Shown here piece by piece: positions 1 to 64,000 of a stretch of 64,000 nucleotides of DNA. The position numbers and the translations under genes were made by a program. The notes under the pieces are model-generated. The model was not told the DNA's origin. It searched no databases and saw only the letters and a program-made list of their open reading frames with translations. This DNA comes from Halioglobus sp. (GTDB taxonomy: Bacteria > Pseudomonadota > Gammaproteobacteria > Pseudomonadales > Halieaceae): positions 1 through 64,000 of the forward strand of contig JAQWNG010000008.1 in assembly GCA_029246385.1 (NCBI GenBank), in the 5' to 3' direction. Each line of letters starts with the position of its first letter. Position 1 is the first letter of the stretch.

Positions 1-21
1 CACTATTACGCGAACCCCAAA

Positions 22-51
22 AATGCAAAAACCCGCTAAATAGCGGGCTTT
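22..51 (-). terminator. Rho-independent terminator after tRNA-Ser
   Basis: Read on the minus strand, a 7-bp GC-rich stem (CCCGCTA pairing with TAGCGGG, 2-nt loop) is followed by a T-rich run. It lies about 50 bases beyond the 3' end of the tRNA-Ser gene and in the right direction to end that transcript. Seen directly in the sequence. Confidence 0.8.
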
Positions 52-103
52 GCGGTGTTTCTGCGGTCAGTCTCTGGGAAGAGTCTCTAACTCGCAGACT
101 GCA

Positions 104-194
104 TGGCGGAGAGCGAGGGATTCGAACCCTCGATAGGGTATTAGCCTATACGCCCTTAGCAGGGGCGCGCCTTCAGCCACTCGGCCAGCTCTCC
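104..194 (-). tRNA. tRNA-Ser (GCU anticodon)
   Basis: The minus strand folds as a class II tRNA of 91 nt including an encoded CCA end. The 7-bp acceptor stem is GGAGAGC pairing with GCTCTCC. The D-arm contains TGGCCGAGTGG, the anticodon loop reads CTGCTAA with GCT as anticodon, a long variable arm follows, and the T-arm carries GGTTCGAATCC. The long variable arm and the anticodon together indicate tRNA-Ser reading AGC/AGU codons. It sits just downstream of csrA on the same strand, a common gammaproteobacterial arrangement, and is followed by a terminator hairpin. Confidence 0.97.
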
Positions 195-290
195 GTAGGT
201 TTATGTGGTTCGCTAAACAGGTATACCCACAGGCGCGAGATAGTACCACAAATCGTGCAAAATCAAAGCCATAGAAGGCAGTAGCTCGGA

Positions 291-482
291 TTATTCCTTC
301 TCTTCTGTGCTCGGACCGTCGCCATCGCGAATGCGAGCAAAGATTTCTTCTCGATGCACTGCAACATCTTTTGGCGCGTTGACGCCAATGCGAACCTGAT
401 TGCCCTTAACGCCCAACACGGTCACAGTCACTTCGTCACCTATCATTAACGTCTCACCGGCTTTGCGGGTCAAAATCAACAT
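291..482 (-). CDS. csrA: Carbon storage regulator CsrA
   Basis: A 63-residue protein beginning [10 protein letters not shown], the near-invariant start of CsrA/RsmA. It has the [17 protein letters not shown] segment that forms the beta-4/beta-5 strands and the RNA-binding arginine region (R44 in the family). CsrA is a cytoplasmic homodimer that binds GGA-containing loops in mRNA leaders and globally controls carbon metabolism, motility and biofilm formation. The order alaS-lysC-csrA-tRNA-Ser is typical of gammaproteobacteria. About 167 bases separate it from lysC, so it may have its own promoter; a TATAAA hexamer lies upstream but no convincing -35 box was found. Confidence 0.97.
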
Positions 483-649
483 ATTTGATGCCCTCTACAG
501 TCATGATTTCCGCAATGTTAACGCTGTGGACTGAGCTTTATACGCCCCTATCCCAACGCCTTAAACACGTCGCTCGCATGTTCAGTTATAGCATGGATTT
601 GCATAAAAACAATGCCGCCGTGTATCACTTTTCTTCGATGAACGCAGTC

Positions 650-1900
650 CTATTCTTCTTCACGGACGTTTTCGTCTTTCGGTTCCTTCTCGAGGCCAAA
701 CGATGAATGCAGAGCACGCACTGCTAACTCCAAAAACTTTTCCTCAACAATGACCGAAATCTTTATTTCGGAAGTAGTGATCATCAGAATATTAATGCCC
801 ACCTCGCCAAGAGCAGCAAACATCTGACTAGCCACTCCCGCATGCGAACGCATACCCACTCCAACCACTGAGACCTTCGCAATTTTGCTATCGCTGGTCA
901 CTTTCCCAGCGTTAATTTCGTTTGCTATCTGATTGAGCACCTCTTCCGCGCGCGCTAAATCCCCGCGTCCGACGGTAAAGGTGAAATCGACTGTATTTTC
1001 ATGGCTTATATTTTGCACAATCACATCCACTTCGATATTGGCTTCGCCAATAGGGCCCAATATCTGATATGCCACACCCGGCACATCTGGTGCCCCTTCG
1101 ATAGTTAGCTTTGCTTCATCGCGATTGAATGCAATGCCAGCAATTGTAGGCGTTTCCATAGCGCTGTTGTCCTCCATTGATATCAGTGTTCCTGGACCAT
1201 CTTTAAAACTGTGCAGAACGCGCAGCGGAACATTGTACTTTCCTGCAAATTCAACGGCGCGGATTTGTAATACCTTGGAACCCATACTGGCCATTTCCAG
1301 CATTTCCTCAAAGGTAATTTTGGAAAGACGGCGAGCGCCATCCACCACCCTAGGATCTGTGGTGTAAACACCATCCACATCAGTGTATATCTGACACTCG
1401 TCTGCTTTCAGTGCAGCGGCTAAAGCAACGGCTGTGGTATCGGAACCACCTCGACCGAGCGTCGTAATGTTACCGTTTCCATCAACACCCTGAAAACCCG
1501 CCACCACAATTACGTAGCCCTCTTTCAAGTCTTCAATCAGGCGATCGCTGTCAATTTCACGAATTCGCGCCTTTGTATGCGCATTATCAGTAAGAATGCG
1601 CACCTGTGATCCAGTGTAAGATTTAGCTTTCACACCCTGCTGGTTCAGTGCCATGCTAAGCAGCGCAGTGGTGACCTGCTCACCCGTTGAAAGCAGCACG
1701 TCCAATTCACGGGGTAATGGTCGCTCTTGTATCTCGTGCGCCAATGCCATCAGCCGGTTAGTCTCACCGCTCATGGCCGAGACCACCACCACCACGTCGT
1801 CACCCTCGGCACGACAGGCGGCAACTTTTTTTGCCACTAGCTCGATACGCCCAATATCACCGACCGAAGTGCCACCAAATTTTTGAACGATGAGACTCAT
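650..1900 (-). CDS. lysC: Aspartate kinase
   Basis: A 416-residue aspartokinase, which phosphorylates aspartate as the first step towards lysine, threonine, methionine and diaminopimelate. The N-terminus MSLIVQKFGGTSVG holds the KFGGTS nucleotide/substrate motif, and VVVSAMSGETNRL follows. The last third carries two ACT domains, the usual feedback-inhibition module. I chose the start at 1900 because 22 additional in-frame upstream residues have no family resemblance and this start places KFGG at the normal position. The type resembles Pseudomonas LysC: a stand-alone kinase without a homoserine dehydrogenase fusion. Whether an internal start yields a separate ACT subunit cannot be told from sequence alone. 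Confidence 0.96.
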   Translation of the reverse strand: MSLIVQKFGGTSVGDIGRIELVAKKVAACRAEGDDVVVVVSAMSGETNRLMALAHEIQERPLPRELDVLLSTGEQVTTALLSMALNQQGVKAKSYTGSQVRILTDNAHTKARIREIDSDRLIEDLKEGYVIVVAGFQGVDGNGNITTLGRGGSDTTAVALAAALKADECQIYTDVDGVYTTDPRVVDGARRLSKITFEEMLEMASMGSKVLQIRAVEFAGKYNVPLRVLHSFKDGPGTLISMEDNSAMETPTIAGIAFNRDEAKLTIEGAPDVPGVAYQILGPIGEANIEVDVIVQNISHENTVDFTFTVGRGDLARAEEVLNQIANEINAGKVTSDSKIAKVSVVGVGMRSHAGVASQMFAALGEVGINILMITTSEIKISVIVEEKFLELAVRALHSSFGLEKEPKDENVREEE

Positions 1901-2018
1901 AGTTTCTCGCGCAGCTCGCTGCGACCTTAATTGTGCGCGCCCAAAAGGTGCACTGCTCATTACCAAAGTGAACTAATGTTACACAGTCCGGAAAGCTTAA
2001 TCCGCACCACAATTCACA

Positions 2019-4619
2019 TCAATCTAATTGAGATGACACCCAATCAGGCACAGACTTCAACACGCCAGGCAAACTCTCTATATCGCTACCGCCACCCTGA
2101 GCCATGTCGGGTTTTCCGCCTCCCTTACCACCGAGACGCCCCGAAAATTCACGCATCAGGTCACCCGCTTTGACCTGATCAGTTAGGTCATTGGTCACAC
2201 CGGCCGTTAGGGCGATCTTCTCCCCTATCACAGCTGACAGCAGAATCACCCCGCTTCCCAACTTGTTTTTACACTGATCTACCGTGTCACGCAGCGATTT
2301 AGCATCTGCACCCTCTACATTAGCCGCAAGTACTTTAATGCCTCGCACTTCCACAATCCCTGCAGTGAGATCACTGCCCGCGGAGGTGGCCAGTTTTTGC
2401 TTTAGTCGCGCAACTTCTTTCTCTAATTCTCGATTCTCAGTACGCAAGGCCCCTACCTTCAACGCGACATTATCAGCACTACCCTTGACCACCTCACACA
2501 CCTCGGTCAACTGCTGTTCATTAGCATCCAGCAGTGCTAGGGCACCGCCGCCCGTCACGCCCTCGATACGACGCACCCCGGACGCGACTCCAGATTCAGA
2601 CACGATACGCAGCAAACCAATATCACCAGTACGATTTACGTGAGTACCGCCGCACAGCTCCACAGAAAAATCTTGCTCACCCATGGATAGCACGCGCACT
2701 TCTTCACCGTACTTTTCACCAAACAACGCCATCGCGCCAGACGCTACAGCCTCATCCATCGTCATCAAGCGCGTTTCAACCGCTGTATTCATGCGTATTT
2801 GATCATTGACCATATTTTCAATTGCCTTTAATTGCCTCGTGGTCACGGCTTCAGAATGCGAGAAATCAAAACGCAGCCGCTCCGAGTCCACCAGCGAGCC
2901 CTTCTGCTGCACATGTTCACCGAGCACCATGCGCAGAGCGGCATGGAGCAAATGAGTGGCGCTGTGATTGAGACGCGTCCGCTGTCGAACATTCTCATCG
3001 ACAATCGCCGAGAGCATGTCACCGCACCTTACGCTGCCCTGCAACACCTTCACCTGATGCAGGTGGTGATCAGAGGCCTTCGTTGTCGTTGACACTTCCA
3101 GACGCCCACCCGCAGCATTGAGATAACCGGTATCTCCCGCTTGACCACCAGATTCCCCGTAAAAGGGCGTGCTATCGAGAACCACTGTGCCGGTCTCGTC
3201 CATGTCGAGAACAGTAACGTCTTCGCCGTCTCGCAACAGCGCGGTTACCACGCCCCTCCCCTCTAGCTTATCGTAGCCAGTGAACTCGGTCTTGCCTTCA
3301 AGCTTCAGCAGATTGCTATAGTCGACCTTGAAGCTCCCCTTATCCTGAGAGCGAGAGCGTTGCTCAGCCATCGCAAGGTCATACCCGACCATATCCAGCG
3401 TCAGGTTTCTCTCACGTGCAATATCGTTAGTCAGATCTGTGGGGAAACCGTAGGTGTCATACAGTTTAAACACCATTTCTCCGGGAATTTCATTACCGTG
3501 CAAGTCTGCCAGCGCTTCCTCGAGAATTTGCATGCCATTATCCAGCGTCCGTGCGAACTGTTCCTCTTCGATCAACAGCGTCTTTTCTACCAGCGCCTGC
3601 TGTTTCACCAATTCGGGGTAGGCACCGCCCATTTGCGCTACCAATGTGGCCACCAGTTTATGAAAAAACGGTTGGTCCGCGCCCAACGTATTGCCGTGGC
3701 GAACGGCCCGACGAATGATGCGTCGCAACACGTATGCGCGACCCTCATTGCCTGGCAGTACACCGTCGACAATAAGAAAGGCACAGGAACGAATATGGTC
3801 CGCGATAACTTTCAGAGAGTTATGCTGCAGATCTTTGACCTGCAATAACTCCGCCGCAGATTTGATGATGACTTGGAACAGATCGATATCGTAGTTATTG
3901 TGTACCTTCTGCATTACAGCAGCAATACGCTCCAGACCCATTCCAGTATCGACAGAAGGGTGCGGCAGCAGATGCAGTTCCCCGCTCTGGTCGCGGTTGT
4001 ACTGCATGAACACTAGGTTCCAGATTTCAATAAACCGATCCAAGTCCTCGCCCTCACTGCCGGGCGGACCTCCCGGAATATCTTCACCATGGTCATAAAA
4101 GATTTCGCTGCAGGGGCCACAGGGGCCGGTATCGCCCATCTGCCAAAAATTATCCTCGTCAAGGCGTGAGATGCGCGCCTTGGGGAAACCGATTTCATCG
4201 ATCCATATCTGCTCCGCCTCATCATCGGACAGATGCACGGTGACCCACAATTTTTCCGGAGGGAGGCCAAGCGTTACGGTGAGAAAATCCCATGCATAAC
4301 GGATAGCATCACGCTTGAAATAGTCACCAAAACTAAAGTTACCCAGCATCTCAAAGAAGGTGTGATGCCGCGCGGTATACCCGACATTCTCTAAGTCGTT
4401 ATGCTTGCCCCCCGCGCGCACACAGCGTTGACTGCTCGTAGCACGAACATAGGCGCGAGGTTCCGTGCCTAGGAAAGTATCCTTGAACTGATTCATCCCG
4501 GCATTGGTAAACAGCAGGGTGGGATCGTTGGCCGGAACCAATGAGCAGCTCTCAACGCGGGTGTGCGCATGCTGTTCAAAATAGGCCAGAAAGGCCTCAC
4601 GTATTGCTACGGTCTTCAT
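2019..4619 (-). CDS. alaS: Alanyl-tRNA synthetase
   Basis: About 866 residues, normal for bacterial AlaRS, a class II synthetase that charges tRNA-Ala. It starts [17 protein letters not shown], like E. coli AlaS after its first few residues. Visible parts in order are the aminoacylation core ([17 protein letters not shown], motif 2 region [17 protein letters not shown]), the editing domain with the [11 protein letters not shown] zinc-site histidines and ELCGGTHV cysteine-histidine motif, and a C-terminal glycine-rich C-Ala domain ([18 protein letters not shown]). A TTG codon two positions upstream (4625) is in frame; I prefer the ATG at 4619. It is followed on the same strand by lysC about 120 bases downstream. 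Confidence 0.97.
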
Positions 4620-4653
4620 ACTCAATCTCAGTTATGTTGAGGAAGCCGGCGGT

Positions 4654-5001
4654 TCAGCCAGCCATCTGGCCTTCGGCGAACGCCCTGCCTCCTATGATGT
4701 GCAGGTGCAGGTGAAAAACCGTTTGACCAGCATCGGCGCCATTATTGACCACCAAGCGAAACGCATCACCTATGCCCAGCCGCTGCGCAAGTTTGCCTGC
4801 AACCAGCATCATATGTCCCAGCAGAGCTTGATCGTCTAACTGAGCATCCACCAATCGCGGAATACTTTGTCTTGGAATGACCAACACATGAATGGGTGCC
4901 TGCGGATTGATATCATTTATAGCTATGCAATGCTCATCCTGATAGAGAAATTCACTCAGAATTTCACCGCTAATAATTTTGCCGAATATCGTGTCTGACA
5001 T
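4654..5001 (-). CDS. HIT-family nucleotide hydrolase (HinT-like)
   Basis: A 115-residue histidine triad protein. The C-terminal active site reads HLHLHIIGG, the H-x-H-x-H-xx signature whose central histidine attacks phosphoramidates. The N-terminal half has FGKIISGEI and HVLVIPRQSI, both standard in HinT. Bacterial HinT hydrolyses purine nucleoside phosphoramidates, including aminoacyl-AMP adducts. That makes its place next to alaS notable, though functional coupling is only inference. The start at 5001 (MSDTIFGKI) was chosen because the 20 residues upstream overlap the neighbouring Trm112-like gene and are not family-like. Confidence 0.93.
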   Translation of the reverse strand: MSDTIFGKIISGEILSEFLYQDEHCIAINDINPQAPIHVLVIPRQSIPRLVDAQLDDQALLGHMMLVAGKLAQRLGIGDAFRLVVNNGADAGQTVFHLHLHIIGGRAFAEGQMAG

Positions 5002-5020
5002 GCTAGATAACACTCGTGTC

Positions 5021-5212
5021 TTAACCAAGTTTTTCGTCAGCCGTAAGCTGCCGAGCTTCACTTTCTAGCATCACTGGAATGCCATCACGCACGGGATAAG
5101 CCAAGCCGGATGCCCTGCAGACTAACTCATCCTTTTGCGCATCATACTCCACAGGCGCCTTGCTCACAGGGCATACCAGAATACTGAGCAGTCGTTTGTC
5201 GATCATTACCAT
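5021..5212 (-). CDS. Trm112-like small protein (YcaR family)
   Basis: A 63-residue protein with [34 protein letters not shown] and ESEARQL, which closely tracks E. coli YcaR and the Trm112p-like family. In this family Cys pairs can bind zinc; here only one Cys of the first CPxC pair is present (CPVS), as is common in bacterial members. Eukaryotic Trm112 activates methyltransferases, but the bacterial role is not settled. ATG codons at 5212 and 5206 are both possible starts; 5206 gives [10 protein letters not shown], closest to relatives. The gene ends 19 bases before the HIT gene, so the two are probably co-transcribed. Confidence 0.88.
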
Positions 5213-5252
5213 CTCACAATGCCAAACTAAAGACGTCTACTATACGGGGTTT

Positions 5253-6107
5253 TTAGGGCTTTGGCATGGGCGGTGCCAGCAATTGTGGATCTATCCGATG
5301 GTTACGCCAGTTCATGCGCCAGTCTAAGTGCGCCCCCGTGGCGCGACCGGTAGCACCTACCTCCCCAATCACATCACCAGTATTCACCTCCTGCCCCACT
5401 TCAACCGTTATTTTACTCATATGCAGCAATGCTGAAGAAACGCCGAATCCATGATCCAAAATAACCGTGCCGCCAGAATAAAACAGATCTGGTTCTGCCA
5501 AAGTGACAAAACCGGCAGCGGGAGCGCGCACAGCAGTGCCCGTCGGAACGGCCACATCTACACCATAGTGGGGATTCCCAGCCGCGCCATTGTAATAACG
5601 CTGGCTACCGTATACGCCTGATATTAGACCTACTGTGGGCCATTGAAATCCGGCTAAAGCACTCTGCAGCAAGTCAGGACGCTGCAAGCGCTGGGCTTTG
5701 GCCGCATTAACAAGTGCCCGCTCCCGTCGGATTCTCTCTAGCTGCTCAGGCGGTGGAGTCACCGTTTTCTGTGGCACACCCTGCACCCGCTGGACAGCGT
5801 ACTCGCGAGGCGCAATCTGTAGCGTCTGCCGGCACACGGCTGCGCCATCATCCACTACTAACTCAGCAGTCGCGGCGGCATCTCGACCAAAACCCGCGAC
5901 GGTTGTCCCTTCTTGCAATACATCCAGAGTCTCCCCGTCCAGTGTCACGTGACTTCCTGATGGCACTGTGCCCCATATCAGCCCGCCCTGAGTCAGACTG
6001 CCCTCAAGCTCTAGGCAATCTGCCAATGCGCAACCCGGCAGATAAGCCGCTGTGGCCACAACAAGGCCCAATACTGTCGCTAACCTCGCACGTTGCTGCT
6101 GTGCCAT
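5253..6107 (-). CDS. M23-family (LytM-fold) cell-wall peptidase-like protein
   Basis: A 284-residue exported protein. Residues 1-29 form a signal peptide (a hydrophobic stretch ending CALA). A beta-rich middle region and a charged helix (about 120-145) precede a LytM/M23 domain at about 155-280. The metal motif H180-x3-D184 is in NPHYGVDVAVP, H229 is in LLHMSKI, and the usual HxH site reads H260-L-D262. The final zinc-ligand His is therefore an Asp here. M23 proteins cut peptidoglycan cross-bridges or activate amidases. The substitution leaves it open whether this one is an active endopeptidase. It could instead be a regulator like EnvC. It is divergent from greB across a 104-base gap. Confidence 0.85.
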   Translation of the reverse strand: MAQQQRARLATVLGLVVATAAYLPGCALADCLELEGSLTQGGLIWGTVPSGSHVTLDGETLDVLQEGTTVAGFGRDAAATAELVVDDGAAVCRQTLQIAPREYAVQRVQGVPQKTVTPPPEQLERIRRERALVNAAKAQRLQRPDLLQSALAGFQWPTVGLISGVYGSQRYYNGAAGNPHYGVDVAVPTGTAVRAPAAGFVTLAEPDLFYSGGTVILDHGFGVSSALLHMSKITVEVGQEVNTGDVIGEVGATGRATGAHLDWRMNWRNHRIDPQLLAPPMPKP

Positions 6108-6211
6108 TTACTTCCCCATCCCAATATCCGTTATGCTTGTCTTTCTAACAGTGAAAACAGAAGGAGTCCAGCAGGATTTTGTTACTCAGTGACAACTGCT
6201 AAAATATTGTT

Positions 6212-6724
6212 ATGGGACGTTACCGACCGCCGCGCCAACGTGGCTCCAGATATATTACAGCCGAGGGCGAGCAGGCCCTGCGGGACGAACTGCAGCAATT
6301 ATGGAAAGTGGAACGACCGGTTGTCACCGATGCGGTTCATGAAGCCGCCAAGAACGGTGATCGATCTGAAAATGGCGACTACATTTACGGCAAGCGGCGA
6401 CTCCGTGAAATAGACTCCAGAGTACGTTTTCTCAACAAGCGTCTCGATGAAGTTGAAGTGGTGGGGCGCGTTCCCAGCGAGACTAGTAAGGTGTTTTTCG
6501 GCGCGTGGGTAAGACTGGAAAACGAAGCTGGCGAAGAAAGCACTTGGCGCGTGGTGGGCCCGGATGAATTTGATCTCGCCAGCGGTAAACTCAGCATGGA
6601 TTCGCCCATGGGACGCGCGCTGCTGGGCAAACGCCTTGGCGATGAAGTTCGAGTGCGAAGCCCCGGAGGCGAGCACGTTTACTTTATTACGAATATCCTT
6701 TACACGGAATCTAAAGAACGATAG
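6212..6724 (+). CDS. greB: Transcription elongation factor GreB
   Basis: A 170-residue Gre factor. The N-terminal coiled coil carries the conserved acidic tip region GDRSENGDYIYGKRRLREID, whose Asp/Glu pair (in the D-x-x-E of DRSEN) positions Mg2+ in the RNA polymerase secondary channel. The C-terminal globular domain includes KVFFGAWVRLENEAGE and DSPMGRALLGK, characteristic of GreB rather than GreA. It rescues backtracked RNA polymerase by stimulating transcript cleavage. The N-terminus has an arginine-rich addition of about a dozen residues before the usual start, common in marine gammaproteobacteria. No clear Shine-Dalgarno sequence precedes the ATG, so translation may be leaderless or weakly initiated. 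Confidence 0.95.
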   Translation: MGRYRPPRQRGSRYITAEGEQALRDELQQLWKVERPVVTDAVHEAAKNGDRSENGDYIYGKRRLREIDSRVRFLNKRLDEVEVVGRVPSETSKVFFGAWVRLENEAGEESTWRVVGPDEFDLASGKLSMDSPMGRALLGKRLGDEVRVRSPGGEHVYFITNILYTESKER

Positions 6725-6789
6725 TTACCCCTGCGCGAGGTTTTTGTTTGCGCGGCGGGTGCCGCCAACACATGACCGTGTAACTCTCG

Positions 6790-8058
6790 CTAGCGCAGCG
6801 CACCATAGATAATATTCTCCAGTTGTCCTCTAAAGTTAAACGTACTGGAGGGCATCAACTGAGTCACAAAAATCACCACCAGCTCCTCCACTGGGTCTAC
6901 CCAGAATAAAGTGCTGGCCAAACCGCCCCAAAAAAAACTGCCCGTGGACCCCGGGTAACCATTACCCACTGGATCCAGTTTGACCGCGAAGCCCAGCCCA
7001 AAACCCACACCTTCATAGGCTGATTCACTAAAACCACCGGTTGCCATGACAGCAAGGTCCTCACCACCTGAAAAATGGTTACACGTCATGAACTCCAGCG
7101 TCCGTGACCCAATAATTCGCGCACCCTCTAGAGTGCCGCCGGCAAGTAGCATCTGGCAAAATCGATAATAATCACCGACCGTGGACAACAAGCCGCCACC
7201 GCCCGAGTAGAAACTGGGACTGATAAATCGGCTGTCTTGTCCGTCATCGTTCAATACCATTTCCCGGTTAAGATTGCGCTCGTAGCATGATGCAAAACGT
7301 GCAGCTCGCGTCGCATCTATCTCAAAGCTTGTATCTACCATACCCAAAGGCTCGAAGATAACGGTGCGTAAGTATTCTGGCAGGCTCTGCCCACTAATCA
7401 CCTCCACTAAGTAACCCAAAACGTCGGTAGCCAGTGAGTAGTTCCAGCGCTCCCCTGGGGAAAATTCCAGTGGCATCGATGCTAGTTGATCGACCATATC
7501 CTGCAGCGTATACCCAGGCTGCGGATTCCCGATCTGTTGTTTTCGATAGGCGTAATCAATATTAGAAGCACGCAGAAAATCATAGGTCAGACCAGAGGTG
7601 TGCATAAACAAATCGCGAATTGTCATGGCGCGTTTGCAAGGCTCGGTTGCAAATAGCGGATAAGAACCCGCCGTCCAGACACCCAAGTCACGCCAAGCCG
7701 GAATAAATCGATGTACTGGATCATCCAGCGAAAATAAACCCCTCTCAAGCAGCGTCATCATAGCCAGAGAGGTAATCGGTTTGGACATGGAGTAAATACG
7801 CACAATGCTATCCTCGGCCATTGGGGTGCCACGCTCGCGGTCACACTGCCCTTGGACGTCCAGATAACAGGCCTTTCCGCCGCGCGCCACTAGCGCAATA
7901 CTGCCGGGAATTTTCCCTGGCTGGATATAGCGCTTCTTCAGATGCTCACCTACGCGAGCCAACTGCGCACTGTCCATACCAACTGATTCGGGGGCAACAA
8001 TTTCCAACACACTCACTCTCCCAAGCTCGATAATGATGTCCAGTGATACCTGCGCCAA
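6790..8058 (-). CDS. Serine hydrolase of the class C beta-lactamase fold
   Basis: A 422-residue protein of the beta-lactamase/transpeptidase-like superfamily (EstB / family VIII esterase type). The catalytic S-x-x-K is SMSK at residues 90-93, and the tyrosine motif is Y207-S-L within WNYSLATDVLGYLVE. A glycine-rich segment near the C-terminus (FFWGGLASTLFWVDP) stands in for the KTG box. There is no signal peptide, so it is probably cytoplasmic and more likely an esterase than a resistance enzyme. The first 15-18 residues are not family-like, so the true start may be an internal GTG or ATG. It lies alone between greB and gcvP; the substrate is unknown. Confidence 0.85.
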   Translation of the reverse strand: MAQVSLDIIIELGRVSVLEIVAPESVGMDSAQLARVGEHLKKRYIQPGKIPGSIALVARGGKACYLDVQGQCDRERGTPMAEDSIVRIYSMSKPITSLAMMTLLERGLFSLDDPVHRFIPAWRDLGVWTAGSYPLFATEPCKRAMTIRDLFMHTSGLTYDFLRASNIDYAYRKQQIGNPQPGYTLQDMVDQLASMPLEFSPGERWNYSLATDVLGYLVEVISGQSLPEYLRTVIFEPLGMVDTSFEIDATRAARFASCYERNLNREMVLNDDGQDSRFISPSFYSGGGGLLSTVGDYYRFCQMLLAGGTLEGARIIGSRTLEFMTCNHFSGGEDLAVMATGGFSESAYEGVGFGLGFAVKLDPVGNGYPGSTGSFFWGGLASTLFWVDPVEELVVIFVTQLMPSSTFNFRGQLENIIYGALR

Positions 8059-8124
8059 AGCGAAAACGCAAGTCAGGCGGCAATTTTATCTTTCCCAAAA
8101 AATGGCCCTCAACGCGCCCTTTTA

Positions 8125-8154
8125 TTGCCGGTCAGAGTCGTATTTTGCTATACT
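8125..8154 (+). promoter_or_regulatory. Predicted sigma-70 promoter for gcvP
   Basis: TTGCCG (8125-8130) and TATACT (8149-8154) are separated by 18 bases, a reasonable -35/-10 pair about 60 bases before the gcvP ATG. No glycine riboswitch-like structure was recognised in the short leader. Prediction from sequence only. Confidence 0.5.
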
Positions 8155-8214
8155 TACGGGCTGTAGTGCCGTCTGCACTATTGCCCCACTTTAGTAACCC
8201 TTGGAGCGTCATCA

Positions 8215-11109
8215 ATGAGCCGTCAATCTCTATTTGATTTGGAGAATCATGCCGAATTTGTCCAACGGCATATCGGACCTACAATCGAGCAACAGACAAC
8301 CATGGCCCGCACTACTGGCTACGACACCCTAGATGCGCTGATCGATGAAACCGTGCCTATGACTATTAGGCGACAGCAGGCTATGCAGCTACCCGGAGCA
8401 CAGACTGAGCAGCACGTCATTGCGCGGCTGCGTGAGCTAGCAAGTCTGAATATCGTCAATCGCTCCTTTATCGGCATGGGTTACCACGACACTTTCACAC
8501 CGGCCGTCATACAGCGCAACGTGCTGGAAAACCCTGGCTGGTACACCGCATATACGCCCTACCAGCCGGAAATATCACAGGGCCGATTAGAAGCGCTACT
8601 GACTTTTCAGCAGATGGTGCTCGATCTGACTGGCATGGACCTAGCGAATGCCTCCATGCTGGACGAGGGCACTGCTGCTGCAGAGGCGATGACGCTGTTA
8701 CATCGGGTCAACAAAAAAAACCGCAGCAACACCTTTTTGATAGCAGACGACTGCCACCCCCAAACTATCGCAGTGGTACAAACACGCGCCAAGGCGCTGG
8801 ATATTGAGGTGTCAATCGGCGACCCAGAGGAACTGCTTGAGACTACCGAGGCCTTTGGCCTTCTAGTGCAATATCCTGGGACTTATGGACATCTCCGAGA
8901 TATTGCTCCACTGACACAGAAAGCTCGTGAAAAAAACACGCTAGTGGCGGTGGCGGCAGACATAATGGCGTTACTGTTAGTGAAGTCACCCGGTTCAATG
9001 GGTGCTGATGTGGTTTTAGGTAATACCCAACGCTTTGGCGTGCCTATGGGCTTTGGCGGTCCACATGCGGCTTTTTTTGCCACTCGAGATGCCTACAAAC
9101 GCTCTACCCCGGGACGCATTATCGGTGTTTCAATAGACCGACGTGGCAATCAAGCGCTGCGCATGGCTATGCAAACCCGCGAGCAACATATTCGGCGCGA
9201 AAAGGCCACCAGTAACATTTGTACGGCGCAAGCACTGCTTGCGGTGATGGCCGCTTTCTACGCTATGTACCACGGGCCAACGGGGCTGCGACGGATTGCT
9301 AGCCGCATTCAGCGCTTAGCCTGTATCCTAGCAAAGGGGTTAGAGGATGCTGGCTTCAACCGCAACAACGCCAGTTTCTTTGACACCATCAGCTACACCG
9401 TGGGTGATCAACAGCAGGCTATTGTTAAACGCGCGCTGGCCCGCGGCCTAAACCTGCGAATCATCGGCAGTGACCGTCTGGGCATTTCTTTGGATGAAAC
9501 GACCTCCGCCTCAGATATCGAAGCGCTGTGGAGTGCCTTTAGCGGCGGCGTCATCAAAGGTTCCATGGCAATGACTGACACTCAAGTGGCAGAGCACGGC
9601 GGCATCCCTAAGCACTTACTTCGACCGATTGACTATTTACAACATCCACTCTTCAACAACTACCACTCAGAGACTGAAATGCTGCGCTACATGCGCTACC
9701 TAGAAGACAAAGACATGGCGCTTAATCGCGCGATGATCGCTCTGGGTAGCTGTACGATGAAGTTAAATGCTACCACCGAAATGCTTCCAGTGACTTGGCC
9801 TGAATTCGCCGGATTACACCCGTTTGCGCCTCTTGAGCAGACCAACGGCTACCATGCCATGCTTGCGGAACTTGAGCAAATGCTCGTGGAATGTACCGGC
9901 TATGATGCGATATCTCTGCAACCCAATGCGGGCTCTCAGGGTGAGTACGCTGGGTTGTTGGTTATCCGGCGTTATCACGAAAGTCGCGGTGACGCGCAGC
10001 GCAACGTTTGTCTCATACCTTCCTCTGCACACGGCACCAACCCTGCCAGCGCCGCGTTGGCAGGCATGCGAGTCGTGATTGTTGAATGCGACGGTCTTGG
10101 CAATATCGATATGGCCGACCTGCGCACCAAGGTCGAGCACCATACGCAAGATCTATCGTGCATCATGGTGACGTACCCATCTACTCACGGCGTATTCGAA
10201 GAATCCATAATTGAGTTATGTGAACTGATTCATCAACACGGTGGCCAAGTCTATGTCGATGGCGCTAACCTTAACGCGCTCGTTGGCATTGCTGCGCCCG
10301 GGAAATTCGGTGCTGATGTGTCGCATCTTAATCTACACAAGACTTTTTGCATTCCACATGGGGGCGGCGGCCCTGGCATGGGACCCATCGGTGTGGGTTC
10401 GCACTTGCAGCCGTTTCTGCCCAGCCATCCGGTGGCACCCATTGCGGGCTTAGACCCGAACAACGATGTTGTATCTTCCGCTCCTTCTGGAAGTGCTTCT
10501 ATTCTGACGATCTCTTGGGCCTACATCGCACTGATGGGCGCAGAGGGTCTGACACAAGCAACTAAAGTGGCCATTCTTAGCGCCAACTATATCGCCCACC
10601 GACTGAAGGATCATTATCCCATTCTCTACACCGGTGCCAGCGGCAATGTGGCGCACGAATGTATTTTAGATATTCGCCCAATCAAAGAGGACAGCGGCAT
10701 ATCGGAAGAAGATATCGCTAAGCGCATGATCGACTTCGGGTTTCATGCGCCGACCATGTCGTTTCCAGTCGCCGGCACGCTTATGGTGGAACCCACAGAA
10801 TCAGAATCATTAGCAGAAGTTGATCGATTCTGCGATGCCCTGATAGCAATCCGTGCGGAAATTAACGCAGTACAGACTGGCGCACTCGATGCGACCGACA
10901 ATCCATTAATAAATGCGCCACATACGTTGGCTGACATCGCCGCCACCAACTGGGACCATCCCTACGACCGCGAACATGCAGCCTATCCGGTTGCATCTTT
11001 ACGACACTATAAGTATTGGGCGTCGGTTAATCGGGTCGATAATGTCTATGGTGACCGCAACCTGTTTTGTGCCTGCCCAGCCATTGACTCGTATCGAGAT
11101 GAGGCTTAG
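8215..11109 (+). CDS. gcvP: Glycine dehydrogenase (decarboxylating), P-protein
   Basis: A 964-residue single-chain P-protein of the glycine cleavage system, which decarboxylates glycine and passes the aminomethyl group to lipoyl-GcvH. The N-terminal half begins FVQRHIGPT with [35 protein letters not shown] split over the usual region. The PLP-binding lysine is K709 in [18 protein letters not shown]. The length matches E. coli GcvP (957). No gcvT or gcvH is found beside it within the window, so the partners must lie elsewhere. It reads out towards a flavin oxidoreductase 56 bases downstream on the same strand, but the two functions are not obviously related. Confidence 0.97.
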
Positions 11110-11165
11110 CACGCTATCTAACAAACCCTTGGCTTACCGGCCATCACTTGTACATAGGAACTGCG

Positions 11166-12485
11166 ATGTCTGACATGCTCGCTCAATCACTGACACTGCC
11201 TTGCGGCATAACCTTAGAGAATCGCATCGTTAAAGCCGCTATGACAGAGGGTCTTGCCAGCCCCACAGGGTTACCGACGGACGCACTGGAGCGATTATAT
11301 GGTCTGTGGAGTGATGGCGGTGCAGGACTGCTACTATCGGGAAATATTCAGATAGATGGCGATCATTTAGAGCGTCCGGGCAACGTCATTATAGACAAAC
11401 CGCCGAATGAAATCATGCAACAGGCACTTTCACGTTGGGCCAAAACAGCAACCCGCAACGGTAATCATTTTTGGGCGCAGATTAGCCACGCTGGGAGACA
11501 AACTCAAAAAGTGATAAATCAAAATCCAAAAGCTCCATCAGCGGTAAAGATGTCTCTCCCTGGAGGTCAATTCGGAGAACCCGTTGCGCTAACAGTTGCT
11601 GAGATCGAAGACATCGTGCGTCGCTTTGGCGTATGTGCTGCTGCGGTTAAGGCGGCAGGTTTCACGGGCGTCCAGATTCATGCAGCTCACGGATACCTGC
11701 TGTCGCAGTTTCTTAGTCCACGCACCAATGTGCGCACCGATCAATATGGCGGCTCACTGGCTAATCGCGCGCGAGCATTGTTGGAGTGTGTCAAAACTGT
11801 GCGCAAGGCAGTCGGCGATGAGTTCCCAATAGCGGTTAAACTCAACAGCGCAGACTTCCAAAAAGGTGGATTCGCCTTTGAAGACAGCTTGCAGGTATCA
11901 CAGTGGCTGGAGGAGACAGGAATCGACGTGCTAGAAATTTCCGGGGGGACTTACGAGCAGCCAAAATTACTTGGTACAGCGGGAATTGAGGAGGAGGAAC
12001 CACAAAATGTCGCAACGTCCACGCTGATGCGTGAGGCCTACTTCGTTGATTTCGCTCTGGCTATGAGGAAAACGCTCACAATTCCTTTGATGGTGACAGG
12101 GGGGTTCCGTCGACGCGACGTCATGGAGGAGGCCATTACCACGGGTGGAGCGGACCTAATTGGACTAGGGCGGCCCTTGTGCGTGGTCACAGATGCGCCG
12201 GCAAAATTATTCGCTGGCATAACGGAACTGCCGCGCTTTGAAGCGCAGCTGTCAATGTTTCCGCCTTGGCTAACGTTTCTGAATCGCTCTACAACGCTGC
12301 GCACGATCGCGAGCTTTGGCATTCAGTACTGGTATTACGCACAACTGGATCTTCTTGGCGCCACGGGAAAAGCTGAAGCAACCATGACTGTCTTTGCCGC
12401 AACGCGAAAGGTCATGTCGCAACAGAAACAGTGGCTCACTGCACGACGTCAGCAGACAAACTATTCGAGGCAAGAAAACGCATAA
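11166..12485 (+). CDS. OYE-family NADH:flavin oxidoreductase
   Basis: A 439-residue TIM-barrel flavoprotein of the old yellow enzyme family. The FMN/substrate motifs are visible: GITLENRIVKAAMTEG near the start, FWAQISHAGRQ, then IHAAHGYLLSQFLSPRTN with the paired histidine region, and TGGFRRRD and GLGRPLCV at the phosphate end. There is no C-terminal iron-sulfur or second flavin domain, unlike 2,4-dienoyl-CoA reductase. It probably reduces an activated C=C bond; the substrate is unknown. The start at 11166 skips six unrelated residues. The last 50 bases overlap the 3' end of the opposing SRPBCC-SDR gene. Confidence 0.88.
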   Translation: MSDMLAQSLTLPCGITLENRIVKAAMTEGLASPTGLPTDALERLYGLWSDGGAGLLLSGNIQIDGDHLERPGNVIIDKPPNEIMQQALSRWAKTATRNGNHFWAQISHAGRQTQKVINQNPKAPSAVKMSLPGGQFGEPVALTVAEIEDIVRRFGVCAAAVKAAGFTGVQIHAAHGYLLSQFLSPRTNVRTDQYGGSLANRARALLECVKTVRKAVGDEFPIAVKLNSADFQKGGFAFEDSLQVSQWLEETGIDVLEISGGTYEQPKLLGTAGIEEEEPQNVATSTLMREAYFVDFALAMRKTLTIPLMVTGGFRRRDVMEEAITTGGADLIGLGRPLCVVTDAPAKLFAGITELPRFEAQLSMFPPWLTFLNRSTTLRTIASFGIQYWYYAQLDLLGATGKAEATMTVFAATRKVMSQQKQWLTARRQQTNYSRQENA

Positions 12486-13851
12486 GTTTCTCCGTTTCCT
12501 GGCGAGTCTCTCTCGTCTTATTCACCAAGTGGGTACTGTGCTCAGCTCTATCGAGAAACAACTTTCCGCTGACTGAGCCAGCCTCGGTGGCTACGGCCAA
12601 CCATACTATGGTGTCTGCGCCTTCTTCGGATGACCGCAGCACATGCTTAGTGATCTTCCGAAATTGTGGCAGCGCACTGCGGACACCGGGCGTATCAGCC
12701 CAACCAGGATGCATTGCGTTCACAACAATACCCTCGCTCTCCCACTCCGCGGCCCACTCCTGCGTCAACACCATTAATGCGCGCTTTTGTCGCGCATACG
12801 CCACACTGCCAGAGTAAGCATCCGTATCAGGAACAATAAGCTCGTCAATATTCAGAGACTCACTGTACATTCCTCCCGAAACGACATTAACGACCCGCGG
12901 CGATGACGCCATTAAAAGCAGGGGCTTTAGGCCCTCCGTCAAGCAATAAGGACTGAGAAGCAATAGCGCAAAACTTTGCTCAAGCCCTTCAATCGTCTCA
13001 CTTCGAGGGTTAAATAACGCGCCCGCATTATTGACCAGAACGTCTATCGGTTGTCCGCGCTTTTTCATGCGCTCGATAAGGCTATCGACATCTGCAATGA
13101 GACTTAGATCGGCTAGTTCATACCGTATCGCTGGGTTTCCCGTTTCCTCCTGCAAGTCAGAGATCACTTTTTCTGCCTTCGCTCGATCACGCATCACCAA
13201 CGTCAGGTTCGCCCCGCGACGCGCGAGTTGCTGAGCAGTAGCATAGCCCAATCCGGCAGATGCCCCAGTCACAACCATATGCTTATGCTTCACAGAAGCC
13301 GTCATCGGATGAAAGCGCTTACGCCCTAGTTTATATCCAAGCCGTGAGAACAACGATAATGCCGGAAGCACCAATTTGTCCGCAACTTTGTCCGCTGCAG
13401 TCGGCGTGGTGAGCGGAAAGTTATCTTTTAAGGCTTCGGCTAACCCTGCAACAGACTCCCGCCCCATACTTTCTAATCCCGCTTTTGAAAATCCAGAAAT
13501 GGTTGACATTAAAGGCTTGAAAAAAAACTCAGCGCGGTAATCGATACGCGTTCCACCGGGCAGTTCCGAAAATGAGATCGTATCTTCTATATCAAAAAAC
13601 TTGCAGCTACCGCTTAGTATAATAAGCTTATTAGGCTGTAACTCTGTTACAGTATATCGCAACGTTATACTGCTCACAGGGAGCGCACACTCTACTTCAA
13701 ATTCCGTCCCTACGGCGACGGCGCCAGGTGTTAACTTGCGCGCCGCGATAGCGGTAGCATCCCATTCCACGGTAGTGGTGAAATCGCTAACGTAGTCATA
13801 GACTTCCTCTGGGGAGCGTTTTACATCTGCGATCTCATGCAGAACTGTCAT
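12436..13851 (-). CDS. SRPBCC (START-like)-SDR fusion protein
   Basis: A 471-residue two-domain protein. Residues 1 to about 145 form an SRPBCC/polyketide-cyclase-like hydrophobic-ligand domain (SPEEVYDYVSDF...VEWD). From about 190 comes a short-chain dehydrogenase with TGASAGLG (195-202), NNAG (274-277) and the catalytic Y352-x3-K356. The SRPBCC half probably binds a lipid or other apolar substrate that the SDR half oxidises or reduces; this is inference. It is the last gene of the operon driven from the sigma/ChrR intergenic region, 38 bases after the photolyase, and ends 50 bases inside the convergent OYE gene. Confidence 0.87.
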   Translation of the reverse strand: MTVLHEIADVKRSPEEVYDYVSDFTTTVEWDATAIAARKLTPGAVAVGTEFEVECALPVSSITLRYTVTELQPNKLIILSGSCKFFDIEDTISFSELPGGTRIDYRAEFFFKPLMSTISGFSKAGLESMGRESVAGLAEALKDNFPLTTPTAADKVADKLVLPALSLFSRLGYKLGRKRFHPMTASVKHKHMVVTGASAGLGYATAQQLARRGANLTLVMRDRAKAEKVISDLQEETGNPAIRYELADLSLIADVDSLIERMKKRGQPIDVLVNNAGALFNPRSETIEGLEQSFALLLLSPYCLTEGLKPLLLMASSPRVVNVVSGGMYSESLNIDELIVPDTDAYSGSVAYARQKRALMVLTQEWAAEWESEGIVVNAMHPGWADTPGVRSALPQFRKITKHVLRSSEEGADTIVWLAVATEAGSVSGKLFLDRAEHSTHLVNKTRETRQETEKLMRFLASNSLSADVVQ

Positions 13852-13889
13852 CGTATTTCACCATTAAGTTTCTACTCAGTAATATTTTC

Positions 13890-15353
13890 TTATCCAGACT
13901 TCATGTCCGCATAGGCAGCTAAAGCTGCACCCCGCGCATCCCGATGGTCAACAATAGGGTGCGGATAGGTCTGCCCCAAAATGACGCCTCCAGCTTCCAA
14001 CACATCAGCAGGCGCAATTGAGGGCTCATGCAGAAATTTATCGGGCAAAGCCGCTAACTCGGGCAGCCAGCGCCTGATATAACCACCATCAGCGTCAAAC
14101 TTTTGTGCCTGCGTCGTTGGATTAAATATCCGAAAATAGGGCGAAGCATCAGCGCCACTGCCCGCAACCCATTGCCAGCCGCAGGTATTATTGGCCAGAT
14201 CAGCATCGACAAGCGTGTCCCAAAACCAACGCTGACCAGACCGCCAATCAACGAGTAAATGCTTGCACAAAAAAGAAGCGGCGACCATACGTACCCTATT
14301 GTGCATGTAACCTGTCTGCCAAAGTTCTCTCATTCCTGCATCAACGATGGGGTACCCCGTTTTCCCCTGTTGCCATGCGCTCAGCGCATCCGCACCACCA
14401 ACCCAGGGAAAGGCGTCAAAATCAGCCTTGAATGCCCGCGTGGTCATACGAGGAAAATGGAACAAGAGGTGATGAGAGAACTCACGCCAGCCCACCTCGC
14501 TCAAGAATTTGTCAGCCTCATGGTCAATCGCTGGATTAGCCATGGTAGCTTCCCTAATTGTATAAACAATTCTATGGGGCGCTATTTCTCCAAAATGCAA
14601 ATGTGGCGACAGCCCCGATGTTGCAGCGCGAGCCGGATAATCCCTGCCCTTGCCGTATTCGGATATAGCACTATGCATGAAGGTGTCAAGTTTAAGAACG
14701 CCGCCGTTCTCGCCGGGCTGCCACCGTTGCTCCCAACCCTCCGACCAGTCCGGGTTTACTGGCAACAACTGCAACGCTTCAAGGGTCAATGATCCGGGCG
14801 TATAACGACTCCATGACGCCAAGTCGGCGTTGAACGTGGATGTCTCAGCAACCGGTAACATCCGACACTTCCGCCAGAATGGTGTAAACACCTTGAAGGG
14901 CGCGCCGGCTTTATTCTCTATCGCCTCGGGCTCCCACAAAAGTGACCCACTATAACGTTTTAGCTGAACCGCCTTGCTTAGCAGAGCATCGTGCAGCTGC
15001 TCTTCTAACACACGAGCCCACGGCTCATACTGCCGGGAGCAGAAGACAAGGTCCGCGCCCGTTGATGCAGCCAGTTCTATAAGGACCGTCTCAGAACGCC
15101 CTTGCGCCAAATGGAGTTGCCCGCCAGACTTTGCAATAGCTGCTGCAAGTGCCACCAGACTATGGTGGAGCCACCAACGACTCGCGCCGCCCAGCGGCCA
15201 ATCGCTGGGGCTGGTGTCATCGAGGATATAGCAGGCAAGCACGGGTCTGCCAGTTGCAAAAGCCGCATTGAGGCCCGGTAGGTCGTTTAACCTAAGGTCC
15301 TGCCTGAACCAGTAGATTACCGGTCTTACGACATCAGGCTCACGCTCTGTCAC
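13890..15353 (-). CDS. phrB: Deoxyribodipyrimidine photolyase
   Basis: A 487-residue class I photolyase/cryptochrome. The N-terminal antenna domain starts VIYWFRQDLRLNDLPGL. The C-terminal FAD domain contains TSGLSPHLHFGEI, GWREFSHHLLF, the YPIVDAGMRELWQTGYMHNRVRM signature and DADLANNTCGWQWVAGSG. It uses light to split cyclobutane pyrimidine dimers; CPD rather than 6-4 specificity is assumed from similarity to PhrB. It starts with GTG overlapping the stop of the DUF2878 gene (GTGA), so the two are translationally coupled. Placement in a ChrR/sigma locus matches the Rhodobacter sphaeroides regulon, which also includes a photolyase. Confidence 0.95.
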   Translation of the reverse strand: MTEREPDVVRPVIYWFRQDLRLNDLPGLNAAFATGRPVLACYILDDTSPSDWPLGGASRWWLHHSLVALAAAIAKSGGQLHLAQGRSETVLIELAASTGADLVFCSRQYEPWARVLEEQLHDALLSKAVQLKRYSGSLLWEPEAIENKAGAPFKVFTPFWRKCRMLPVAETSTFNADLASWSRYTPGSLTLEALQLLPVNPDWSEGWEQRWQPGENGGVLKLDTFMHSAISEYGKGRDYPARAATSGLSPHLHFGEIAPHRIVYTIREATMANPAIDHEADKFLSEVGWREFSHHLLFHFPRMTTRAFKADFDAFPWVGGADALSAWQQGKTGYPIVDAGMRELWQTGYMHNRVRMVAASFLCKHLLVDWRSGQRWFWDTLVDADLANNTCGWQWVAGSGADASPYFRIFNPTTQAQKFDADGGYIRRWLPELAALPDKFLHEPSIAPADVLEAGGVILGQTYPHPIVDHRDARGAALAAYADMKSG

Positions 15354-15967
15354 TGCTGCAACCGCTGCGCAGCAGGGCTCTTTTCGTTCACAATGCTGCT
15401 GTTGGCCTCAGTAATTTTTTCTGATATTTTCAGAAACAAGGGGAAGATAATAGCCCACAGCGTGGCTATTATCAGGGGGCCCCACATAGCCGAACCAAAC
15501 TCTATTTGCGTTAGGCGAACGCCAGCAATATAGGACAGACAGCCGCCCACCGCTCCGACAACGCTCGATACAATAATCCGGCCTTGAAGCCAGTCAAAGG
15601 CGTGCATCAAAGTGGTTGCGAAAACTGGCCACAAACACGTTAGCCACAGTGGCGCTGGCGCTGCCTTCCCGGACAAGTTAAATACATCCATCCCGAACAA
15701 GATCTGGTCAATAACAAAGCCGAGGCATGTGACGCCAGCAATAAGCAATAACTCAGGCTTTCCCTTCCCCATAACTTGGAAGTGTGCGAACAAACTTAAG
15801 GCCACTATCATGGGCGCGATCACTGACGACTGGGTCAACAGAATGGCAAACCAAGCAGCGTTAAACATCAGGACATTAACGACTTTTGAGGATGCAGAGT
15901 TAAGCCAGCGGCTGGATTTTAAGTTATTGACCCATCTTTGAATCATAGAGCGTGTCTCACAGCTCAC
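15350..15967 (-). CDS. DUF2878 integral membrane protein
   Basis: A 205-residue multi-pass membrane protein. At least five hydrophobic segments are visible, including VLMFNAAWFAILLTQSS, LLLIAGVTCLGFVID and GPLIIATLWAIIFPLFL. The pattern FNAAWFA, PLWLTCLWPVFATTLMHAFDWL and GAVGGCLSYIAG fits DUF2878 as I remember it. That family commonly neighbours cyclopropane synthase and photolyase genes. Its function is unknown. The ATG at 15967 or a second Met at 15946 could be the start. It overlaps the photolyase start by four bases, and folE ends 26 bases upstream. Confidence 0.8.
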   Translation of the reverse strand: MSCETRSMIQRWVNNLKSSRWLNSASSKVVNVLMFNAAWFAILLTQSSVIAPMIVALSLFAHFQVMGKGKPELLLIAGVTCLGFVIDQILFGMDVFNLSGKAAPAPLWLTCLWPVFATTLMHAFDWLQGRIIVSSVVGAVGGCLSYIAGVRLTQIEFGSAMWGPLIIATLWAIIFPLFLKISEKITEANSSIVNEKSPAAQRLQQ

Positions 15968-15993
15968 TCAACCAATATTGCGGTTGTAAGCCG

Positions 15994-16680
15994 TTATGCA
16001 GAAAGGAACTCAGCTCGCGTACGGGGGTCTTCCTTAAACTGTCCACCCAGTGCAGTTGTGCGCGTCCGAGAATTAGAATCCATCACGCCCCTGGCTTTTA
16101 CACAATAGTGAACAGCATTGATGGACACTGCCACGTCGTCTGTTTCTAGCAGCGTTTGTAACGCGACTAACACCTGTTGTGTTAGTCGCTCCTGCACCTG
16201 GGGTCTCTGAGCAAAGAACCGTACAATGCGATTTACTTTAGACAAACCAATAATTCTGCTGCTTGGAATGTAGGCGACGCTCGCCATGCCATCGATGGTG
16301 ACGAAGTGGTGCTCACAGGTACTCACCACCGCAATATCATCGATGCGCACCATTTCCTCCACACCCATTTTGTTATCGATGGCAGTGGCCTTTGGGAAAA
16401 AAGCATAATCTAAGCCAGAGAAAATTTCATCGACATACATTTTGGCAATACGTTTCGGCGTGTCACACAAACTGTCGTCTTTAAGATCTAGGCCGAGAGT
16501 AGAGGCAATATCCTCAAAGGCGTGTTTGATGCGCTCGAACTTCTCGTCCCGTGTCAGACCATTGTCGACCAAAGGCGTCTCGAGACCTCGCATTATCAAA
16601 GCATCGCGAACCCGACGGGTGTCGTCAGACATGATCTGCGGAGTTGCAATCACGGTTTGCATCAAGGCTTTTTCCATCAC
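15994..16680 (-). CDS. folE: GTP cyclohydrolase I
   Basis: A 228-residue GTP cyclohydrolase I, which opens GTP to dihydroneopterin triphosphate at the head of folate and pterin synthesis. It is close to E. coli FolE over nearly its whole length: [30 protein letters not shown] (the zinc Cys and His), [20 protein letters not shown] and the late zinc Cys in VHYCVKARG. It lies inside the stress operon between the cfa-like gene (74-base gap) and the DUF2878 gene. Possible reasons are supply of the methenyltetrahydrofolate antenna of photolyase or simple replenishment of oxidised folates; both are inference. A weak internal promoter may lie just upstream. Confidence 0.96.
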
Positions 16681-16754
16681 ATGGACCCAGTCTGGTTAAT
16701 TTAGTAGGTATTACGCATGTTAGTATACTTCAGATCTGTTCTCGCTGCAGGTTC

Positions 16755-18035
16755 TTACTTGTGGAGTAACGCAGCTGGACAATGAAAGCGGTAGTCAGGC
16801 TTAGCGAACGCCAGTTGTACCGTACTGATAACGCGCTCACGAAAGCCGCCCTCGCAATAACACAGGTAAAAATCCCACATTCGGACAAACTCCTCACTGA
16901 ACCCCATGCCTCGCACTGCCTCGAGGTTAGCAAGAAATCGTTGGCGCCAGTGTGCCAACGTTTCGGCATAATCAGTTGTAATATCGCGCAAATGCACGAT
17001 CTGCATATCCGTGTCACGCGCAATGTGGTCAGACATTACTGCGACGGACGGCAGACAGCCGCCGGGAAAGATATAGCGCTTGATAAAATCAACAGAGTCT
17101 CGCGCCTCTTTGTAGCGCTGATCAGCGATTGTAATGGCCTGAATTACCATCTTCCCATTCGGCTTTAACAATCCAGAACACATACTAAAGTAACTTTGGT
17201 AAAAATCATGGCCCACAGCTTCAATCATCTCAATGGATACGAGCTTGTCATATTCCCCAGTGAGGTTGCGATAGTCTTCGCAAAGTAATGTGACTTGACC
17301 TTCGAGCCCTTCTTCTTTGACTCTGGCAGACGCGTACTCGTACTGCTCTTGCGATATTGTTGTCGTGGTTACGCGACACCCGAAGTTTTTCGCCGCGTGT
17401 ATTGCCATTCCGCCCCAGCCAGTACCTATCTCTAATAAATGATCATCAGCCTTTAATTCAAGTTGCTGACAGAGTTCATCAAGCTTATTTTTTGATGCCG
17501 TCTCTAGATTAGTGGATTCATCAGAAAATAAGGCCGATGAATACATCATGGTAGGATCGAGGAACAGCTGAAAAAATTCATTACCAAGATCGTAATGGGC
17601 CGCAATGTTAAGCTGCGAGCCTTTGTGAGTATTGCGATTGAAGCGGTGAGCAATCTTGAGTGTCAGTTTCACGAAAAAAGACTGACTTGCGTCAAAAGTA
17701 TTCAGTAGCACAAGATTGGCGCTGAATACGCGCATAACATCCATTGCATCAGGCGAAGACCAGTGGCCCTTCATATACGCCTCCCCAGAACCAATGGAGC
17801 CGCCGGTCAGCATTTCTGCGTACGCAGCGGGATCGTGAACATGCACTTCCGCCTGCGGCTCATGCGGCTTATCTACGCTACCAAAATGATGGCTGTTGGG
17901 ACCCTCATGCAGCGTAAGTGACCCAATCTGCAGCTGACCCAAAAACTTGAATATCGCTTCCCTAGCTATTTTTTCGCCAACTCTGGCGCTGCGCGTCTGT
18001 GGCAAACGCAACGCGCCAATACTGCCCTCATTCAT
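16755..18035 (-). CDS. Cyclopropane-fatty-acyl-phospholipid synthase family methyltransferase
   Basis: About 426 residues. A SAM-binding motif LEIGTGWGGMAIHAA, the QLNIAAHYDLGNEFFQLFLD segment and FIKRYIFPGGCLPS are all hallmarks of CfaS-type enzymes, which methylate unsaturated acyl chains in membrane phospholipids. The start at 18035 is preferred over the ATG at 18053 because AGGAG lies six bases before it; it overlaps the DUF1365 stop by eight bases. The amine oxidase-DUF1365-Cfa triad belongs to ChrR/sigma regulons in other proteobacteria. In Rhodobacter, relatives act in methylated furan fatty acid synthesis, so the product need not be a cyclopropane ring. Confidence 0.88.
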   Translation of the reverse strand: MNEGSIGALRLPQTRSARVGEKIAREAIFKFLGQLQIGSLTLHEGPNSHHFGSVDKPHEPQAEVHVHDPAAYAEMLTGGSIGSGEAYMKGHWSSPDAMDVMRVFSANLVLLNTFDASQSFFVKLTLKIAHRFNRNTHKGSQLNIAAHYDLGNEFFQLFLDPTMMYSSALFSDESTNLETASKNKLDELCQQLELKADDHLLEIGTGWGGMAIHAAKNFGCRVTTTTISQEQYEYASARVKEEGLEGQVTLLCEDYRNLTGEYDKLVSIEMIEAVGHDFYQSYFSMCSGLLKPNGKMVIQAITIADQRYKEARDSVDFIKRYIFPGGCLPSVAVMSDHIARDTDMQIVHLRDITTDYAETLAHWRQRFLANLEAVRGMGFSEEFVRMWDFYLCYCEGGFRERVISTVQLAFAKPDYRFHCPAALLHK

Positions 18036-18792
18036 CCTTCGCTCCTGCCGCATTATTTGCGGGATGTGTATAGACTGGCGTTCCCTTAATGTAGAGTCTC
18101 AAAGCCTGCCAATAGATGGCGAGCGCTACCTTCACCGACATCAGCGGATACCGGAAAAGCAACTTATTCAAGTTAACCGCTGACATTGGTCGGGCCGACA
18201 GTGACAGAGTCGCGTCGAACACCTTTTCCTCTTCTACCACGTTCTCCATGTGCAACACCAGACGCCGATCAGGCGTATTACTTCGCCAACGATAGCGCAT
18301 ATTCATAGGATTAAAGGGCGACACATGCAATTGCTTATCAAACATGGTTCGGAGCCAACGACCTTGCTCCGGGCCTTCCAGCACGTAGCTATGCCGCTCA
18401 TTCCACGGTGTATTGTTCACCTCTGCCACTACATAGTCTAAACGTGTCTCATCACGATTAAAACAGTAGTAGCATGCAATAGGGTTCATCACAAAACCGA
18501 AACAGCATAAATTAGCCAGCAAATAGATGGGCCCAATATGGTCTGCACCGGTTTCCTCGCGTATGCGTCGCCGCACTTCATCTTGCAGAGGCAACGCAGG
18601 ATCACCGAGAAAATCACTACGCCTAAACTGACCCAAGGCCCAACCTGTGGCAGACCAAAACGGTGTTTTGGCAAAAATATGGGGCAATTCGTCTAGACAC
18701 ACGTAAGGCATAATGACCCTATATTGAAACTGATGTCGTGCCGGAACTACCCGACGATGCTGGAGAATTCCTTGGTAAATACGTGACTTCAA
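18028..18792 (-). CDS. DUF1365 family protein
   Basis: A 254-residue protein beginning with the typical DUF1365 pattern RIYQGILQHRRVVPARHQFQYRV and PYVCLDELP. It continues with LANLCCFGFVMNPIACYYCF, VAEVNNTPWNERHSYVL and KQLHVSPFNPMNMRYRW. The family is of unknown biochemical role but is nearly always found between an FAD amine oxidase-like gene and a cfa-like gene, suggesting a shared lipid pathway. It appears to start with TTG inside a four-base overlap (TTGA) with the upstream gene's stop, and its own stop overlaps the cfa-like gene. Three consecutive overlapping frames imply tight co-expression. Confidence 0.88.
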   Translation of the reverse strand: MKSRIYQGILQHRRVVPARHQFQYRVIMPYVCLDELPHIFAKTPFWSATGWALGQFRRSDFLGDPALPLQDEVRRRIREETGADHIGPIYLLANLCCFGFVMNPIACYYCFNRDETRLDYVVAEVNNTPWNERHSYVLEGPEQGRWLRTMFDKQLHVSPFNPMNMRYRWRSNTPDRRLVLHMENVVEEEKVFDATLSLSARPMSAVNLNKLLFRYPLMSVKVALAIYWQALRLYIKGTPVYTHPANNAAGAKDE

Positions 18793-20051
18793 GCAGCTGC
18801 CACGTGCCTACTACCTAGCCCCCTGGCGACGCGAAGTGCACTGACTACGCCGTCCTCATGAAAACCGTTCTGCCAGTAAGCACCGCAGTACCAAGTGCTG
18901 GAGACGCCGTTGATTTGGCCCCAGCGCTGCTGTGCGGCACAACCCTCTAGCGAGAACACCGGATGATCATAGCTAAAGCGGCCTAACACCTTGTGTGGAT
19001 TGATCGCTGCAGTATTATTCAATGTGACGCAAAATGTTTCGGGCGCTTGAATCCCCTGAAGGATATTCATATTGTAGGTCACAATCGCACGCTTCTTACT
19101 CTCCCCAAGCGTGTAATTCCAACTGCTCCAAGTTTTCACCTTACGCGGCAGCATGCGGACATCGGTATGCAATACCACGTCGTTGGTTTGGTAGGGAATA
19201 GCGCCAAGAATGTCTGACTCTAGCGCAGAGGGCTCCTCCAGAAGCGCCAAAGCCTGATCAGAGTGGGTCGCAAATACAACCTGATCGAACTTCAGTTGCT
19301 GGCCATCTGCCATCAACAGCGTAACGGCTTTGTCAGAATCTCTGACGACACGACTCACCGCGTTGCCGACGGATATACGCTCCGAAAATCGAGCGCACAG
19401 GGGTCGTAGGTATTGTCTAGAGCCCCCTTCAATCACTCGCCATTGAGGCCTATCTTTAACCGACAGCAGCCCATGATTGCGAAAAAATCGCAGGAAAAAC
19501 GTCACTGGAAAGTCTAATATGGTCTCGCAGTCAGCAGACCAAATAGCCGATCCCATAGCCGCCAAATAATGGCGCTTAAATTTTTCACTGTAGCCCCTGC
19601 GGATAAGATAGGACCCCAGAGTTTCATCCTCTGCTATCCTGCCGCTGTCAAGATCTGCCACGGCTTCGCGATTGAAGCGCAAGATATCGCGCACCATACC
19701 AATAAACGCCGGTGATACCAGGTTGCGACGCTGGGCAAACAGCGTATCGAGGTTTGAACCCGAATACTCTAGACCCGATTTAGGGTCCCGCACGCTGAAA
19801 CCCATAGCCGTAGGCTTGCTGGCAACTCCCAGTTCATCCAATAGCGCAATAAAGTGTGGGTAGGTCCAATCATTAAACACGATAAATCCGGTGTCGATCG
19901 CATACTGGCGGGTGCCAAGTGTTACATCCACAGTGGCGGTGTGGCCGCCAATCTTGCCTGCTGCTTCATATACCCAGACCTCGTGCTCGTCGCTGAGATA
20001 ATGGGCACAGGCCAAACCTGATATACCCGAGCCAATAACCGCGATCTTCAT
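18789..20051 (-). CDS. FAD-dependent amine oxidase-like protein
   Basis: A 420-residue flavoprotein starting MKIAVIGSGISGLACAHYL, with the FAD-binding GxGxxG at residues 7-12 and VYEAAGKIGGHTATVDV right after, typical of the flavin monoamine oxidase/phytoene desaturase superfamily. The C-terminus has YCGAYWQNGFHEDGVVSAL, which closes the FAD site. Relatives in this context are annotated as amine oxidases, but the neighbours (DUF1365 and Cfa) make a lipid desaturase or oxidase more likely; this is inference. It is the first gene of the leftward operon, about 57 bases downstream of a TGATCC/CGTA promoter element. Confidence 0.87.
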   Translation of the reverse strand: MKIAVIGSGISGLACAHYLSDEHEVWVYEAAGKIGGHTATVDVTLGTRQYAIDTGFIVFNDWTYPHFIALLDELGVASKPTAMGFSVRDPKSGLEYSGSNLDTLFAQRRNLVSPAFIGMVRDILRFNREAVADLDSGRIAEDETLGSYLIRRGYSEKFKRHYLAAMGSAIWSADCETILDFPVTFFLRFFRNHGLLSVKDRPQWRVIEGGSRQYLRPLCARFSERISVGNAVSRVVRDSDKAVTLLMADGQQLKFDQVVFATHSDQALALLEEPSALESDILGAIPYQTNDVVLHTDVRMLPRKVKTWSSWNYTLGESKKRAIVTYNMNILQGIQAPETFCVTLNNTAAINPHKVLGRFSYDHPVFSLEGCAAQQRWGQINGVSSTWYCGAYWQNGFHEDGVVSALRVARGLGSRHVAAA

Positions 20052-20108
20052 TCGTTGCGTGTTCTCACTGCCGGTACCTATTTAAGACGTTGAATTATAT
20101 CGCTAAAT

Positions 20109-20134
20109 TACGGAGACAGACCGAGTATGGATCA
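20109..20134 (-). promoter_or_regulatory. Predicted ECF-sigma promoter, leftward operon
   Basis: On the minus strand TGATCC (20134-20129) is followed after 16 bases by CGTA (20112-20109). TGATCC is the known -35 box of Rhodobacter sigma-E/ChrR promoters; CGTA as -10 is from memory of the ECF11 group. A matching element faces the other way upstream of the sigma gene, which supports autoregulated divergent control. Confidence 0.65.
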
Positions 20135-20214
20135 GTTTTTTTAGATTTTACATGGATTTTGTTGTCGTGGCGCGCCCATGAACTCTACCTACGTTAAATT
20201 ATGTTGCATTCGAG

Positions 20215-20239
20215 TGATCCATTTGTCTGTAGACGCGTA
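20215..20239 (+). promoter_or_regulatory. Predicted ECF-sigma promoter, sigma-chrR operon
   Basis: TGATCC (20215-20220) is separated by 15 bases from CGTA (20236-20239), about 30 bases before the sigma gene ATG. It mirrors the element serving the leftward operon. Positive autoregulation is inferred. Confidence 0.65.
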
Positions 20240-20268
20240 TACTTGGGAAACATTAAGGGCCTCAGAGA

Positions 20269-20877
20269 ATGATGATTGTGACAGACAATTTCGACGATGA
20301 GACAGAGTCGCAGGTAGCGTCTAAGGAAAAGCGTACTGACGAATGGAGCGAATGTCTTACTTTAGTTGGGCAAAACGGAGACAGGGCAGCCTTCACACGG
20401 CTGTTTCGGCACTTCGCCCCATTGATGAAGGCTTTCGCTTTATCTGGCTCTACGCTGTCCGCCAACAATGCAGACGAGTTAGTGCAGGAGGTCATGATAA
20501 AGGTGTGGCAAAAAGCCGGCGCATACAACGCAGAAAAAGCCGCAGCCAGTACGTGGATTTATACGATTGCGCGAAACAGTCGGACCGACTTATTTCGCAG
20601 ACTGCAAAAATTTGACACCCCATTGTCAGCTGATGATATAGCCGGGTCACAAGAGAGTGAAGAGGCGTTTATGATGCTTCACCAAAAGCGCGGCAGGGAT
20701 AGAATCAGAACGCTTATTAGTGGCCTGCCCAGTGATCAAGCTCAAATTCTTGCGAAAGTTTACATGGAGGGAAAGTCTCACTCTGAAGTTGCCGGAGAAC
20801 TTGACATCCCTCTAGGTACCGTAAAATCCCGCGTGCGATTAGCGCTGCAAAAATTACAAATCCGTTTTGAGGAATAG
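20269..20877 (+). CDS. ECF sigma factor, RpoE/ChrR-partner type
   Basis: A 202-residue extracytoplasmic-function sigma factor. Region 2 runs from about 40 to 105 with DELVQEVMIKVWQKAGAY and TWIYTIARNSRTDLFRR, the -10 recognition and melting segment. Region 4 is about 145-200 with LPSDQAQILAKVYMEGKSHSEVA and LGTVKSRVRLALQKL, the helix-turn-helix reading the -35 box. It directly precedes a ChrR-type anti-sigma gene (four-base gap) and is divergent from a photolyase/cfa operon, the signature of the ECF11 group that answers singlet oxygen. The start could be either of two adjacent ATGs (20269 or 20272). Confidence 0.93.
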   Translation: MMIVTDNFDDETESQVASKEKRTDEWSECLTLVGQNGDRAAFTRLFRHFAPLMKAFALSGSTLSANNADELVQEVMIKVWQKAGAYNAEKAAASTWIYTIARNSRTDLFRRLQKFDTPLSADDIAGSQESEEAFMMLHQKRGRDRIRTLISGLPSDQAQILAKVYMEGKSHSEVAGELDIPLGTVKSRVRLALQKLQIRFEE

Positions 20878-20881
20878 CGTT

Positions 20882-21538
20882 ATGTCAAATGCCCACCCAG
20901 ATTTAGATCTGCTTACAGAATATACCGCCGGCTCACTGCCGCTAACGCAGTCAGCCTGTATCTCACTTCATATTTCGCAGTGCACGCGATGTCAGCGCAT
21001 TGCAGGGCAGTTGGCCGACCTAGGAGCATGCCTGTTTGAAGCGCAGGAGCCGTCAACAGTTGGCGATGCACAGCTAGACGCGGTGCTCGCCAGATTAGAC
21101 GAAGAGCCGCCGTTGTCCTACGCGAAAGCCAGCAAGGATATTGGCAACACGCCCGCAGTATTGCAGCGCTTAATGCGCGGTGATTTCAGCGACCTAAGCT
21201 GGAAAAATATTGGGTCTGCATTGCGCATTAGCTACTTGCAGACCGGCGATCCGCAGCACGAGCTAGCCATCTATCACTTTAAGGCGGGTGGCCGGATTCC
21301 CGAGCACACGCACCGCGGCAGTGAAATGACGTTGATACTGCAGGGGGGCTTTTCAGACGCTGATGGCAGTTATCACAAAGGCGACTTTTTAGTTCGACGG
21401 CAAGGTGATGTCCACGCGCCCACAGCCCTTCAGTCAGAGGACTGCATCTGTTTAGTGGTATTGGACGCGCCGTTAAAGTTTACCGACTGGAAGTTTCGGT
21501 GGATGAACCCTTTCTTAAAGTTACGCACTACTGCCTAA
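20882..21538 (+). CDS. chrR: ChrR-type zinc anti-sigma factor with cupin domain
   Basis: A 218-residue two-domain regulator. The N-terminal zinc anti-sigma domain has H5, H30, C34 and C37, each exactly one position off the Rhodobacter sphaeroides ChrR ligands H6, H31, C35 and C38. The C-terminal cupin domain has PEHTHRGSEMTLILQG and GDVHAP, giving H142, H144, E148 and H178 as the likely second metal site. In Rhodobacter this domain is needed for singlet-oxygen-triggered release of the sigma factor. The start at 20882 was chosen because it places H5 correctly and follows the sigma stop by four bases. Confidence 0.93.
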   Translation: MSNAHPDLDLLTEYTAGSLPLTQSACISLHISQCTRCQRIAGQLADLGACLFEAQEPSTVGDAQLDAVLARLDEEPPLSYAKASKDIGNTPAVLQRLMRGDFSDLSWKNIGSALRISYLQTGDPQHELAIYHFKAGGRIPEHTHRGSEMTLILQGGFSDADGSYHKGDFLVRRQGDVHAPTALQSEDCICLVVLDAPLKFTDWKFRWMNPFLKLRTTA

Positions 21539-21548
21539 GCCAGTTTAC

Positions 21549-22325
21549 TCAACTGCCAAAGGCAATTCCGCCATCTACCTTAATAACTGCACCAGTCGTG
21601 TAACGAGAGGCCTCTGATGCAAGGTAGAGCGCGGCGCCAACAATTTCCTCAGGCTTTCCTGCTCGCCCTAATGGCACCGACTCACCCAAGGCACTCTTCA
21701 CCTTATCAGACCAAGCGATCGAAATATCGGTTAGAAACGCGCCCGGCATGATGGCATTGCAGCGCACTCTGGGGCCAAAGGTATGGGCCAGACCCTCAGT
21801 AAGATTATTTAATCCTGCTTTCGCTGCTGCATAGGGTAGTTCGGATGCGCTAGGTGCCACTGCTGCAATACTGCTTACGTTAATAATTGACCCCCCCTGC
21901 CCAAGCGCCATTTTCTCACCAACGATCGCCGATAGTCGGAAGGGGCCTGCAAGATTAACTCCGATTACCTTGTTAAATAACTCTCGAGACACAGTAGCAG
22001 GCGACTCATAACGCGGTGACATGCCTGCGTTATTCACTAGCACATCAATACAACCTAATTGTTCATAGACTTTTTCTACCATCGCATCACACGCATCCCA
22101 ATCACCCACATGGCACGCAATCGGTAGACATGCTTGCCCCGTCTCCTGTTCAATGAGCTGTGCCGCGTGCTGGCACCCTTCGGGCTTGCGAGAACTAATT
22201 ACAACTTTAGCCCCCGACTGGGCAAAGGCTCTGCTCATTTCAAAGCCTAAGCCTCTGCTACCGCCAGTAACCACAACCACCTTGTCAGTGAGGTTAAAAT
22301 AATGCGCAATTTTATCCGCTTGCAT
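21549..22325 (-). CDS. Short-chain dehydrogenase/reductase
   Basis: A 258-residue classical SDR. The cofactor motif is TGGSRGLG (20-27), NNAG follows at about 98-101, and the catalytic triad is S151 or S152, Y165 and K169 (YAAAK). Its end GAVIKVDGGIAFGS is typical of FabG-like enzymes. R46 and K47 after the second beta strand (SSRKPEG) favour NADP(H). It probably reduces a 3-keto or other carbonyl group; the substrate cannot be told. Its 3' end converges on chrR with a 10-base gap. It is not in the sigma operon. Confidence 0.87.
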   Translation of the reverse strand: MQADKIAHYFNLTDKVVVVTGGSRGLGFEMSRAFAQSGAKVVISSRKPEGCQHAAQLIEQETGQACLPIACHVGDWDACDAMVEKVYEQLGCIDVLVNNAGMSPRYESPATVSRELFNKVIGVNLAGPFRLSAIVGEKMALGQGGSIINVSSIAAVAPSASELPYAAAKAGLNNLTEGLAHTFGPRVRCNAIMPGAFLTDISIAWSDKVKSALGESVPLGRAGKPEEIVGAALYLASEASRYTTGAVIKVDGGIAFGS

Positions 22326-22629
22326 AATGCTATTCCTACATTGTGAACTTTCGCTAATTGTTCGTGCTATCGATGCGCTGGTGGCTATTTCTTGCAGATA
22401 GCATACGGAAATGCAGGCAGCCTGTCAGTCACCACACAATGAAGGCATCGTCGTAGAAAATACGTGAAGTGATTAAGACAACGCCGATTTTGTCGCTGCC
22501 AGCAAAAGTAGCGCACCCAAAAAACCCATCACGCGAAGCCTGCCTAAGAAATTGGCAAGCAGTATTAGGCGACAGGGCTAATCGCGGTTTGGACAATGGC
22601 GCTGATTCGTGCAACATGCCAATCTCCAA
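22326..22629. other. Intergenic stretch without a supported gene
   Basis: About 304 bases between two minus-strand SDR genes. A 66-codon minus-strand frame here has no recognisable motif or ribosome site, so I left it out. No clear promoter or terminator was identified. Confidence 0.5.
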
Positions 22630-23409
22630 TCAGGCGTTACGGATTGTCACCCCACCGTCCACGACTATCGTCGCTCCGGTCGTAAACCCTGCAGCGGGCA
22701 ATACAAGCCCAAGCGTGGCATGCGCAACCTCCTCGGGATCGGCATAGCGGCGCAGTACCGTGCGACGATGAGCAAAGGTTTCCTTGTCTTCCTCCGTTAT
22801 GCCATCGGTGATTGCTGTACGAATCGGTCCCGGGCAAACACAGTTTACCGTGATGCCTTCCTTACCGAGATCAACCGCCATTGCGCGGGTTAAGCCCACA
22901 CTTGCATGTTTGGCTACTGTATAGGCGCTACCGTAACGGGTCGCGCCCAACGCCTCAGTAGAGGCAATATTTACAATTCGCGGATGAGCGGATTGGCGCA
23001 GACTTGGCAACGCAGCGCGAATAGCCCAGGCTTGCGCGCCAGCCATCACCGCCAATGACATGTCCCATGCCTCGCCAAAGTTGTCAGCATCCACGGCCGT
23101 TGGAATCACCAGCCCCGCATTATTAACCAGAATATCAATCCCACCGAAATGCTCGGCAACGTCTAACACGGCCTGCCCTACCCCATCTCGTGACGACAAA
23201 TCTACCGACAGCGCAAGCACCTCTGCACCAACTGAGCGGGCTTCTTCCGCCACCGTCTCCAAACCATTGCGATTAATATCCATAATCGCCAGTCGTGCGC
23301 CCTCATCAGCGAACAGGTGAGCTGTCGCGCGCCCCATGCCACTGGCCGCACCGGTAACAATTGCCACACTTCCACGAATAGAGCGACTGAGCTTGCTTAA
23401 TCGTTTCAT
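22630..23409 (-). CDS. Short-chain dehydrogenase/reductase
   Basis: A 259-residue classical SDR with TGAASGMG at 19-26, NNAG at about 96-99 and the catalytic Y163-x3-K167 (YTVAK). MDINRNG after the second strand carries an acidic D44, which favours NAD(H). It ends GATIVVDGGVTIRNA, like FabG or 3-hydroxyacyl/hydroxysteroid dehydrogenases. It lies on the same strand as the other SDR but 304 bases upstream of it, so an operon is uncertain. The substrate is unknown; the lipid-rich neighbourhood suggests an alcohol or hydroxyacyl compound. Confidence 0.87.
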   Translation of the reverse strand: MKRLSKLSRSIRGSVAIVTGAASGMGRATAHLFADEGARLAIMDINRNGLETVAEEARSVGAEVLALSVDLSSRDGVGQAVLDVAEHFGGIDILVNNAGLVIPTAVDADNFGEAWDMSLAVMAGAQAWAIRAALPSLRQSAHPRIVNIASTEALGATRYGSAYTVAKHASVGLTRAMAVDLGKEGITVNCVCPGPIRTAITDGITEEDKETFAHRRTVLRRYADPEEVAHATLGLVLPAAGFTTGATIVVDGGVTIRNA

Positions 23410-23680
23410 TATTGCGTCCTCTTAACGCTGAATATTGTGCATATAGGCTTTACGACCGCTCTGGACCTAATAAGACCAGCCTGGGACATACGGCGTCACC
23501 CGCAGCACTCTGAGTACCTGACTCTGTAAACACTGTCTCTGCCAAAGGGTTATCTGTCTACCCTGCCCGACACTCACGCCTAAAAACAACGCGACCGGCT
23601 ATCGAATCTCTCTGCTATTGGATAACACCTGTGTAAGAATGCTAGTCTACCACTCTACCTAACATCAAGAGACACCCATT

Positions 23681-23986
23681 ATGCCTAGTGAAAGAATGTC
23701 ACCTATAGCAGTAACGGAACAATTGGCTAAAATGGGAGACTGGACGCTACGCGAGGGGAAGCTACATCTGCAGTTAATATTCGTAGATTTTATTGCGGCA
23801 TTTGACTTCATGAGCAGTGTGGCCGCGCTAGCGGAAGCGGCCGGCCACCATCCTGAGTGGTCAAATGTCTACAATCGAGTCGAGATCAACTTAACCACTC
23901 ACGACGCTGGCGGAATTACACAGCAAGACTTTGATCTTGCCGAACAGATAAACTGCGTGCTGGCAGAGACCGCACCAAACGACTAA
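23681..23986 (+). CDS. Pterin-4a-carbinolamine dehydratase
   Basis: A 101-residue protein with the family core EAAGHHPEWSNVYNRVEI, followed by LTTHDAGGIT and DFDLAEQIN. The paired His of GHHPEW and a later His are catalytic in PhhB/PCD/DCoH. The enzyme dehydrates 4a-hydroxy-tetrahydrobiopterin made by phenylalanine hydroxylase, or supports molybdopterin and folate chemistry in species without that enzyme. No phenylalanine hydroxylase is present here, though a GTP cyclohydrolase lies 7 kb away. It stands alone between two minus-strand genes. Confidence 0.93.
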   Translation: MPSERMSPIAVTEQLAKMGDWTLREGKLHLQLIFVDFIAAFDFMSSVAALAEAAGHHPEWSNVYNRVEINLTTHDAGGITQQDFDLAEQINCVLAETAPND

Positions 23987-24029
23987 AGGAACCCGCTCAA
24001 CCTGATCGCAGAGCCGCCGTGCCGCACAC

Positions 24030-24476
24030 CTATTCCTCGGCGGGTGCGTCCGCCCCCTTATGCCCGGCGTGCGACGCAACCAATTTAGCCTGCTGCTCTG
24101 GCGTGAGAACGGCGAGGACCTCGTCTCGCGACCCTCCACCTTGCCGAATACTCTGGATTTGCGTCATTTGTTCGTCACTTAGGTTCAACTGCTGCAAGCG
24201 ATGCTTACGGCTCGCGTCTTTACCCTTGATGTTTCGGCGAAGTTCAACCGCTTTTGCCTGCTGCTCTGGACTGAGGACAGCGCGAACATCTTCACGACTG
24301 CCACCTGCCTGGCGAATTTCGCGAATCTCGCTCACCTGCTGATCTGTCAACCCCAAACTTTTTTTCATCTGCTGAAGCCTAGCAAACCTGCTGGCGCCTG
24401 GCGGCTCGGCCTCAGATTGCGCCAACACCGTGCTGGCAACGAGCGTTAAACTCAGTACTAAGATAAATGCCTTCAT
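24030..24476 (-). CDS. Exported protein with two LTxxQ-like repeats (Spy/CpxP-like)
   Basis: A 148-residue protein with a signal peptide (about 1-20, MKAFILVLSL to VLA-Q). The mature part holds two near-copies of a unit of about 35 residues. The first runs LGLTDQQVSEIREIRQAGGS to VRAVLSPEQQAK, the second LNLSDEQMTQIQSIRQGGGS to VLAVLTPEQQAK. The L-[TS]-[DP]-[EQ]-Q pattern recalls the LTxxQ motifs of the periplasmic chaperones Spy and CpxP, which bind unfolded or metal-stressed proteins. Cysteines are absent. The function is inferred from motif alone. The start at 24476 is chosen because it opens directly on the signal peptide. Confidence 0.75.
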   Translation of the reverse strand: MKAFILVLSLTLVASTVLAQSEAEPPGASRFARLQQMKKSLGLTDQQVSEIREIRQAGGSREDVRAVLSPEQQAKAVELRRNIKGKDASRKHRLQQLNLSDEQMTQIQSIRQGGGSRDEVLAVLTPEQQAKLVASHAGHKGADAPAEE

Positions 24477-24588
24477 ATCTAATCTCCGATGTTGTGTGGA
24501 GACTCCATTCAAACAAAACACCCTGTAAAGTAGGGAGTACTTTGGTTAAGAATTGTTAAACGTGTCGCGCGTATATGGGCCCGGTGAC

Positions 24589-25527
24589 TCACGGCTCCAA
24601 CACGACTTTGATTGCGCCGCCCTTGCGATCCGCGGCAATGGTAAAAGCCTCTGCAGCAGCGTCAAGCGGCAGTCGATGAGTGATCAGAATACCGGGCAAT
24701 TCAGGACGCTGAGCCATAAGTTGGGCCGCCAAATCAACATCGCGCACTAACCCACTGCGATCATACATTGAAGACGCATAAATTTTCAGCCCCTTCAGCG
24801 TCACCTCAAACGCAGGTAGACTGACGCCCTCCCAGTAAGTCGCCAGTAACAAAATTATGCCACTGGGTTTACACAAGCGCGCCGCCTGCATTAAGGCTTC
24901 AGAATTTCCGGCGCATTCCACGACCGCATCGTACTCCCCGCTAGGATCAAGGCCTGCACCAAGACGCAGTGCAGCATCTCTTTGCGCATCGTGCCTGGCG
25001 GCGACGTCGACCTTAGCCACAAGCGGCGCTAAAATTGCTGCAGCCGCAAGCCCTACCGCACCTGCACCAATGATCGCAATCCGGCTGCTGGGCTTGATGT
25101 CCAGCATGCGTATACCGTGCGCAGCTACCGCCAATGGTTCAACAAGGCAGGCATCCGCGACACTGACGTTATTGGGCAAGGGCACGATGCAGCGCGCAGG
25201 AACAATAATTTTATCCGCCATACCGCCATCGCGACCAACACCGTAGACCATCCCCGCGCTCAAACGGCAAAGACTGTAATCACCCTGAACACACATGTCA
25301 CAGTGTCCGCAGGGCGCAATCGGCTCTAGTGCCACAGCACGGCCGTCATCCAACGTCCCTGCAACCTCGTGCCCCAGCGTCGCGGTGAGATTAAACCCCG
25401 CATTAAGCATATGTAGATCGGACCCACAGATACCCGCCGAACGCACGTTGACAATCACACCTTCGCCCGCTGGTGCAGGCACATCCACCACGTGAATCTC
25501 TTTATCGCAACATCGAACTGCTTTCAT
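24589..25527 (-). CDS. Zinc-dependent medium-chain alcohol dehydrogenase
   Basis: A 312-residue MDR enzyme, a little short for the family (about 340). The catalytic zinc ligands are C34 (GICGSDLH), H53-E54 (GHE) and probably E130 (EPLA). The structural zinc cysteines are C73, C76, C79 and C87 in CGHCDMCVQGDYSLC. A GxGxxG nucleotide motif lies at 154-159 (GAGAVG). This pattern matches sorbitol or threonine dehydrogenase-like proteins acting on secondary alcohols with NAD(P). The substrate is unknown. It is followed 112 bases downstream on the same strand by the Spy-like gene, which is probably unrelated. Confidence 0.88.
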   Translation of the reverse strand: MKAVRCCDKEIHVVDVPAPAGEGVIVNVRSAGICGSDLHMLNAGFNLTATLGHEVAGTLDDGRAVALEPIAPCGHCDMCVQGDYSLCRLSAGMVYGVGRDGGMADKIIVPARCIVPLPNNVSVADACLVEPLAVAAHGIRMLDIKPSSRIAIIGAGAVGLAAAAILAPLVAKVDVAARHDAQRDAALRLGAGLDPSGEYDAVVECAGNSEALMQAARLCKPSGIILLLATYWEGVSLPAFEVTLKGLKIYASSMYDRSGLVRDVDLAAQLMAQRPELPGILITHRLPLDAAAEAFTIAADRKGGAIKVVLEP

Positions 25528-25648
25528 TGGGCGTATCCTGAATCAATGATCTGACGGGGTCTACAGTATCCGAGTATGAATACTACTGCCACGCTATATA
25601 GCGTCTACTCACAGGCGGCCCATGCCACTCAACCCGCAGCGGGGAACG

Positions 25649-26866
25649 TCAAGTGGAGGAAGAAGCCAAAAAGTCTCGCAGCCAGCCAGAATAATCTACC
25701 CGCTGCACCGCCGCGACAGAGCGTCTGAGGACCTCAGTAAAGAGCGCATCCTGGTCTTCGTTGAGCGCACCAAAACCAATAGTGACGATGATGGTCATCA
25801 ACGTGTGAAAGGTGAAACTACGGTACTCCTGCCATGTCTGCTCGAAATCGATAGCCGTACCATGATGCGCTCTGCGCTGCACATAATATTCGACCAGTTC
25901 TCGCTCATGAGCGGCCAGCGTCTGCGCCGGCAGCGAATCAATAAGGAAGTACTGCACATCGCGAATACCCTTTCCCCAATGTGCTGCTTGCCAGTCCAGC
26001 ATGCCCATCTCTTGTCCACAGACAAAGAAATTACCCAGATGACTGTCCCCGTGAAGCAACGACAGCGGGCCAGAAAACCAAAATTCCAATAAATCGTCCC
26101 AGTGACTGATGGTAAGCCGATACGCCTCTGATACGTCAGTCGGTATCTCGCCGGGGCGTTTCTTAATACAAGGCGCTAAGGCCAGACGGTTCAGATTTCG
26201 TGCGACCAGCCCCATCGTAGGTGAAACAAAGAGGTGGTAATCCATTGGCAGTATCGCTTCACGTTCATCACCACTGAGATCGTAGTGGAAGGCGTGCAAT
26301 CGGGCGAAGGTATCCAGACAACTGTAGACTCGTTCAAGAGATGGCCCTGTCATCATATCCGGATTGATAAATAATTCGACGGCAGGATCTTCATGCAGAT
26401 TTTCCTGCACCAAGTAAAAGCGAGATCGCCGCCACGCAGTCGCATACGTTTTGGGCGTACGCAAGGGCAGGGTTTGCGCTACATGGCGAAAAAAATAAGA
26501 CTCTAACTGCCAAGAGTTGATAATGCTAAAAAACCAGCGCGTCGCCAGAGGCTCCATCGGTACCTTGACGAATAAGCTAGAGGGCAACGTAGCGTCTCCA
26601 GCCTGCTTAATCGTCAGCACTAGATTTTGACAATTACTGCTGACCGATGGAATATCCTGACGCACTACCGTATTGATGACGATGGGGGTCGTGTGCGGCT
26701 GCAGCGCACCTCTATTAAGCAAGCGGGTCAAGATTTCCGGCTGAACAATGTCGTCTGCCTTAAACGGCAGACCGCGACCCGTAATATCGCCTAGGGCATC
26801 AAGGACAAGCCGGCCCAAGCCCCTGATCACGATCAAAACGATCTTTACCGCATTGAGTATTGCCAT
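25649..26866 (-). CDS. Aminoglycoside-phosphotransferase-like (DUF1679/EcKinase-like) kinase
   Basis: A 405-residue protein with a protein-kinase-like phosphotransferase core. The catalytic loop is LLHGDSHLGNFF (Brenner motif H-G-D-x-H-x-x-N) and the metal-binding loop is GMLDWQAAHWG. The region between resembles ecdysteroid-kinase/DUF1679 and choline-kinase-like proteins, which in marine bacteria often sit with lipid or sterol genes. The longest frame opens at 27082, but its first 72 residues cross the intergenic region and the start of the divergent gene, so I take the ATG at 26866 (MAILNAVKIV). It is divergent from a phytoene-dehydrogenase-like gene around a palindrome. Confidence 0.82.
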   Translation of the reverse strand: MAILNAVKIVLIVIRGLGRLVLDALGDITGRGLPFKADDIVQPEILTRLLNRGALQPHTTPIVINTVVRQDIPSVSSNCQNLVLTIKQAGDATLPSSLFVKVPMEPLATRWFFSIINSWQLESYFFRHVAQTLPLRTPKTYATAWRRSRFYLVQENLHEDPAVELFINPDMMTGPSLERVYSCLDTFARLHAFHYDLSGDEREAILPMDYHLFVSPTMGLVARNLNRLALAPCIKKRPGEIPTDVSEAYRLTISHWDDLLEFWFSGPLSLLHGDSHLGNFFVCGQEMGMLDWQAAHWGKGIRDVQYFLIDSLPAQTLAAHERELVEYYVQRRAHHGTAIDFEQTWQEYRSFTFHTLMTIIVTIGFGALNEDQDALFTEVLRRSVAAVQRVDYSGWLRDFLASSST

Positions 26867-26917
26867 GACAATCCTACGTGAAAAAAAATAATATACGCTG
26901 TTTCCACCTTGCTGTGG

Positions 26918-26943
26918 TCGGACATATGCAATAATATGTCCGA
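26918..26943. promoter_or_regulatory. Perfect inverted repeat, predicted TetR-type operator
   Basis: Ten-base arms TCGGACATAT and ATATGTCCGA are separated by six bases, with no mismatch. The repeat lies midway between two divergent start codons (51 bases from the left gene, 44 from the right). Size and symmetry suit a TetR dimer site, and a TetR gene lies 1.7 kb to the right. Binding is inferred. Confidence 0.6.
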
Positions 26944-26987
26944 TAAACCGGTTATACAAGTAAGTCCTCGGGGCTGGAGCGCATAGT

Positions 26988-28670
26988 ATGAGCAAGCAGA
27001 CTGAAGCTAATATCTTCCCCGAGGCATCTACTGGCAAATACGACTGCATCATTATTGGAGCCGGCCATAATGGTCTCGCCACAGGCTTGGTGCTGGCTCG
27101 TAACGGACAAAAAGTCCTTGTGCTTGAAAAGAATAATTACGTTGGAGGAATGGGCGGAACGCGAGAAATTCTCAAAGACTGTCGTAATGAGGTCGGTGCT
27201 AGCTGCCTGTTTCCTCTGTCTGCAGAAATAAAGTCGTATTTTGATTTTGAATCGCATGGCGTAGAGTTAATTCCGCTACCAGTAATGGCAGTAAACTTGG
27301 CAGGCGCCAAGGCTCGGCCGTTGATACTTTTTAAAGATCCGCTGAAGCTTGCATTCAACGTCCTGCGCAGTTTCGGTCCCGGTGCTATGTTGGGATTCGT
27401 CCGGCTGATGAAGTTTTGCCAGTATCCAGCGCAGGTGCTCGATCGCTTCACCGCGCGCAAAGCACCGCGCAAATTGGAGGAGCTGATTGCCGAAGCGAAA
27501 ACATTAAAACAGCGAGCGCACCTGGAACTTGCCTTCAAAGGCTCAGCCATGGATATCATCGATAAGTTTTTCCCAGACCCTATTAAGCATCGCGAACTGC
27601 GCTCTAGCATGGCCTTCGCCGCGGTGCAGGCAACCTATAAAGGGCCGTATACAGCAGGCTCAGGCATGTGTCTGATTTATACGATGGCGCAGGAAGGTTC
27701 GGACGGCTTGATGCAGCGCGTCAAAGGCGGCATTGGCAAACTATCAGATTGCCTCACCGAGCAAATCACCGCGCTTAGTGGAGAGGTCAGACTGAAGCAG
27801 CGCGTTTCACACATTGTTGTGGAAGACAATCGCGCCGTCGCTGTTGAGCTAAAGAATGGGCAGCGCCTCTATGCGGACACCATCGTTTCAAACCTAGACA
27901 AACAGGCAACCTTTAATGGTTTGCTCGCGAACCACACCCTAAGCGAGAACGACCAAATAAAAGTAGACGCGTTTACTCACCAAGGCGCATTTGTGCATAT
28001 GCTGTTTAAGCTTAAAGACAGACCCACCTATTCTTCTCACCTAAAAAAATTAGACACCATACCTGGGGCATATTTTGGTGGCGCCATGGTTCTCGATCCC
28101 AGCGAACTACAACGCAGTTACGAAACCTGCCTGCGCGGTGAACTACCTGAGAATGTGCCTTTGGCATTTCAGATCCCTACAATAGTCGATCCAACACTCG
28201 CGCCACCCGGGTTCCATATCGCAAGTGCCTATGGCTTCTATTTTCCATGTGAGGCAGACAAGGATAAACGCGGAAAATTAAGGGACGAGATGGGTGAAAA
28301 GCTCATTGATCATATCTGCCTGTACATGCCTGACTTCCGTGAAGTAATTGTTGATCAGGCTATGTTTTCATCTGATCACTTCGCTAGCATGCAAGGCGTT
28401 ACTAATGGCGATTGGACTCATGGCCTGCTGCATCCTGACCAAATGATCGGTGATCGCTGTCTTATTGACGGTACCGGCCACACAACACCCATCGACAACC
28501 TGTTTCTGTGCGGAGCGTCTTGTCATCCCGGCCCGGGCGTGACCTTTCTGCCTGGCTACAACTGTGCGCATGAAATAATCGCAACCAAAAGCGCCAGATC
28601 AGAAACCGTCGCAGAAACTGCCTCGAAAGTTACTTCAACAACACAGGGACCAGCAGCGCATGCAGCGTAG
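26988..28670 (+). CDS. Phytoene-dehydrogenase-like FAD oxidoreductase
   Basis: A 560-residue flavoprotein. The N-terminal FAD motif is IIGAGHNGLATGLVLARNG followed by LEKNNYVGGMGGT. The C-terminus has NLFLCGASCHPGPGVTFLPGYNCA, the conserved FAD-closing segment of the CrtI/phytoene dehydrogenase-like group. Such enzymes desaturate, isomerise or saturate long polyenes or other hydrophobic molecules. No carotenoid synthase lies nearby, so the substrate is unlikely to be phytoene itself. It shares a control region with the kinase-like gene, and its last 41 bases overlap the 3' end of the convergent TetR gene. Confidence 0.87.
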   Translation: MSKQTEANIFPEASTGKYDCIIIGAGHNGLATGLVLARNGQKVLVLEKNNYVGGMGGTREILKDCRNEVGASCLFPLSAEIKSYFDFESHGVELIPLPVMAVNLAGAKARPLILFKDPLKLAFNVLRSFGPGAMLGFVRLMKFCQYPAQVLDRFTARKAPRKLEELIAEAKTLKQRAHLELAFKGSAMDIIDKFFPDPIKHRELRSSMAFAAVQATYKGPYTAGSGMCLIYTMAQEGSDGLMQRVKGGIGKLSDCLTEQITALSGEVRLKQRVSHIVVEDNRAVAVELKNGQRLYADTIVSNLDKQATFNGLLANHTLSENDQIKVDAFTHQGAFVHMLFKLKDRPTYSSHLKKLDTIPGAYFGGAMVLDPSELQRSYETCLRGELPENVPLAFQIPTIVDPTLAPPGFHIASAYGFYFPCEADKDKRGKLRDEMGEKLIDHICLYMPDFREVIVDQAMFSSDHFASMQGVTNGDWTHGLLHPDQMIGDRCLIDGTGHTTPIDNLFLCGASCHPGPGVTFLPGYNCAHEIIATKSARSETVAETASKVTSTTQGPAAHAA

Positions 28671-29208
28671 CGCGCAATTGCACATCGCTTTTGACCCAGT
28701 TACTGGGCAACGTGAGAAATGACAATAAAAGACGATAGACCCACTCTATCAGAATTTCAGGACGCACCGCGTCCTGCAACAAGTCCGCATCGCGAGCAGG
28801 CTGAATAACGTGATCCATCAGTTCCTCCCCGAAACTAACAATAACGCCGGAACTCCAAATCACGCGGCGCGCTCGGCTGTCGCCTTCCGATGCAAACACC
28901 GCGTGCAGCAGTGGCCGCCGAGGAATTTCCTTGATCGCAACTAATAGCCCCTCAACCACTTGGTCCGCAGGATGGGGGTATCTCGCTAACCGCTTGCGGA
29001 TACAATCGTTAAGCTCAATCATTTCCTCCATAATCGTCGCAACCAACAAGTCGTCACGGCCTGAAAAATATCGGTACAAGGTGGAGCGCGCCAGATCAGC
29101 ACTGGCAGCGACGTCTTTCATACCAGTAGCAGAAATACCATTGGCAAGATAACAGCGCCTGGCAGCGGCGAGAATGGACACGACCTGATCGGGCTTTACA
29201 TCAATCAT
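28630..29208 (-). CDS. TetR-family transcriptional regulator
   Basis: A 192-residue regulator. The N-terminal helix-turn-helix is at about 10-60 (AAARRCYLANGISATGMKDV, then ASADLARSTLYRYFSGRDDL), the standard TetR signature. The C-terminal ligand domain is divergent and gives no clue to the inducer. It overlaps the oxidoreductase gene tail-to-tail by 41 bases and is divergent from the sulfotransferase cluster, with a 123-base gap. It is a plausible controller of either cluster and of the palindrome at 26918. Confidence 0.9.
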   Translation of the reverse strand: MIDVKPDQVVSILAAARRCYLANGISATGMKDVAASADLARSTLYRYFSGRDDLLVATIMEEMIELNDCIRKRLARYPHPADQVVEGLLVAIKEIPRRPLLHAVFASEGDSRARRVIWSSGVIVSFGEELMDHVIQPARDADLLQDAVRPEILIEWVYRLLLSFLTLPSNWVKSDVQLRATLHALLVPVLLK

Positions 29209-29331
29209 TGATAAAAAAGTCTCTTTTTAAGTACATCTAGTGTCGCATCCTCGTCTTAATAGATGATAGCGTAAATCAGTACCGACCACATAAGAGCCGG
29301 TGATTTGATATTGCCTCAATGAGAACACAAA

Positions 29332-30639
29332 ATGACTACGAAAAAAAAACTGCAAGCCATCGATTACCAGCGCACTCCGATGCGCCTCCTCAACAGCGCA
29401 TTGCGCGGCGCGGGCGCCCTAGGTATCGCTCGCTTTGATCTTAATCCATCAGCGCTAATTACAGCGGCAAAAAAGAAAACCGGTCTAACCGACTTTGGCG
29501 GAGACAGTTTCCTAGAGCCGATGGAACTACTTGTGAAATCACTAGAGAATGAAGCTGACCTCAATCCTTTGGGGAGGTTTATGAGCAAATCTAGCATTTT
29601 GCGCCTGCTAACGGATCGCTTATACGCTCAAGACCTTGTCAAACGCCATCCCGAAATTCTGGCACGCTCGATGCCAGACCCGGTCGCCATTGTTGGCCTT
29701 GCGCGCTCTGGCACCACTCGACTACAGCGACTGATGGCATCGGATTCAAATTTCTTGCATATTAAATCGTGGGAGTCAGTTTATCCGGTGCCTTATCCAG
29801 AATGCTTTATGGCAAGGGCCAATGGGAAAATTGACCCGCGTATCACCGCAGTAGAAAAAGGCTTAAAAGCGGTTTTATATATGAGCCCACAGATTGCCGC
29901 GGTGCACCCACTAGACACATTCGAAGTGGAAGAAGAAATTGGCCTAATACAGCACGGTTTTTCAACACAGTTATTTGAAGTATCGGCAAAAATACCGACG
30001 TTTGCCGAATGGTTAATGACGCATAATCAGACAGCCGCCTACGAGCATATGGCGCTTCTGCTGAAAATTATTTCATGGTTTCGAAACGATCCAGAGGACA
30101 AACCCTGGCTTCTCAAATCTCCGCAACATATGCAGGACTTAGATGCGCTTTTACAGGTATTCCCCAATGCTAAACTGATTTGTCCACACCGCGATCCGGT
30201 CAAAGTAGTTGGGTCTTCGTGCTCGATGGTGTGGAATGCCATTGTGCGAGACAGTGCCAGTGTAACGCCTGAGTGGGTAGGCCAAGAGTGGCTAAAAAAG
30301 ACTGAGCGTATGCTAGAGAAAAGTCTTCAAGTCCGTGCTGCTAGCGTTTCTGATCAGAATCAGTATGACGTTTTGTATGCAGACATCACTGCAGACTGGG
30401 AACATGCGATGCAAGGAATCTATGGTTTTTTAGGACGACCGCTAACACCTGATACACATCTTGCGATGCAAGCCTGGCTAGACCGTAATCAGCAGCACCA
30501 GCACGGTGCACACAAGTACAGTCTGACCGATTTCGGCCTCGACCCACAGGAGGTCGAGCAACGATTGATGTTTTATCGTAAACGCTTCAATATTCCTTTC
30601 GAATCCACTAACCCACACACGGCGACAGCCAATAACTAA
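29332..30639 (+). CDS. Sulfotransferase family protein, paralogue A
   Basis: A 435-residue protein with a P-loop-like 5'-phosphosulfate motif at about 120-134 (IVGLARSGTTRLQRLM) and a 3'-phosphate motif PHRDPVKVVGSSCSM, the two PAPS-binding signatures of cytosolic sulfotransferases. It has a roughly 110-residue N-terminal extension containing TGLTDFGGDSFLEP, shared with the second sulfotransferase at 31775, so the two are full-length paralogues. It probably moves a sulfuryl group from PAPS onto a hydroxyl of a small lipid-like molecule; the acceptor is unknown. It is first in a four-gene run (sulfotransferase, DUF1214, sulfotransferase, LLM). Confidence 0.85.
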   Translation: MTTKKKLQAIDYQRTPMRLLNSALRGAGALGIARFDLNPSALITAAKKKTGLTDFGGDSFLEPMELLVKSLENEADLNPLGRFMSKSSILRLLTDRLYAQDLVKRHPEILARSMPDPVAIVGLARSGTTRLQRLMASDSNFLHIKSWESVYPVPYPECFMARANGKIDPRITAVEKGLKAVLYMSPQIAAVHPLDTFEVEEEIGLIQHGFSTQLFEVSAKIPTFAEWLMTHNQTAAYEHMALLLKIISWFRNDPEDKPWLLKSPQHMQDLDALLQVFPNAKLICPHRDPVKVVGSSCSMVWNAIVRDSASVTPEWVGQEWLKKTERMLEKSLQVRAASVSDQNQYDVLYADITADWEHAMQGIYGFLGRPLTPDTHLAMQAWLDRNQQHQHGAHKYSLTDFGLDPQEVEQRLMFYRKRFNIPFESTNPHTATANN

Positions 30640-30657
30640 GACCTTACGGAACTCACT

Positions 30658-31773
30658 ATGACTATTCAAACACAGAGTCGCACTGCCCTAGGCGAATTTA
30701 TTGAGCTACTGCAAGAGATCGACACTCGTTGGTCAAGCTCTGAATGGAACCTAAACTCTCCAGAGGACATCGTCGGGTCCCACCGCGCGCTAATGCACAT
30801 TATAGAAGCGTCTCTAGTGGGAAACTTCGAATTGGATGCCAGTCGTCCAGACTTTCGCCGCATCACGACATCAAGCCGCAAACTCACAGGAGACAACTCA
30901 GACGCGATTTATTTCGATGCCCCTGTAAGCCCCGATCATGCCTACGTCATACACGGCAATATCCATGGCGCAGCCTATTTCTCGCTTACGATCGAAGTGG
31001 GCGCTGAAGAAGGACATATGGCAACCAGAACTGCTGGCGTCATTAATGACCAAAATCTAGAAATTGACAGCAATGGCGATTTTACGCTGTATCTGGGCGG
31101 CGAACCAAAGGACAAAAGCTGGATGCCACTTGAGACTGGCGCCTCTCGGGTAACAACGCGGCATTATTTTGAACACGTAAGTCCTGCCGCTATGGAACCC
31201 AACCTAGAGCCGCGTATCCGCATAGAATGTCTGACGGCGAAAGGCGTGCCTGCGGCACCCACTGACGAGACGGTGTCTGCCGGTATTCGACGCGTCTGCA
31301 ACGCCATACACGGCAGGACGCTTGGCATGCCACCAATGGCCAACGGCGTACTCCCCGCTTTTGTGTCACTGACGCCCAACGAGTTTCCACCGCCACAGCC
31401 ACCCGGTGACTTTGGCCTCGCAGCGTTCGATGCACACTATTCGATGGCGCCATTTTTTATTGGCCCGGATGAGGCTTTAGTCATTACTGGTCGTTGGCCT
31501 GAGTGCCAATTCGGCAATGTGTGCTTGTGGAATCGTTTTCAACAGACCTTTGATTTTCGCAGCCGCAGCGTATCTTTGAACCGGAAACAAACGGTATTAG
31601 ACAGTGACGGTAGCTTTAAAATGATTATCGCCCATTCCGATCCTGGCCTACCCAACTGGCTAGACACTGAGGGCAACCTTTTAGGTTTGGTGTTCTGGCG
31701 TTTTTTCTTAGCAGCGGGAGACGTTGAAACGCCACAAACCAAGCTGATGAAGCTTGCTGATCTAAGCACCTGA
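30658..31773 (+). CDS. DUF1214 domain protein
   Basis: A 371-residue protein of unknown function. The C-terminal third carries the DUF1214 pattern, including MIIAHSDPGLPNWLDTEGN and LVFWRF. The N-terminal part has repeated beta-strand-like stretches such as YVIHGNIHGAAYFSLTIEV, plausibly the beta-sandwich of the DUF1254/DUF1214 superfamily. There is no signal peptide or membrane segment, so it is likely cytoplasmic. It sits between the two sulfotransferases, 18 bases after the first and 1 base before the second, and so is almost certainly co-expressed with them. Confidence 0.8.
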   Translation: MTIQTQSRTALGEFIELLQEIDTRWSSSEWNLNSPEDIVGSHRALMHIIEASLVGNFELDASRPDFRRITTSSRKLTGDNSDAIYFDAPVSPDHAYVIHGNIHGAAYFSLTIEVGAEEGHMATRTAGVINDQNLEIDSNGDFTLYLGGEPKDKSWMPLETGASRVTTRHYFEHVSPAAMEPNLEPRIRIECLTAKGVPAAPTDETVSAGIRRVCNAIHGRTLGMPPMANGVLPAFVSLTPNEFPPPQPPGDFGLAAFDAHYSMAPFFIGPDEALVITGRWPECQFGNVCLWNRFQQTFDFRSRSVSLNRKQTVLDSDGSFKMIIAHSDPGLPNWLDTEGNLLGLVFWRFFLAAGDVETPQTKLMKLADLST

Positions 31774-31774
31774 A

Positions 31775-33013
31775 ATGCAAACAGCAATGCCTTTGCCCGT
31801 GCGTTTTCTCAATATGATCGGGCGCAGCGTCAATACCCTTGGTTTTCAACCGGTTAGCCTAAGCCTCGATAAACTGCTGCAAACAGCGTCAGACAACACC
31901 GGGCTCGATGACTTTGGTGAGAATAACTTTCGGCAGCCGTTGGCGCTTCTGCTGGACGGTTTAGAGAGGGAGGCTAATCTGTCACTGCTGGGTCGCATTG
32001 TTGCAAAATCTGACCTGGTGCGCACACTGGAGAATAGGCTCAGTTTTGTGGCACTGCTTAAGCAACAGCCTGGCATCGAGGAGCAGCGCATAGATCGACC
32101 TATATTCGTGGTCGGGCCGCCCCGCTCTGGCACAACAATTTTCCATGATTTGCTGGTGATGGATTCAGACAACCGCGTGCCCCTTACCTGGGAAACTGCC
32201 CGACCACTGCCGCCGCCAGAAACAGCGACGTATAGCACGGACCCGCGCATTGCATTGGCGCAAGAGGACCTGAAGAGAGTTGACCACCTGTTACCAGAAT
32301 TTAAGACGATGCATCCCATGGGCGCCGAGCGGGCGCAGGAGTGCGTCACTATGACCAGTCATGATTTCACTTCAATGATTTATCTGGTGCAATTTTTCGT
32401 CCCCACCTATGACCGCTGGGTAATGGAATGTGATATGCGGTCAGCGCTCAAATGGCATCGGCGATTTCTACAGGTCCTGCAGTGGAAAGCACCGGGGAAA
32501 CGCTGGGCTCTCAAATCTCCGCAGCACCTCTGGCATCTGCAACACATTCATAGAGAATACCCCGATGCACTTTTTGTACAGACGCATCGCGATCCGGTGA
32601 AAATTGTCATTTCCACCAGTAATCTGGCGACGACTCTGCACACGATGTCCAGCGATCACACGGATCTAAGCAAGGTCACCGCCTACTATGCCAAAGCATT
32701 AGCGCAGGGTTATAACAACACTGTGGCGTACCGCAAATCAGGCAAACTTCATGAGGATCAGGTCGTAGACCTGTATTTCCATGATTTTATGTTGGATCAG
32801 GTCGGCACGGTTCGTCGCGCGTATGAGCACTTCGGGATGGAGCTTCCAGACCAAGCTGCTACGGCGATGCAATCTTTTCTCGATAACAACCCTGCGGACA
32901 AACACGGCAAGCATTTATACAGCTTAGCCAATACCGGCATGGAGGAGGACGAACTGCGTGCACTGTTCACGGAATACCAAGCGTATTTCAACGTCCCGCG
33001 AGAGTCCATCTAA
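31775..33013 (+). CDS. Sulfotransferase family protein, paralogue B
   Basis: A 412-residue sulfotransferase. The PAPS motifs are VVGPPRSGTTIFHDLL (about 112-127) and QTHRDPVKIVISTSNL. Its N-terminal 100 residues repeat the pattern of paralogue A: TGL.DFG...F..P, then a Glu-Ala-rich helix, then LGR...KS and RL. A duplication of an ancestral gene followed by divergence is the simplest reading. PRSGTT here is a better match to the classic motif than ARSGTT in paralogue A. It starts directly after the DUF1214 stop and is followed 38 bases later by an LLM oxidoreductase. Confidence 0.87.
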   Translation: MQTAMPLPVRFLNMIGRSVNTLGFQPVSLSLDKLLQTASDNTGLDDFGENNFRQPLALLLDGLEREANLSLLGRIVAKSDLVRTLENRLSFVALLKQQPGIEEQRIDRPIFVVGPPRSGTTIFHDLLVMDSDNRVPLTWETARPLPPPETATYSTDPRIALAQEDLKRVDHLLPEFKTMHPMGAERAQECVTMTSHDFTSMIYLVQFFVPTYDRWVMECDMRSALKWHRRFLQVLQWKAPGKRWALKSPQHLWHLQHIHREYPDALFVQTHRDPVKIVISTSNLATTLHTMSSDHTDLSKVTAYYAKALAQGYNNTVAYRKSGKLHEDQVVDLYFHDFMLDQVGTVRRAYEHFGMELPDQAATAMQSFLDNNPADKHGKHLYSLANTGMEEDELRALFTEYQAYFNVPRESI

Positions 33014-33051
33014 AACGGCAGTCTCACCGTACACTATGTGACAGGACCGAT

Positions 33052-33921
33052 ATGAAATTCTGGCAAGCTATTACCTGGGCCGAAACTGAACAGCTGATTG
33101 AAATTGCACGTTTTGCAGAAGAAATGGGCTTCCATGGACTTATGAGTGGCGATCATGCTGTCTATCCTGAGTCGATTGCGCCCAAATATCCATATTCCGA
33201 AAGCGGAGTGCCGCCGATGCAATCCGATGATGAATATCCAGATCAAACTGCTATTTTCGCTGCAATGGCGTCTGTCACGAGCCATATTTTATTCACCTGC
33301 GGCGTCTATGTATTACCGCTACGCAATCCTCATGAGGTGGCGCGCGCAACCGCCACACTGGCCATCCTCAGCAACAATCGCTTCATCCTCGGTGTCGGTA
33401 TTGGTTGGATGAAAGAAGAGTTCGATATCTACGGTATCGACTTTCACCGGCGTGGAAAAATTACCGACGAGAGTATCGAGGTTCTGCAAACACTATGGAG
33501 CGGCCAAATGGTTGAGTACCACGGCGCTCATTTTGACTTCCCCCGAGTGCAATTGAGCCCTGCGCCCCGCACGCCACCCCCGATTTACATTGGGGGGGGC
33601 AGTCAAATAGCGCTGCAACGTGCGGCGCGTGCTGGCAATGGCTATATCGGAGCAGGTACTGCGCCTGATGACGTCGGCCCTCTGTTGCAGCGGCTGTCCG
33701 CACTGCGCAGAGAATACGGACGCGATCATCTCCCTTTCGAGGCAATGATCGGTATTACCGCTGCTCCCAGTCTAAAACTTTACCAGCGATTGGCCAATGA
33801 TGGACTAGAAAGCACTGTGGCGCCGCCCTTCCATTATGCATTAGGCAAAAAACACTCTACTATTGATGAGAAAAAGCAGTTTATGGAATTCTACGCCGAA
33901 AGCATCATACGCCACTTCTGA
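33052..33921 (+). CDS. LLM-class (luciferase-like) flavin/F420 oxidoreductase
   Basis: A 289-residue TIM-barrel oxidoreductase. Typical pieces are FAEEMGFHGLMSGDHAVYP, FTCGVYVLPLRNPHEVARATATL, GVGIGWMKEEFDIYGIDF and PPIYIGGGS. The family uses reduced FMN or coenzyme F420. The pattern is closest to the group annotated F420-dependent in actinobacteria, although gammaproteobacteria seldom make F420, so FMN is as likely. It ends a run starting with the sulfotransferases; a mono-oxygenation or ketone reduction on the same substrate is possible but unproven. Confidence 0.83.
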   Translation: MKFWQAITWAETEQLIEIARFAEEMGFHGLMSGDHAVYPESIAPKYPYSESGVPPMQSDDEYPDQTAIFAAMASVTSHILFTCGVYVLPLRNPHEVARATATLAILSNNRFILGVGIGWMKEEFDIYGIDFHRRGKITDESIEVLQTLWSGQMVEYHGAHFDFPRVQLSPAPRTPPPIYIGGGSQIALQRAARAGNGYIGAGTAPDDVGPLLQRLSALRREYGRDHLPFEAMIGITAAPSLKLYQRLANDGLESTVAPPFHYALGKKHSTIDEKKQFMEFYAESIIRHF

Positions 33922-33996
33922 TTACGAACACACGCTTAGTGGCGCCAATATCCATGATGCGCTAGGCTCACACTGCGCGGCTTCAAAGGACATAGT

Positions 33997-34438
33997 ATGA
34001 CGTATTCTTTTATGCCCATTGCCAACTACAGTGCAACGCCCTTTGAAGCGACATGCAACACCGGACACGCGATCAGCCATGCTGTCTTCCGCCGCGGTAG
34101 CGGCCCACCGGTCATAATCATTCAGGAGTTCCCCGGCATCGGACCCGAGACGATGCGATTAGCCGATGAGTTTTTTGACCGGGGCTTTGAGGTGATACTG
34201 CCGCACTTGTTCAGCCCACTGGAAAAATTGAGTGTCGGGGGCAATCTGATGCGCGTATTTTGCATGTGTAAAGAGTTCAGCCTATTTAGAGGGAATGGCT
34301 CTAGCCCGATCGTGGACTGGCTAAAAGCCCTGTGCCGCAACGCCAAACGCGCTATCACACACGTTGCCTGGAAAAGGCCATTCGGTGTTAACCCTTGATT
34401 TTGTCAATGAGCGTGGCCACCCCACGTGCGAGCGCTAA
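33997..34438 (+). pseudogene. Dienelactone hydrolase remnant with internal deletion
   Basis: The first frame (33997-34398) reads as the N-terminal half of a dienelactone hydrolase family protein (PPVIIIQEFPGIGPETMRLAD, then PHLFSP and SPIVDWLKALCRNAK) and then runs into unrelated residues and stops at 133 aa. In another frame the family's C-terminal segment HSVLTLDFVNERGHPT follows at about 34379-34426 and stops at 34438. The middle of the protein, with the nucleophile-containing G-x-C/S-x-G region, is missing. This is therefore an internal deletion with frame change. The full-length family is about 240 residues. Confidence 0.8.
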
Positions 34439-34525
34439 ACGATGTCATAGACTATTTTTCAATCCAGCTCCTGTAAATGGCTACTATTGCCATCATCTTT
34501 CATTCGCCACGCGTACACCGTTGAT

Positions 34526-35380
34526 ATGAAGTTTGTTCACAATGACCTGCTAACGTGTCCGCTAGACCAGCATGCGCTGCAGTTGGATGGCGATTGTCTG
34601 CGCTGTGAAAGCGGACATGCTTTTGATGTTGGTAAGCAAGGTTATGTTAATCTCCTTGGCGCCGCGGACAAGCGTAGCCGAGATCCTGGCGACGACAAAG
34701 AGATGGTGGCGGCACGACGAAATTTTCTTAGCGATGGCCACTACCAACCCATAGCCGAAAGGCTCACCCGCCTAGTTGAACCGCTGATAACTAGGGACTA
34801 CATTATTGTAGATGCAGGTTGCGGCGAAGGCTATTACCTGCAACAACTCGCCGCACAAATCGCAGTCTCTAGCGCCTGGGAGCCATCAATGATTGGCTTT
34901 GATATTTCCAAATGGGCCGTACAAGCGGCAACACGTCGAATTGCGACTACATGGCTGGTCGCTAGCAATCGCAATATCCCTTTAGCCGTAAGCAGCGTCG
35001 ACTGCCTGCTCAGCCTATTTGGATTCCCCGTGTTCAACTCGTTTCAATCTGTACTGAAAGAAGACGGCAGATTGCTGATGGTCGATGCGGGACCACAGCA
35101 TCTGGTCGAACTGCGGAAGGTTATCTACCCTGAGGTCAGACGCTCTGACTCAACGATATTACAACAGGCTTACGCAGCTGGGTTTTTGCAAGGGGAAACC
35201 TCAACACTACAATTTCGAACTGCCCCGCTAAGCCAACTACAAATTCATCAACTCCTCAGCATGACGCCTCACCTTTTCCGAGCAACTCGGGAAGGTAAGG
35301 AGCGCGCAGCACGTTTAGATCAATTCTCGGTCACTGTTGATGTCGTTTTTCAATGGCTGCACAGCGGCGGAGACACCTGA
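34526..35380 (+). CDS. rlmA: 23S rRNA (guanine-N1)-methyltransferase RlmA
   Basis: A 284-residue methyltransferase that methylates G745 of 23S rRNA at N1 in E. coli. The N-terminal zinc region reads CPLD...CLRCESGHAFDVGKQG. Family members have C-x2-C...C-x3-H; the second Cys is Asp here (D14), with C11, C27 and H31 present. The SAM motif is VDAGCGEGYYLQQL, and FLSDGHYQPIAERL is a further family marker. The start at 34526 was chosen because 13 upstream residues precede the usual beginning. It is separated by about 90 bases from the decayed hydrolase and probably has its own promoter. Confidence 0.92.
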   Translation: MKFVHNDLLTCPLDQHALQLDGDCLRCESGHAFDVGKQGYVNLLGAADKRSRDPGDDKEMVAARRNFLSDGHYQPIAERLTRLVEPLITRDYIIVDAGCGEGYYLQQLAAQIAVSSAWEPSMIGFDISKWAVQAATRRIATTWLVASNRNIPLAVSSVDCLLSLFGFPVFNSFQSVLKEDGRLLMVDAGPQHLVELRKVIYPEVRRSDSTILQQAYAAGFLQGETSTLQFRTAPLSQLQIHQLLSMTPHLFRATREGKERAARLDQFSVTVDVVFQWLHSGGDT

Positions 35381-35730
35381 AATATTCTTTGTCATCAAGC
35401 AGCCTGATAGTATCCATGTAGAGCCGGAAGCACTTGAAAAACAGACTATTGCGCACTAGTTTCCCTGCACAAATTAGCGAACAAGCACACTCCCCCTTAG
35501 CCGATAGATCATGATATGGAGTGCAGGCCTTGCATTCAGACAGTTGAGACATCAGAGAGGCTGTCAGACTGCTGAGACTGGCAAAAAATGTCCAACACTT
35601 TGGAATCCTCAACCGCATCGCATGGCTGCTCAGCGTAGCGCCTGACATCAAGCCACCCCGTGATTGATATCTTTAACTATAGTACATAGGATACGTCGTA
35701 TCACGTATACATCTAACTTGAAGGTATGTC
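35381..35730. other. Intergenic region with a short inverted repeat
   Basis: About 350 bases between rlmA and an oxidoreductase gene. The only structure I can support is a short inverted repeat, GATAC-N3-GTATC (35690-35702), about 30 bases before the next ATG. It could be a regulator site, but arms this short occur by chance. A 106-codon minus-strand frame has no family features. Confidence 0.4.
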
Positions 35731-36948
35731 ATGAGCGATAGCCTGCAACACGCCTTTTCGCCAGCGATGCTCGGAAAATTGCCGCTGAAGAATCGAATCC
35801 TCAAAGCAGCCACCTACGAGGGTAAAACGCCGGACGGAATACCCGGCGATCTACTGCTGAATTTTCACAAGGGTATCGTTAGGGGCGGCACTGCGATGAC
35901 CACTATTGGCTACTGCACCACTGAAGCAGACGGCCGCATTAACGATCAGATGATGTGGATGCATGAGGGAGTCCGCGATCGCCTTATTGACATCAACCGT
36001 GAGCTGAAAAAAGCGGCGCCTGATGCTGCGATTTCAGGCCAAATGACTCACTGCGGAAATTTTTCTAAAAATAGAAAAATGCAGCGACTGAAGCGTCCAC
36101 TGGGGCCTTCCCGCCAATTCAACATGCTCGGCGCAGCATCTGGCATGCCATTCGCAGGGGCGATGGCAGTCTCTAACATTGATTATCTTGTGCAGACCTA
36201 CTTTGATGCTGCCCTGTTAATGAAAGAAACGGGCTTCGATGCAATAGAAATCCACTTCAGCCACGGCTACGGAATTAGCCAGTTCATTAGCCCCAAAACC
36301 AACCGGCGCACCGATAATTACGGTGGCAGTTTAGCCAACCGGATGCGACTGCCCCTTCGAGTGATGGACGCAGTGCGCCAAGCGGTTGGTGATGACTTCC
36401 CTATTCTGGGTAAAATAGGTCTGACAGATGGCATCAAGGGAGGCCTCCAAATTGATGAGGCGGTAGAGGTAGCTGCGATGCTAGACGCAGGCGGAATTGA
36501 CGCATTGATCTGTTCTGGCGGCACTAGTAGCTTTAACCCTATGGTATATTTCCGCGGCGACACGTTAGAAAAAGGCTTAATTGAGGTTGAGCAAAACCCT
36601 ATTATGAAAATGGGCCTGAAACTCATAGGATCCAGAATGTTTCACTACTATCCTTATGAAGAGTTGTACTTTCTTGACGACGCCAAGCGTGTGCGTGATC
36701 GCGTCAACTGCCAGATGGTGTATATCGGTGGCTGTACCGATGTTGCTAGTATAGAAAAAGTGATGTCAGAAGGGTTCGACTTTATCCAGTTGGGCCGTCC
36801 TCTCATCAAGGACCCTAACTTTGTGAAACACGCAATGTCGGACCGTAACTATAAAAACGGCTGCACTCACTGCAACCGCTGTGCCAGCTTGATTGAGGCC
36901 CCTGGTGGCATCTACTGCCCGCTCAATCTAGAAGACGCGCCGGCGTGA
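35731..36948 (+). CDS. OYE-family NADH:flavin oxidoreductase with C-terminal Cys cluster
   Basis: A 405-residue TIM-barrel flavoprotein with LKNRILKAATYEG, SGQMTHCGNFSKN, IEIHFSHGYGISQFISPKTN and IQLGRPLIKDP, all old yellow enzyme landmarks. It differs from the reductase at 11166 in ending with CTHCNRC and a fourth Cys 12 residues later, a C-x2-C-x2-C-x11-C cluster. This resembles the [4Fe-4S] region of 2,4-dienoyl-CoA reductase (C-x2-C-x3-C-x11-C) with one residue fewer, but without its FAD/NAD domain. Whether a cluster forms is unclear. It precedes a CoA transferase, suggesting acyl-CoA or organic acid metabolism. Confidence 0.86.
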   Translation: MSDSLQHAFSPAMLGKLPLKNRILKAATYEGKTPDGIPGDLLLNFHKGIVRGGTAMTTIGYCTTEADGRINDQMMWMHEGVRDRLIDINRELKKAAPDAAISGQMTHCGNFSKNRKMQRLKRPLGPSRQFNMLGAASGMPFAGAMAVSNIDYLVQTYFDAALLMKETGFDAIEIHFSHGYGISQFISPKTNRRTDNYGGSLANRMRLPLRVMDAVRQAVGDDFPILGKIGLTDGIKGGLQIDEAVEVAAMLDAGGIDALICSGGTSSFNPMVYFRGDTLEKGLIEVEQNPIMKMGLKLIGSRMFHYYPYEELYFLDDAKRVRDRVNCQMVYIGGCTDVASIEKVMSEGFDFIQLGRPLIKDPNFVKHAMSDRNYKNGCTHCNRCASLIEAPGGIYCPLNLEDAPA

Positions 36949-37108
36949 CGTGGCTCATCTGCTCAATGATGTTGAACGGCAATGTGCTTGGCGCTAGCCT
37001 ATTTGATCTACTAAATAGTGAACCCATCGGGTCTAGGCAGTAGACGCTGGCCATCGCATCCCCAAACCACGGCGTATAGAATCATTGACGTAAAATAGGA
37101 GATTTTCT

Positions 37109-38329
37109 TTGGACGTGCAACTTTCAGGTTTACCTAAAGGCCCCTTGCATGGCATTCGTATTATCGACATCACGTCAATGATTACAGGGCCCCTGTGCAG
37201 CCAACAACTGGGCGACCTAGGCGCCGACGTAATAAAGATCGAGCCCACACATGGCGAGGTGGCACGCTGGATGGCGCCCCCCCAAAAAGCCGGTCTCACG
37301 GGTTTTTACACCCAAATGAATCGCAATAAACGCAGCCTGACGGTGGACCTTAAAACGCCCGAAGGTATCGCCATCATTAAAAAATTGGTGGAGAGCGCGG
37401 ATATGTTGGTTGAGAACTTTCGCGGCGGGGTTCCGGACCGGCTCGGCATAGGTTATGAAGACTTACGCCACATTAACGACAAGCTCATTTTTGTATCCAT
37501 CACAGGTTTCGGATCTACCGGCCCTTATTCCCATAAACCTGCCTATGATCCACTCGCACAGGGCCTAGTCGGCATGATGCCGATTCAGGGCATGCCTTTT
37601 GGCGGCAAACCGCAACTTATTCAATCAGCGATTGTCGATAAGACGACAGCAACAACAGCGGCCGGCGCAGCCATGGCCGCGCTATATGCCCGTGACCGCC
37701 CTGGCGGCACGGGTAAGGGACAGCGCGTGGATGTGCCAATGATCGACGCTTGGGCCGCCAACTCACTTGCCGATATGATATCGGTCGACAGTTTTGTGCC
37801 TAACGACATGCAAGATCCTGTGCCTCTCGCCGTGCTGCGCACCTTTGAAACCAGTGATGGCTTTGTTGTGGGAATGGCTTTGCAGGACAACCACTTCAAA
37901 AATCTATGTAACGCATTAGACTGCCCCGAACTGTTGGACCGAGAGGGCATGCGCAACGTAGGAGAGCGTATTAGTGATTTTGATCCATGGCTGGATGCCA
38001 TAAGTGAAGTGATGAAGCGGTTTACCACCAAAGACCTGCTCTCGAGGCTAGACGCGTCAGGCGTACCATTCGGTCCAGTCAAGACTGTGCGTGAATTTGC
38101 CGAGGACCCGCAAGCTAAACACAACCGCACTATCTTTGACGTCGAACACCCCGAGGCGGGAACCCTTCGTTACGTGCGCTATCCAGGGCATTTATCCGAG
38201 ACACCTGCCGCCGTTCATCGTCATCCTCCCCGTTTGGGAGAGCACACTAACGAAGTACTTCGGGAAGCAGGATATAGCCTCACGGAGATCGAGGGCTTTG
38301 TGCAAAACAATATTGTCGGCGCATACTAA
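37109..38329 (+). CDS. CaiB/BaiF family (class III) CoA transferase
   Basis: A 406-residue class III CoA transferase. The opening GIRIIDITSMITGPLCSQQL followed by LGADVIKIEP and NRNKRSLTVDLKTPEG is standard, as is SITGFGSTGPYSHKPAYDPL, where the Asp of AYDPL corresponds to the catalytic aspartate (D169 in formyl-CoA transferase). It moves CoA between carboxylic acids without ATP. The start appears to be TTG at 37109, because AGGAGA sits six bases before it. It follows the OYE-type gene by 160 bases. The donor and acceptor acids are unknown. Confidence 0.9.
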   Translation: MDVQLSGLPKGPLHGIRIIDITSMITGPLCSQQLGDLGADVIKIEPTHGEVARWMAPPQKAGLTGFYTQMNRNKRSLTVDLKTPEGIAIIKKLVESADMLVENFRGGVPDRLGIGYEDLRHINDKLIFVSITGFGSTGPYSHKPAYDPLAQGLVGMMPIQGMPFGGKPQLIQSAIVDKTTATTAAGAAMAALYARDRPGGTGKGQRVDVPMIDAWAANSLADMISVDSFVPNDMQDPVPLAVLRTFETSDGFVVGMALQDNHFKNLCNALDCPELLDREGMRNVGERISDFDPWLDAISEVMKRFTTKDLLSRLDASGVPFGPVKTVREFAEDPQAKHNRTIFDVEHPEAGTLRYVRYPGHLSETPAAVHRHPPRLGEHTNEVLREAGYSLTEIEGFVQNNIVGAY

Positions 38330-38519
38330 GTAAACGCTTTATTCGCCTTCTTATGCAGCACGCTGTCAATATGGGCAGTCCGGCACCAGCCATTTGCAGG
38401 ATTCGACTGATCATGCCCCCCACAGTCAATATACCGACTGCACAGCAAGTTAAATTAAAGGGCACCTTGTTCTCACTGAGAATATTGTCTTTAATACGCA
38501 CCTACGTAAAGGTACGAGA

Positions 38520-40766
38520 ATGATCCGTAAAGTCACATCCACATTGGCAGCACTTTTACTGCCTTTTTGCGCATTTGCAGACAGCGACTACCCGCCTAAG
38601 GTCAAAGCAGTCGTGGAACAGCGATGCATGGTATGCCATGGCTGCTATGATGCACCCTGTCAACTAAAAATGGATGCCTGGGCGGGTGTCCAAAGAGGTG
38701 CTAGTAAGGAAATAGTCTACGACGGGGCCCGGATCACTGATGCTGTCCCTACGCGGTTGTTTGAAGATGCTCAGACGGTTGAGCAGTGGCGGCAAAAAGG
38801 CTTTTATCCAGTATTGAACGATGAATCCCCAGACCGCGGCGTCATGGCCCGCATGCTGGCATTAAAACAACAGCACCCGTTGCCTAACGAGAAACTCCTA
38901 CCAGATACCATTACACTGGGCGTGGATCGCGAGCAACAGTGCACCAAGCCTAACAACTTCGACGCGTTCGCCGACAAACATCCACTGTGGGGAATGCCTT
39001 ATGGCCTGCCAGGACTCAACAAAGAAGAGCATACCACGGTCACTCAGTGGCTGAACGAGGGCGCACCAGGGGTGCCAATGCTGTCACCCTCAGAGGCAGA
39101 ATTAGATGCCGTGCAACAATGGGAAGCATTTTTCAATGGTAAAAGCTTAAAACACCGGCTGACGGCACGTTACATGTATGAACACCTTTTCGTAGGCGAT
39201 TTGTATTTTTCGGATCTTGGACCGACGGGCCTCTATTACAGCTTAGTGCGCTCACGCACACCAACAGGGCAGCCCATTGATATTATCGCCACCAGACGCC
39301 CCTATAATAGCCCGGGTGAAGCAAGATTCTATTACCGATTGCAACAACAGCGTTCTGTTGCTCTTGCTAAGCGGCATATGCCCTACGCATTAAACGCAGA
39401 ACGCATGCAGCGCTGGCAGTCGCTATTTCTCAATCCAAGCTACAAGGTGACTACTCTGCCACCCTACGGTATTGATGTCGCTGTCAACCCCTTTATCGCT
39501 TATCGAGAGCTGCCACAAAGTGCCCGCTACAAATTTATGCTCGATGAAGCGCACTTTACCATTATGGGCTATATCAAAGGGCCGGTATGTCGCGGCCAAA
39601 TAGCTTTAAGCGTGATAGACGATCATTTTTGGATTGTCTTTATCAGCCCTGACAGTAAAGACAGTCTTTTAATGGCTGACTTTCTTGCCAGTGAGAGTGA
39701 TAACATGCGCCTGCCCAAGACGGGACAACGCGCAGTACTATCCCTGCTGGAATGGCGCAATTATGCCAAGGGCCAATTGAAATTCCTGCAAGCCAAGACA
39801 GCATTCATTGCCGATATAACGGCCGGATCTGACGGCACAAAAATTGACTTAGACCTGATATGGGATGGCGATGGCTACAACGATAATGCCGCCCTCACAG
39901 TCTTCAGGCACATTAACAGCGCTTCTGTGGTCAAGGGCTTTGTAGGTCAGCAACCCAAAACGGCGTGGGTAATCAACTACCCACTACTGGAGCGTATTCA
40001 CTATCTGCTAGTCGCAGACTTTGATGTTTTTGGTAACGTCGCACACCAGCTTGAGACCCGTCTTTATATGGACTTTCTGCGCATGGAAGGTGAACAAAAC
40101 TTTCTGTTCTTCCTGCCAGAAAAGGATCGCATACCGCTGCGCAATTTTTGGTATCGAGGCGCGACCGAAGACACTAAAAACCAAGTCATGACCGAATCAG
40201 TAGCTTATAGCCAGCAGACTGACATTCAGTATCACACTGATGATCCCAAGCGAGAACTGCTAAGCTTACTGCAACAGCGTCAGCCCGGTGGCGAGGCTCC
40301 CCAGTACCAGCCAGCTGATCCGCGTTTCGCCAAACTGCAGACACTCCAGGGTAAGCCGTTTAGTCTAATGCCAGAGGTCGCTTTTGTGGAAGTGCGAGGA
40401 AAAGACAATAAGGCACGCGTATTTACCATCTTGCATAATGATAGTTATTCAAACAATGCACAGATTTTTAAAGAAAAAAAGCGACGCATCCCGGAAGAGG
40501 ACTACCTAACCGTTGTTAAAGGTTTTATCGGCGCGTACCCTAATGCCTTCTTCCAGTTGTCTGATCAGAACCTCGAAAATTTCGTAGCGGCGATCATGTC
40601 CATGCGCAGTGAAGCAGACTATGCCAATCTCGTCACTGACTATGGCGTACGCCGCACAAACGTCCCTCTATTTTGGCCATTATCTGACCGGCTAAACGCG
40701 CAGTATAAAGAAAGTCAGCCCATTGAGGCGGGCCTGTTTGACTTGAACCGCTATGAAAATCGATAG
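38520..40766 (+). CDS. cti: Fatty acid cis/trans isomerase
   Basis: A 748-residue periplasmic cytochrome c-like enzyme. It has a signal peptide (1-20, ending CAFA) and a haem-binding motif C36-x2-C39-H40 embedded in CMVCHGCYDAPCQLK, as in Pseudomonas Cti. Cti turns cis-unsaturated membrane acyl chains into trans to stiffen the membrane under solvent or heat stress. The rest of the long protein (PRLFEDAQ-like region, RFYYRLQQQ, LPEKDRIPLRNFWYRGA) matches the family as I know it, and its length is typical. It is followed 25 bases later by two small membrane genes, probably in one operon. Confidence 0.88.
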   Translation: MIRKVTSTLAALLLPFCAFADSDYPPKVKAVVEQRCMVCHGCYDAPCQLKMDAWAGVQRGASKEIVYDGARITDAVPTRLFEDAQTVEQWRQKGFYPVLNDESPDRGVMARMLALKQQHPLPNEKLLPDTITLGVDREQQCTKPNNFDAFADKHPLWGMPYGLPGLNKEEHTTVTQWLNEGAPGVPMLSPSEAELDAVQQWEAFFNGKSLKHRLTARYMYEHLFVGDLYFSDLGPTGLYYSLVRSRTPTGQPIDIIATRRPYNSPGEARFYYRLQQQRSVALAKRHMPYALNAERMQRWQSLFLNPSYKVTTLPPYGIDVAVNPFIAYRELPQSARYKFMLDEAHFTIMGYIKGPVCRGQIALSVIDDHFWIVFISPDSKDSLLMADFLASESDNMRLPKTGQRAVLSLLEWRNYAKGQLKFLQAKTAFIADITAGSDGTKIDLDLIWDGDGYNDNAALTVFRHINSASVVKGFVGQQPKTAWVINYPLLERIHYLLVADFDVFGNVAHQLETRLYMDFLRMEGEQNFLFFLPEKDRIPLRNFWYRGATEDTKNQVMTESVAYSQQTDIQYHTDDPKRELLSLLQQRQPGGEAPQYQPADPRFAKLQTLQGKPFSLMPEVAFVEVRGKDNKARVFTILHNDSYSNNAQIFKEKKRRIPEEDYLTVVKGFIGAYPNAFFQLSDQNLENFVAAIMSMRSEADYANLVTDYGVRRTNVPLFWPLSDRLNAQYKESQPIEAGLFDLNRYENR

Positions 40767-40791
40767 AACCTCCGCATAAGAAGGAATACCA

Positions 40792-41211
40792 ATGGCAGCG
40801 TATATCACACCCATTATTGGCGGCATCTTTATTGGCATCTCGGCCTTTGTCCTGGTGCTTTTCCTTGGACGAATTGCAGACGTTGGGGGCATTATTTGGG
40901 GTGCCGTTTCGGCTCAACCTGACAACGCATGGCGCTGGCTATTCCTTATTGGCCTGGTGCTCGGTCCACTTCTTTATCACACGCTGTTGCCTACACCCTA
41001 TCCACAAGTCAGCGTCTTACCATGGTGGTACGCCGCTATCGGCGGACTACTAGTGGGCTTCGGGTTGAAGTTAGGCTCAAGCTTTACAAGCAGTCAAGGA
41101 TTACTGAGGATCGTTTGGTTTTCTGCACGCTATCTTGCTGCCGCTGTGATATTTACTAGTACGGGAGTCGCCACCCTCTACGTTGTTCGCCATTTAGTGC
41201 CGGGGTTGTAA
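40792..41211 (+). CDS. YeeE/YedE-like membrane protein lacking the signature cysteine
   Basis: A 139-residue protein with about four membrane segments (YITPIIGGIFIGISAFVLVLF, WLFLIGLVLGPLLYH, YAAIGGLLVGFGLKL, YLAAAVIFTSTGVATLYVV). Its layout matches one half of split YeeE/YedE proteins, which in the thiosulfate transporter TsuA use conserved cysteines. The usual G-C-T-S-G-H-G box reads G-S-S-F-T-S-S-Q-G here (95-103): Cys became Phe98 and His became Gln102, and the protein has no cysteine at all. Sulfur transport is therefore doubtful. It directly precedes its partner half and follows cti. Confidence 0.72.
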   Translation: MAAYITPIIGGIFIGISAFVLVLFLGRIADVGGIIWGAVSAQPDNAWRWLFLIGLVLGPLLYHTLLPTPYPQVSVLPWWYAAIGGLLVGFGLKLGSSFTSSQGLLRIVWFSARYLAAAVIFTSTGVATLYVVRHLVPGL

Positions 41212-41622
41212 ATGAGGAATATAATCGCCCTGCTGTGTGGTCTTTTTTTTGGCATAGGTCTCGCAGTATCTGGCATAACCGATACGGCAACGGTCTTGGG
41301 GTTCCTAGAGGTGCTCGGCAACTGGATGCCCGATTTGGCGTTAGCGATAGGTGCGGCAGTCTTCGTCATTTTAATAACATTCCCCTTCATCATGCGACGC
41401 AAGAGTCCACTAATGTCTCAGCGCTTTTTACTGCCTACGACCAAATTCATCGATGGAAAACTCGTTGGAGGTGCCGCTATTTATGGCGTGGGTTGGGGGT
41501 TATACGGTTATTTCCCAAGCTCGGCAATGTCATCTTTGGTGTATCAAGACTGGAAAACCGCAATATTCGTTGCTGCTATGCTGATCGGCATGACACTGGC
41601 CAATAAAATTTCAGCCAACTGA
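41212..41622 (+). CDS. DUF6691/YeeE-like partner membrane protein, cysteine lost
   Basis: A 136-residue protein with about four membrane segments. It starts LLCGLFFGIGLAVSGITDTATVLGFLEV, which is characteristic of the DUF6691 half of YeeE/YedE pairs, and has AAIYGVGWGLYGYFPSSAM where the family has G-[FY]-C-P-G-P-A. The conserved Cys is Phe101, so both partners have lost it. It starts in the base after the upstream stop codon, so the two are translationally coupled and probably form one transporter. What they carry is unknown. Confidence 0.75.
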   Translation: MRNIIALLCGLFFGIGLAVSGITDTATVLGFLEVLGNWMPDLALAIGAAVFVILITFPFIMRRKSPLMSQRFLLPTTKFIDGKLVGGAAIYGVGWGLYGYFPSSAMSSLVYQDWKTAIFVAAMLIGMTLANKISAN

Positions 41623-41653
41623 CTATGTCCCTATAAACACCCCAACACCATCA

Positions 41654-42190
41654 CTACCACATCAAATCATCAGGAATCTGGAATTCGGCGTATGGATCAT
41701 TTTCATCAGTATCGCTTATATCATAGGTGTTCAACAGCAAAATAACCTGAGGATCACGCTGCATTATTTTTTCGGCCGCGGCAGATGGTAACAATTCAAA
41801 TTTGCTTCCCAACTTGGCAATCGCCAATCGTCCATTTACCAAATCTTTTTGCAACTGCTCGGTAACATATAATTTCTTTATTCGCTTGCCGTCCGTGAAC
41901 TGATAGGCAATATCACCACCCTCACGATTGATCCGATTCTGCATAATCAACTGGGAAATTTGTGCTTTAACTGCTTTTCTTTCAACACCCTCCTGCCTCT
42001 TTTTATTGAGTTGACGGTCGCGGTCCGCCTTTTCGAGTGAGCTTTTTTTAACCCGCTCCTTATTGTCATCAACCTGAACCTGACCTTTCTGTCGAGTCTT
42101 GGCTTCCTTGCGAAGCTCTTGCTTAAGTTGCTTAGCCTTTTTCTTATCAACAAGGCCTGCGTTAAGGAGTTGGTCTTGCAGCGATGACAT
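41654..42190 (-). CDS. DUF2058 family protein (YaiL-like)
   Basis: A 178-residue, highly charged protein. It begins MSSLQDQLLNAGLVDKKKAK, typical of DUF2058, followed by a Lys/Arg/Glu-rich coiled helix (about 15-80). A C-terminal part contains YQFTDGKRIKKLYVTEQLQKDLVNGRLAIAKLG over about 105-140. The E. coli relative YaiL is described as a nucleoprotein or polysome-associated protein; the role is not established. It is alone on its strand, facing cti's operon tail-to-tail with a 31-base gap. Confidence 0.88.
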   Translation of the reverse strand: MSSLQDQLLNAGLVDKKKAKQLKQELRKEAKTRQKGQVQVDDNKERVKKSSLEKADRDRQLNKKRQEGVERKAVKAQISQLIMQNRINREGGDIAYQFTDGKRIKKLYVTEQLQKDLVNGRLAIAKLGSKFELLPSAAAEKIMQRDPQVILLLNTYDISDTDENDPYAEFQIPDDLMW

Positions 42191-42365
42191 GGCGTGTCCC
42201 TGTTACCTGCTTAGTTAAACGATGAGTATGGTGAAACATGATCATGCTAGCAAATGGATTCACAACATTCGCATCAAATACAAAAATAAACGTAATTCCT
42301 CTAGCGCTTAATGACTGCTAATGATTTCTAGAGGCTATTCCCGGTCAATCCAAAGACGCAGGTCA

Positions 42366-42394
42366 TTGAGGCCGAGAGCACCATAGACTATAAT
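42366..42394 (+). promoter_or_regulatory. Predicted sigma-70 promoter of the acyl-CoA dehydrogenase pair
   Basis: TTGAGG (42366-42371) and a perfect TATAAT (42389-42394) are spaced by 17 bases, about 108 bases before the first dehydrogenase ATG. It lies in a 312-base gap that otherwise shows no gene. Strong by eye; unverified. Confidence 0.6.
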
Positions 42395-42502
42395 ACAAGC
42401 GATTTAAAGCAATGAGATAGGCAAAAAACGTTTACTCTTACCACAAGTGATTCGAGTGCCTGCGCGCCCTACGCTGGCTCAGTAGGACCAAGGTAGCCCA
42501 GC

Positions 42503-43588
42503 ATGAATTTAGAATTTTCTGAAGAACAGCTTTTTATTCGCAATCAGGCGCGCAATTTTCTGAGTCAGGAATCGTCCGCCGATGCTGTGCGCAGCGTTAT
42601 TGATACTGATACCTCTTTTGACCAGGCACTGTGGCAAAAAATTGTGGACTTAGGGTGGACCGCCATGTCGATACCCGAGACCTATGGCGGCCTTGGCCTT
42701 GGCTATCTAGAACTGTGTGTTATCGCTGAAGAGCTCGGTCGCTCTCTAGCGCCCGTACCCTTCTCTTCAAGTGTCTACTTGGCAACGGAGGCGATCAAAA
42801 GCTGGGGTACACAAGCGCAGAAACAACACTACCTGCCAAAGCTAGCTGCAGGAAAGCTGATCGGCACGCTGGCAATAAATGAAGGTTTGGGAGTACCGTC
42901 GGTTGCTATGCGAATCGTTGAAGGCAAAGTTTCTGGCAGTAAAATACCGGTACCCGATGGTGATATTGCCGACTTTACTGTAATGACGATACGTGATGGA
43001 AATGACAATATTGGCCTCTATCTCGTTGACCTTGCTAATACGGCCATAACGCGTGCGGTGCTCTCCAGCATGGATCCCAGCCGCTCTCAGGCGCGCGTAA
43101 CGTTTGATGCTGCTCCGGCGCAGGCCTTGGGGGACGCCGGAGAGAATGAACTAACCGAGCTGTTGGATCGAGCAGCAGTGCTGCTGGCTTTCGAACAGAT
43201 AGGAGGGTGCCAGGCTGCTCTAGACATGGGCATTGCTTATACCAAACAACGGTATGCTTTTGGCCGTGCGATTGCATCGTTTCAAGCCATCAAGCACAAG
43301 TTTGCTGACATGTATGTAGCACTTGAGCTAGCTAAAGCTAACGCCTATTACGGCGCGTGCGCGCTGTCCAGCGACGCACCTGACCTACCCCTGGCGGCAG
43401 CCGTCGCCAGAGTGAGTGCAACCGATGCGTATTACTTTATCACTAAGGAGAATATTCAAGCTCACGGCGGCATGGGCTTTACTTGGGAGTTCGACTGCCA
43501 CCTTTACTACCGCCGTGCGCAGCTGTTATCGGGGCTAATCGGCACCCAATCAGTATGGAAAGAGAACATCACACAACGCCTAATATAG
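42503..43588 (+). CDS. Acyl-CoA dehydrogenase, small subunit-like (361 aa)
   Basis: A 361-residue acyl-CoA dehydrogenase. MNLEFSEEQLFIRNQARNFL opens the N-terminal helical domain, SIPETYGGLGLGYLELCVIAEELGRSL follows, and the C-terminal domain has QRYAFGRAIASFQAIKHKFADMYV and AHGGMGFTWEFDCHLYYRRA. The beta-domain is degenerate: the region where FAD-contacting motifs usually lie reads TLAINEGL. Paired short/long dehydrogenases like this one and its neighbour form heterotetramers in Mycobacterium sterol degradation (ChsE type), and the same is plausible here. Confidence 0.9.
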   Translation: MNLEFSEEQLFIRNQARNFLSQESSADAVRSVIDTDTSFDQALWQKIVDLGWTAMSIPETYGGLGLGYLELCVIAEELGRSLAPVPFSSSVYLATEAIKSWGTQAQKQHYLPKLAAGKLIGTLAINEGLGVPSVAMRIVEGKVSGSKIPVPDGDIADFTVMTIRDGNDNIGLYLVDLANTAITRAVLSSMDPSRSQARVTFDAAPAQALGDAGENELTELLDRAAVLLAFEQIGGCQAALDMGIAYTKQRYAFGRAIASFQAIKHKFADMYVALELAKANAYYGACALSSDAPDLPLAAAVARVSATDAYYFITKENIQAHGGMGFTWEFDCHLYYRRAQLLSGLIGTQSVWKENITQRLI

Positions 43589-43607
43589 GCGGCTTGCGGA
43601 GAACACC

Positions 43608-44831
43608 ATGGACTTTCAAGACACAGCTGAACTGGCTGCCTTTCGCAGCGACGTAAAAATCTGGCTAGCAGCGAACGCAACCCCGCGCACTGACAAACTT
43701 CACATGGGGATGGAGGGGGATACTGCGTTTCAGGAGGCACAGGACTGGTACAAAAAGAAAGCTGTAGATGGTTTCGCTTGTCTGACTTGGCCCAAAGAGT
43801 ATGGCGGCGCAGGACTCACCTCGCTGCACGAAGTGGTATGGACGCAAGAGGTAGAGCACTACAAAACGCGGGACGCGCATTTTGTCATCGGCATCGGCAA
43901 TTGCGGGCCTGCAATCATGCACTTTGCCAGCGAAGCAGCGAAACGCGAACTGTTGCCACGAATGGCCAGTGCCGAAGATGTGTGGTGCCAATTGTTCAGC
44001 GAACCGAGTGCCGGCTCAGACGTGGCAGGACTGCGCACCCGTGCAGAACTCGATGGGAGTAACTGGATTCTCAACGGCCAGAAAATTTGGACCTCGGGTG
44101 CTCAGTATTCAGATTACGGCGTCGTACTAACCCGTACGGATCCCTCCGTCTCAAAATATCGAGGCCTGACCCTCTTTATGATCGACATGCGTCAAAGCGG
44201 CGTGGAGGTTCGCCCCATCAAGCAAATGGATGGAGGAGGACACTTCAACGAGGTTTTCTTCCGTGACGCCATCGTTCCTGACGACTATCGATTGGGCGAG
44301 GTCGGTGGAGGCTGGACCGGCGCGCTAACCGTGTTGATGAGCGAGCGGCTGGCGATCAGCGGTGTGCAGCCGACCGGTTTTCCGCAGTTTCTAGACCTGG
44401 TCAAATCACTGGAGCTGAACGGGCAGCCAATTGTCAGCGACCCTATCGTCCGCGACCGACTAGCAACGTGGTACAGCCAATATGCTGGCCTCCAAGCGGT
44501 CAACAAGCGCATGTTAACCGCCGTTGCCAAAGGCGGTATCGCGGGCGCGGAAGCATCACTTGGAAAACTCGTCGGAGCAGTAATGAACCAAGAAATTGCG
44601 AATTTTGCCTGCCAAATATTCGGTCCAGCCGGGATTATTCAAGATTCACAGTTGAGCCCTGAGCGAGCCCACTTTCAGGAGCAGGTACTGTTCTCACCTG
44701 GCGTACGCCTAGCAGGGGGCACCGATGAAGTCATGCGTAATATTCTGGCTGAGCAAGTACTGGGGCTGCCACAGGAACCGCGGGCGGACAAAGGCATCCC
44801 ATTTCAGGATATTCCAACAGCGCCTGCCTAG
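43608..44831 (+). CDS. Acyl-CoA dehydrogenase, large subunit-like (407 aa)
   Basis: A 407-residue acyl-CoA dehydrogenase. The FAD motif LFSEPSAGSDVAGLRTRAELDG and the WILNGQKIWTSGAQYSDYGVVLTRTDP stretch are intact, and the C-terminus has PGVRLAGGTDEVMRNILAEQVLGLP. The segment GGTDEVMRN replaces the more usual YEGTSEIQ. It starts 19 bases after the 361-aa dehydrogenase and shares its promoter, so the two probably act as one enzyme on a bulky or branched acyl-CoA. The substrate is unknown. It converges on the NSS transporter gene with a 43-base gap. Confidence 0.92.
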   Translation: MDFQDTAELAAFRSDVKIWLAANATPRTDKLHMGMEGDTAFQEAQDWYKKKAVDGFACLTWPKEYGGAGLTSLHEVVWTQEVEHYKTRDAHFVIGIGNCGPAIMHFASEAAKRELLPRMASAEDVWCQLFSEPSAGSDVAGLRTRAELDGSNWILNGQKIWTSGAQYSDYGVVLTRTDPSVSKYRGLTLFMIDMRQSGVEVRPIKQMDGGGHFNEVFFRDAIVPDDYRLGEVGGGWTGALTVLMSERLAISGVQPTGFPQFLDLVKSLELNGQPIVSDPIVRDRLATWYSQYAGLQAVNKRMLTAVAKGGIAGAEASLGKLVGAVMNQEIANFACQIFGPAGIIQDSQLSPERAHFQEQVLFSPGVRLAGGTDEVMRNILAEQVLGLPQEPRADKGIPFQDIPTAPA

Positions 44832-44874
44832 CTTTTGCTAAAGTCTAAAATGGATTCTATGGCCCAGATCCGCT

Positions 44875-46263
44875 CTAATCAATGATGCCCATGATAAAGA
44901 TCACCAGCACTGCAGGCGGGACGATATACCGAATAAGGAAGTACCAGATTGTATGCTGGTAAGTGGACAGGGAGTTCAATTCACTACGGGTAGCTTCTTT
45001 TTTCATGATCCACCCGGTGAACACTGCAATCAATAAACCACCAAGAGGGAGCAAAATCTGATTAGAAAAAACGTCCATAACGTCATTAAAATTTCTGCCT
45101 GCAAAAGCCCAATGCGACAAAATATTATAAGATAAAATTGAGAAACCGCTGAGAACAGCGATCGAACCCACCACCAGAATCGTACTCTGATGGCGTGGAA
45201 GATTAAAACGCTCCTCTATCCATGCGGTAACCGCCTCGACGAGGCCCACCATAGAAGTGATACCGGCCACAGACAGCATGAGAAAAAATAACACGCTAAA
45301 CCAGTAACCCCCGGGCATTTGTGCAAACCCCACAGGCAGCGTCTGAAAGATCAGGCCAGCACCCGCGGCTGGATCCAGAGCGTTGTGAAACACCACTGGA
45401 AAAATAACCAAGCCAGCGAGCAAAGCCACGACTGTATCAACCATGACCACAATTAATATGGACCGAGCAATAGACACCGATTGTGACAGGTAAGCGCCGT
45501 ACACCATCATTCCCGCCATTGCCACACCCAGCGAAAAGAAAGCCTGACTTATAGCGGCTAACACAGTGCCAAATCCGATTTTGCTGAAGTCAGGTGTAAA
45601 CAGCCACGTAATCGCCTGTGAAAAACCGTGAGGCTGAGAGTCAATTGCCGGGACGAAGTAGTTATAAATCGCCAGCCCCAGCAGCAAGATAAACATCAGC
45701 GGCATCATCACAATAACTGCGCGCTCAATACCATTCTTCACGCCAGCAAATACAATCAAGCCTGTGATACTCAGACCGACCAACGTCCAGACAAGCATGC
45801 CGACGTTGTTGTCCAATACTGCCGCAAACTCAGCATTAGCCACAACGCCATCAAAACCTACAAAACCAGTGGTAACCGCTTTAAACAGATACCAAAGCAC
45901 CCAACCCACCACCACCGCATAGATTATTTCAATGGTATATGCAGCGAGCAGACCCATGGTGCCGACCAACCGCCAGTGCCTGGATCGGCCACTCTCCTTA
46001 GCGACGACAGCCATGGCCATTGGGGGGCTACCCTGCCCTCTTCGACCGACCAGCATTTCTGCAATCAAAATAGGAGCGCCAATACCAAAAGCACACGCAA
46101 GATAGACCAGCACAAATGCCGCGCCACCATTTTCACCAGTGACATAGGGAAATCGCCAAATGTTGCCAAGCCCGACAGCAAAACCCACTGAGGCCATAAT
46201 AAAGGCAAACCGCGAAGACCAATGAGCACCAGCTGCAGCTGCCATATCACGCATCCTTGACAA
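44875..46263 (-). CDS. Sodium-dependent transporter of the NSS/SNF family
   Basis: A 462-residue integral membrane protein with about 11-12 hydrophobic segments. TM1 holds the family signature VGFAVGLGNIWRFPYVTGENGG split around the unwound sodium/substrate site (LeuT GLGNFWRFPY). The GQGSPPMAM segment in the first loop is also standard. NSS proteins import amino acids or related amines with Na+; the substrate cannot be predicted here. Several close Met codons (46263, 46254, 46245) could serve as start. It is followed upstream on the same strand by aminopeptidase P, suggesting peptide or amino acid use. Confidence 0.9.
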   Translation of the reverse strand: MSRMRDMAAAAGAHWSSRFAFIMASVGFAVGLGNIWRFPYVTGENGGAAFVLVYLACAFGIGAPILIAEMLVGRRGQGSPPMAMAVVAKESGRSRHWRLVGTMGLLAAYTIEIIYAVVVGWVLWYLFKAVTTGFVGFDGVVANAEFAAVLDNNVGMLVWTLVGLSITGLIVFAGVKNGIERAVIVMMPLMFILLLGLAIYNYFVPAIDSQPHGFSQAITWLFTPDFSKIGFGTVLAAISQAFFSLGVAMAGMMVYGAYLSQSVSIARSILIVVMVDTVVALLAGLVIFPVVFHNALDPAAGAGLIFQTLPVGFAQMPGGYWFSVLFFLMLSVAGITSMVGLVEAVTAWIEERFNLPRHQSTILVVGSIAVLSGFSILSYNILSHWAFAGRNFNDVMDVFSNQILLPLGGLLIAVFTGWIMKKEATRSELNSLSTYQHTIWYFLIRYIVPPAVLVIFIMGIID

Positions 46264-46301
46264 GTGTTATCGACACAGTTTACACAGAATGTCGCGCGGA
46301 T

Positions 46302-48089
46302 TCAGACACTGATTTTTGCTGTAGCCTGCAGCAGCCAATTCTGATCTGAACTGCACAGCAAAGGACCGATAGCCGCGGCCACACTTTGATGATAACTATT
46401 GAGCCACTCGACTTCCTCAATGTCCATCAAGGCTGTGTCCAGCATTCGAACGTCGAAGGGTACAAGCGTCAACGTTTCAAATTCTAGCATCGGCATTTCC
46501 CCCACATCGGAATCGGAAAGACGCACCGCCTGCAGGTTTTCACATCGCATACCGAATACACCTTCACGGTAATAACCCGGTTCGTTTGAAACAATCATGC
46601 CTGGAGCCAGCGCAACACCGTTGTGATGTTTAGAGATGCGCTGCGGGCCCTCGTGGACACTGAGAAAGACGCCTACGCCATGGCCTGTGCCATGATCATA
46701 ATCGTAGCCCGCGCGCCACAGATACTGCCGAGCCAGCGCATCCAGTTGCGTGCCTGTAGTCCCAGGAGGAAAGCGGGCCACCGCGAGGGCGATATGACCT
46801 TTTAAAACGAGCGTGAACAGACGGCGCGCCTCTGCCCCCGGATCGCCAATAGCGACGGTACGCGTAATATCGGTTGTTCCATCAGTATACTGACCGCCAC
46901 TATCGAAAAGATACACGGTGTCCATTTCTAAGCGAGCAGGGACACCATTGAGGTGGTTATAGTGGCACATAGCGCCATTGACTCCCGCAGCGGAAATCGT
47001 GTCGAAAGAACAAGCATGGAAATACTCGCCCTGTTGCCGCAGGCCAAACAAATAATCTGACAACTCAGCTTCGTTATGCAGCCTTGCTGCCGCCACCTCT
47101 CCGTCTAGCCAGGCCAGAAAACGAATCTCCGCTACAGCATCGCGAATATGGGCACTGCGGGTACCCGCCAGTTCAAGCGCATTTTTGCACGCCTTGGGGA
47201 GTAAAACGGGATCTTCTCCCTGCACCAATGTCGCACCATAGCGCGCTAATTCCATCTGCACCCAGGCGCCAGCATTTTGCGCGTCAGCCAATACTTTATG
47301 GTTTGCGTAGGCGGCAAATGCGTCACTAGAATCGGACTCATCCATCACCGTAACGCCATCGCCAACGTGCTGATAAAAGCCCGCTGGCAGCCGACGAGCA
47401 TCGACAAATAACGTCATTTTTGCCGAGGCTTCCAGTATCGCAACGCTCTGCAAGACTGGTAACTGAGGCATATCAGTACCGCGAACATTCAACAACCAGC
47501 TAACGGAATCAGGAGCAAATATCAGCGCCGCGTCACAACCTTGAGCCGCAATTTGAGCAGCGATACGCTGACGCTTATCTTCACTGGATTCTCCGGTAAA
47601 AGCCTCATCCAACAGTAGCGCAGAATTGCAGACGGGCTCGGGCCGATCCAGCCAGCAGCGGTCAATCAGATTATCAGTGTCGAGCAGAAGCTCCACACCA
47701 GCATCAGACAACGTGTTTTTTGTATCCCTGCACCATTGCAGACTGTGCAGGCGAGGATCGCAGGCTACTCTAGTACCCGCAGGGAGCGCAGCAGCCAGCC
47801 ATTGAGCCTGAGGGTCATCGGCGAGGTGATAATAGTCAAACAGATGAGACGGAACTTGTGACCGCACCTGCACCGTGTAGCGACCATCCACAAAAATTGC
47901 CGCTCTATCACGCAGTATCAGCGCCATACCGGCAGAACCGGTAAAACCAGTCATCCAGTGCAAGCGCTCGTTGCGCAAAGGAATATATTCCCCGAGATAC
48001 TCATCCGCGTGGGGCACAACGAGAGCATCATAATTTTCCAGCACCATCAATTGGCGCACTGCCGCCAAGCGCTTTTCACTCGCTGTCAT
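46302..48089 (-). CDS. Xaa-Pro aminopeptidase (M24, aminopeptidase P)
   Basis: A 595-residue three-domain enzyme, the length of eukaryotic-type XPNPEP1 rather than E. coli PepP. Two creatinase-N-like domains come first (FVDGRYTVQVRSQV in the first). The M24 pita-bread domain then shows the metal ligands: the two Asp of YLFDSGGQYTDGTTDITRT, the His in DHGTGHGVGVFLSVHEGP, the Glu of VSNEPGYY and the Glu of MRCENLQAV. It removes N-terminal residues ahead of proline with Mn2+ or similar metals and is probably cytoplasmic. It lies between the NSS transporter and rubredoxin genes on the same strand. Confidence 0.94.
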   Translation of the reverse strand: MTASEKRLAAVRQLMVLENYDALVVPHADEYLGEYIPLRNERLHWMTGFTGSAGMALILRDRAAIFVDGRYTVQVRSQVPSHLFDYYHLADDPQAQWLAAALPAGTRVACDPRLHSLQWCRDTKNTLSDAGVELLLDTDNLIDRCWLDRPEPVCNSALLLDEAFTGESSEDKRQRIAAQIAAQGCDAALIFAPDSVSWLLNVRGTDMPQLPVLQSVAILEASAKMTLFVDARRLPAGFYQHVGDGVTVMDESDSSDAFAAYANHKVLADAQNAGAWVQMELARYGATLVQGEDPVLLPKACKNALELAGTRSAHIRDAVAEIRFLAWLDGEVAAARLHNEAELSDYLFGLRQQGEYFHACSFDTISAAGVNGAMCHYNHLNGVPARLEMDTVYLFDSGGQYTDGTTDITRTVAIGDPGAEARRLFTLVLKGHIALAVARFPPGTTGTQLDALARQYLWRAGYDYDHGTGHGVGVFLSVHEGPQRISKHHNGVALAPGMIVSNEPGYYREGVFGMRCENLQAVRLSDSDVGEMPMLEFETLTLVPFDVRMLDTALMDIEEVEWLNSYHQSVAAAIGPLLCSSDQNWLLQATAKISV

Positions 48090-48177
48090 AGGAGGTTCTG
48101 CTGAGCAAGCCTCTTAGCTTGGACACCGCTATCGCGGGAAAAAATAGTCGACTGTGGGCACAATAATGAATCAAAAA

Positions 48178-48357
48178 CTATGCCACATAAGGATCAAAGT
48201 CTGCTTTCCCTATTCCACAATCTGGGCACTCCCAGTCCTCTGGTATATCTTTCCACAGCGTCCCCGGGGGGAAGCCATCATCTGGCAAGCCCTCCTCCTC
48301 ATCATAGATGAAACCACAGATCACGCATTCATATTTCTTATAATCGATGTCGCTCAT
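48178..48357 (-). CDS. Rubredoxin
   Basis: A 59-residue frame that standard length cut-offs miss. It carries two iron-binding pairs, C11-x2-C14 in [10 protein letters not shown] and C44-x2-C47 in [10 protein letters not shown], with [15 protein letters not shown] between them, all classic rubredoxin landmarks. It binds one Fe by four cysteines and passes single electrons, for example to alkane hydroxylase or oxygen-detoxifying enzymes. No rubredoxin reductase or alkane hydroxylase is nearby. It stands between aminopeptidase P and gspN, with 98 bases to gspN, and its partner is unknown. Confidence 0.95.
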
Positions 48358-48455
48358 ATTTGTCTTTCTCTCACAATAATCTCACCACAACTTAAAAGTA
48401 TACGTCACTCTGTCAGCAGATGATGTCACTACGGTCAACAGGTCTATACCAAGAA

Positions 48456-49205
48456 CTATAAGTCTCTCGCTAAACTGATACGATAACGCCCATCCTCTGG
48501 AACAGCGATCAAAGACAGCATTGCCTGCAATTGCCCATCCAACGCATCGTCGCTGTCCAACAGTATATCGACATCGTAACGCCGGTCTGTTAGCTCCAAG
48601 CTGCCACTAGCGCGCAGTGGTCCCGATAGTGTAATCACCTCACCGCGCAGCGCTTCTGCCGGCGCCTGCTCGACATCCAGGGCGTAACTCCCCAGGGGCA
48701 CAAGGCCACGGGGAGACTCCCAGCCAGCATCCTGCCAAACCAAACGACCCAAAGTGCTATACGGTAAACCCTCCCGCAACTGTAGCCGATCCAATTGCAG
48801 ATTAAACATTCCGACAACTGATACGGGCGCGAAACGGCCTAATAGAGTTGCGCTCAGCTGGGCTTCCGCATTGGATATCTGTAAATCGTTTCGACCGCGC
48901 ACTGCCAACTCACCGTTAAACCTCTGCTCACCCCACTCACTGTTCACCGTCAGATGCGGTGTTAACAGCAACAGGGACAGCGGCTTTAGTGACCACTGCA
49001 CCGCGCCCAACTGCAGATAGCCCTGCGGCAGATGCACGATGACACTACTGGCGCCACCCTGCCAAACAGTACCGCTCAACCCGCGCATCAGCACCTGCTC
49101 AGGCGGCACAACATGACTCAGCAGACGAGCAGGCGCCGACATCAAAAGACTGATAAAAAACAACAGAATCAGGGCTGCAATCCACAGAAGGCGGGACTTT
49201 TTCAC
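48456..49205 (-). CDS. gspN: Type II secretion protein GspN
   Basis: About 249 residues. A short basic start (KKSRLLWIAALILLFFISLL) gives one N-terminal membrane anchor, and the rest is periplasmic and beta-rich: VLMRGLSGTVWQGGASSVIV, then LQLGAVQWSLKPLSLLLL. That is the GspN pattern. GspN is an optional inner-membrane-linked part of the T2SS whose exact job is unclear. The start at the GTG 49205 is preferred because it lies one base after the gspM stop; a TTG at 49223 would give a longer, overlapping version. It is the last gene of the gsp operon. Confidence 0.88.
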   Translation of the reverse strand: MKKSRLLWIAALILLFFISLLMSAPARLLSHVVPPEQVLMRGLSGTVWQGGASSVIVHLPQGYLQLGAVQWSLKPLSLLLLTPHLTVNSEWGEQRFNGELAVRGRNDLQISNAEAQLSATLLGRFAPVSVVGMFNLQLDRLQLREGLPYSTLGRLVWQDAGWESPRGLVPLGSYALDVEQAPAEALRGEVITLSGPLRASGSLELTDRRYDVDILLDSDDALDGQLQAMLSLIAVPEDGRYRISLARDL

Positions 49206-49206
49206 G

Positions 49207-49680
49207 TTATCCAGCCTCTGCAATTCGCACGGTGATGTTAATGCGCCCAGCGGCGGCAGCTGGGGTCACAGACACCTCACGTATCAGCAGACTTTCGGTA
49301 TATTCCATTTCATGTAGCCACTTCAATACGTCATTAAAAGAAGCATTTTCAATACGCACTTGAATTTCACCGCGAGTATTAGGTTGCAGACGAATAACGG
49401 GCAACTGCAGGCGAGACGTAGACTGATTAATTACTGACGTCAGGTTACGCTTTACACCCCCCTTGGCGCCGCCCTGACGCAACTGTAGCAGCTGCGACAC
49501 CATCGCATCTACGCGGCCTTGAGACTCGATGACAGCAATATTTTGCGCTATCAGTTGCTCTCGCTCACTCTTCAGCGGTACTAAAATCAGTATGTAAAGC
49601 AGGTACAGAAGCAATGCTACACTGAGTAGAACCAGGCTCAGCTGCTCGCGCTGGTTGAGTTGAGAAAACCACTCCTTCAT
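49207..49680 (-). CDS. gspM: Type II secretion protein GspM
   Basis: A 157-residue bitopic membrane protein. MKEWFSQLNQREQLSLVLLS leads into a transmembrane helix (LLLYLLYILILVPL), and the periplasmic part ends with SFNDVLKWLHEMEYTESLLIREVSV, a ferredoxin-like fold typical of GspM. It binds GspL and stabilises the inner-membrane platform. It overlaps gspL by four bases. Confidence 0.9.
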   Translation of the reverse strand: MKEWFSQLNQREQLSLVLLSVALLLYLLYILILVPLKSEREQLIAQNIAVIESQGRVDAMVSQLLQLRQGGAKGGVKRNLTSVINQSTSRLQLPVIRLQPNTRGEIQVRIENASFNDVLKWLHEMEYTESLLIREVSVTPAAAAGRINITVRIAEAG

Positions 49681-50879
49681 GATCTCTCCTTAACTCGCAA
49701 GCGCGCGCTGACACGATCGCCCTTCGTATTACTACTTTCAGTTACCGCTTCGAGTCCAGCTTCATTCATCCGACTGCGTAACTTCTCAACACCTTCAAAA
49801 TCTGCGGCGACGACGTTAAGGCGCATTTCACCAGCCTTGTCGTTGTAGTTAATACTCGCAATAGTGGTGCCCGGCATCCCGACAATTGCGGCACCAACAC
49901 GTTCCATCAAACTCACAAAACCAACGCCATTGCCTGTTCCTCCCAGTGCGTCCAGTTGCCGACGCAACTGCTTCTCTGCATCTACCACCACTCCGCTGGG
50001 AAACGCCGAGCGATAGCTAGCCTGAACCGCGCTGCGCAACGCTATATTTTGCGCTGACAGACTGCGGTAGTCGGCATAAACCGCACCCAATTGCAGGACA
50101 AATGCAGCTGCCAATACCGCGGCAACCGCGCGCCACTGTCGCCACCACTGTCTAACGGGCAAGCGCGGAGCGAAGTCGCCAGATAGCAAGTTAAGGTTTA
50201 CCTCGTCGGTTTTGCTCAGTAGCATCGCTGCACTCAGATTGCCGTGACGCCACTGCAGACGCTCGCGCAGCGCAGTGGGCAGCATATTCGTGTCAGCCTC
50301 TTGATCCACACCGTAGACAATCACCGCAGTTGGCGGAGCTGCCTCGTTAAGCATGGCCTGTACCAGCGCTTCTAAGAGATCTTTTTCAGCAGTAAACCCC
50401 TTGCACTGGCCAACGCGGAAAATGACAGTGTCTCCCTCCAGTAAAAGACACCACTCGCCAGGCTGCCATGGCAGCAGAAGTGGCTCCGGCAGCCATCGCT
50501 GGATACCCGGAAAATCTGACAACAGTACCTGCCACTGTGCCATTTTTTCCCGTGCTGTGGCAGCCACTGCATACTCACCTTCCTGCAACGGAGTAGAAGC
50601 AAAGTGCAGAGTATCGACATCTGCAGCAACCTGCTCTTCTAGCATATAGGGTAAAGATTTACTGATATGTTTTTTTTCATCAGGCGTAATTGACAACGTC
50701 AGTAGAAGAACATCTTCACCCGGCGCCGCAAAACAGGCTTTAATCTGCCGCTGAGCCAATGTCGCGCGCAGATGTTCTCGAGCAGCAGCATCATCCAGCC
50801 ACTGCGGCTCCGCACTGGCACCGGGCGGGTACCATGCGAGCCGACCCTCGACCAAACGTACTATGGCCATATTATGCAA
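49677..50879 (-). CDS. gspL: Type II secretion protein GspL
   Basis: A 400-residue platform protein. A cytoplasmic actin-like domain (about 1-230) links to the ATPase GspE. One transmembrane segment follows (about 250-270, WRAVAAVLAAAFVLQLGAVY), then a periplasmic ferredoxin-like part that pairs with GspM. ITPDEKKHISKSLPYMLEEQVAADVD is a family marker in the cytoplasmic half. Met codons at 50879 and 50870 are both possible starts. It is 62 bases from the upstream gspK stop, the largest internal gap in the operon. Confidence 0.9.
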   Translation of the reverse strand: MHNMAIVRLVEGRLAWYPPGASAEPQWLDDAAAREHLRATLAQRQIKACFAAPGEDVLLLTLSITPDEKKHISKSLPYMLEEQVAADVDTLHFASTPLQEGEYAVAATAREKMAQWQVLLSDFPGIQRWLPEPLLLPWQPGEWCLLLEGDTVIFRVGQCKGFTAEKDLLEALVQAMLNEAAPPTAVIVYGVDQEADTNMLPTALRERLQWRHGNLSAAMLLSKTDEVNLNLLSGDFAPRLPVRQWWRQWRAVAAVLAAAFVLQLGAVYADYRSLSAQNIALRSAVQASYRSAFPSGVVVDAEKQLRRQLDALGGTGNGVGFVSLMERVGAAIVGMPGTTIASINYNDKAGEMRLNVVAADFEGVEKLRSRMNEAGLEAVTESSNTKGDRVSARLRVKERS

Positions 50880-50941
50880 ACCTGTATCTTCACAACTGAG
50901 GACTTCTCCGGATATATCTCGCTATTTGACCAAGGATTCAT

Positions 50942-51997
50942 CTATAGGCTACCGCTGGCCCTGGCGATAGTAGCAATGTTACGGTCGCTGCGATTGATCA
51001 CACTGTACAAGCGCGTGCTCCTGCCGGCAACCTCCACCTGTGCCTCTAGCAAGAAGTAATCGCTATTTTCTCCTAACAACGCCAAGATCTCTGTCATATC
51101 GTCTCGCTTCCCATCAAATACCGGGTTAGCTTGAAAATCGGTCTTATCCTCAAAACCAGTTTCCTCGCGGTATTCCACAAGAGATGCCCCTTCTGCCTCG
51201 GTAAGCGGACTCAGGTCTCCCTTGGCATTAATACTGCGCAATACCATCGCGGGTGCGGTGTGTATATTGAGCTTTACTGCCTCCTTGGGCCACACCGTAA
51301 TCCAGGGCAATAGCGCTCGATAAATTTCTGGCGTGATGTTCGCAACCGCGCGCAGTTCACTGACGCTGGACATGTTGCGATTGGCCGCGCGGTATCCTGG
51401 CGTCTGCCCATAATAATAATCGTCTTCTGCGCCATCTAAAAGAGGCTCCCGATCGGTATCGAGCCAATCGCTTATCGACTCAGTGATCGTTATTGCTTCT
51501 TGCTGACTGACGGCGGGATTTCCCAGTGCCTGCAATAATCGAATGAACTGCTCCTGCGCCGACGTAAAACGCTTTTTGACGTCCGAAGTTCTGTCGCCAG
51601 ACACGGTTTTTGCTAGCGCATTTAGGTTGAATCGTCCCTGCAAATCCTCTAAAGAACCACTCATCCAGCCCTCCCCGTCTAGCCCATAGGTGGGCGGAGG
51701 GTTACCCGGCTTGGTCCACCATATCTCATTTAAATCATCGCGCCACACGCCCGCTCTTTTATCACTATCATAATCGGTTAACAGCAATATTCCTGCAAGG
51801 TCTTCCGCTCCGCGCAGGTAGGCCTGTGACTGCCCGTCCAACAGAATATTGCCAGTACGTTGATAAAAACGCTCAAACTCGCCCTTCATGGCCACAACCA
51901 GCGCCGTCGCAAGCGCAAACACTAACATGGCAAAAATGAGCGCGGCCCCGCGCTGACCTGAAATCAAACGCTGAGACTTACAGTGGCGGCAATGCAT
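50942..51997 (-). CDS. gspK: Type II secretion minor pseudopilin GspK
   Basis: A 351-residue large minor pseudopilin. It begins with a basic leader and RGAALIFAMLVFALATALV, the prepilin-type hydrophobic segment, though without the Glu5 of other pilins, as is usual for GspK. The inserted helical domain follows, with SISDWLDTDREPLLDGAEDDYY. GspK caps the pseudopilus tip with GspI and GspJ. The gene overlaps gspJ by 20 bases if the ATG at 51997 is used. Confidence 0.92.
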   Translation of the reverse strand: MHCRHCKSQRLISGQRGAALIFAMLVFALATALVVAMKGEFERFYQRTGNILLDGQSQAYLRGAEDLAGILLLTDYDSDKRAGVWRDDLNEIWWTKPGNPPPTYGLDGEGWMSGSLEDLQGRFNLNALAKTVSGDRTSDVKKRFTSAQEQFIRLLQALGNPAVSQQEAITITESISDWLDTDREPLLDGAEDDYYYGQTPGYRAANRNMSSVSELRAVANITPEIYRALLPWITVWPKEAVKLNIHTAPAMVLRSINAKGDLSPLTEAEGASLVEYREETGFEDKTDFQANPVFDGKRDDMTEILALLGENSDYFLLEAQVEVAGRSTRLYSVINRSDRNIATIARASGSL

Positions 51998-52643
51998 ATA
52001 AACGCCTCATCTCACCCCAGCCTTGCAACCGTAGGCTGATTTCAACGCCAATCGGACTTCTGAGTTCAGTGTCTAACGACCCGACATCGACCACCCAGTT
52101 TGCTGACCAATTGCTGGTGTCGGGCTCTGCCCCGCCCGGCTGAATCTGTAGTTCCGTCAGTGAAGCCAAAAAAATCAGTTGCATATCCTCTACGCCGTCT
52201 AGCAGCATCACGCTGTAAGGCTCAGTATCCGCCGCCCGGTCCAATACAGGATAGCTATCACGCCATAGGGCCTCATCTTCGATGCGATAATTAACGCGCT
52301 GCAAATTACTACGCGGGTGAGCATTAGGGTTGTGCCATCCAGCACGCGTAAAGCTCAGTGGGAAGCGCGCCAGCAAGCCGCCGGTAAGGGCGGGCTCAAT
52401 CTGCCCAAATTCGTCACGTACAGGCCGCTCCGAAAAATGGCGCAGGTCTCGCGAAATAATCATCCAGGCACGGTTCACTTCATAAGTTCGATCCGCCGTT
52501 GCGCGCAGACTTTGCACACCATCCATTACCCTAGAAAGACTGGTAGTTGCGATTAAGGCAACAAAGGCCGTAATGGCCATTGCGATTAACACCTCTAGCA
52601 GGGTGAAACCGGCTGACCGTCGCTTACTCACCAGACAAGCCAT
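51978..52643 (-). CDS. gspJ: Type II secretion minor pseudopilin GspJ
   Basis: About 221 residues with a prepilin leader ending KRRSAG/FTLLEVLIAMAITAFVAL (G/F cleavage, Glu5). WMIISRDLRHFSERPVRD is a GspJ-type stretch. I favour the ATG at 52643 because AGGTGA lies five bases upstream. A TTG at 52658 and a GTG at 52631 (overlapping the gspI stop) are alternatives. It forms the tip complex with GspI and GspK. Confidence 0.9.
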   Translation of the reverse strand: MACLVSKRRSAGFTLLEVLIAMAITAFVALIATTSLSRVMDGVQSLRATADRTYEVNRAWMIISRDLRHFSERPVRDEFGQIEPALTGGLLARFPLSFTRAGWHNPNAHPRSNLQRVNYRIEDEALWRDSYPVLDRAADTEPYSVMLLDGVEDMQLIFLASLTELQIQPGGAEPDTSNWSANWVVDVGSLDTELRSPIGVEISLRLQGWGEMRRLYALPPL

Positions 52644-53031
52644 CAGGATCACCTGCAAAGTCCCCCGACATAAAAGCCGTCAGGGCATAAAGGGGCTGCT
52701 CCTGCTGCTCCTCCTCAAGCGACACAGTGATCTCAACACGAAAAAAATTGGCGACCTCAGTTGTTTTCGTTTCAACCCACCAATACCAATCTCGGTCGGC
52801 CATTGTCGCGAAACCATTGTCCTTCCCTGCGGACAGATTTTGTGTCGCACCAATCACAAGGCGTATCTCCGCAAGCTTGTTCTGTGCCACCATATGCGCT
52901 AGGGCCTTATCACGTAAATAGGCGGTGTCATCTACCTGCTGATACAGCGCCATTAATACTGCCGGCAAGACAACAGCGACAATCGCCAGCGCCACCATCA
53001 CCTCCACCAGCGTAAAACCTTTGCCACGCAC
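52624..53031 (-). CDS. gspI: Type II secretion minor pseudopilin GspI
   Basis: A 135-residue minor pseudopilin beginning MRGKGFTLVEVMVALAIVAV, with G/F cleavage and Glu5 as in GspI. The body AYLRDKALAHMVAQNKLAEIRL is family-like. It starts with GTG whose G is also the last base of the gspH stop (TAGTG), so the two are coupled. It nucleates the tip complex. Confidence 0.92.
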   Translation of the reverse strand: MRGKGFTLVEVMVALAIVAVVLPAVLMALYQQVDDTAYLRDKALAHMVAQNKLAEIRLVIGATQNLSAGKDNGFATMADRDWYWWVETKTTEVANFFRVEITVSLEEEQQEQPLYALTAFMSGDFAGDPDGLSGE

Positions 53032-53609
53032 TAGTCTTCCACCTCTGCCTCGCCGCGTCGCAGCACCTCAAAGCGGCCAAACAGATCCCATTCGATGCGC
53101 CACAGTAACTCGCCATCTTGCGCTTGAATTACATTGATCCAGCCGACGGTTGCTTCCCCACTAGAGTAAAAAACCACCTGCGGGATAATAACTTCTGCCT
53201 CATCATCCAGAGACAACTCGATCAACGGCGCATCCTCCAACACCAGTTCAAGTGCGATACCTAGCGGCAGTCTTTGTTGCGCAAACAACTCCTGACCACC
53301 AAGGGGTTCAACCCATCCGTCGGCACCACGCTCCAACCATCGATAGCTGTAGATGGCCTCGCCCGCTTTCTGCTCCTCCTGCAACAATAGTCCATAGTCA
53401 ATACCCGTCATCTGCGCTTCGTCCAACGCGTAGCCGGCGACGTCTGCAAGCTTATACACGGTACTTTGCAGCTGAATGTCCTGGCCGCCCGACGTGACGG
53501 TAAGATTCGCCAATGACGTGAATAACGCAATGACCACTAAAACCGCTAACAGCTCCAGCAGACTAAAACCGCTCTGCGGCTTCAGCACCGTGGTCGACAC
53601 CTGCCGCAT
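53031..53609 (-). CDS. gspH: Type II secretion minor pseudopilin GspH
   Basis: About 192 residues with a prepilin leader (SGFSLLELLAVLVVIALFTS, cleavage G/F, Glu5) and a short beta-sheet globular part. Length and position between gspG and gspI identify it as GspH. The start is the ATG at 53609; a TTG at 53624 is in frame. GspH joins the pseudopilus below the tip. Confidence 0.88.
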   Translation of the reverse strand: MRQVSTTVLKPQSGFSLLELLAVLVVIALFTSLANLTVTSGGQDIQLQSTVYKLADVAGYALDEAQMTGIDYGLLLQEEQKAGEAIYSYRWLERGADGWVEPLGGQELFAQQRLPLGIALELVLEDAPLIELSLDDEAEVIIPQVVFYSSGEATVGWINVIQAQDGELLWRIEWDLFGRFEVLRRGEAEVED

Positions 53610-53641
53610 ATTGTGGCCGCCCAATAACTGCGCACAGCAGC

Positions 53642-54076
53642 TCAGTCCTCTTCTTTCCAGTTACCAATATCGGCACTTTGACCTTCACCACCAGACAGAC
53701 CATCTGCACCTAGTGAATAAATATCCACCGAACGTTGCTCGCCCGGACTCAGATAAAGGTATGGACGCCCCCATGGGTCAACAGGGACCTCTTCGAGATA
53801 ACCACCGACTTTGAAGTTTCGCGGCTCAGGCGCGAGTGTACTGGCCTCTACCAGTGCCTGCAGCCCCTGTTCTGTTGTCGGATAGACATAATTATCCAAC
53901 CGGTAGATCTTCAGTGCCGTCTCTATGGCGTTAAAGTCAGCCTGCGCCTTTTGCACTCTGGCATCATCAGCACGGTTAAGCACGGTGGGTGCGACCACAC
54001 TGATCAGCAGCCCCATAATGACCAGCACCACCAAAATTTCTACTAGGGAAAACCCCGAGTTACGTTTTTCTTTCAT
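53642..54076 (-). CDS. gspG: Type II secretion major pseudopilin GspG
   Basis: A 144-residue major pseudopilin. The leader ends NSG/FSLVEILVVLVIMGLLIS with Glu5, and then the conserved body RVQKAQADFNAIETALKIYR with NYVYPTTEQGLQALVEAS and PWGRPYLYLSPGE follows, carrying the calcium-loop region at the C-terminus. It polymerises into the piston-like pseudopilus. It follows gspF by three bases. Confidence 0.95.
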   Translation of the reverse strand: MKEKRNSGFSLVEILVVLVIMGLLISVVAPTVLNRADDARVQKAQADFNAIETALKIYRLDNYVYPTTEQGLQALVEASTLAPEPRNFKVGGYLEEVPVDPWGRPYLYLSPGEQRSVDIYSLGADGLSGGEGQSADIGNWKEED

Positions 54077-54079
54077 TGT

Positions 54080-55303
54080 TCAATTCACCATCGTATTAAG
54101 ATCAAATATGGGTAGCAGAATAGCGAGAACGATTGTAAGAACCATTCCCCCCATGAACACTACCATTAGTGGCTCGAACAGACTCATCATCGTCCCGAGC
54201 GTCATTTCCAGCTCCCGCTCCTGATTTGTCGCCGACCGGTCAAGCATGGTTTCCAACTCACCGCTGGCCTCACCGCTGGCCACCATGTGCACCATCATAG
54301 GCGGAAAACGGCCACTTTCGCGCAGCGCGCGATTCAAGCTCGCCCCCTCCTGCACGTATTCAGACACCGCCTCACTGTCCTCTCGCAGCACCAGATTGGT
54401 TAGCACTTGTCCTGCAATACGCAGGGACTCAAGCAAAGGCACGCCGCTGGCCATCAGAATACTGAGCGTTGAAGCAAAGCGCGCCGTATCCATGGAAACC
54501 AGCACACGTGAGATACCCGGTATGCGAAGCAGAAAGCGGTGCCAACGTTTTTTGCGCTGCGGATCTTGCAGTAAACGCCGCGCGATAAAGACCACTGCGA
54601 TCGCCCCCATCACCAGCCAGAGACCGTAATGCTGAAAAAAATCACTAGTCGCAATAAGACCGCGCGTCAGCGCAGGCAGTTCACGATTGCTGTGGGCAAA
54701 AATACCAACCAGTTCAGGCACGACAAACACTAGCAGCAACAACACCACTGCAATCGCGACACCAAGCAGAATAAAAGGATAAATCATCGCCATTTGCAGC
54801 TTTTGGCCAGTGTACTGCCGCTGCTCTGTGTAATCTGCTAACTGCTGCAACACAGGGCCCAGATAACCCGCATGCTCACCCGCGTTTACCATGGCACGGT
54901 ACATTTCATTAAACACGCTAGGAAATTCCCCCATCGCGTATGCCAGTGTGTGGCCCTCAGCGACTCGAGAGCGCACCTGCAACAGCATGCCCTTAATACG
55001 ACTGCTGCGACTCTGCTCCGCTGCAGCTTGCAGTGCTTCATCCAGTGGCAGATTAGCCTCTATCAGAGTCGCCAATTGACGAGTTATAAGCGCAAGATCG
55101 CTGACACTGATACGCGAAAAATAAACTGAAAAATCCCATGCCGATTTGCCGGGTTGTGCCGTGCTGTTAGCCTCGGCAACCTCAACCGGACGCATATCCT
55201 GACCACGCAACTGCGAGCGAACCTGCCGCTCGGAATCGCCTTCGAGGACACCCTTGATGAGTTTGCCCGCGGCGTTAAGGGCTTGATAGCGATATGCGGT
55301 CAC
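54080..55303 (-). CDS. gspF: Type II secretion inner-membrane protein GspF
   Basis: A 407-residue polytopic protein with two repeated GspF domains and about three membrane segments. Visible family pieces are YRYQALNAAGKLIKGVLEGD, ALITRQLATLIEANLPLDEAL, PFILLGVAIAVVLLLLVFVVPEL, then RFASTLSILMASGVPLLESLRIA and GEASGELETMLDRSA. It anchors GspE to the membrane and guides pseudopilus assembly. It lies 17 bases after gspE. Confidence 0.95.
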   Translation of the reverse strand: MTAYRYQALNAAGKLIKGVLEGDSERQVRSQLRGQDMRPVEVAEANSTAQPGKSAWDFSVYFSRISVSDLALITRQLATLIEANLPLDEALQAAAEQSRSSRIKGMLLQVRSRVAEGHTLAYAMGEFPSVFNEMYRAMVNAGEHAGYLGPVLQQLADYTEQRQYTGQKLQMAMIYPFILLGVAIAVVLLLLVFVVPELVGIFAHSNRELPALTRGLIATSDFFQHYGLWLVMGAIAVVFIARRLLQDPQRKKRWHRFLLRIPGISRVLVSMDTARFASTLSILMASGVPLLESLRIAGQVLTNLVLREDSEAVSEYVQEGASLNRALRESGRFPPMMVHMVASGEASGELETMLDRSATNQERELEMTLGTMMSLFEPLMVVFMGGMVLTIVLAILLPIFDLNTMVN

Positions 55304-55320
55304 GATTCAGACGGCATAGG

Positions 55321-56847
55321 TCAGACGATAGAAGTCACACGCATGACTTCCTCAATACTGGTCTCACCTGCCATTATCCGGCGCCGACCATCGGTCTCTA
55401 TGCCGGGATAATGCTGGCGCGCCAGGTGCAAAATATCCTGCTCATTAGCGCCACTGTAGATCATCTGGCGCATGGCATCATCAATCTCGATTATTTCATA
55501 AATACCCGTGCGACCGCGATATCCGGTGTATTTACAGTTCTCGCAGCCCTTGGCCTGACAAACACTCTGGTGCCCCTCGCCTGACCCAATGCCCAGTAAT
55601 TCCCGCTCCGCGGGGTTTAGTTCAGCGGGCTCCTTACAATCCAAGCATAGCAAGCGCACAAGTCGCTGCGACATAACCGCTATTAAACTAGACGACAGCA
55701 AGAAAGGCTCGATGCCCATATCCTTGAGGCGAGTGATGGCGCCTATCGCCGTATTGGTGTGTAGGGTCGACAGCACGAGGTGGCCAGTTAATGAGGCCTG
55801 CACTGCAATTTCAGCGGTTTCCCGATCACGAATTTCACCCACCATCACCACATCAGGATCTTGACGCAAAATAGCCCTTAACCCGCGCGCAAAGGTCATA
55901 TCGACCTTGGCGTTAACCTGAGTTTGACCGATGCCAGGCAGCATATACTCAACAGGATCTTCAATGGTAAGAATATTACGTGAACTCTCATTGATATCAC
56001 CAAGCCCAGCATACAGTGTCGTTGTTTTACCTGAACCAGTAGGGCCGGTTACGAGGATAATGCCATGCGGGCTGTGCAGGTGCTTTTTGTATGCCGCAAG
56101 GACCTGAGTATTCATAGCCAGTTGCGTCAACTCTAGTTGTCCCGCCGCTGTATCGAGCAGTCGTAACACCACCCTCTCACCGTGTGCAGAAGGTATCGTC
56201 GACATGCGGATGTCCACTGAATGACCCGCTATTTTGACTGAAATTCTGCCGTCCTGAGGGATGCGCTTCTCGGCAATATCCAGCCTCGCCATCACTTTTA
56301 ACCGTGACACCAGCAATGGTGCCAACATGCGCTTTGGCGATAGCACCTCCGCCAAGACCCCGTCCACACGGTAACGGACACTCAGCCGATCTTCGAAGGT
56401 TTCAACATGAATATCTGAGGCCTGCTCACGCACCGCTTGCGACAGTATGGCGTTAATCAGACGAATAATAGGCGCGTCGTCTTCGGTGTCCATCAGATCG
56501 CCGGAATCAGGAATGGCATCCGCCAAGCGACTGAGGTCAACATCCGCACCAATGTCTTCAGCCATTTGCACAGCTTCGTTGTTATTGCGCTGATACGCCA
56601 GCGTCAGCCTCCGCTTGAAATCGCTCTCGGATACATCGTGCAACGTAAATGACCTACCGAGAATACGACGCAATTCAGTCAGCACTAAAACCTGTGGCCT
56701 TCCAGCATGCACTACCACGGGAGAACCGTCTTCGGCTGCATCCAACAATACGCCATACTGCTGAGCAAAAGTAAAAGGTAGCCCGGGCACTGCCGCAACG
56801 TTCGCTATGGGCGTATCCATGACCGCCTGCACCACCGGCTCATTCAC
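55321..56847 (-). CDS. gspE: Type II secretion ATPase GspE
   Basis: A 508-residue secretion ATPase. An N-terminal domain precedes the RecA-like motor: Walker A GPTGSGKTTTLYAGL, Asp box TIEDPVEY, Walker B region ILRQDPDVVMVGEIRD and His box LSTLHTNTAIGAITRL. A tetracysteine metal motif in the CM domain is seen as CLDC...CQAKGCENC. It powers pseudopilus growth by ATP hydrolysis on the cytoplasmic side of GspL/GspF. It overlaps gspD by four bases. Confidence 0.97.
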   Translation of the reverse strand: MNEPVVQAVMDTPIANVAAVPGLPFTFAQQYGVLLDAAEDGSPVVVHAGRPQVLVLTELRRILGRSFTLHDVSESDFKRRLTLAYQRNNNEAVQMAEDIGADVDLSRLADAIPDSGDLMDTEDDAPIIRLINAILSQAVREQASDIHVETFEDRLSVRYRVDGVLAEVLSPKRMLAPLLVSRLKVMARLDIAEKRIPQDGRISVKIAGHSVDIRMSTIPSAHGERVVLRLLDTAAGQLELTQLAMNTQVLAAYKKHLHSPHGIILVTGPTGSGKTTTLYAGLGDINESSRNILTIEDPVEYMLPGIGQTQVNAKVDMTFARGLRAILRQDPDVVMVGEIRDRETAEIAVQASLTGHLVLSTLHTNTAIGAITRLKDMGIEPFLLSSSLIAVMSQRLVRLLCLDCKEPAELNPAERELLGIGSGEGHQSVCQAKGCENCKYTGYRGRTGIYEIIEIDDAMRQMIYSGANEQDILHLARQHYPGIETDGRRRIMAGETSIEEVMRVTSIV

Positions 56848-58913
56848 CGCCCATCTACCTGCGATGCGGGCGCACCCGGCGCATTGGCACTCGCCTTAAT
56901 TTGATCCAATTGCTGCATTTGCTCTTCCCACTCCGACATCATAGGCAGATTTGCGTCGCCTAAGTACAGCAGCCCTTTTTCTTTGCGCAACGCTTGCTGG
57001 TCGCGAATATAGCGATATTTCTCGGCACTGGCGCCCGCCAGTTGCTCGTCGTCACGGATAATTGTGGTGCGTATAAACACCATTAAGTTTTGTTTATTGA
57101 CCCTTTCTGCATCGCTGCGGAACAGCCGGCCAAGATAGGGAATGTCACCTAATAGCGGCACTTTTTGCTGCGCGTCCTGCACATCGTCCTTGATCAACCC
57201 ACCCAGAACGATTACTTGACCGTCCAGCGCCAATACCTTGGTCTGTATTTTACGCTCATTAGTAATCACGTCCGATGCAATCACGGACACACTACTGATA
57301 CTGGAAACTTCCTGCATAATATCAAGCACCACCGAATCACCGTCATTGATATGCGGGGTCACCGTCAGCGTAATGCCGACGTTCTCTCGCTCGATCGTCT
57401 GGAAAGGATTCTGCGCACCATCGCCGCCCGCACCGGTATTAGTGAACGAACCAGTCACGAAGGGCACCTGCTGCCCCACCGTGATATAAGCCTCCTGATT
57501 ATCCAATGTCAGTATACTGGGGGTAGACAGGATATTCGTATTTGCCGTTTCATTGAGAGCATTGAGAATGACCGTCATGGATAAACCCATCCGATCCAAC
57601 TGAGCCCAGCCAAGGGACACGCCCCCCGTCCCGGCCAGAGCCGCAGCCAACCCGCCTAAATCAACACCGTCTGGAGTATCCCCACCGTCGTCGGATAGTT
57701 GTGAGCCCGCAATACCTCCCAGCCGAGCATCTCCCCGGGTAATGTTACTACCAAACACACCATCGTTATCGGCAAACAGCCACTGTAACCCCAATTCTTG
57801 GCCGTCGACCACTTCCATTTCTACAATAATGGCTTCCACCAACACTTGAGCGCGGCGAATATCTAGGCGCTGAATGACCGCCTCTAAAGAGGCCATCTCA
57901 TCCGCATCGGCGGTGATAATTAGCGCATTAGTGCCTTCGTCGGCCTCTATTGTTGAGGTTTTACTGCCGCTTCTGCTTGCCGCTTGTGTTCCATCACCGG
58001 TGTCCAACTCTGTGATATTCTTCATCACTCGGGTCAGCACTTCAGCAAGGTCTTTGGCCTGAGCGTATTGCAGGTAAATAACCTTCACATTGCCGCTTTG
58101 CTCCAATGGCGTATCGAGATGAGTGACCAGTTTTCGCAGTCTCGCCCGCTCTAACTCATCACCGCTGACAAGTACACTATTAGTGCGCGCATCAGCAACC
58201 AGCAGCACGTCTTGCTCACTGCCGCTTTGCTGGGCAGCCGATTTGTTAAGCTGCTCCAGCATCCTTACCACATCCTCTGCCACTGCATAGCGCAACTTAA
58301 TAATATCTGTCTTTTGCACGGCAGATTTGTCCATGCGCTCGATAATGTCCCTAATCTTGTCGATATTAGCTGAGACATCCGAGATAATAATGGCATTGCT
58401 CGGAGCATAAGCCGCCATATGCGCCTGCTGTGGCACCAATGGTCGCAGTACCGGTATAAGTTTCGCAGCTGAAATATTCTCCAGCCGAATAACCTGCGTC
58501 ATATATTCATCAGAGACCATATTGGACCGATCATCACTAACCTCAAGCGGCGCCGAACGAGCGTCTTTAGCGGGTATCACACGCACTATGTCGCCCGATC
58601 GCACCGCAGTGTAGCCATGAACCTCCAAAACTGACAGAAACAGTTCATACAACTCGGCTGCCGATACGGGATTGGATGAAATCACCCTCACCTTCCCTTT
58701 AACCGCAGGGTCGACCACGATGGTCGTCTCGGTTGCGTCGGAGACAAACTGTATGAGCTCTCGAATATCGGTATCCTTCAGATTAATCGTATAATCTTGT
58801 GCCTGCAGTGATCCACTACCCAGCATTAGAGCAGACAGCAATATAATTGCCGTCAGAGGACGGAGTCGAGTTGTCGCTTTCACGAAAAATTGTATCCTTT
58901 CAAAAAGTTTCAC
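56844..58913 (-). CDS. gspD: Type II secretion secretin GspD
   Basis: A 689-residue outer-membrane secretin. A signal peptide (about 1-38, ending LQA-QDY) precedes the N0 to N3 repeats (INLKDTDIRELIQFVSDATE, then VLEVHGYTAVRSGDIVRVIP, VIRLENISAAKLIPVLRPLV, and a later repeat). The secretin core follows: NILSTPSILTLDNQEAYITVGQQVPFVTG and IQTKVLALDGQVIVLGGLI, with VPLLGDIPYLGRLFRSD. It starts with GTG overlapping the gspC stop by one base. No GspS pilotin gene is seen here, so outer-membrane targeting must rely on other factors. Confidence 0.97.
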   Translation of the reverse strand: MKLFERIQFFVKATTRLRPLTAIILLSALMLGSGSLQAQDYTINLKDTDIRELIQFVSDATETTIVVDPAVKGKVRVISSNPVSAAELYELFLSVLEVHGYTAVRSGDIVRVIPAKDARSAPLEVSDDRSNMVSDEYMTQVIRLENISAAKLIPVLRPLVPQQAHMAAYAPSNAIIISDVSANIDKIRDIIERMDKSAVQKTDIIKLRYAVAEDVVRMLEQLNKSAAQQSGSEQDVLLVADARTNSVLVSGDELERARLRKLVTHLDTPLEQSGNVKVIYLQYAQAKDLAEVLTRVMKNITELDTGDGTQAASRSGSKTSTIEADEGTNALIITADADEMASLEAVIQRLDIRRAQVLVEAIIVEMEVVDGQELGLQWLFADNDGVFGSNITRGDARLGGIAGSQLSDDGGDTPDGVDLGGLAAALAGTGGVSLGWAQLDRMGLSMTVILNALNETANTNILSTPSILTLDNQEAYITVGQQVPFVTGSFTNTGAGGDGAQNPFQTIERENVGITLTVTPHINDGDSVVLDIMQEVSSISSVSVIASDVITNERKIQTKVLALDGQVIVLGGLIKDDVQDAQQKVPLLGDIPYLGRLFRSDAERVNKQNLMVFIRTTIIRDDEQLAGASAEKYRYIRDQQALRKEKGLLYLGDANLPMMSEWEEQMQQLDQIKASANAPGAPASQVDGR

Positions 58914-59929
58914 TAAGTCCCACCATCGTCTAAATTGACACTCAATGTGAGGGCCTGTCCATCACGCTTCAGCTCAAATACCGCTTCCTGAGCTGAACGC
59001 ATGTCATTAAAAAGCACCATAGTATTGGTAGGGTTATCGAGGCTTACCCCGTTTACAGCTGTCACCACGTCGCCCGTTTTAAATCCCAATTGCGCAAATT
59101 GTGCCTGATCCTTCCCTGCACTCACACGGTAACCCAGCAGCGCCCCATTTTCGCGCACGGCACTGACATTAACCACCTCGGCTAGCGACTGAGGGTTCTG
59201 GTACAGACGCTGCCGGTAACTCTGAGCCAATCGAGTAGCCTGATCATCACCGCGCTTATCGATATTTTCACTGACCGCAGGCGCCGCGGCCTGAGCCGAC
59301 ATTAGCTCCGCCGTGCCCAAAGTGGACTCCTCAAACAGCATCAGTAATTCATAGGTCCCACCATTGTCCAGAACGACCTGTCGCGGCATTACCTTGGCCA
59401 ATACTACATTGCCCCGCACCGGCAATTTGTCTTCGACCACATAAATCGCCTGTTTATTTGCATTTTCAATAATGGCATACCCCAGGCCGTCCTCCGTAGA
59501 GGCCACAATACCGCGCAACTTCAGTTGCAGAGAGGTTTCCCTAGCGCCATCCTCTATACCCTCGCGGGAATCAACCTCGACCTGCGTTGCCGCTTCAATA
59601 ACCGCCTGCGCCGTTGCACCGAGCTCCCCAAACAAATGCCAAGCCACCATGCGATCGATGTCAACAGGCGCAACAGTCGCCTTGGAGCCGCTGGCTGACA
59701 GAGGGTTAACGACTTTGGGCGAGGCAACACCGGCGCTTTGCGCATTGGGAACTAACGCCCACAGCAGTTGAGTAAGCGACAGCAGCATCCAGACAATGAG
59801 CAGCAACAAGATAACGTCGCGTATCCGACGCATACGGCGCGGATGTGCCATTGCGGTCACGGCACCCGCGACCATCACACCTACGCGCTGCGACACCGCG
59901 CTAGAATTACTAAGCCAATCAGTTGGCAC
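58913..59929 (-). CDS. gspC: Type II secretion protein GspC
   Basis: A 338-residue bitopic inner-membrane protein. A transmembrane helix at about 37-58 (VILLLLIVWMLLSLTQLLWAL) is followed by a linker, a homology-region domain (LKLRGIVASTEDGLGYAIIE) and a C-terminal PDZ-like domain (AQFAQLGFKTGDVVTAVNGV). GspC ties the inner-membrane platform to the secretin and helps recognise substrates. It is the first gene of the operon. Confidence 0.95.
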   Translation of the reverse strand: MPTDWLSNSSAVSQRVGVMVAGAVTAMAHPRRMRRIRDVILLLLIVWMLLSLTQLLWALVPNAQSAGVASPKVVNPLSASGSKATVAPVDIDRMVAWHLFGELGATAQAVIEAATQVEVDSREGIEDGARETSLQLKLRGIVASTEDGLGYAIIENANKQAIYVVEDKLPVRGNVVLAKVMPRQVVLDNGGTYELLMLFEESTLGTAELMSAQAAAPAVSENIDKRGDDQATRLAQSYRQRLYQNPQSLAEVVNVSAVRENGALLGYRVSAGKDQAQFAQLGFKTGDVVTAVNGVSLDNPTNTMVLFNDMRSAQEAVFELKRDGQALTLSVNLDDGGT

Positions 59930-60313
59930 CCATTACTCCCTTGAGTCCCCCGCAGGCATTATTTCCGCGGCTCTATATTGGTTTTGATTATAGGGTGAGC
60001 CGCTCAAAGTTGAAACTCCCGTATACGCAACAAACTGCCAAAGGTCATGCCTGTCTAACACAGCCCAATTTAGCACATCTTGAGCGGTATTAGAGGGTAA
60101 GCGTGACTTTTACTCCTGCCTCACCGATACTCAGGCTGTTATCACAATGACTGGTCTAAGGATTACCTGTGCCGGAGTTGAACGCACTCGCTGTCTTATG
60201 ACCTCTAAAACTAGGATTTGTTCACTTACTCACGCGCTACTACGCGAGCGAGATAGACCGAGAGCAAAATACGGGCCCAGCAACAACAGACCGATGAACC
60301 AGCGAGCCAGCAC
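59930..60313. other. Divergent intergenic region upstream of gspC
   Basis: About 384 bases between gspC (leftward) and an acyl-CoA dehydrogenase gene (rightward). A consensus leftward -10 box is described separately. A CGCG-N6-CGCG inverted repeat is seen near 60233-60248, but I cannot assign it a role. No gene is supported here. Confidence 0.5.
59987..60015 (-). promoter_or_regulatory. Predicted promoter of the gsp operon
   Basis: On the minus strand a perfect TATAAT (59992-59987) lies about 58 bases before the gspC ATG. The -35 position, 17 bases further upstream, reads TTTCAA, a weak match. Plausible for the whole gspC-N operon. Confidence 0.45.
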
Positions 60314-61585
60314 ATGATGAACTTCGATATTCCCGAATACTTGACGAGCTATCTGCAGGAACTCGATCACTTTATTGAGCACGAGATTCTCCCACTGCAA
60401 ATGCAAGAAGATAATAATCGATTCTTTGACCACCGTCGCGAGGATGCGCGCACAGACTGGGAAAAAAACGGGCTACCCGACGAAAAATGGGAAGAGTTGT
60501 TAATGGAGGCTAAGCGACGAGCTGATGCCGCAGGACACTTTCGTTTTTCCTCTCCCAAAGAGTACGGGGGCAAAGACGGCAGCAATTTGGAAATGGCAAT
60601 CATCCGTGAACATCTTGCCTGCAGGGGACTTGGACTGCACAACGATTTACAAAATGAACACTCCATCGTTGGCAACAATGTCGGATTACTGTTGATGATT
60701 CAATACGGATCGGCACAGCAAAAAATCGATTGGATTACTGACCTGTGTGAACTTCGTCGCTACTTCACATTCGGCATTACCGAGACGGCCCACGGATCAG
60801 ATGCGACGCATATGGGAACCTTTGCCAAGCGCAGCGGGGACACGTGGATAATAAATGGCGAAAAGTCGTGGAATACGGGCATTCATCGTGCCAGTCACAT
60901 ACTAGTCATCGCGCGAACAAGCGGCGAAGCTGGCAACGCGAGTGGCCTAACGGCGTTTCTCGTGCCAACTGACACGCCGGGGTTTAAAATCGAGGAGATG
61001 CTGTGGACATTCAATATGCCAACGGACCACGGCAGGGTGTCTTTCACGGAGATGAAGGTACCGCACAGTTGCATTTTTGGCGGTGAAGGTAAAGCTCTGC
61101 AAGTGGTGCAGCATTTTTTCAATGAAAATCGCATTCGCCAAGCTGCGTCTTCCCTCGGCGCCGCCCAGTACTGTATTAATGAATCCGTGAACTATGCAAT
61201 GCAGCGGGCGCCCTTTGGCAAACCTCTGTCGAATAACCAAGGCATTCAATTTCCTTTGGTGGAGCTTCAAACCCAAGCAGAAATGCTGCGCGCCCTGATA
61301 CACAAAACGGCTTGGCAAATGGATACTCATGGCGCGTTTTCGGTATCCGACAAGATATCTATGTGCAACTTCGTCGCCAACCGACTGTGTTGCGATGCCG
61401 CCGACCAGGCCATGCAGGTTCATGGCGGACTCGGTTATTCTCGCCATGCCCCTTTCGAGCATATTTACCGCCATCACCGCCGCTATCGGATTACCGAGGG
61501 TACGGAAGAGATACAGAAACGCCGGGTAGCAGGCTACATGTTTAAATTTATGGATAAAAAAGCGCCTAAAGGGGTAAGAATCTAG
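60314..61585 (+). CDS. Acyl-CoA dehydrogenase family protein (423 aa)
   Basis: A 423-residue acyl-CoA dehydrogenase-like enzyme. FTFGITETAHGSDATHMGTFAK corresponds to the FAD/substrate loop and WIINGEKSWNTGIHRASHILVIARTS follows. The C-terminus has MQVHGGLGYSRHAPFEHIYRHHRRYRITEGTEEIQKRRVAGYM split across the family-typical EGTEEIQ box, whose Glu is the catalytic base in medium-chain-type enzymes. It faces a PEP-CTERM gene across a bidirectional terminator. Relatives of this type are common beside aminoglycoside-phosphotransferase/DUF6285 pairs, one of which lies 1.1 kb away. Confidence 0.9.
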   Translation: MMNFDIPEYLTSYLQELDHFIEHEILPLQMQEDNNRFFDHRREDARTDWEKNGLPDEKWEELLMEAKRRADAAGHFRFSSPKEYGGKDGSNLEMAIIREHLACRGLGLHNDLQNEHSIVGNNVGLLLMIQYGSAQQKIDWITDLCELRRYFTFGITETAHGSDATHMGTFAKRSGDTWIINGEKSWNTGIHRASHILVIARTSGEAGNASGLTAFLVPTDTPGFKIEEMLWTFNMPTDHGRVSFTEMKVPHSCIFGGEGKALQVVQHFFNENRIRQAASSLGAAQYCINESVNYAMQRAPFGKPLSNNQGIQFPLVELQTQAEMLRALIHKTAWQMDTHGAFSVSDKISMCNFVANRLCCDAADQAMQVHGGLGYSRHAPFEHIYRHHRRYRITEGTEEIQKRRVAGYMFKFMDKKAPKGVRI

Positions 61586-61674
61586 CCTGTGATTGCAGAC
61601 ACTTCTTGTTATAGTAATTGACAGGTTTACCACAGCAAGGCTTCAGCTGCTGCAGGCATCAAATTCTAAGCAAT

Positions 61675-61699
61675 AAAAAACCCGCCAAAGCGGGTTTTA
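61675..61699. terminator. Bidirectional rho-independent terminator
   Basis: A CCCGC-GCGGG stem with a short CAAA loop is flanked by an A-run on the left and a T-run on the right, so it can end transcripts from both sides. It lies between the acyl-CoA dehydrogenase and the opposing PEP-CTERM gene. Confidence 0.85.
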
Positions 61700-61714
61700 G
61701 TATCGGCTGGCCTT

Positions 61715-62296
61715 CTAAGCCTTTTTGCGTCGCGCCACTCCCATCAGCCCAATTAGGGCCGAACCGAACAACCAAACTGCCGCAGGGACAGGAACATTGC
61801 TCACTGCATCGTAAGTAAAATCGACGGCCGCATAGGGCGCCACATCTTGCCCGGCGACACAAACACTGTAATTCCACCAGCCACACGAGGCGATTACCCC
61901 ATCGGCGAAGTTAATACCCACGACGCTATTGTTCATAAACGCGGCCGTTTGCGCTGCATCAAGGTTGAAATCTAGTTTGTATCGATATGTATTCAAGTTG
62001 TTGAAGCCTTTTACCTCCACACCATAAGCCGCAGTGGAATTGATATCAAAGTCTCCCTGAAAGTCGTTTCCGAAAGTAATCCCCGTGAACTGCGTTGAGG
62101 TATTACTAAACCCCCCCTGCAACGAGATAGTAAAACTACTGAGGCTCCCCTGTTGGTAGGCGCCGGGATTGAGATTAAACGTAAAATTCTCACCATCCAC
62201 CGTCTGGTTTTGCGATTCAGACAGCGTCATTGCTGCTGCGTTTACCGCACCAACGATAAACACCAACAAGCTTAAAAAACATATTTTGTTTGCCAT
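61715..62296 (-). CDS. PEP-CTERM sorting-domain protein
   Basis: A 193-residue exported protein. A signal peptide (1-21) leads a mature region rich in Asn, Ser, Thr and Phe (FTFNLNPGAYQQGSLSSF), with only two cysteines (CGWW and VCVAG). The C-terminus reads VPVPAAVWLFGSALIGLMGV and then ARRKKA: the proline-containing motif, a hydrophobic helix and a basic tail that exosortases (EpsH) recognise. It is thus probably processed and anchored or released at the surface, often tied to exopolysaccharide production. No exosortase lies in this window. The passenger domain itself is not recognised. Confidence 0.88.
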   Translation of the reverse strand: MANKICFLSLLVFIVGAVNAAAMTLSESQNQTVDGENFTFNLNPGAYQQGSLSSFTISLQGGFSNTSTQFTGITFGNDFQGDFDINSTAAYGVEVKGFNNLNTYRYKLDFNLDAAQTAAFMNNSVVGINFADGVIASCGWWNYSVCVAGQDVAPYAAVDFTYDAVSNVPVPAAVWLFGSALIGLMGVARRKKA

Positions 62297-62662
62297 AACG
62301 CTTACTCTCTTATTTTGTGCATCGGCTACGTTCTAATCTCACGAGCATGTTACTTTACCTCGAGGCTTAATCCTAACGCTGCCGACCGACACAAACATTG
62401 TACTTTTGGGCAGTTTTTGAATTTATATCGGACTTTTCCTCAGCGACACGAGGCGACGCCGCCTCAGCGCCACCCACAGGGGCAGATGAAAATCGGAATA
62501 GGCTCATAAAATCAACTAGTTAAAGAATATCCGTCTGATTTTCCACTGCGCTTATAGGGTAATCAGACATGCTTGTCGGCATTGCAGAGCGACATGCCCG
62601 TATACCCACCCAAGAGAAGACCTGAATAAGTGATCACTAGGGCATGAAAAACCGCCTCCGCA
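62297..62662. other. Intergenic region without a supported gene
   Basis: About 366 bases upstream of the PEP-CTERM gene. A hairpin with arms GAGGCG/CGCCTC (62450-62465) is present but lacks a T-run, so it is not called a terminator. I see no convincing gene or promoter. Confidence 0.45.
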
Positions 62663-63034
62663 CTATCGCACCCAGCGGGACCTAGCCTGATGCAGACCGG
62701 AGTATTTTGGGTTATCAATAGCGCAGGCGTGCAACGTGCGCTGCTTCAGATACTCGAGTATTCGCTGGTCTTCATCCATCGTGCCATCGCGCAGGGCAAG
62801 CGCAATTTGCCGCATAACGGGGCCCGCCTGCGCGTCAAGGTTAAGTGCGGAGGCTATTTGCTTGTCCAACTCTGCTAAATCAGCGCCCATCTCCATTTCC
62901 CTTGCCACAATGCCCAATGCATTAGCCGCCACCCTAGTAGTGTATGCCTTAAAGCCGTCCAACTCGGGTAACACCTCCTCACGCAAAAACTGGCGCACGG
63001 CCGCTAACAACTCTGCCGACTCAGTACCACTCAT
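62663..63034 (-). CDS. DUF6285 domain protein
   Basis: A 123-residue small helical protein (SAELLAAVRQFLREEVLPEL, then YTTRVAANALGIVAREME). DUF6285 proteins of unknown function usually stand directly after a phosphotransferase and near acyl-CoA dehydrogenases, as here. It overlaps the upstream phosphotransferase gene by four bases. A role as a small partner of that kinase-like protein is inference only. Confidence 0.82.
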   Translation of the reverse strand: MSGTESAELLAAVRQFLREEVLPELDGFKAYTTRVAANALGIVAREMEMGADLAELDKQIASALNLDAQAGPVMRQIALALRDGTMDEDQRILEYLKQRTLHACAIDNPKYSGLHQARSRWVR

Positions 63035-64000
63035 ACACAGTCTCCTTCCATCAACAGCAGAAGATCGATTTCAGCCTCCGACAGGCGCCGGCCTACGGCT
63101 GCCCTCTCCAGACTGGAATCCTCACCGTTTCGATACATCTCCAGCATGCGCAGACAGACCATTCCCCATGACAGCGCAGCGTGTACCTGCCAATAGTGAA
63201 TATCCGCGAGTGGCGGTGCAATACCGGTGACAGACTTATAGCCTGCCAAAAGATCCGCATAATCACCAAAACCGCCTACCGGCTTGGGCGAGCCGAAACG
63301 CCAGACATTGGCGCACAGGTAACCAAGGTCCTGAACAGGATTACCCAGATGCGCCAGTTCCCAATCCAGCACGGCAACCAATCCAGCTTCATCTACTAGC
63401 AAATTCCCATTGCGAAAGTCTCCATGCACTAGCGTGCGCGGCACCTCTCGACGCGGCCTATCCCGCAGCCAATTGAGCCCCAATTGCAACACAGGTGCTA
63501 GATTTCCATGTGCATCGAGCATGTCCTGGGCACGTTTGAACAAAAGCTCACCACTGTGATCGGACAAGCCTACCGGCAGAGCTTCCAGTGGAATCTTATG
63601 GATACGGCCCAATGTCTGGCCGCACTGAAAAGCCAATCCCTCGCGCGCGTCTCGATAACAATCGTCCGCCAGCAGGCGAAAAGGCAGCGCCTCACCGCGT
63701 TCCCTACTCATAATATAGCCTTGACCGAGCGCATGTTCAGGGCGCAAAACCAGTCGCACAGCTGGCACAGGAACACCATAGCGGCCAGCCACATCGATCA
63801 GTGCAGCCTCATCCTTCAGCATGAGTTCACCTACCGTATGCTCAAAGTCTCGCGCCTCGCCCGGCGACCGCCGCAGAATCAAAGGCTCAATGTCAGACGC
63901 CTTTACCCAATCAAAAGACCAGGTCTCCATATTAGCCCCGCCGGACAAGCGTGTCAGGGAGGCAATCCTGGCGCCATTGGCACTCGCTGCTTTCTCGGCG
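63031..64000 (-). CDS. Phosphotransferase (APH-like) family protein, 5' end cut by window
   Basis: At least 322 residues. The catalytic loop is RTLVHGDFRNGNLLV (HGD-x-R-x-G-N) and the metal loop VLDWELAHLG, with an N-terminal part holding LILRRSPGEARDFEHTV. The first Met (TTG, 63948) is not the natural start: the family reads RLSGGANMETWSFDW, and the frame stays open with LTRLS upstream to the window edge, so the start lies beyond 64000. The family is related to aminoglycoside phosphotransferases and to the phosphotransferase half of the ACAD10/11 proteins. It may act on hydroxyacyl-CoA substrates rather than antibiotics. Confidence 0.88.
   Translation of the reverse strand, partial: AEKAASANGARIASLTRLSGGANMETWSFDWVKASDIEPLILRRSPGEARDFEHTVGELMLKDEAALIDVAGRYGVPVPAVRLVLRPEHALGQGYIMSRERGEALPFRLLADDCYRDAREGLAFQCGQTLGRIHKIPLEALPVGLSDHSGELLFKRAQDMLDAHGNLAPVLQLGLNWLRDRPRREVPRTLVHGDFRNGNLLVDEAGLVAVLDWELAHLGNPVQDLGYLCANVWRFGSPKPVGGFGDYADLLAGYKSVTGIAPPLADIHYWQVHAALSWGMVCLRMLEMYRNGEDSSLERAAVGRRLSEAEIDLLLLMEGDCV

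Follow-up and report, generated by a model that had tools for sequence, protein, structure and literature searches.

Two short promoter-like elements, in which TGATCC and CGTA are separated by 15 or 16 nt, face outward in the 217 nt that separate a ufaD-like gene from the gene of an ECF sigma factor of Halioglobus sp. The window, i.e., the whole stretch of DNA that was analysed, is 64,000 nucleotides long. This arrangement raises three questions: are both elements real, does the neighbouring sigma factor read them, and how far would its control extend on the left?

The two elements and their conservation in relatives

The leftward element lies on the reverse strand at 20134-20109 (TGATCC 20134-20129, N16, CGTA 20112-20109). 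The rightward, putatively autoregulatory element lies on the forward strand at 20215-20239 (TGATCC 20215-20220, N15, CGTA 20236-20239), and 80 nt separate the two. Both were found exactly where the sequence-only reading of this DNA had placed them. The promoter distances that it had given were also recovered by measurement: 57 nt from the left CGTA to the ATG of the ufaD-like gene (20051) and 29 nt from the right CGTA to the ATG of the sigma gene (20269).

That reading had taken TGATCC for the -35 box of RpoE-ChrR. This is borne out, and the whole motif is the published ECF11 promoter in the extracts of PMC5507510, PMC4336711 and PMC5241685. The ChIP-seq consensus of P. syringae is TGATCC-N16-CGTA (PMC5507510), the starts of rpoE2 and pgpD of Shewanella were mapped at the same motif (PMC4336711), and the search motif for Vibrio cholerae, TGATC-N16-18-CGTAW, is equal to TGATCC-N15-17 (PMC5241685). 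Both elements have the ECF11 form (TGATCC, about 16 nt, CGTA). The N16 of the left one is that of the P. syringae consensus; the N15 of the right one is one base shorter and within the V. cholerae range.

By count, two matches in the window are weak evidence. Dinucleotide shuffles of the 64-kb window give a mean of 0.43 matches, and at least 2 matches in 8 of 100 shuffles. The genome scan that had been suggested earlier does find matches to TGATCC-N14-18-CGTA in the 3.3-Mb genome, but their number (26, i.e., N14 4, N15 4, N16 10, N17 5 and N18 3) is to be set against the 18 of the reversed pattern; the majority are thus probably noise. Four of the ten N16 sites are within ORFs. Besides the left element, four others (L006, L042, L045, L049) are outside ORFs of at least 80 codons and at most 120 nt from a start, and one (L004) is 186 nt from a start and overlaps an antisense ORF. 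The whole-genome count was dropped as evidence because of this noise (26 vs. 18, and 55 vs. 33 when the sixth base is not C).

Position and conservation settle the matter. A ChrR search of 57 genomes gave a match in 52 at E 0.001, many of which cover only a short stretch of the cupin. A scan of named genomes by ChrR alignment confirmed 382 loci, of which the best 80 were used; these belong mostly to Halieaceae genera (Haliea, Halioglobus, Parahaliea, Luminiphilus and others), some being titled «Gammaproteobacteria» only, one Alteromonadaceae and one Teredinibacter. The ufaD-DUF1365-CFA genes are divergent from sigma-chrR in most of these best 80 of 382 loci. The window and 77 of these loci provided 78 intervals: L101, L118 and L120 were left out because the ufaD-like or the sigma gene was not found there, and the non-adjacent arrangements L119, L132 and L134 were counted. 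The genomes are related and the following counts are thus not independent. The exact left element is present in 58 of the 78 intervals, the exact right one in 47 and both in 40; 18 intervals have the left only, 7 the right only and 13 neither, i.e., one or both exact elements are absent in 38/78. The reversed intervals (78) contain no left and no right element, and mononucleotide shuffles contain 19 left and 16 right elements upon 15,600. When the 12 nearest intervals (window, L055-L065) are aligned, conservation is essentially confined to the four boxes and their edges. The observation of paired elements is confirmed, at the level of sequence.

The intervals in which an element is missing are of several kinds. 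Right sites are recovered at one mismatch in L068, L078, L080, L099, L107 and L115. Nine Luminiphilus-type loci (L100, L102-L105, L109, L111, L112, L117) keep the left element and lack a right one even when two mismatches are allowed; autoregulation seems to have been lost at this place in these nine relatives. Among the 13 intervals with neither element, two (L132, L134) are non-adjacent and 11 (L121-L129, L131, L133) are adjacent divergent pairs. The gap of these 11 pairs is characterized by another conserved pattern, ATATACACAT / GTGTCAA / TGTGTATTCT-like, as if control had been rewired, the divergent genes being kept and the ECF11 elements absent. Relatives that keep the genes and lack one or both elements offer a natural comparison.

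A fortuitous pair of matches to a short motif would agree with the 8 shuffles of the window and with the genome count. It is nevertheless extremely improbable, given that place and orientation are conserved across relatives with reversed controls at zero and that the boxes are nearly the sole conserved part of the 12 nearest intervals. These intervals bear also on another reading, modelled on the phrB-ufaM genes of Pseudomonas mendocina, in which the leftward genes are mainly under a LitR/CarH-type light-sensing repressor and a sigma-70 promoter, the ECF11 element being secondary. Pseudomonas phrB, ufaM and folE are indeed LitR-dependent or light-induced (PMC9758184), and the 11 divergent relatives have their other pattern and neither ECF11 element. 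However, the 12 nearest intervals contain no conserved block beyond the ECF11 boxes and a sigma-70 pattern scan of the gap lists no site; control mainly by such a repressor is very unlikely.

The sigma factor, its ChrR partner and the rightward promoter

The sigma factor (20269-20877, forward strand) can be considered as a member of the RpoE/ChrR (ECF11) type on the basis of its regions 2 and 4 (Pfam Sigma70_r2 PF04542, r4_2 PF08281) and of its closest solved structure. Among 18 PDB matches, R. sphaeroides RpoE (2q1z/2z2s) ranks first with E 1e-31, the next one being at 6e-13. The gene of the anti-sigma factor ChrR follows on the same strand (20882-21538). Its ORF is listed from TTG 20867, and the invariance of Met6 suggests ATG 20882 as the start. 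The protein reaches 160.1 bits against TIGR02451 (cut-off 124.5) and matches PDB 2z2s with E 8e-31. It reaches 98.6 bits against the equivalog NF051881 (cadmium/peroxide/UV responsive ChrR), whose cut-off is 300, and is thus assigned to the ChrR family TIGR02451 alone. All eight metal ligands (H10-H35-C39-C42 and H147-H149-E153-H183) are invariant in 12 aligned proteins, with the spacing given for R. sphaeroides ChrR, i.e., His6, His31, Cys35, Cys38 and His141, His143, Glu147, His177 (PMC6852236).

Sites 5' of chrR, within the sigma gene, occur in 7 of 79 intervals at no more than one mismatch and in 22 of 79 at no more than two (0 and 1, respectively, when reversed); they are read as conserved coding sequence. 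Two loci (L019:2281, L021:2288) have an extra TGATCC-N16-CGTAA just past chrR, before genes for a YgaP-like small membrane protein and a glutathione peroxidase, which recalls Shewanella pgpD. The close relative G005 was considered as a natural loss of ChrR and rejected, since the end of its contig cuts the ufaD-like gene.

The two promoters had been described as twins. They do share one motif and face outward, but the right one has N15 and is extended to CGTATACT while the left one has N16. This difference extends to the relatives. All 58 exact left sites have N16; the 48 right sites (L116 has two) are distributed between N15 (14), N16 (29) and N17 (5). CGTATACT is found at 35 of the 48 right sites vs. 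none of the 58 left sites, the genomes being related; among right sites, 17 of the 19 whose spacer is N15 or N17 have it, vs. 18 of the 29 whose spacer is N16. TGATCC-N15-17-CGTATACT has 46 matches in 43 of 100 family genomes and the reversed pattern has one match; identity with the loci used places 38 of the 46 upstream of this sigma gene. The idea that the extension is exclusive to the sigma gene was rejected, since 7 of the 46 matches lie at other places; for one more (G077) no position could be assigned.

The extension creates TATACT at 20238-20243 (forward strand), overlapping the right -10, which we take to resemble a housekeeping or stationary-phase -10 box. The right element may thus be a dual promoter, with the ECF11 sigma on TGATCC/CGTA and a housekeeping or stationary-phase sigma on the nested TATACT, providing basal expression of sigma-chrR ahead of stress. 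This reading is compatible with the preferred one. The presence of CGTATACT at right and not at left sites, the excess over the reversed pattern with most matches before this sigma gene, and the richness of N15 and N17 sites in CGTATACT, as if TATACT permitted the spacer to drift, speak for it. On the contrary, the right promoter has neither a TTGACA-like box nor a TGn ahead of TATACT, the sigma-70 scan of the gap is silent, eight of the matches are elsewhere or unplaced, and common descent could account for the extension as well as for the spacer pattern. A dual promoter is thus possible but rather doubtful. Somewhat less likely still is its extension to the clade, i.e., a two-sigma promoter in which the alarm sigma would read CGTA and a housekeeping or stationary sigma the fused TATACT, the spacer being free to drift from N15 to N17 while that of the left promoter is fixed at N16. 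If this were true, one start would supply both a standby level of sigma-ChrR and the feedback under stress.

The leftward genes and other candidate targets

Seven genes follow one another on the reverse strand. The first (18789-20051) had been called amine oxidase-like. Its family is indeed that of amine oxidases (PF01593), but UfaD-like flavin oxidoreductase is the better name in view of its place and order, which are those of UfaD (PMC7380195). It is followed by a UfaO-like DUF1365 protein (18028-18792; PF07103, E 1.2e-75; UfaO contains DUF1365) and a UfaM/CfaS-like SAM-dependent fatty-acid methyltransferase (16755-18053; PF02353, E 5e-85). In both R. palustris and R. sphaeroides, UfaD, UfaO (DUF1365) and UfaM synthesize methylated furan fatty acids (PMC7380195). 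The three families and their order match ufaD-ufaO-ufaM, a set that would make 9M5-FuFA; the furan fatty acid names, given here by family and order, are thus putative. Beyond them lie folE, for GTP cyclohydrolase I (15994-16677; TIGR00063 above cut-off; ORF listed from GTG 16680), and genes for a DUF2878 protein (15350-15967; PF11086), a protein of the DNA photolyase/cryptochrome family (13890-15353; PF03441, PF00875) and an SRPBCC-SDR fusion, i.e., a short-chain dehydrogenase (12436-13851; PF10604, PF00106).

A third element, AGATCT-N16-CGTA, with two mismatches to TGATCC, lies at 16737-16712 on the reverse strand. It is 34 nt before the folE ATG (16677), in the 74 nt that separate the CFA reading frame from that of folE, and is likely a third start signal inside the leftward set. 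Upstream regions of folE, SDR, CFA and chrR were scanned in relatives for alignments starting at most 12 residues from the query start, with at least 35% identity and at least 100 nt upstream. All 9 folE intervals have an N16 site with exact CGTA and at most two mismatches in the hexamer (at most one in 2 of 9), and none has it when reversed. The best 30 folE loci of the family were also taken, further places being left out (including a class at 36-42% identity). At a distance of no more than 200 nt, a site is found in 27 of these best 30 (7 at no more than one mismatch, 1 exact) and in none when reversed; pieces of 200 nt taken at random from these loci contain it in 69 of 1,800 cases. It must be noted that 25 of these best 30 have no CFA gene within about 1.5 kb on either side.

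The site is not universal even where folE is beside the CFA gene. Among the five loci with this arrangement, L192 (G005) carries AAATCT-N16-CGTA in this position, with three mismatches, and L209 has nothing resembling the element there, as is the case for L210. The first base of the hexamer is also altered in the phrB promoter tested in P. syringae (aGATCC), thus such a change is compatible with function. In this genome, the 300 nt before the longest reading frame of the FolE2 gene contain no element of this kind, and the stress target seems to be FolE rather than FolE2. The reason could be the supply of pterin or folate, e.g., for the antenna of the photolyase. Pseudomonas folE is light-induced (PMC9758184), and the RpoE regulon of R. 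sphaeroides contains folE2 and a fasciclin gene (PMC7074977). FolE with its own element would be a target that recurs, the counterpart of FolE2 in Rhodobacter. At L136 (G000:C34:165080-165187), 36 residues match GTP cyclohydrolase I but no full gene surrounds them; an earlier copy of folE may have left this remnant.

An element belonging to the SRPBCC-SDR gene itself, TGAGCC-N16-CGTA, precedes it by 33-56 nt in 6 of the 12 intervals (L056, L065, L110, L113, L114, L116; none when reversed); the SRPBCC-SDR gene of the window is without it. CFA starts are preceded by TCATCC-N16-CGTA, 7-16 nt upstream, in 5 of 56 cases and in none when reversed. It had been predicted that the sigma factor drives its own gene together with a seven-gene leftward operon. 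Joint control is the best reading, given an RpoE/ChrR-type sigma factor, the published boxes and a conserved divergent pair. However, the conserved element of folE, together with that of the SRPBCC-SDR gene in some relatives, implies that the seven genes are probably not a simple single unit.

Elsewhere in the genome, a DASH cryptochrome (TIGR02765 over cut-off) has an N16 element in 4 of 4 close orthologs and at no more than one mismatch in 8 of 18 loci. For a fasciclin protein (PF02469) the element is found at no more than one mismatch in 6 of 7 same-genus orthologs and 7 of 10 loci, and for a metallophosphoesterase in 3 of 4 loci. The orthologs used cover 18/18 DASH, 10/13 fasciclin (three G045 loci left out) and 4/4 metallophosphoesterase loci. 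DASH cryptochrome and fasciclin, which are likely light-stress genes, are candidate members of the regulon. Both here and in G005, an element lies about 190-200 nt before the gene of an Fpg/Nei-family DNA glycosylase. A regulator of the AraC type that carries a cupin domain and weakly resembles RclR (below cut-off; L042:1501-2603) has TGATCC-N16-CGTATATC 117 nt upstream. Together with the metallophosphoesterase, these two are weaker candidates.

Probable joint control and comparison with known systems

The 217-nt gap is very probably a divergent control region in which an ECF11 sigma factor, controlled by ChrR, reads both TGATCC/CGTA elements, with a weaker third element before folE. The elements, their conservation, the protein families and the metal ligands, i.e., what the DNA itself provides, point to this reading. 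Proteins of the ChrR family are zinc anti-sigma factors: the sigma factor is kept inactive and becomes free when singlet oxygen or an organic peroxide causes the loss of ChrR. The ChrR encoded directly after the sigma gene would thus keep the sigma factor inactive here, and the same signals would lead to its loss and free the sigma factor. RNA polymerase with the freed sigma factor is then predicted to bind both divergent elements, at start sites deduced from their position. Rightward, a sigma-chrR transcript would provide positive feedback together with a built-in resupply of ChrR. Leftward, the ufaD-ufaO-ufaM-like genes would be transcribed, with presumed read-through over the 74-nt CFA-folE gap into folE and the DUF2878, photolyase and SDR genes, and the weaker element would add a transcript for folE and the genes beyond. 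The earlier interpretation was thus mostly right and is partly supported.

The core regulon consists of about 8 genes across diverse species, including rpoE-chrR and the furan-fatty-acid genes (PMC6852236). With the promoter also published, the motif, the regulator and the main targets were already known. The locus represents a known system in conserved form, with modest additions, i.e., the folE element and CGTATACT at the sigma promoter, and is otherwise the expected case. Among the matches listed from the literature on ChrR, Congregibacter and photolyase, none deals with this locus; on sigma factors and singlet oxygen in Halieaceae, one review is listed (PMC12654162). The Halieaceae are mostly marine and include aerobic phototrophs. 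In this family, a singlet-oxygen alarm and its likely furan-fatty-acid output are placed on one divergent control region.

As in R. sphaeroides sigma-E (RpoE)/ChrR, a sigma factor is paired with a zinc anti-sigma factor. The R. sphaeroides regulon, as excerpted, also holds rpoE-chrR and the ufaD/ufaO/ufaM, photolyase, SDR, fasciclin and GTP cyclohydrolase genes. In contrast to R. sphaeroides, the ufa-like genes, folE, photolyase and SDR form here one leftward set divergent from sigma-chrR, and the cyclohydrolase target is FolE instead of FolE2. The PSPTO_1043 regulon of P. syringae has the same TGATCC-N16-CGTA, and the aGATCC of its phrB resembles the folE element; its sigma-chrR and phrB-cfa genes are, unlike here, separate loci. 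The RpoE2-ChrR system of Shewanella oneidensis also uses TGATCC, with CGTATT or CGTAAT and mapped starts. Its photolyase/cfa genes and rpoE2-chrR have distant locus numbers, and no divergent ufaD arrangement is described in the extracts of that source. The same ufaD-ufaO-ufaM order is found in Rhodopseudomonas palustris (RPA2571-2570-2569; PMC7380195).
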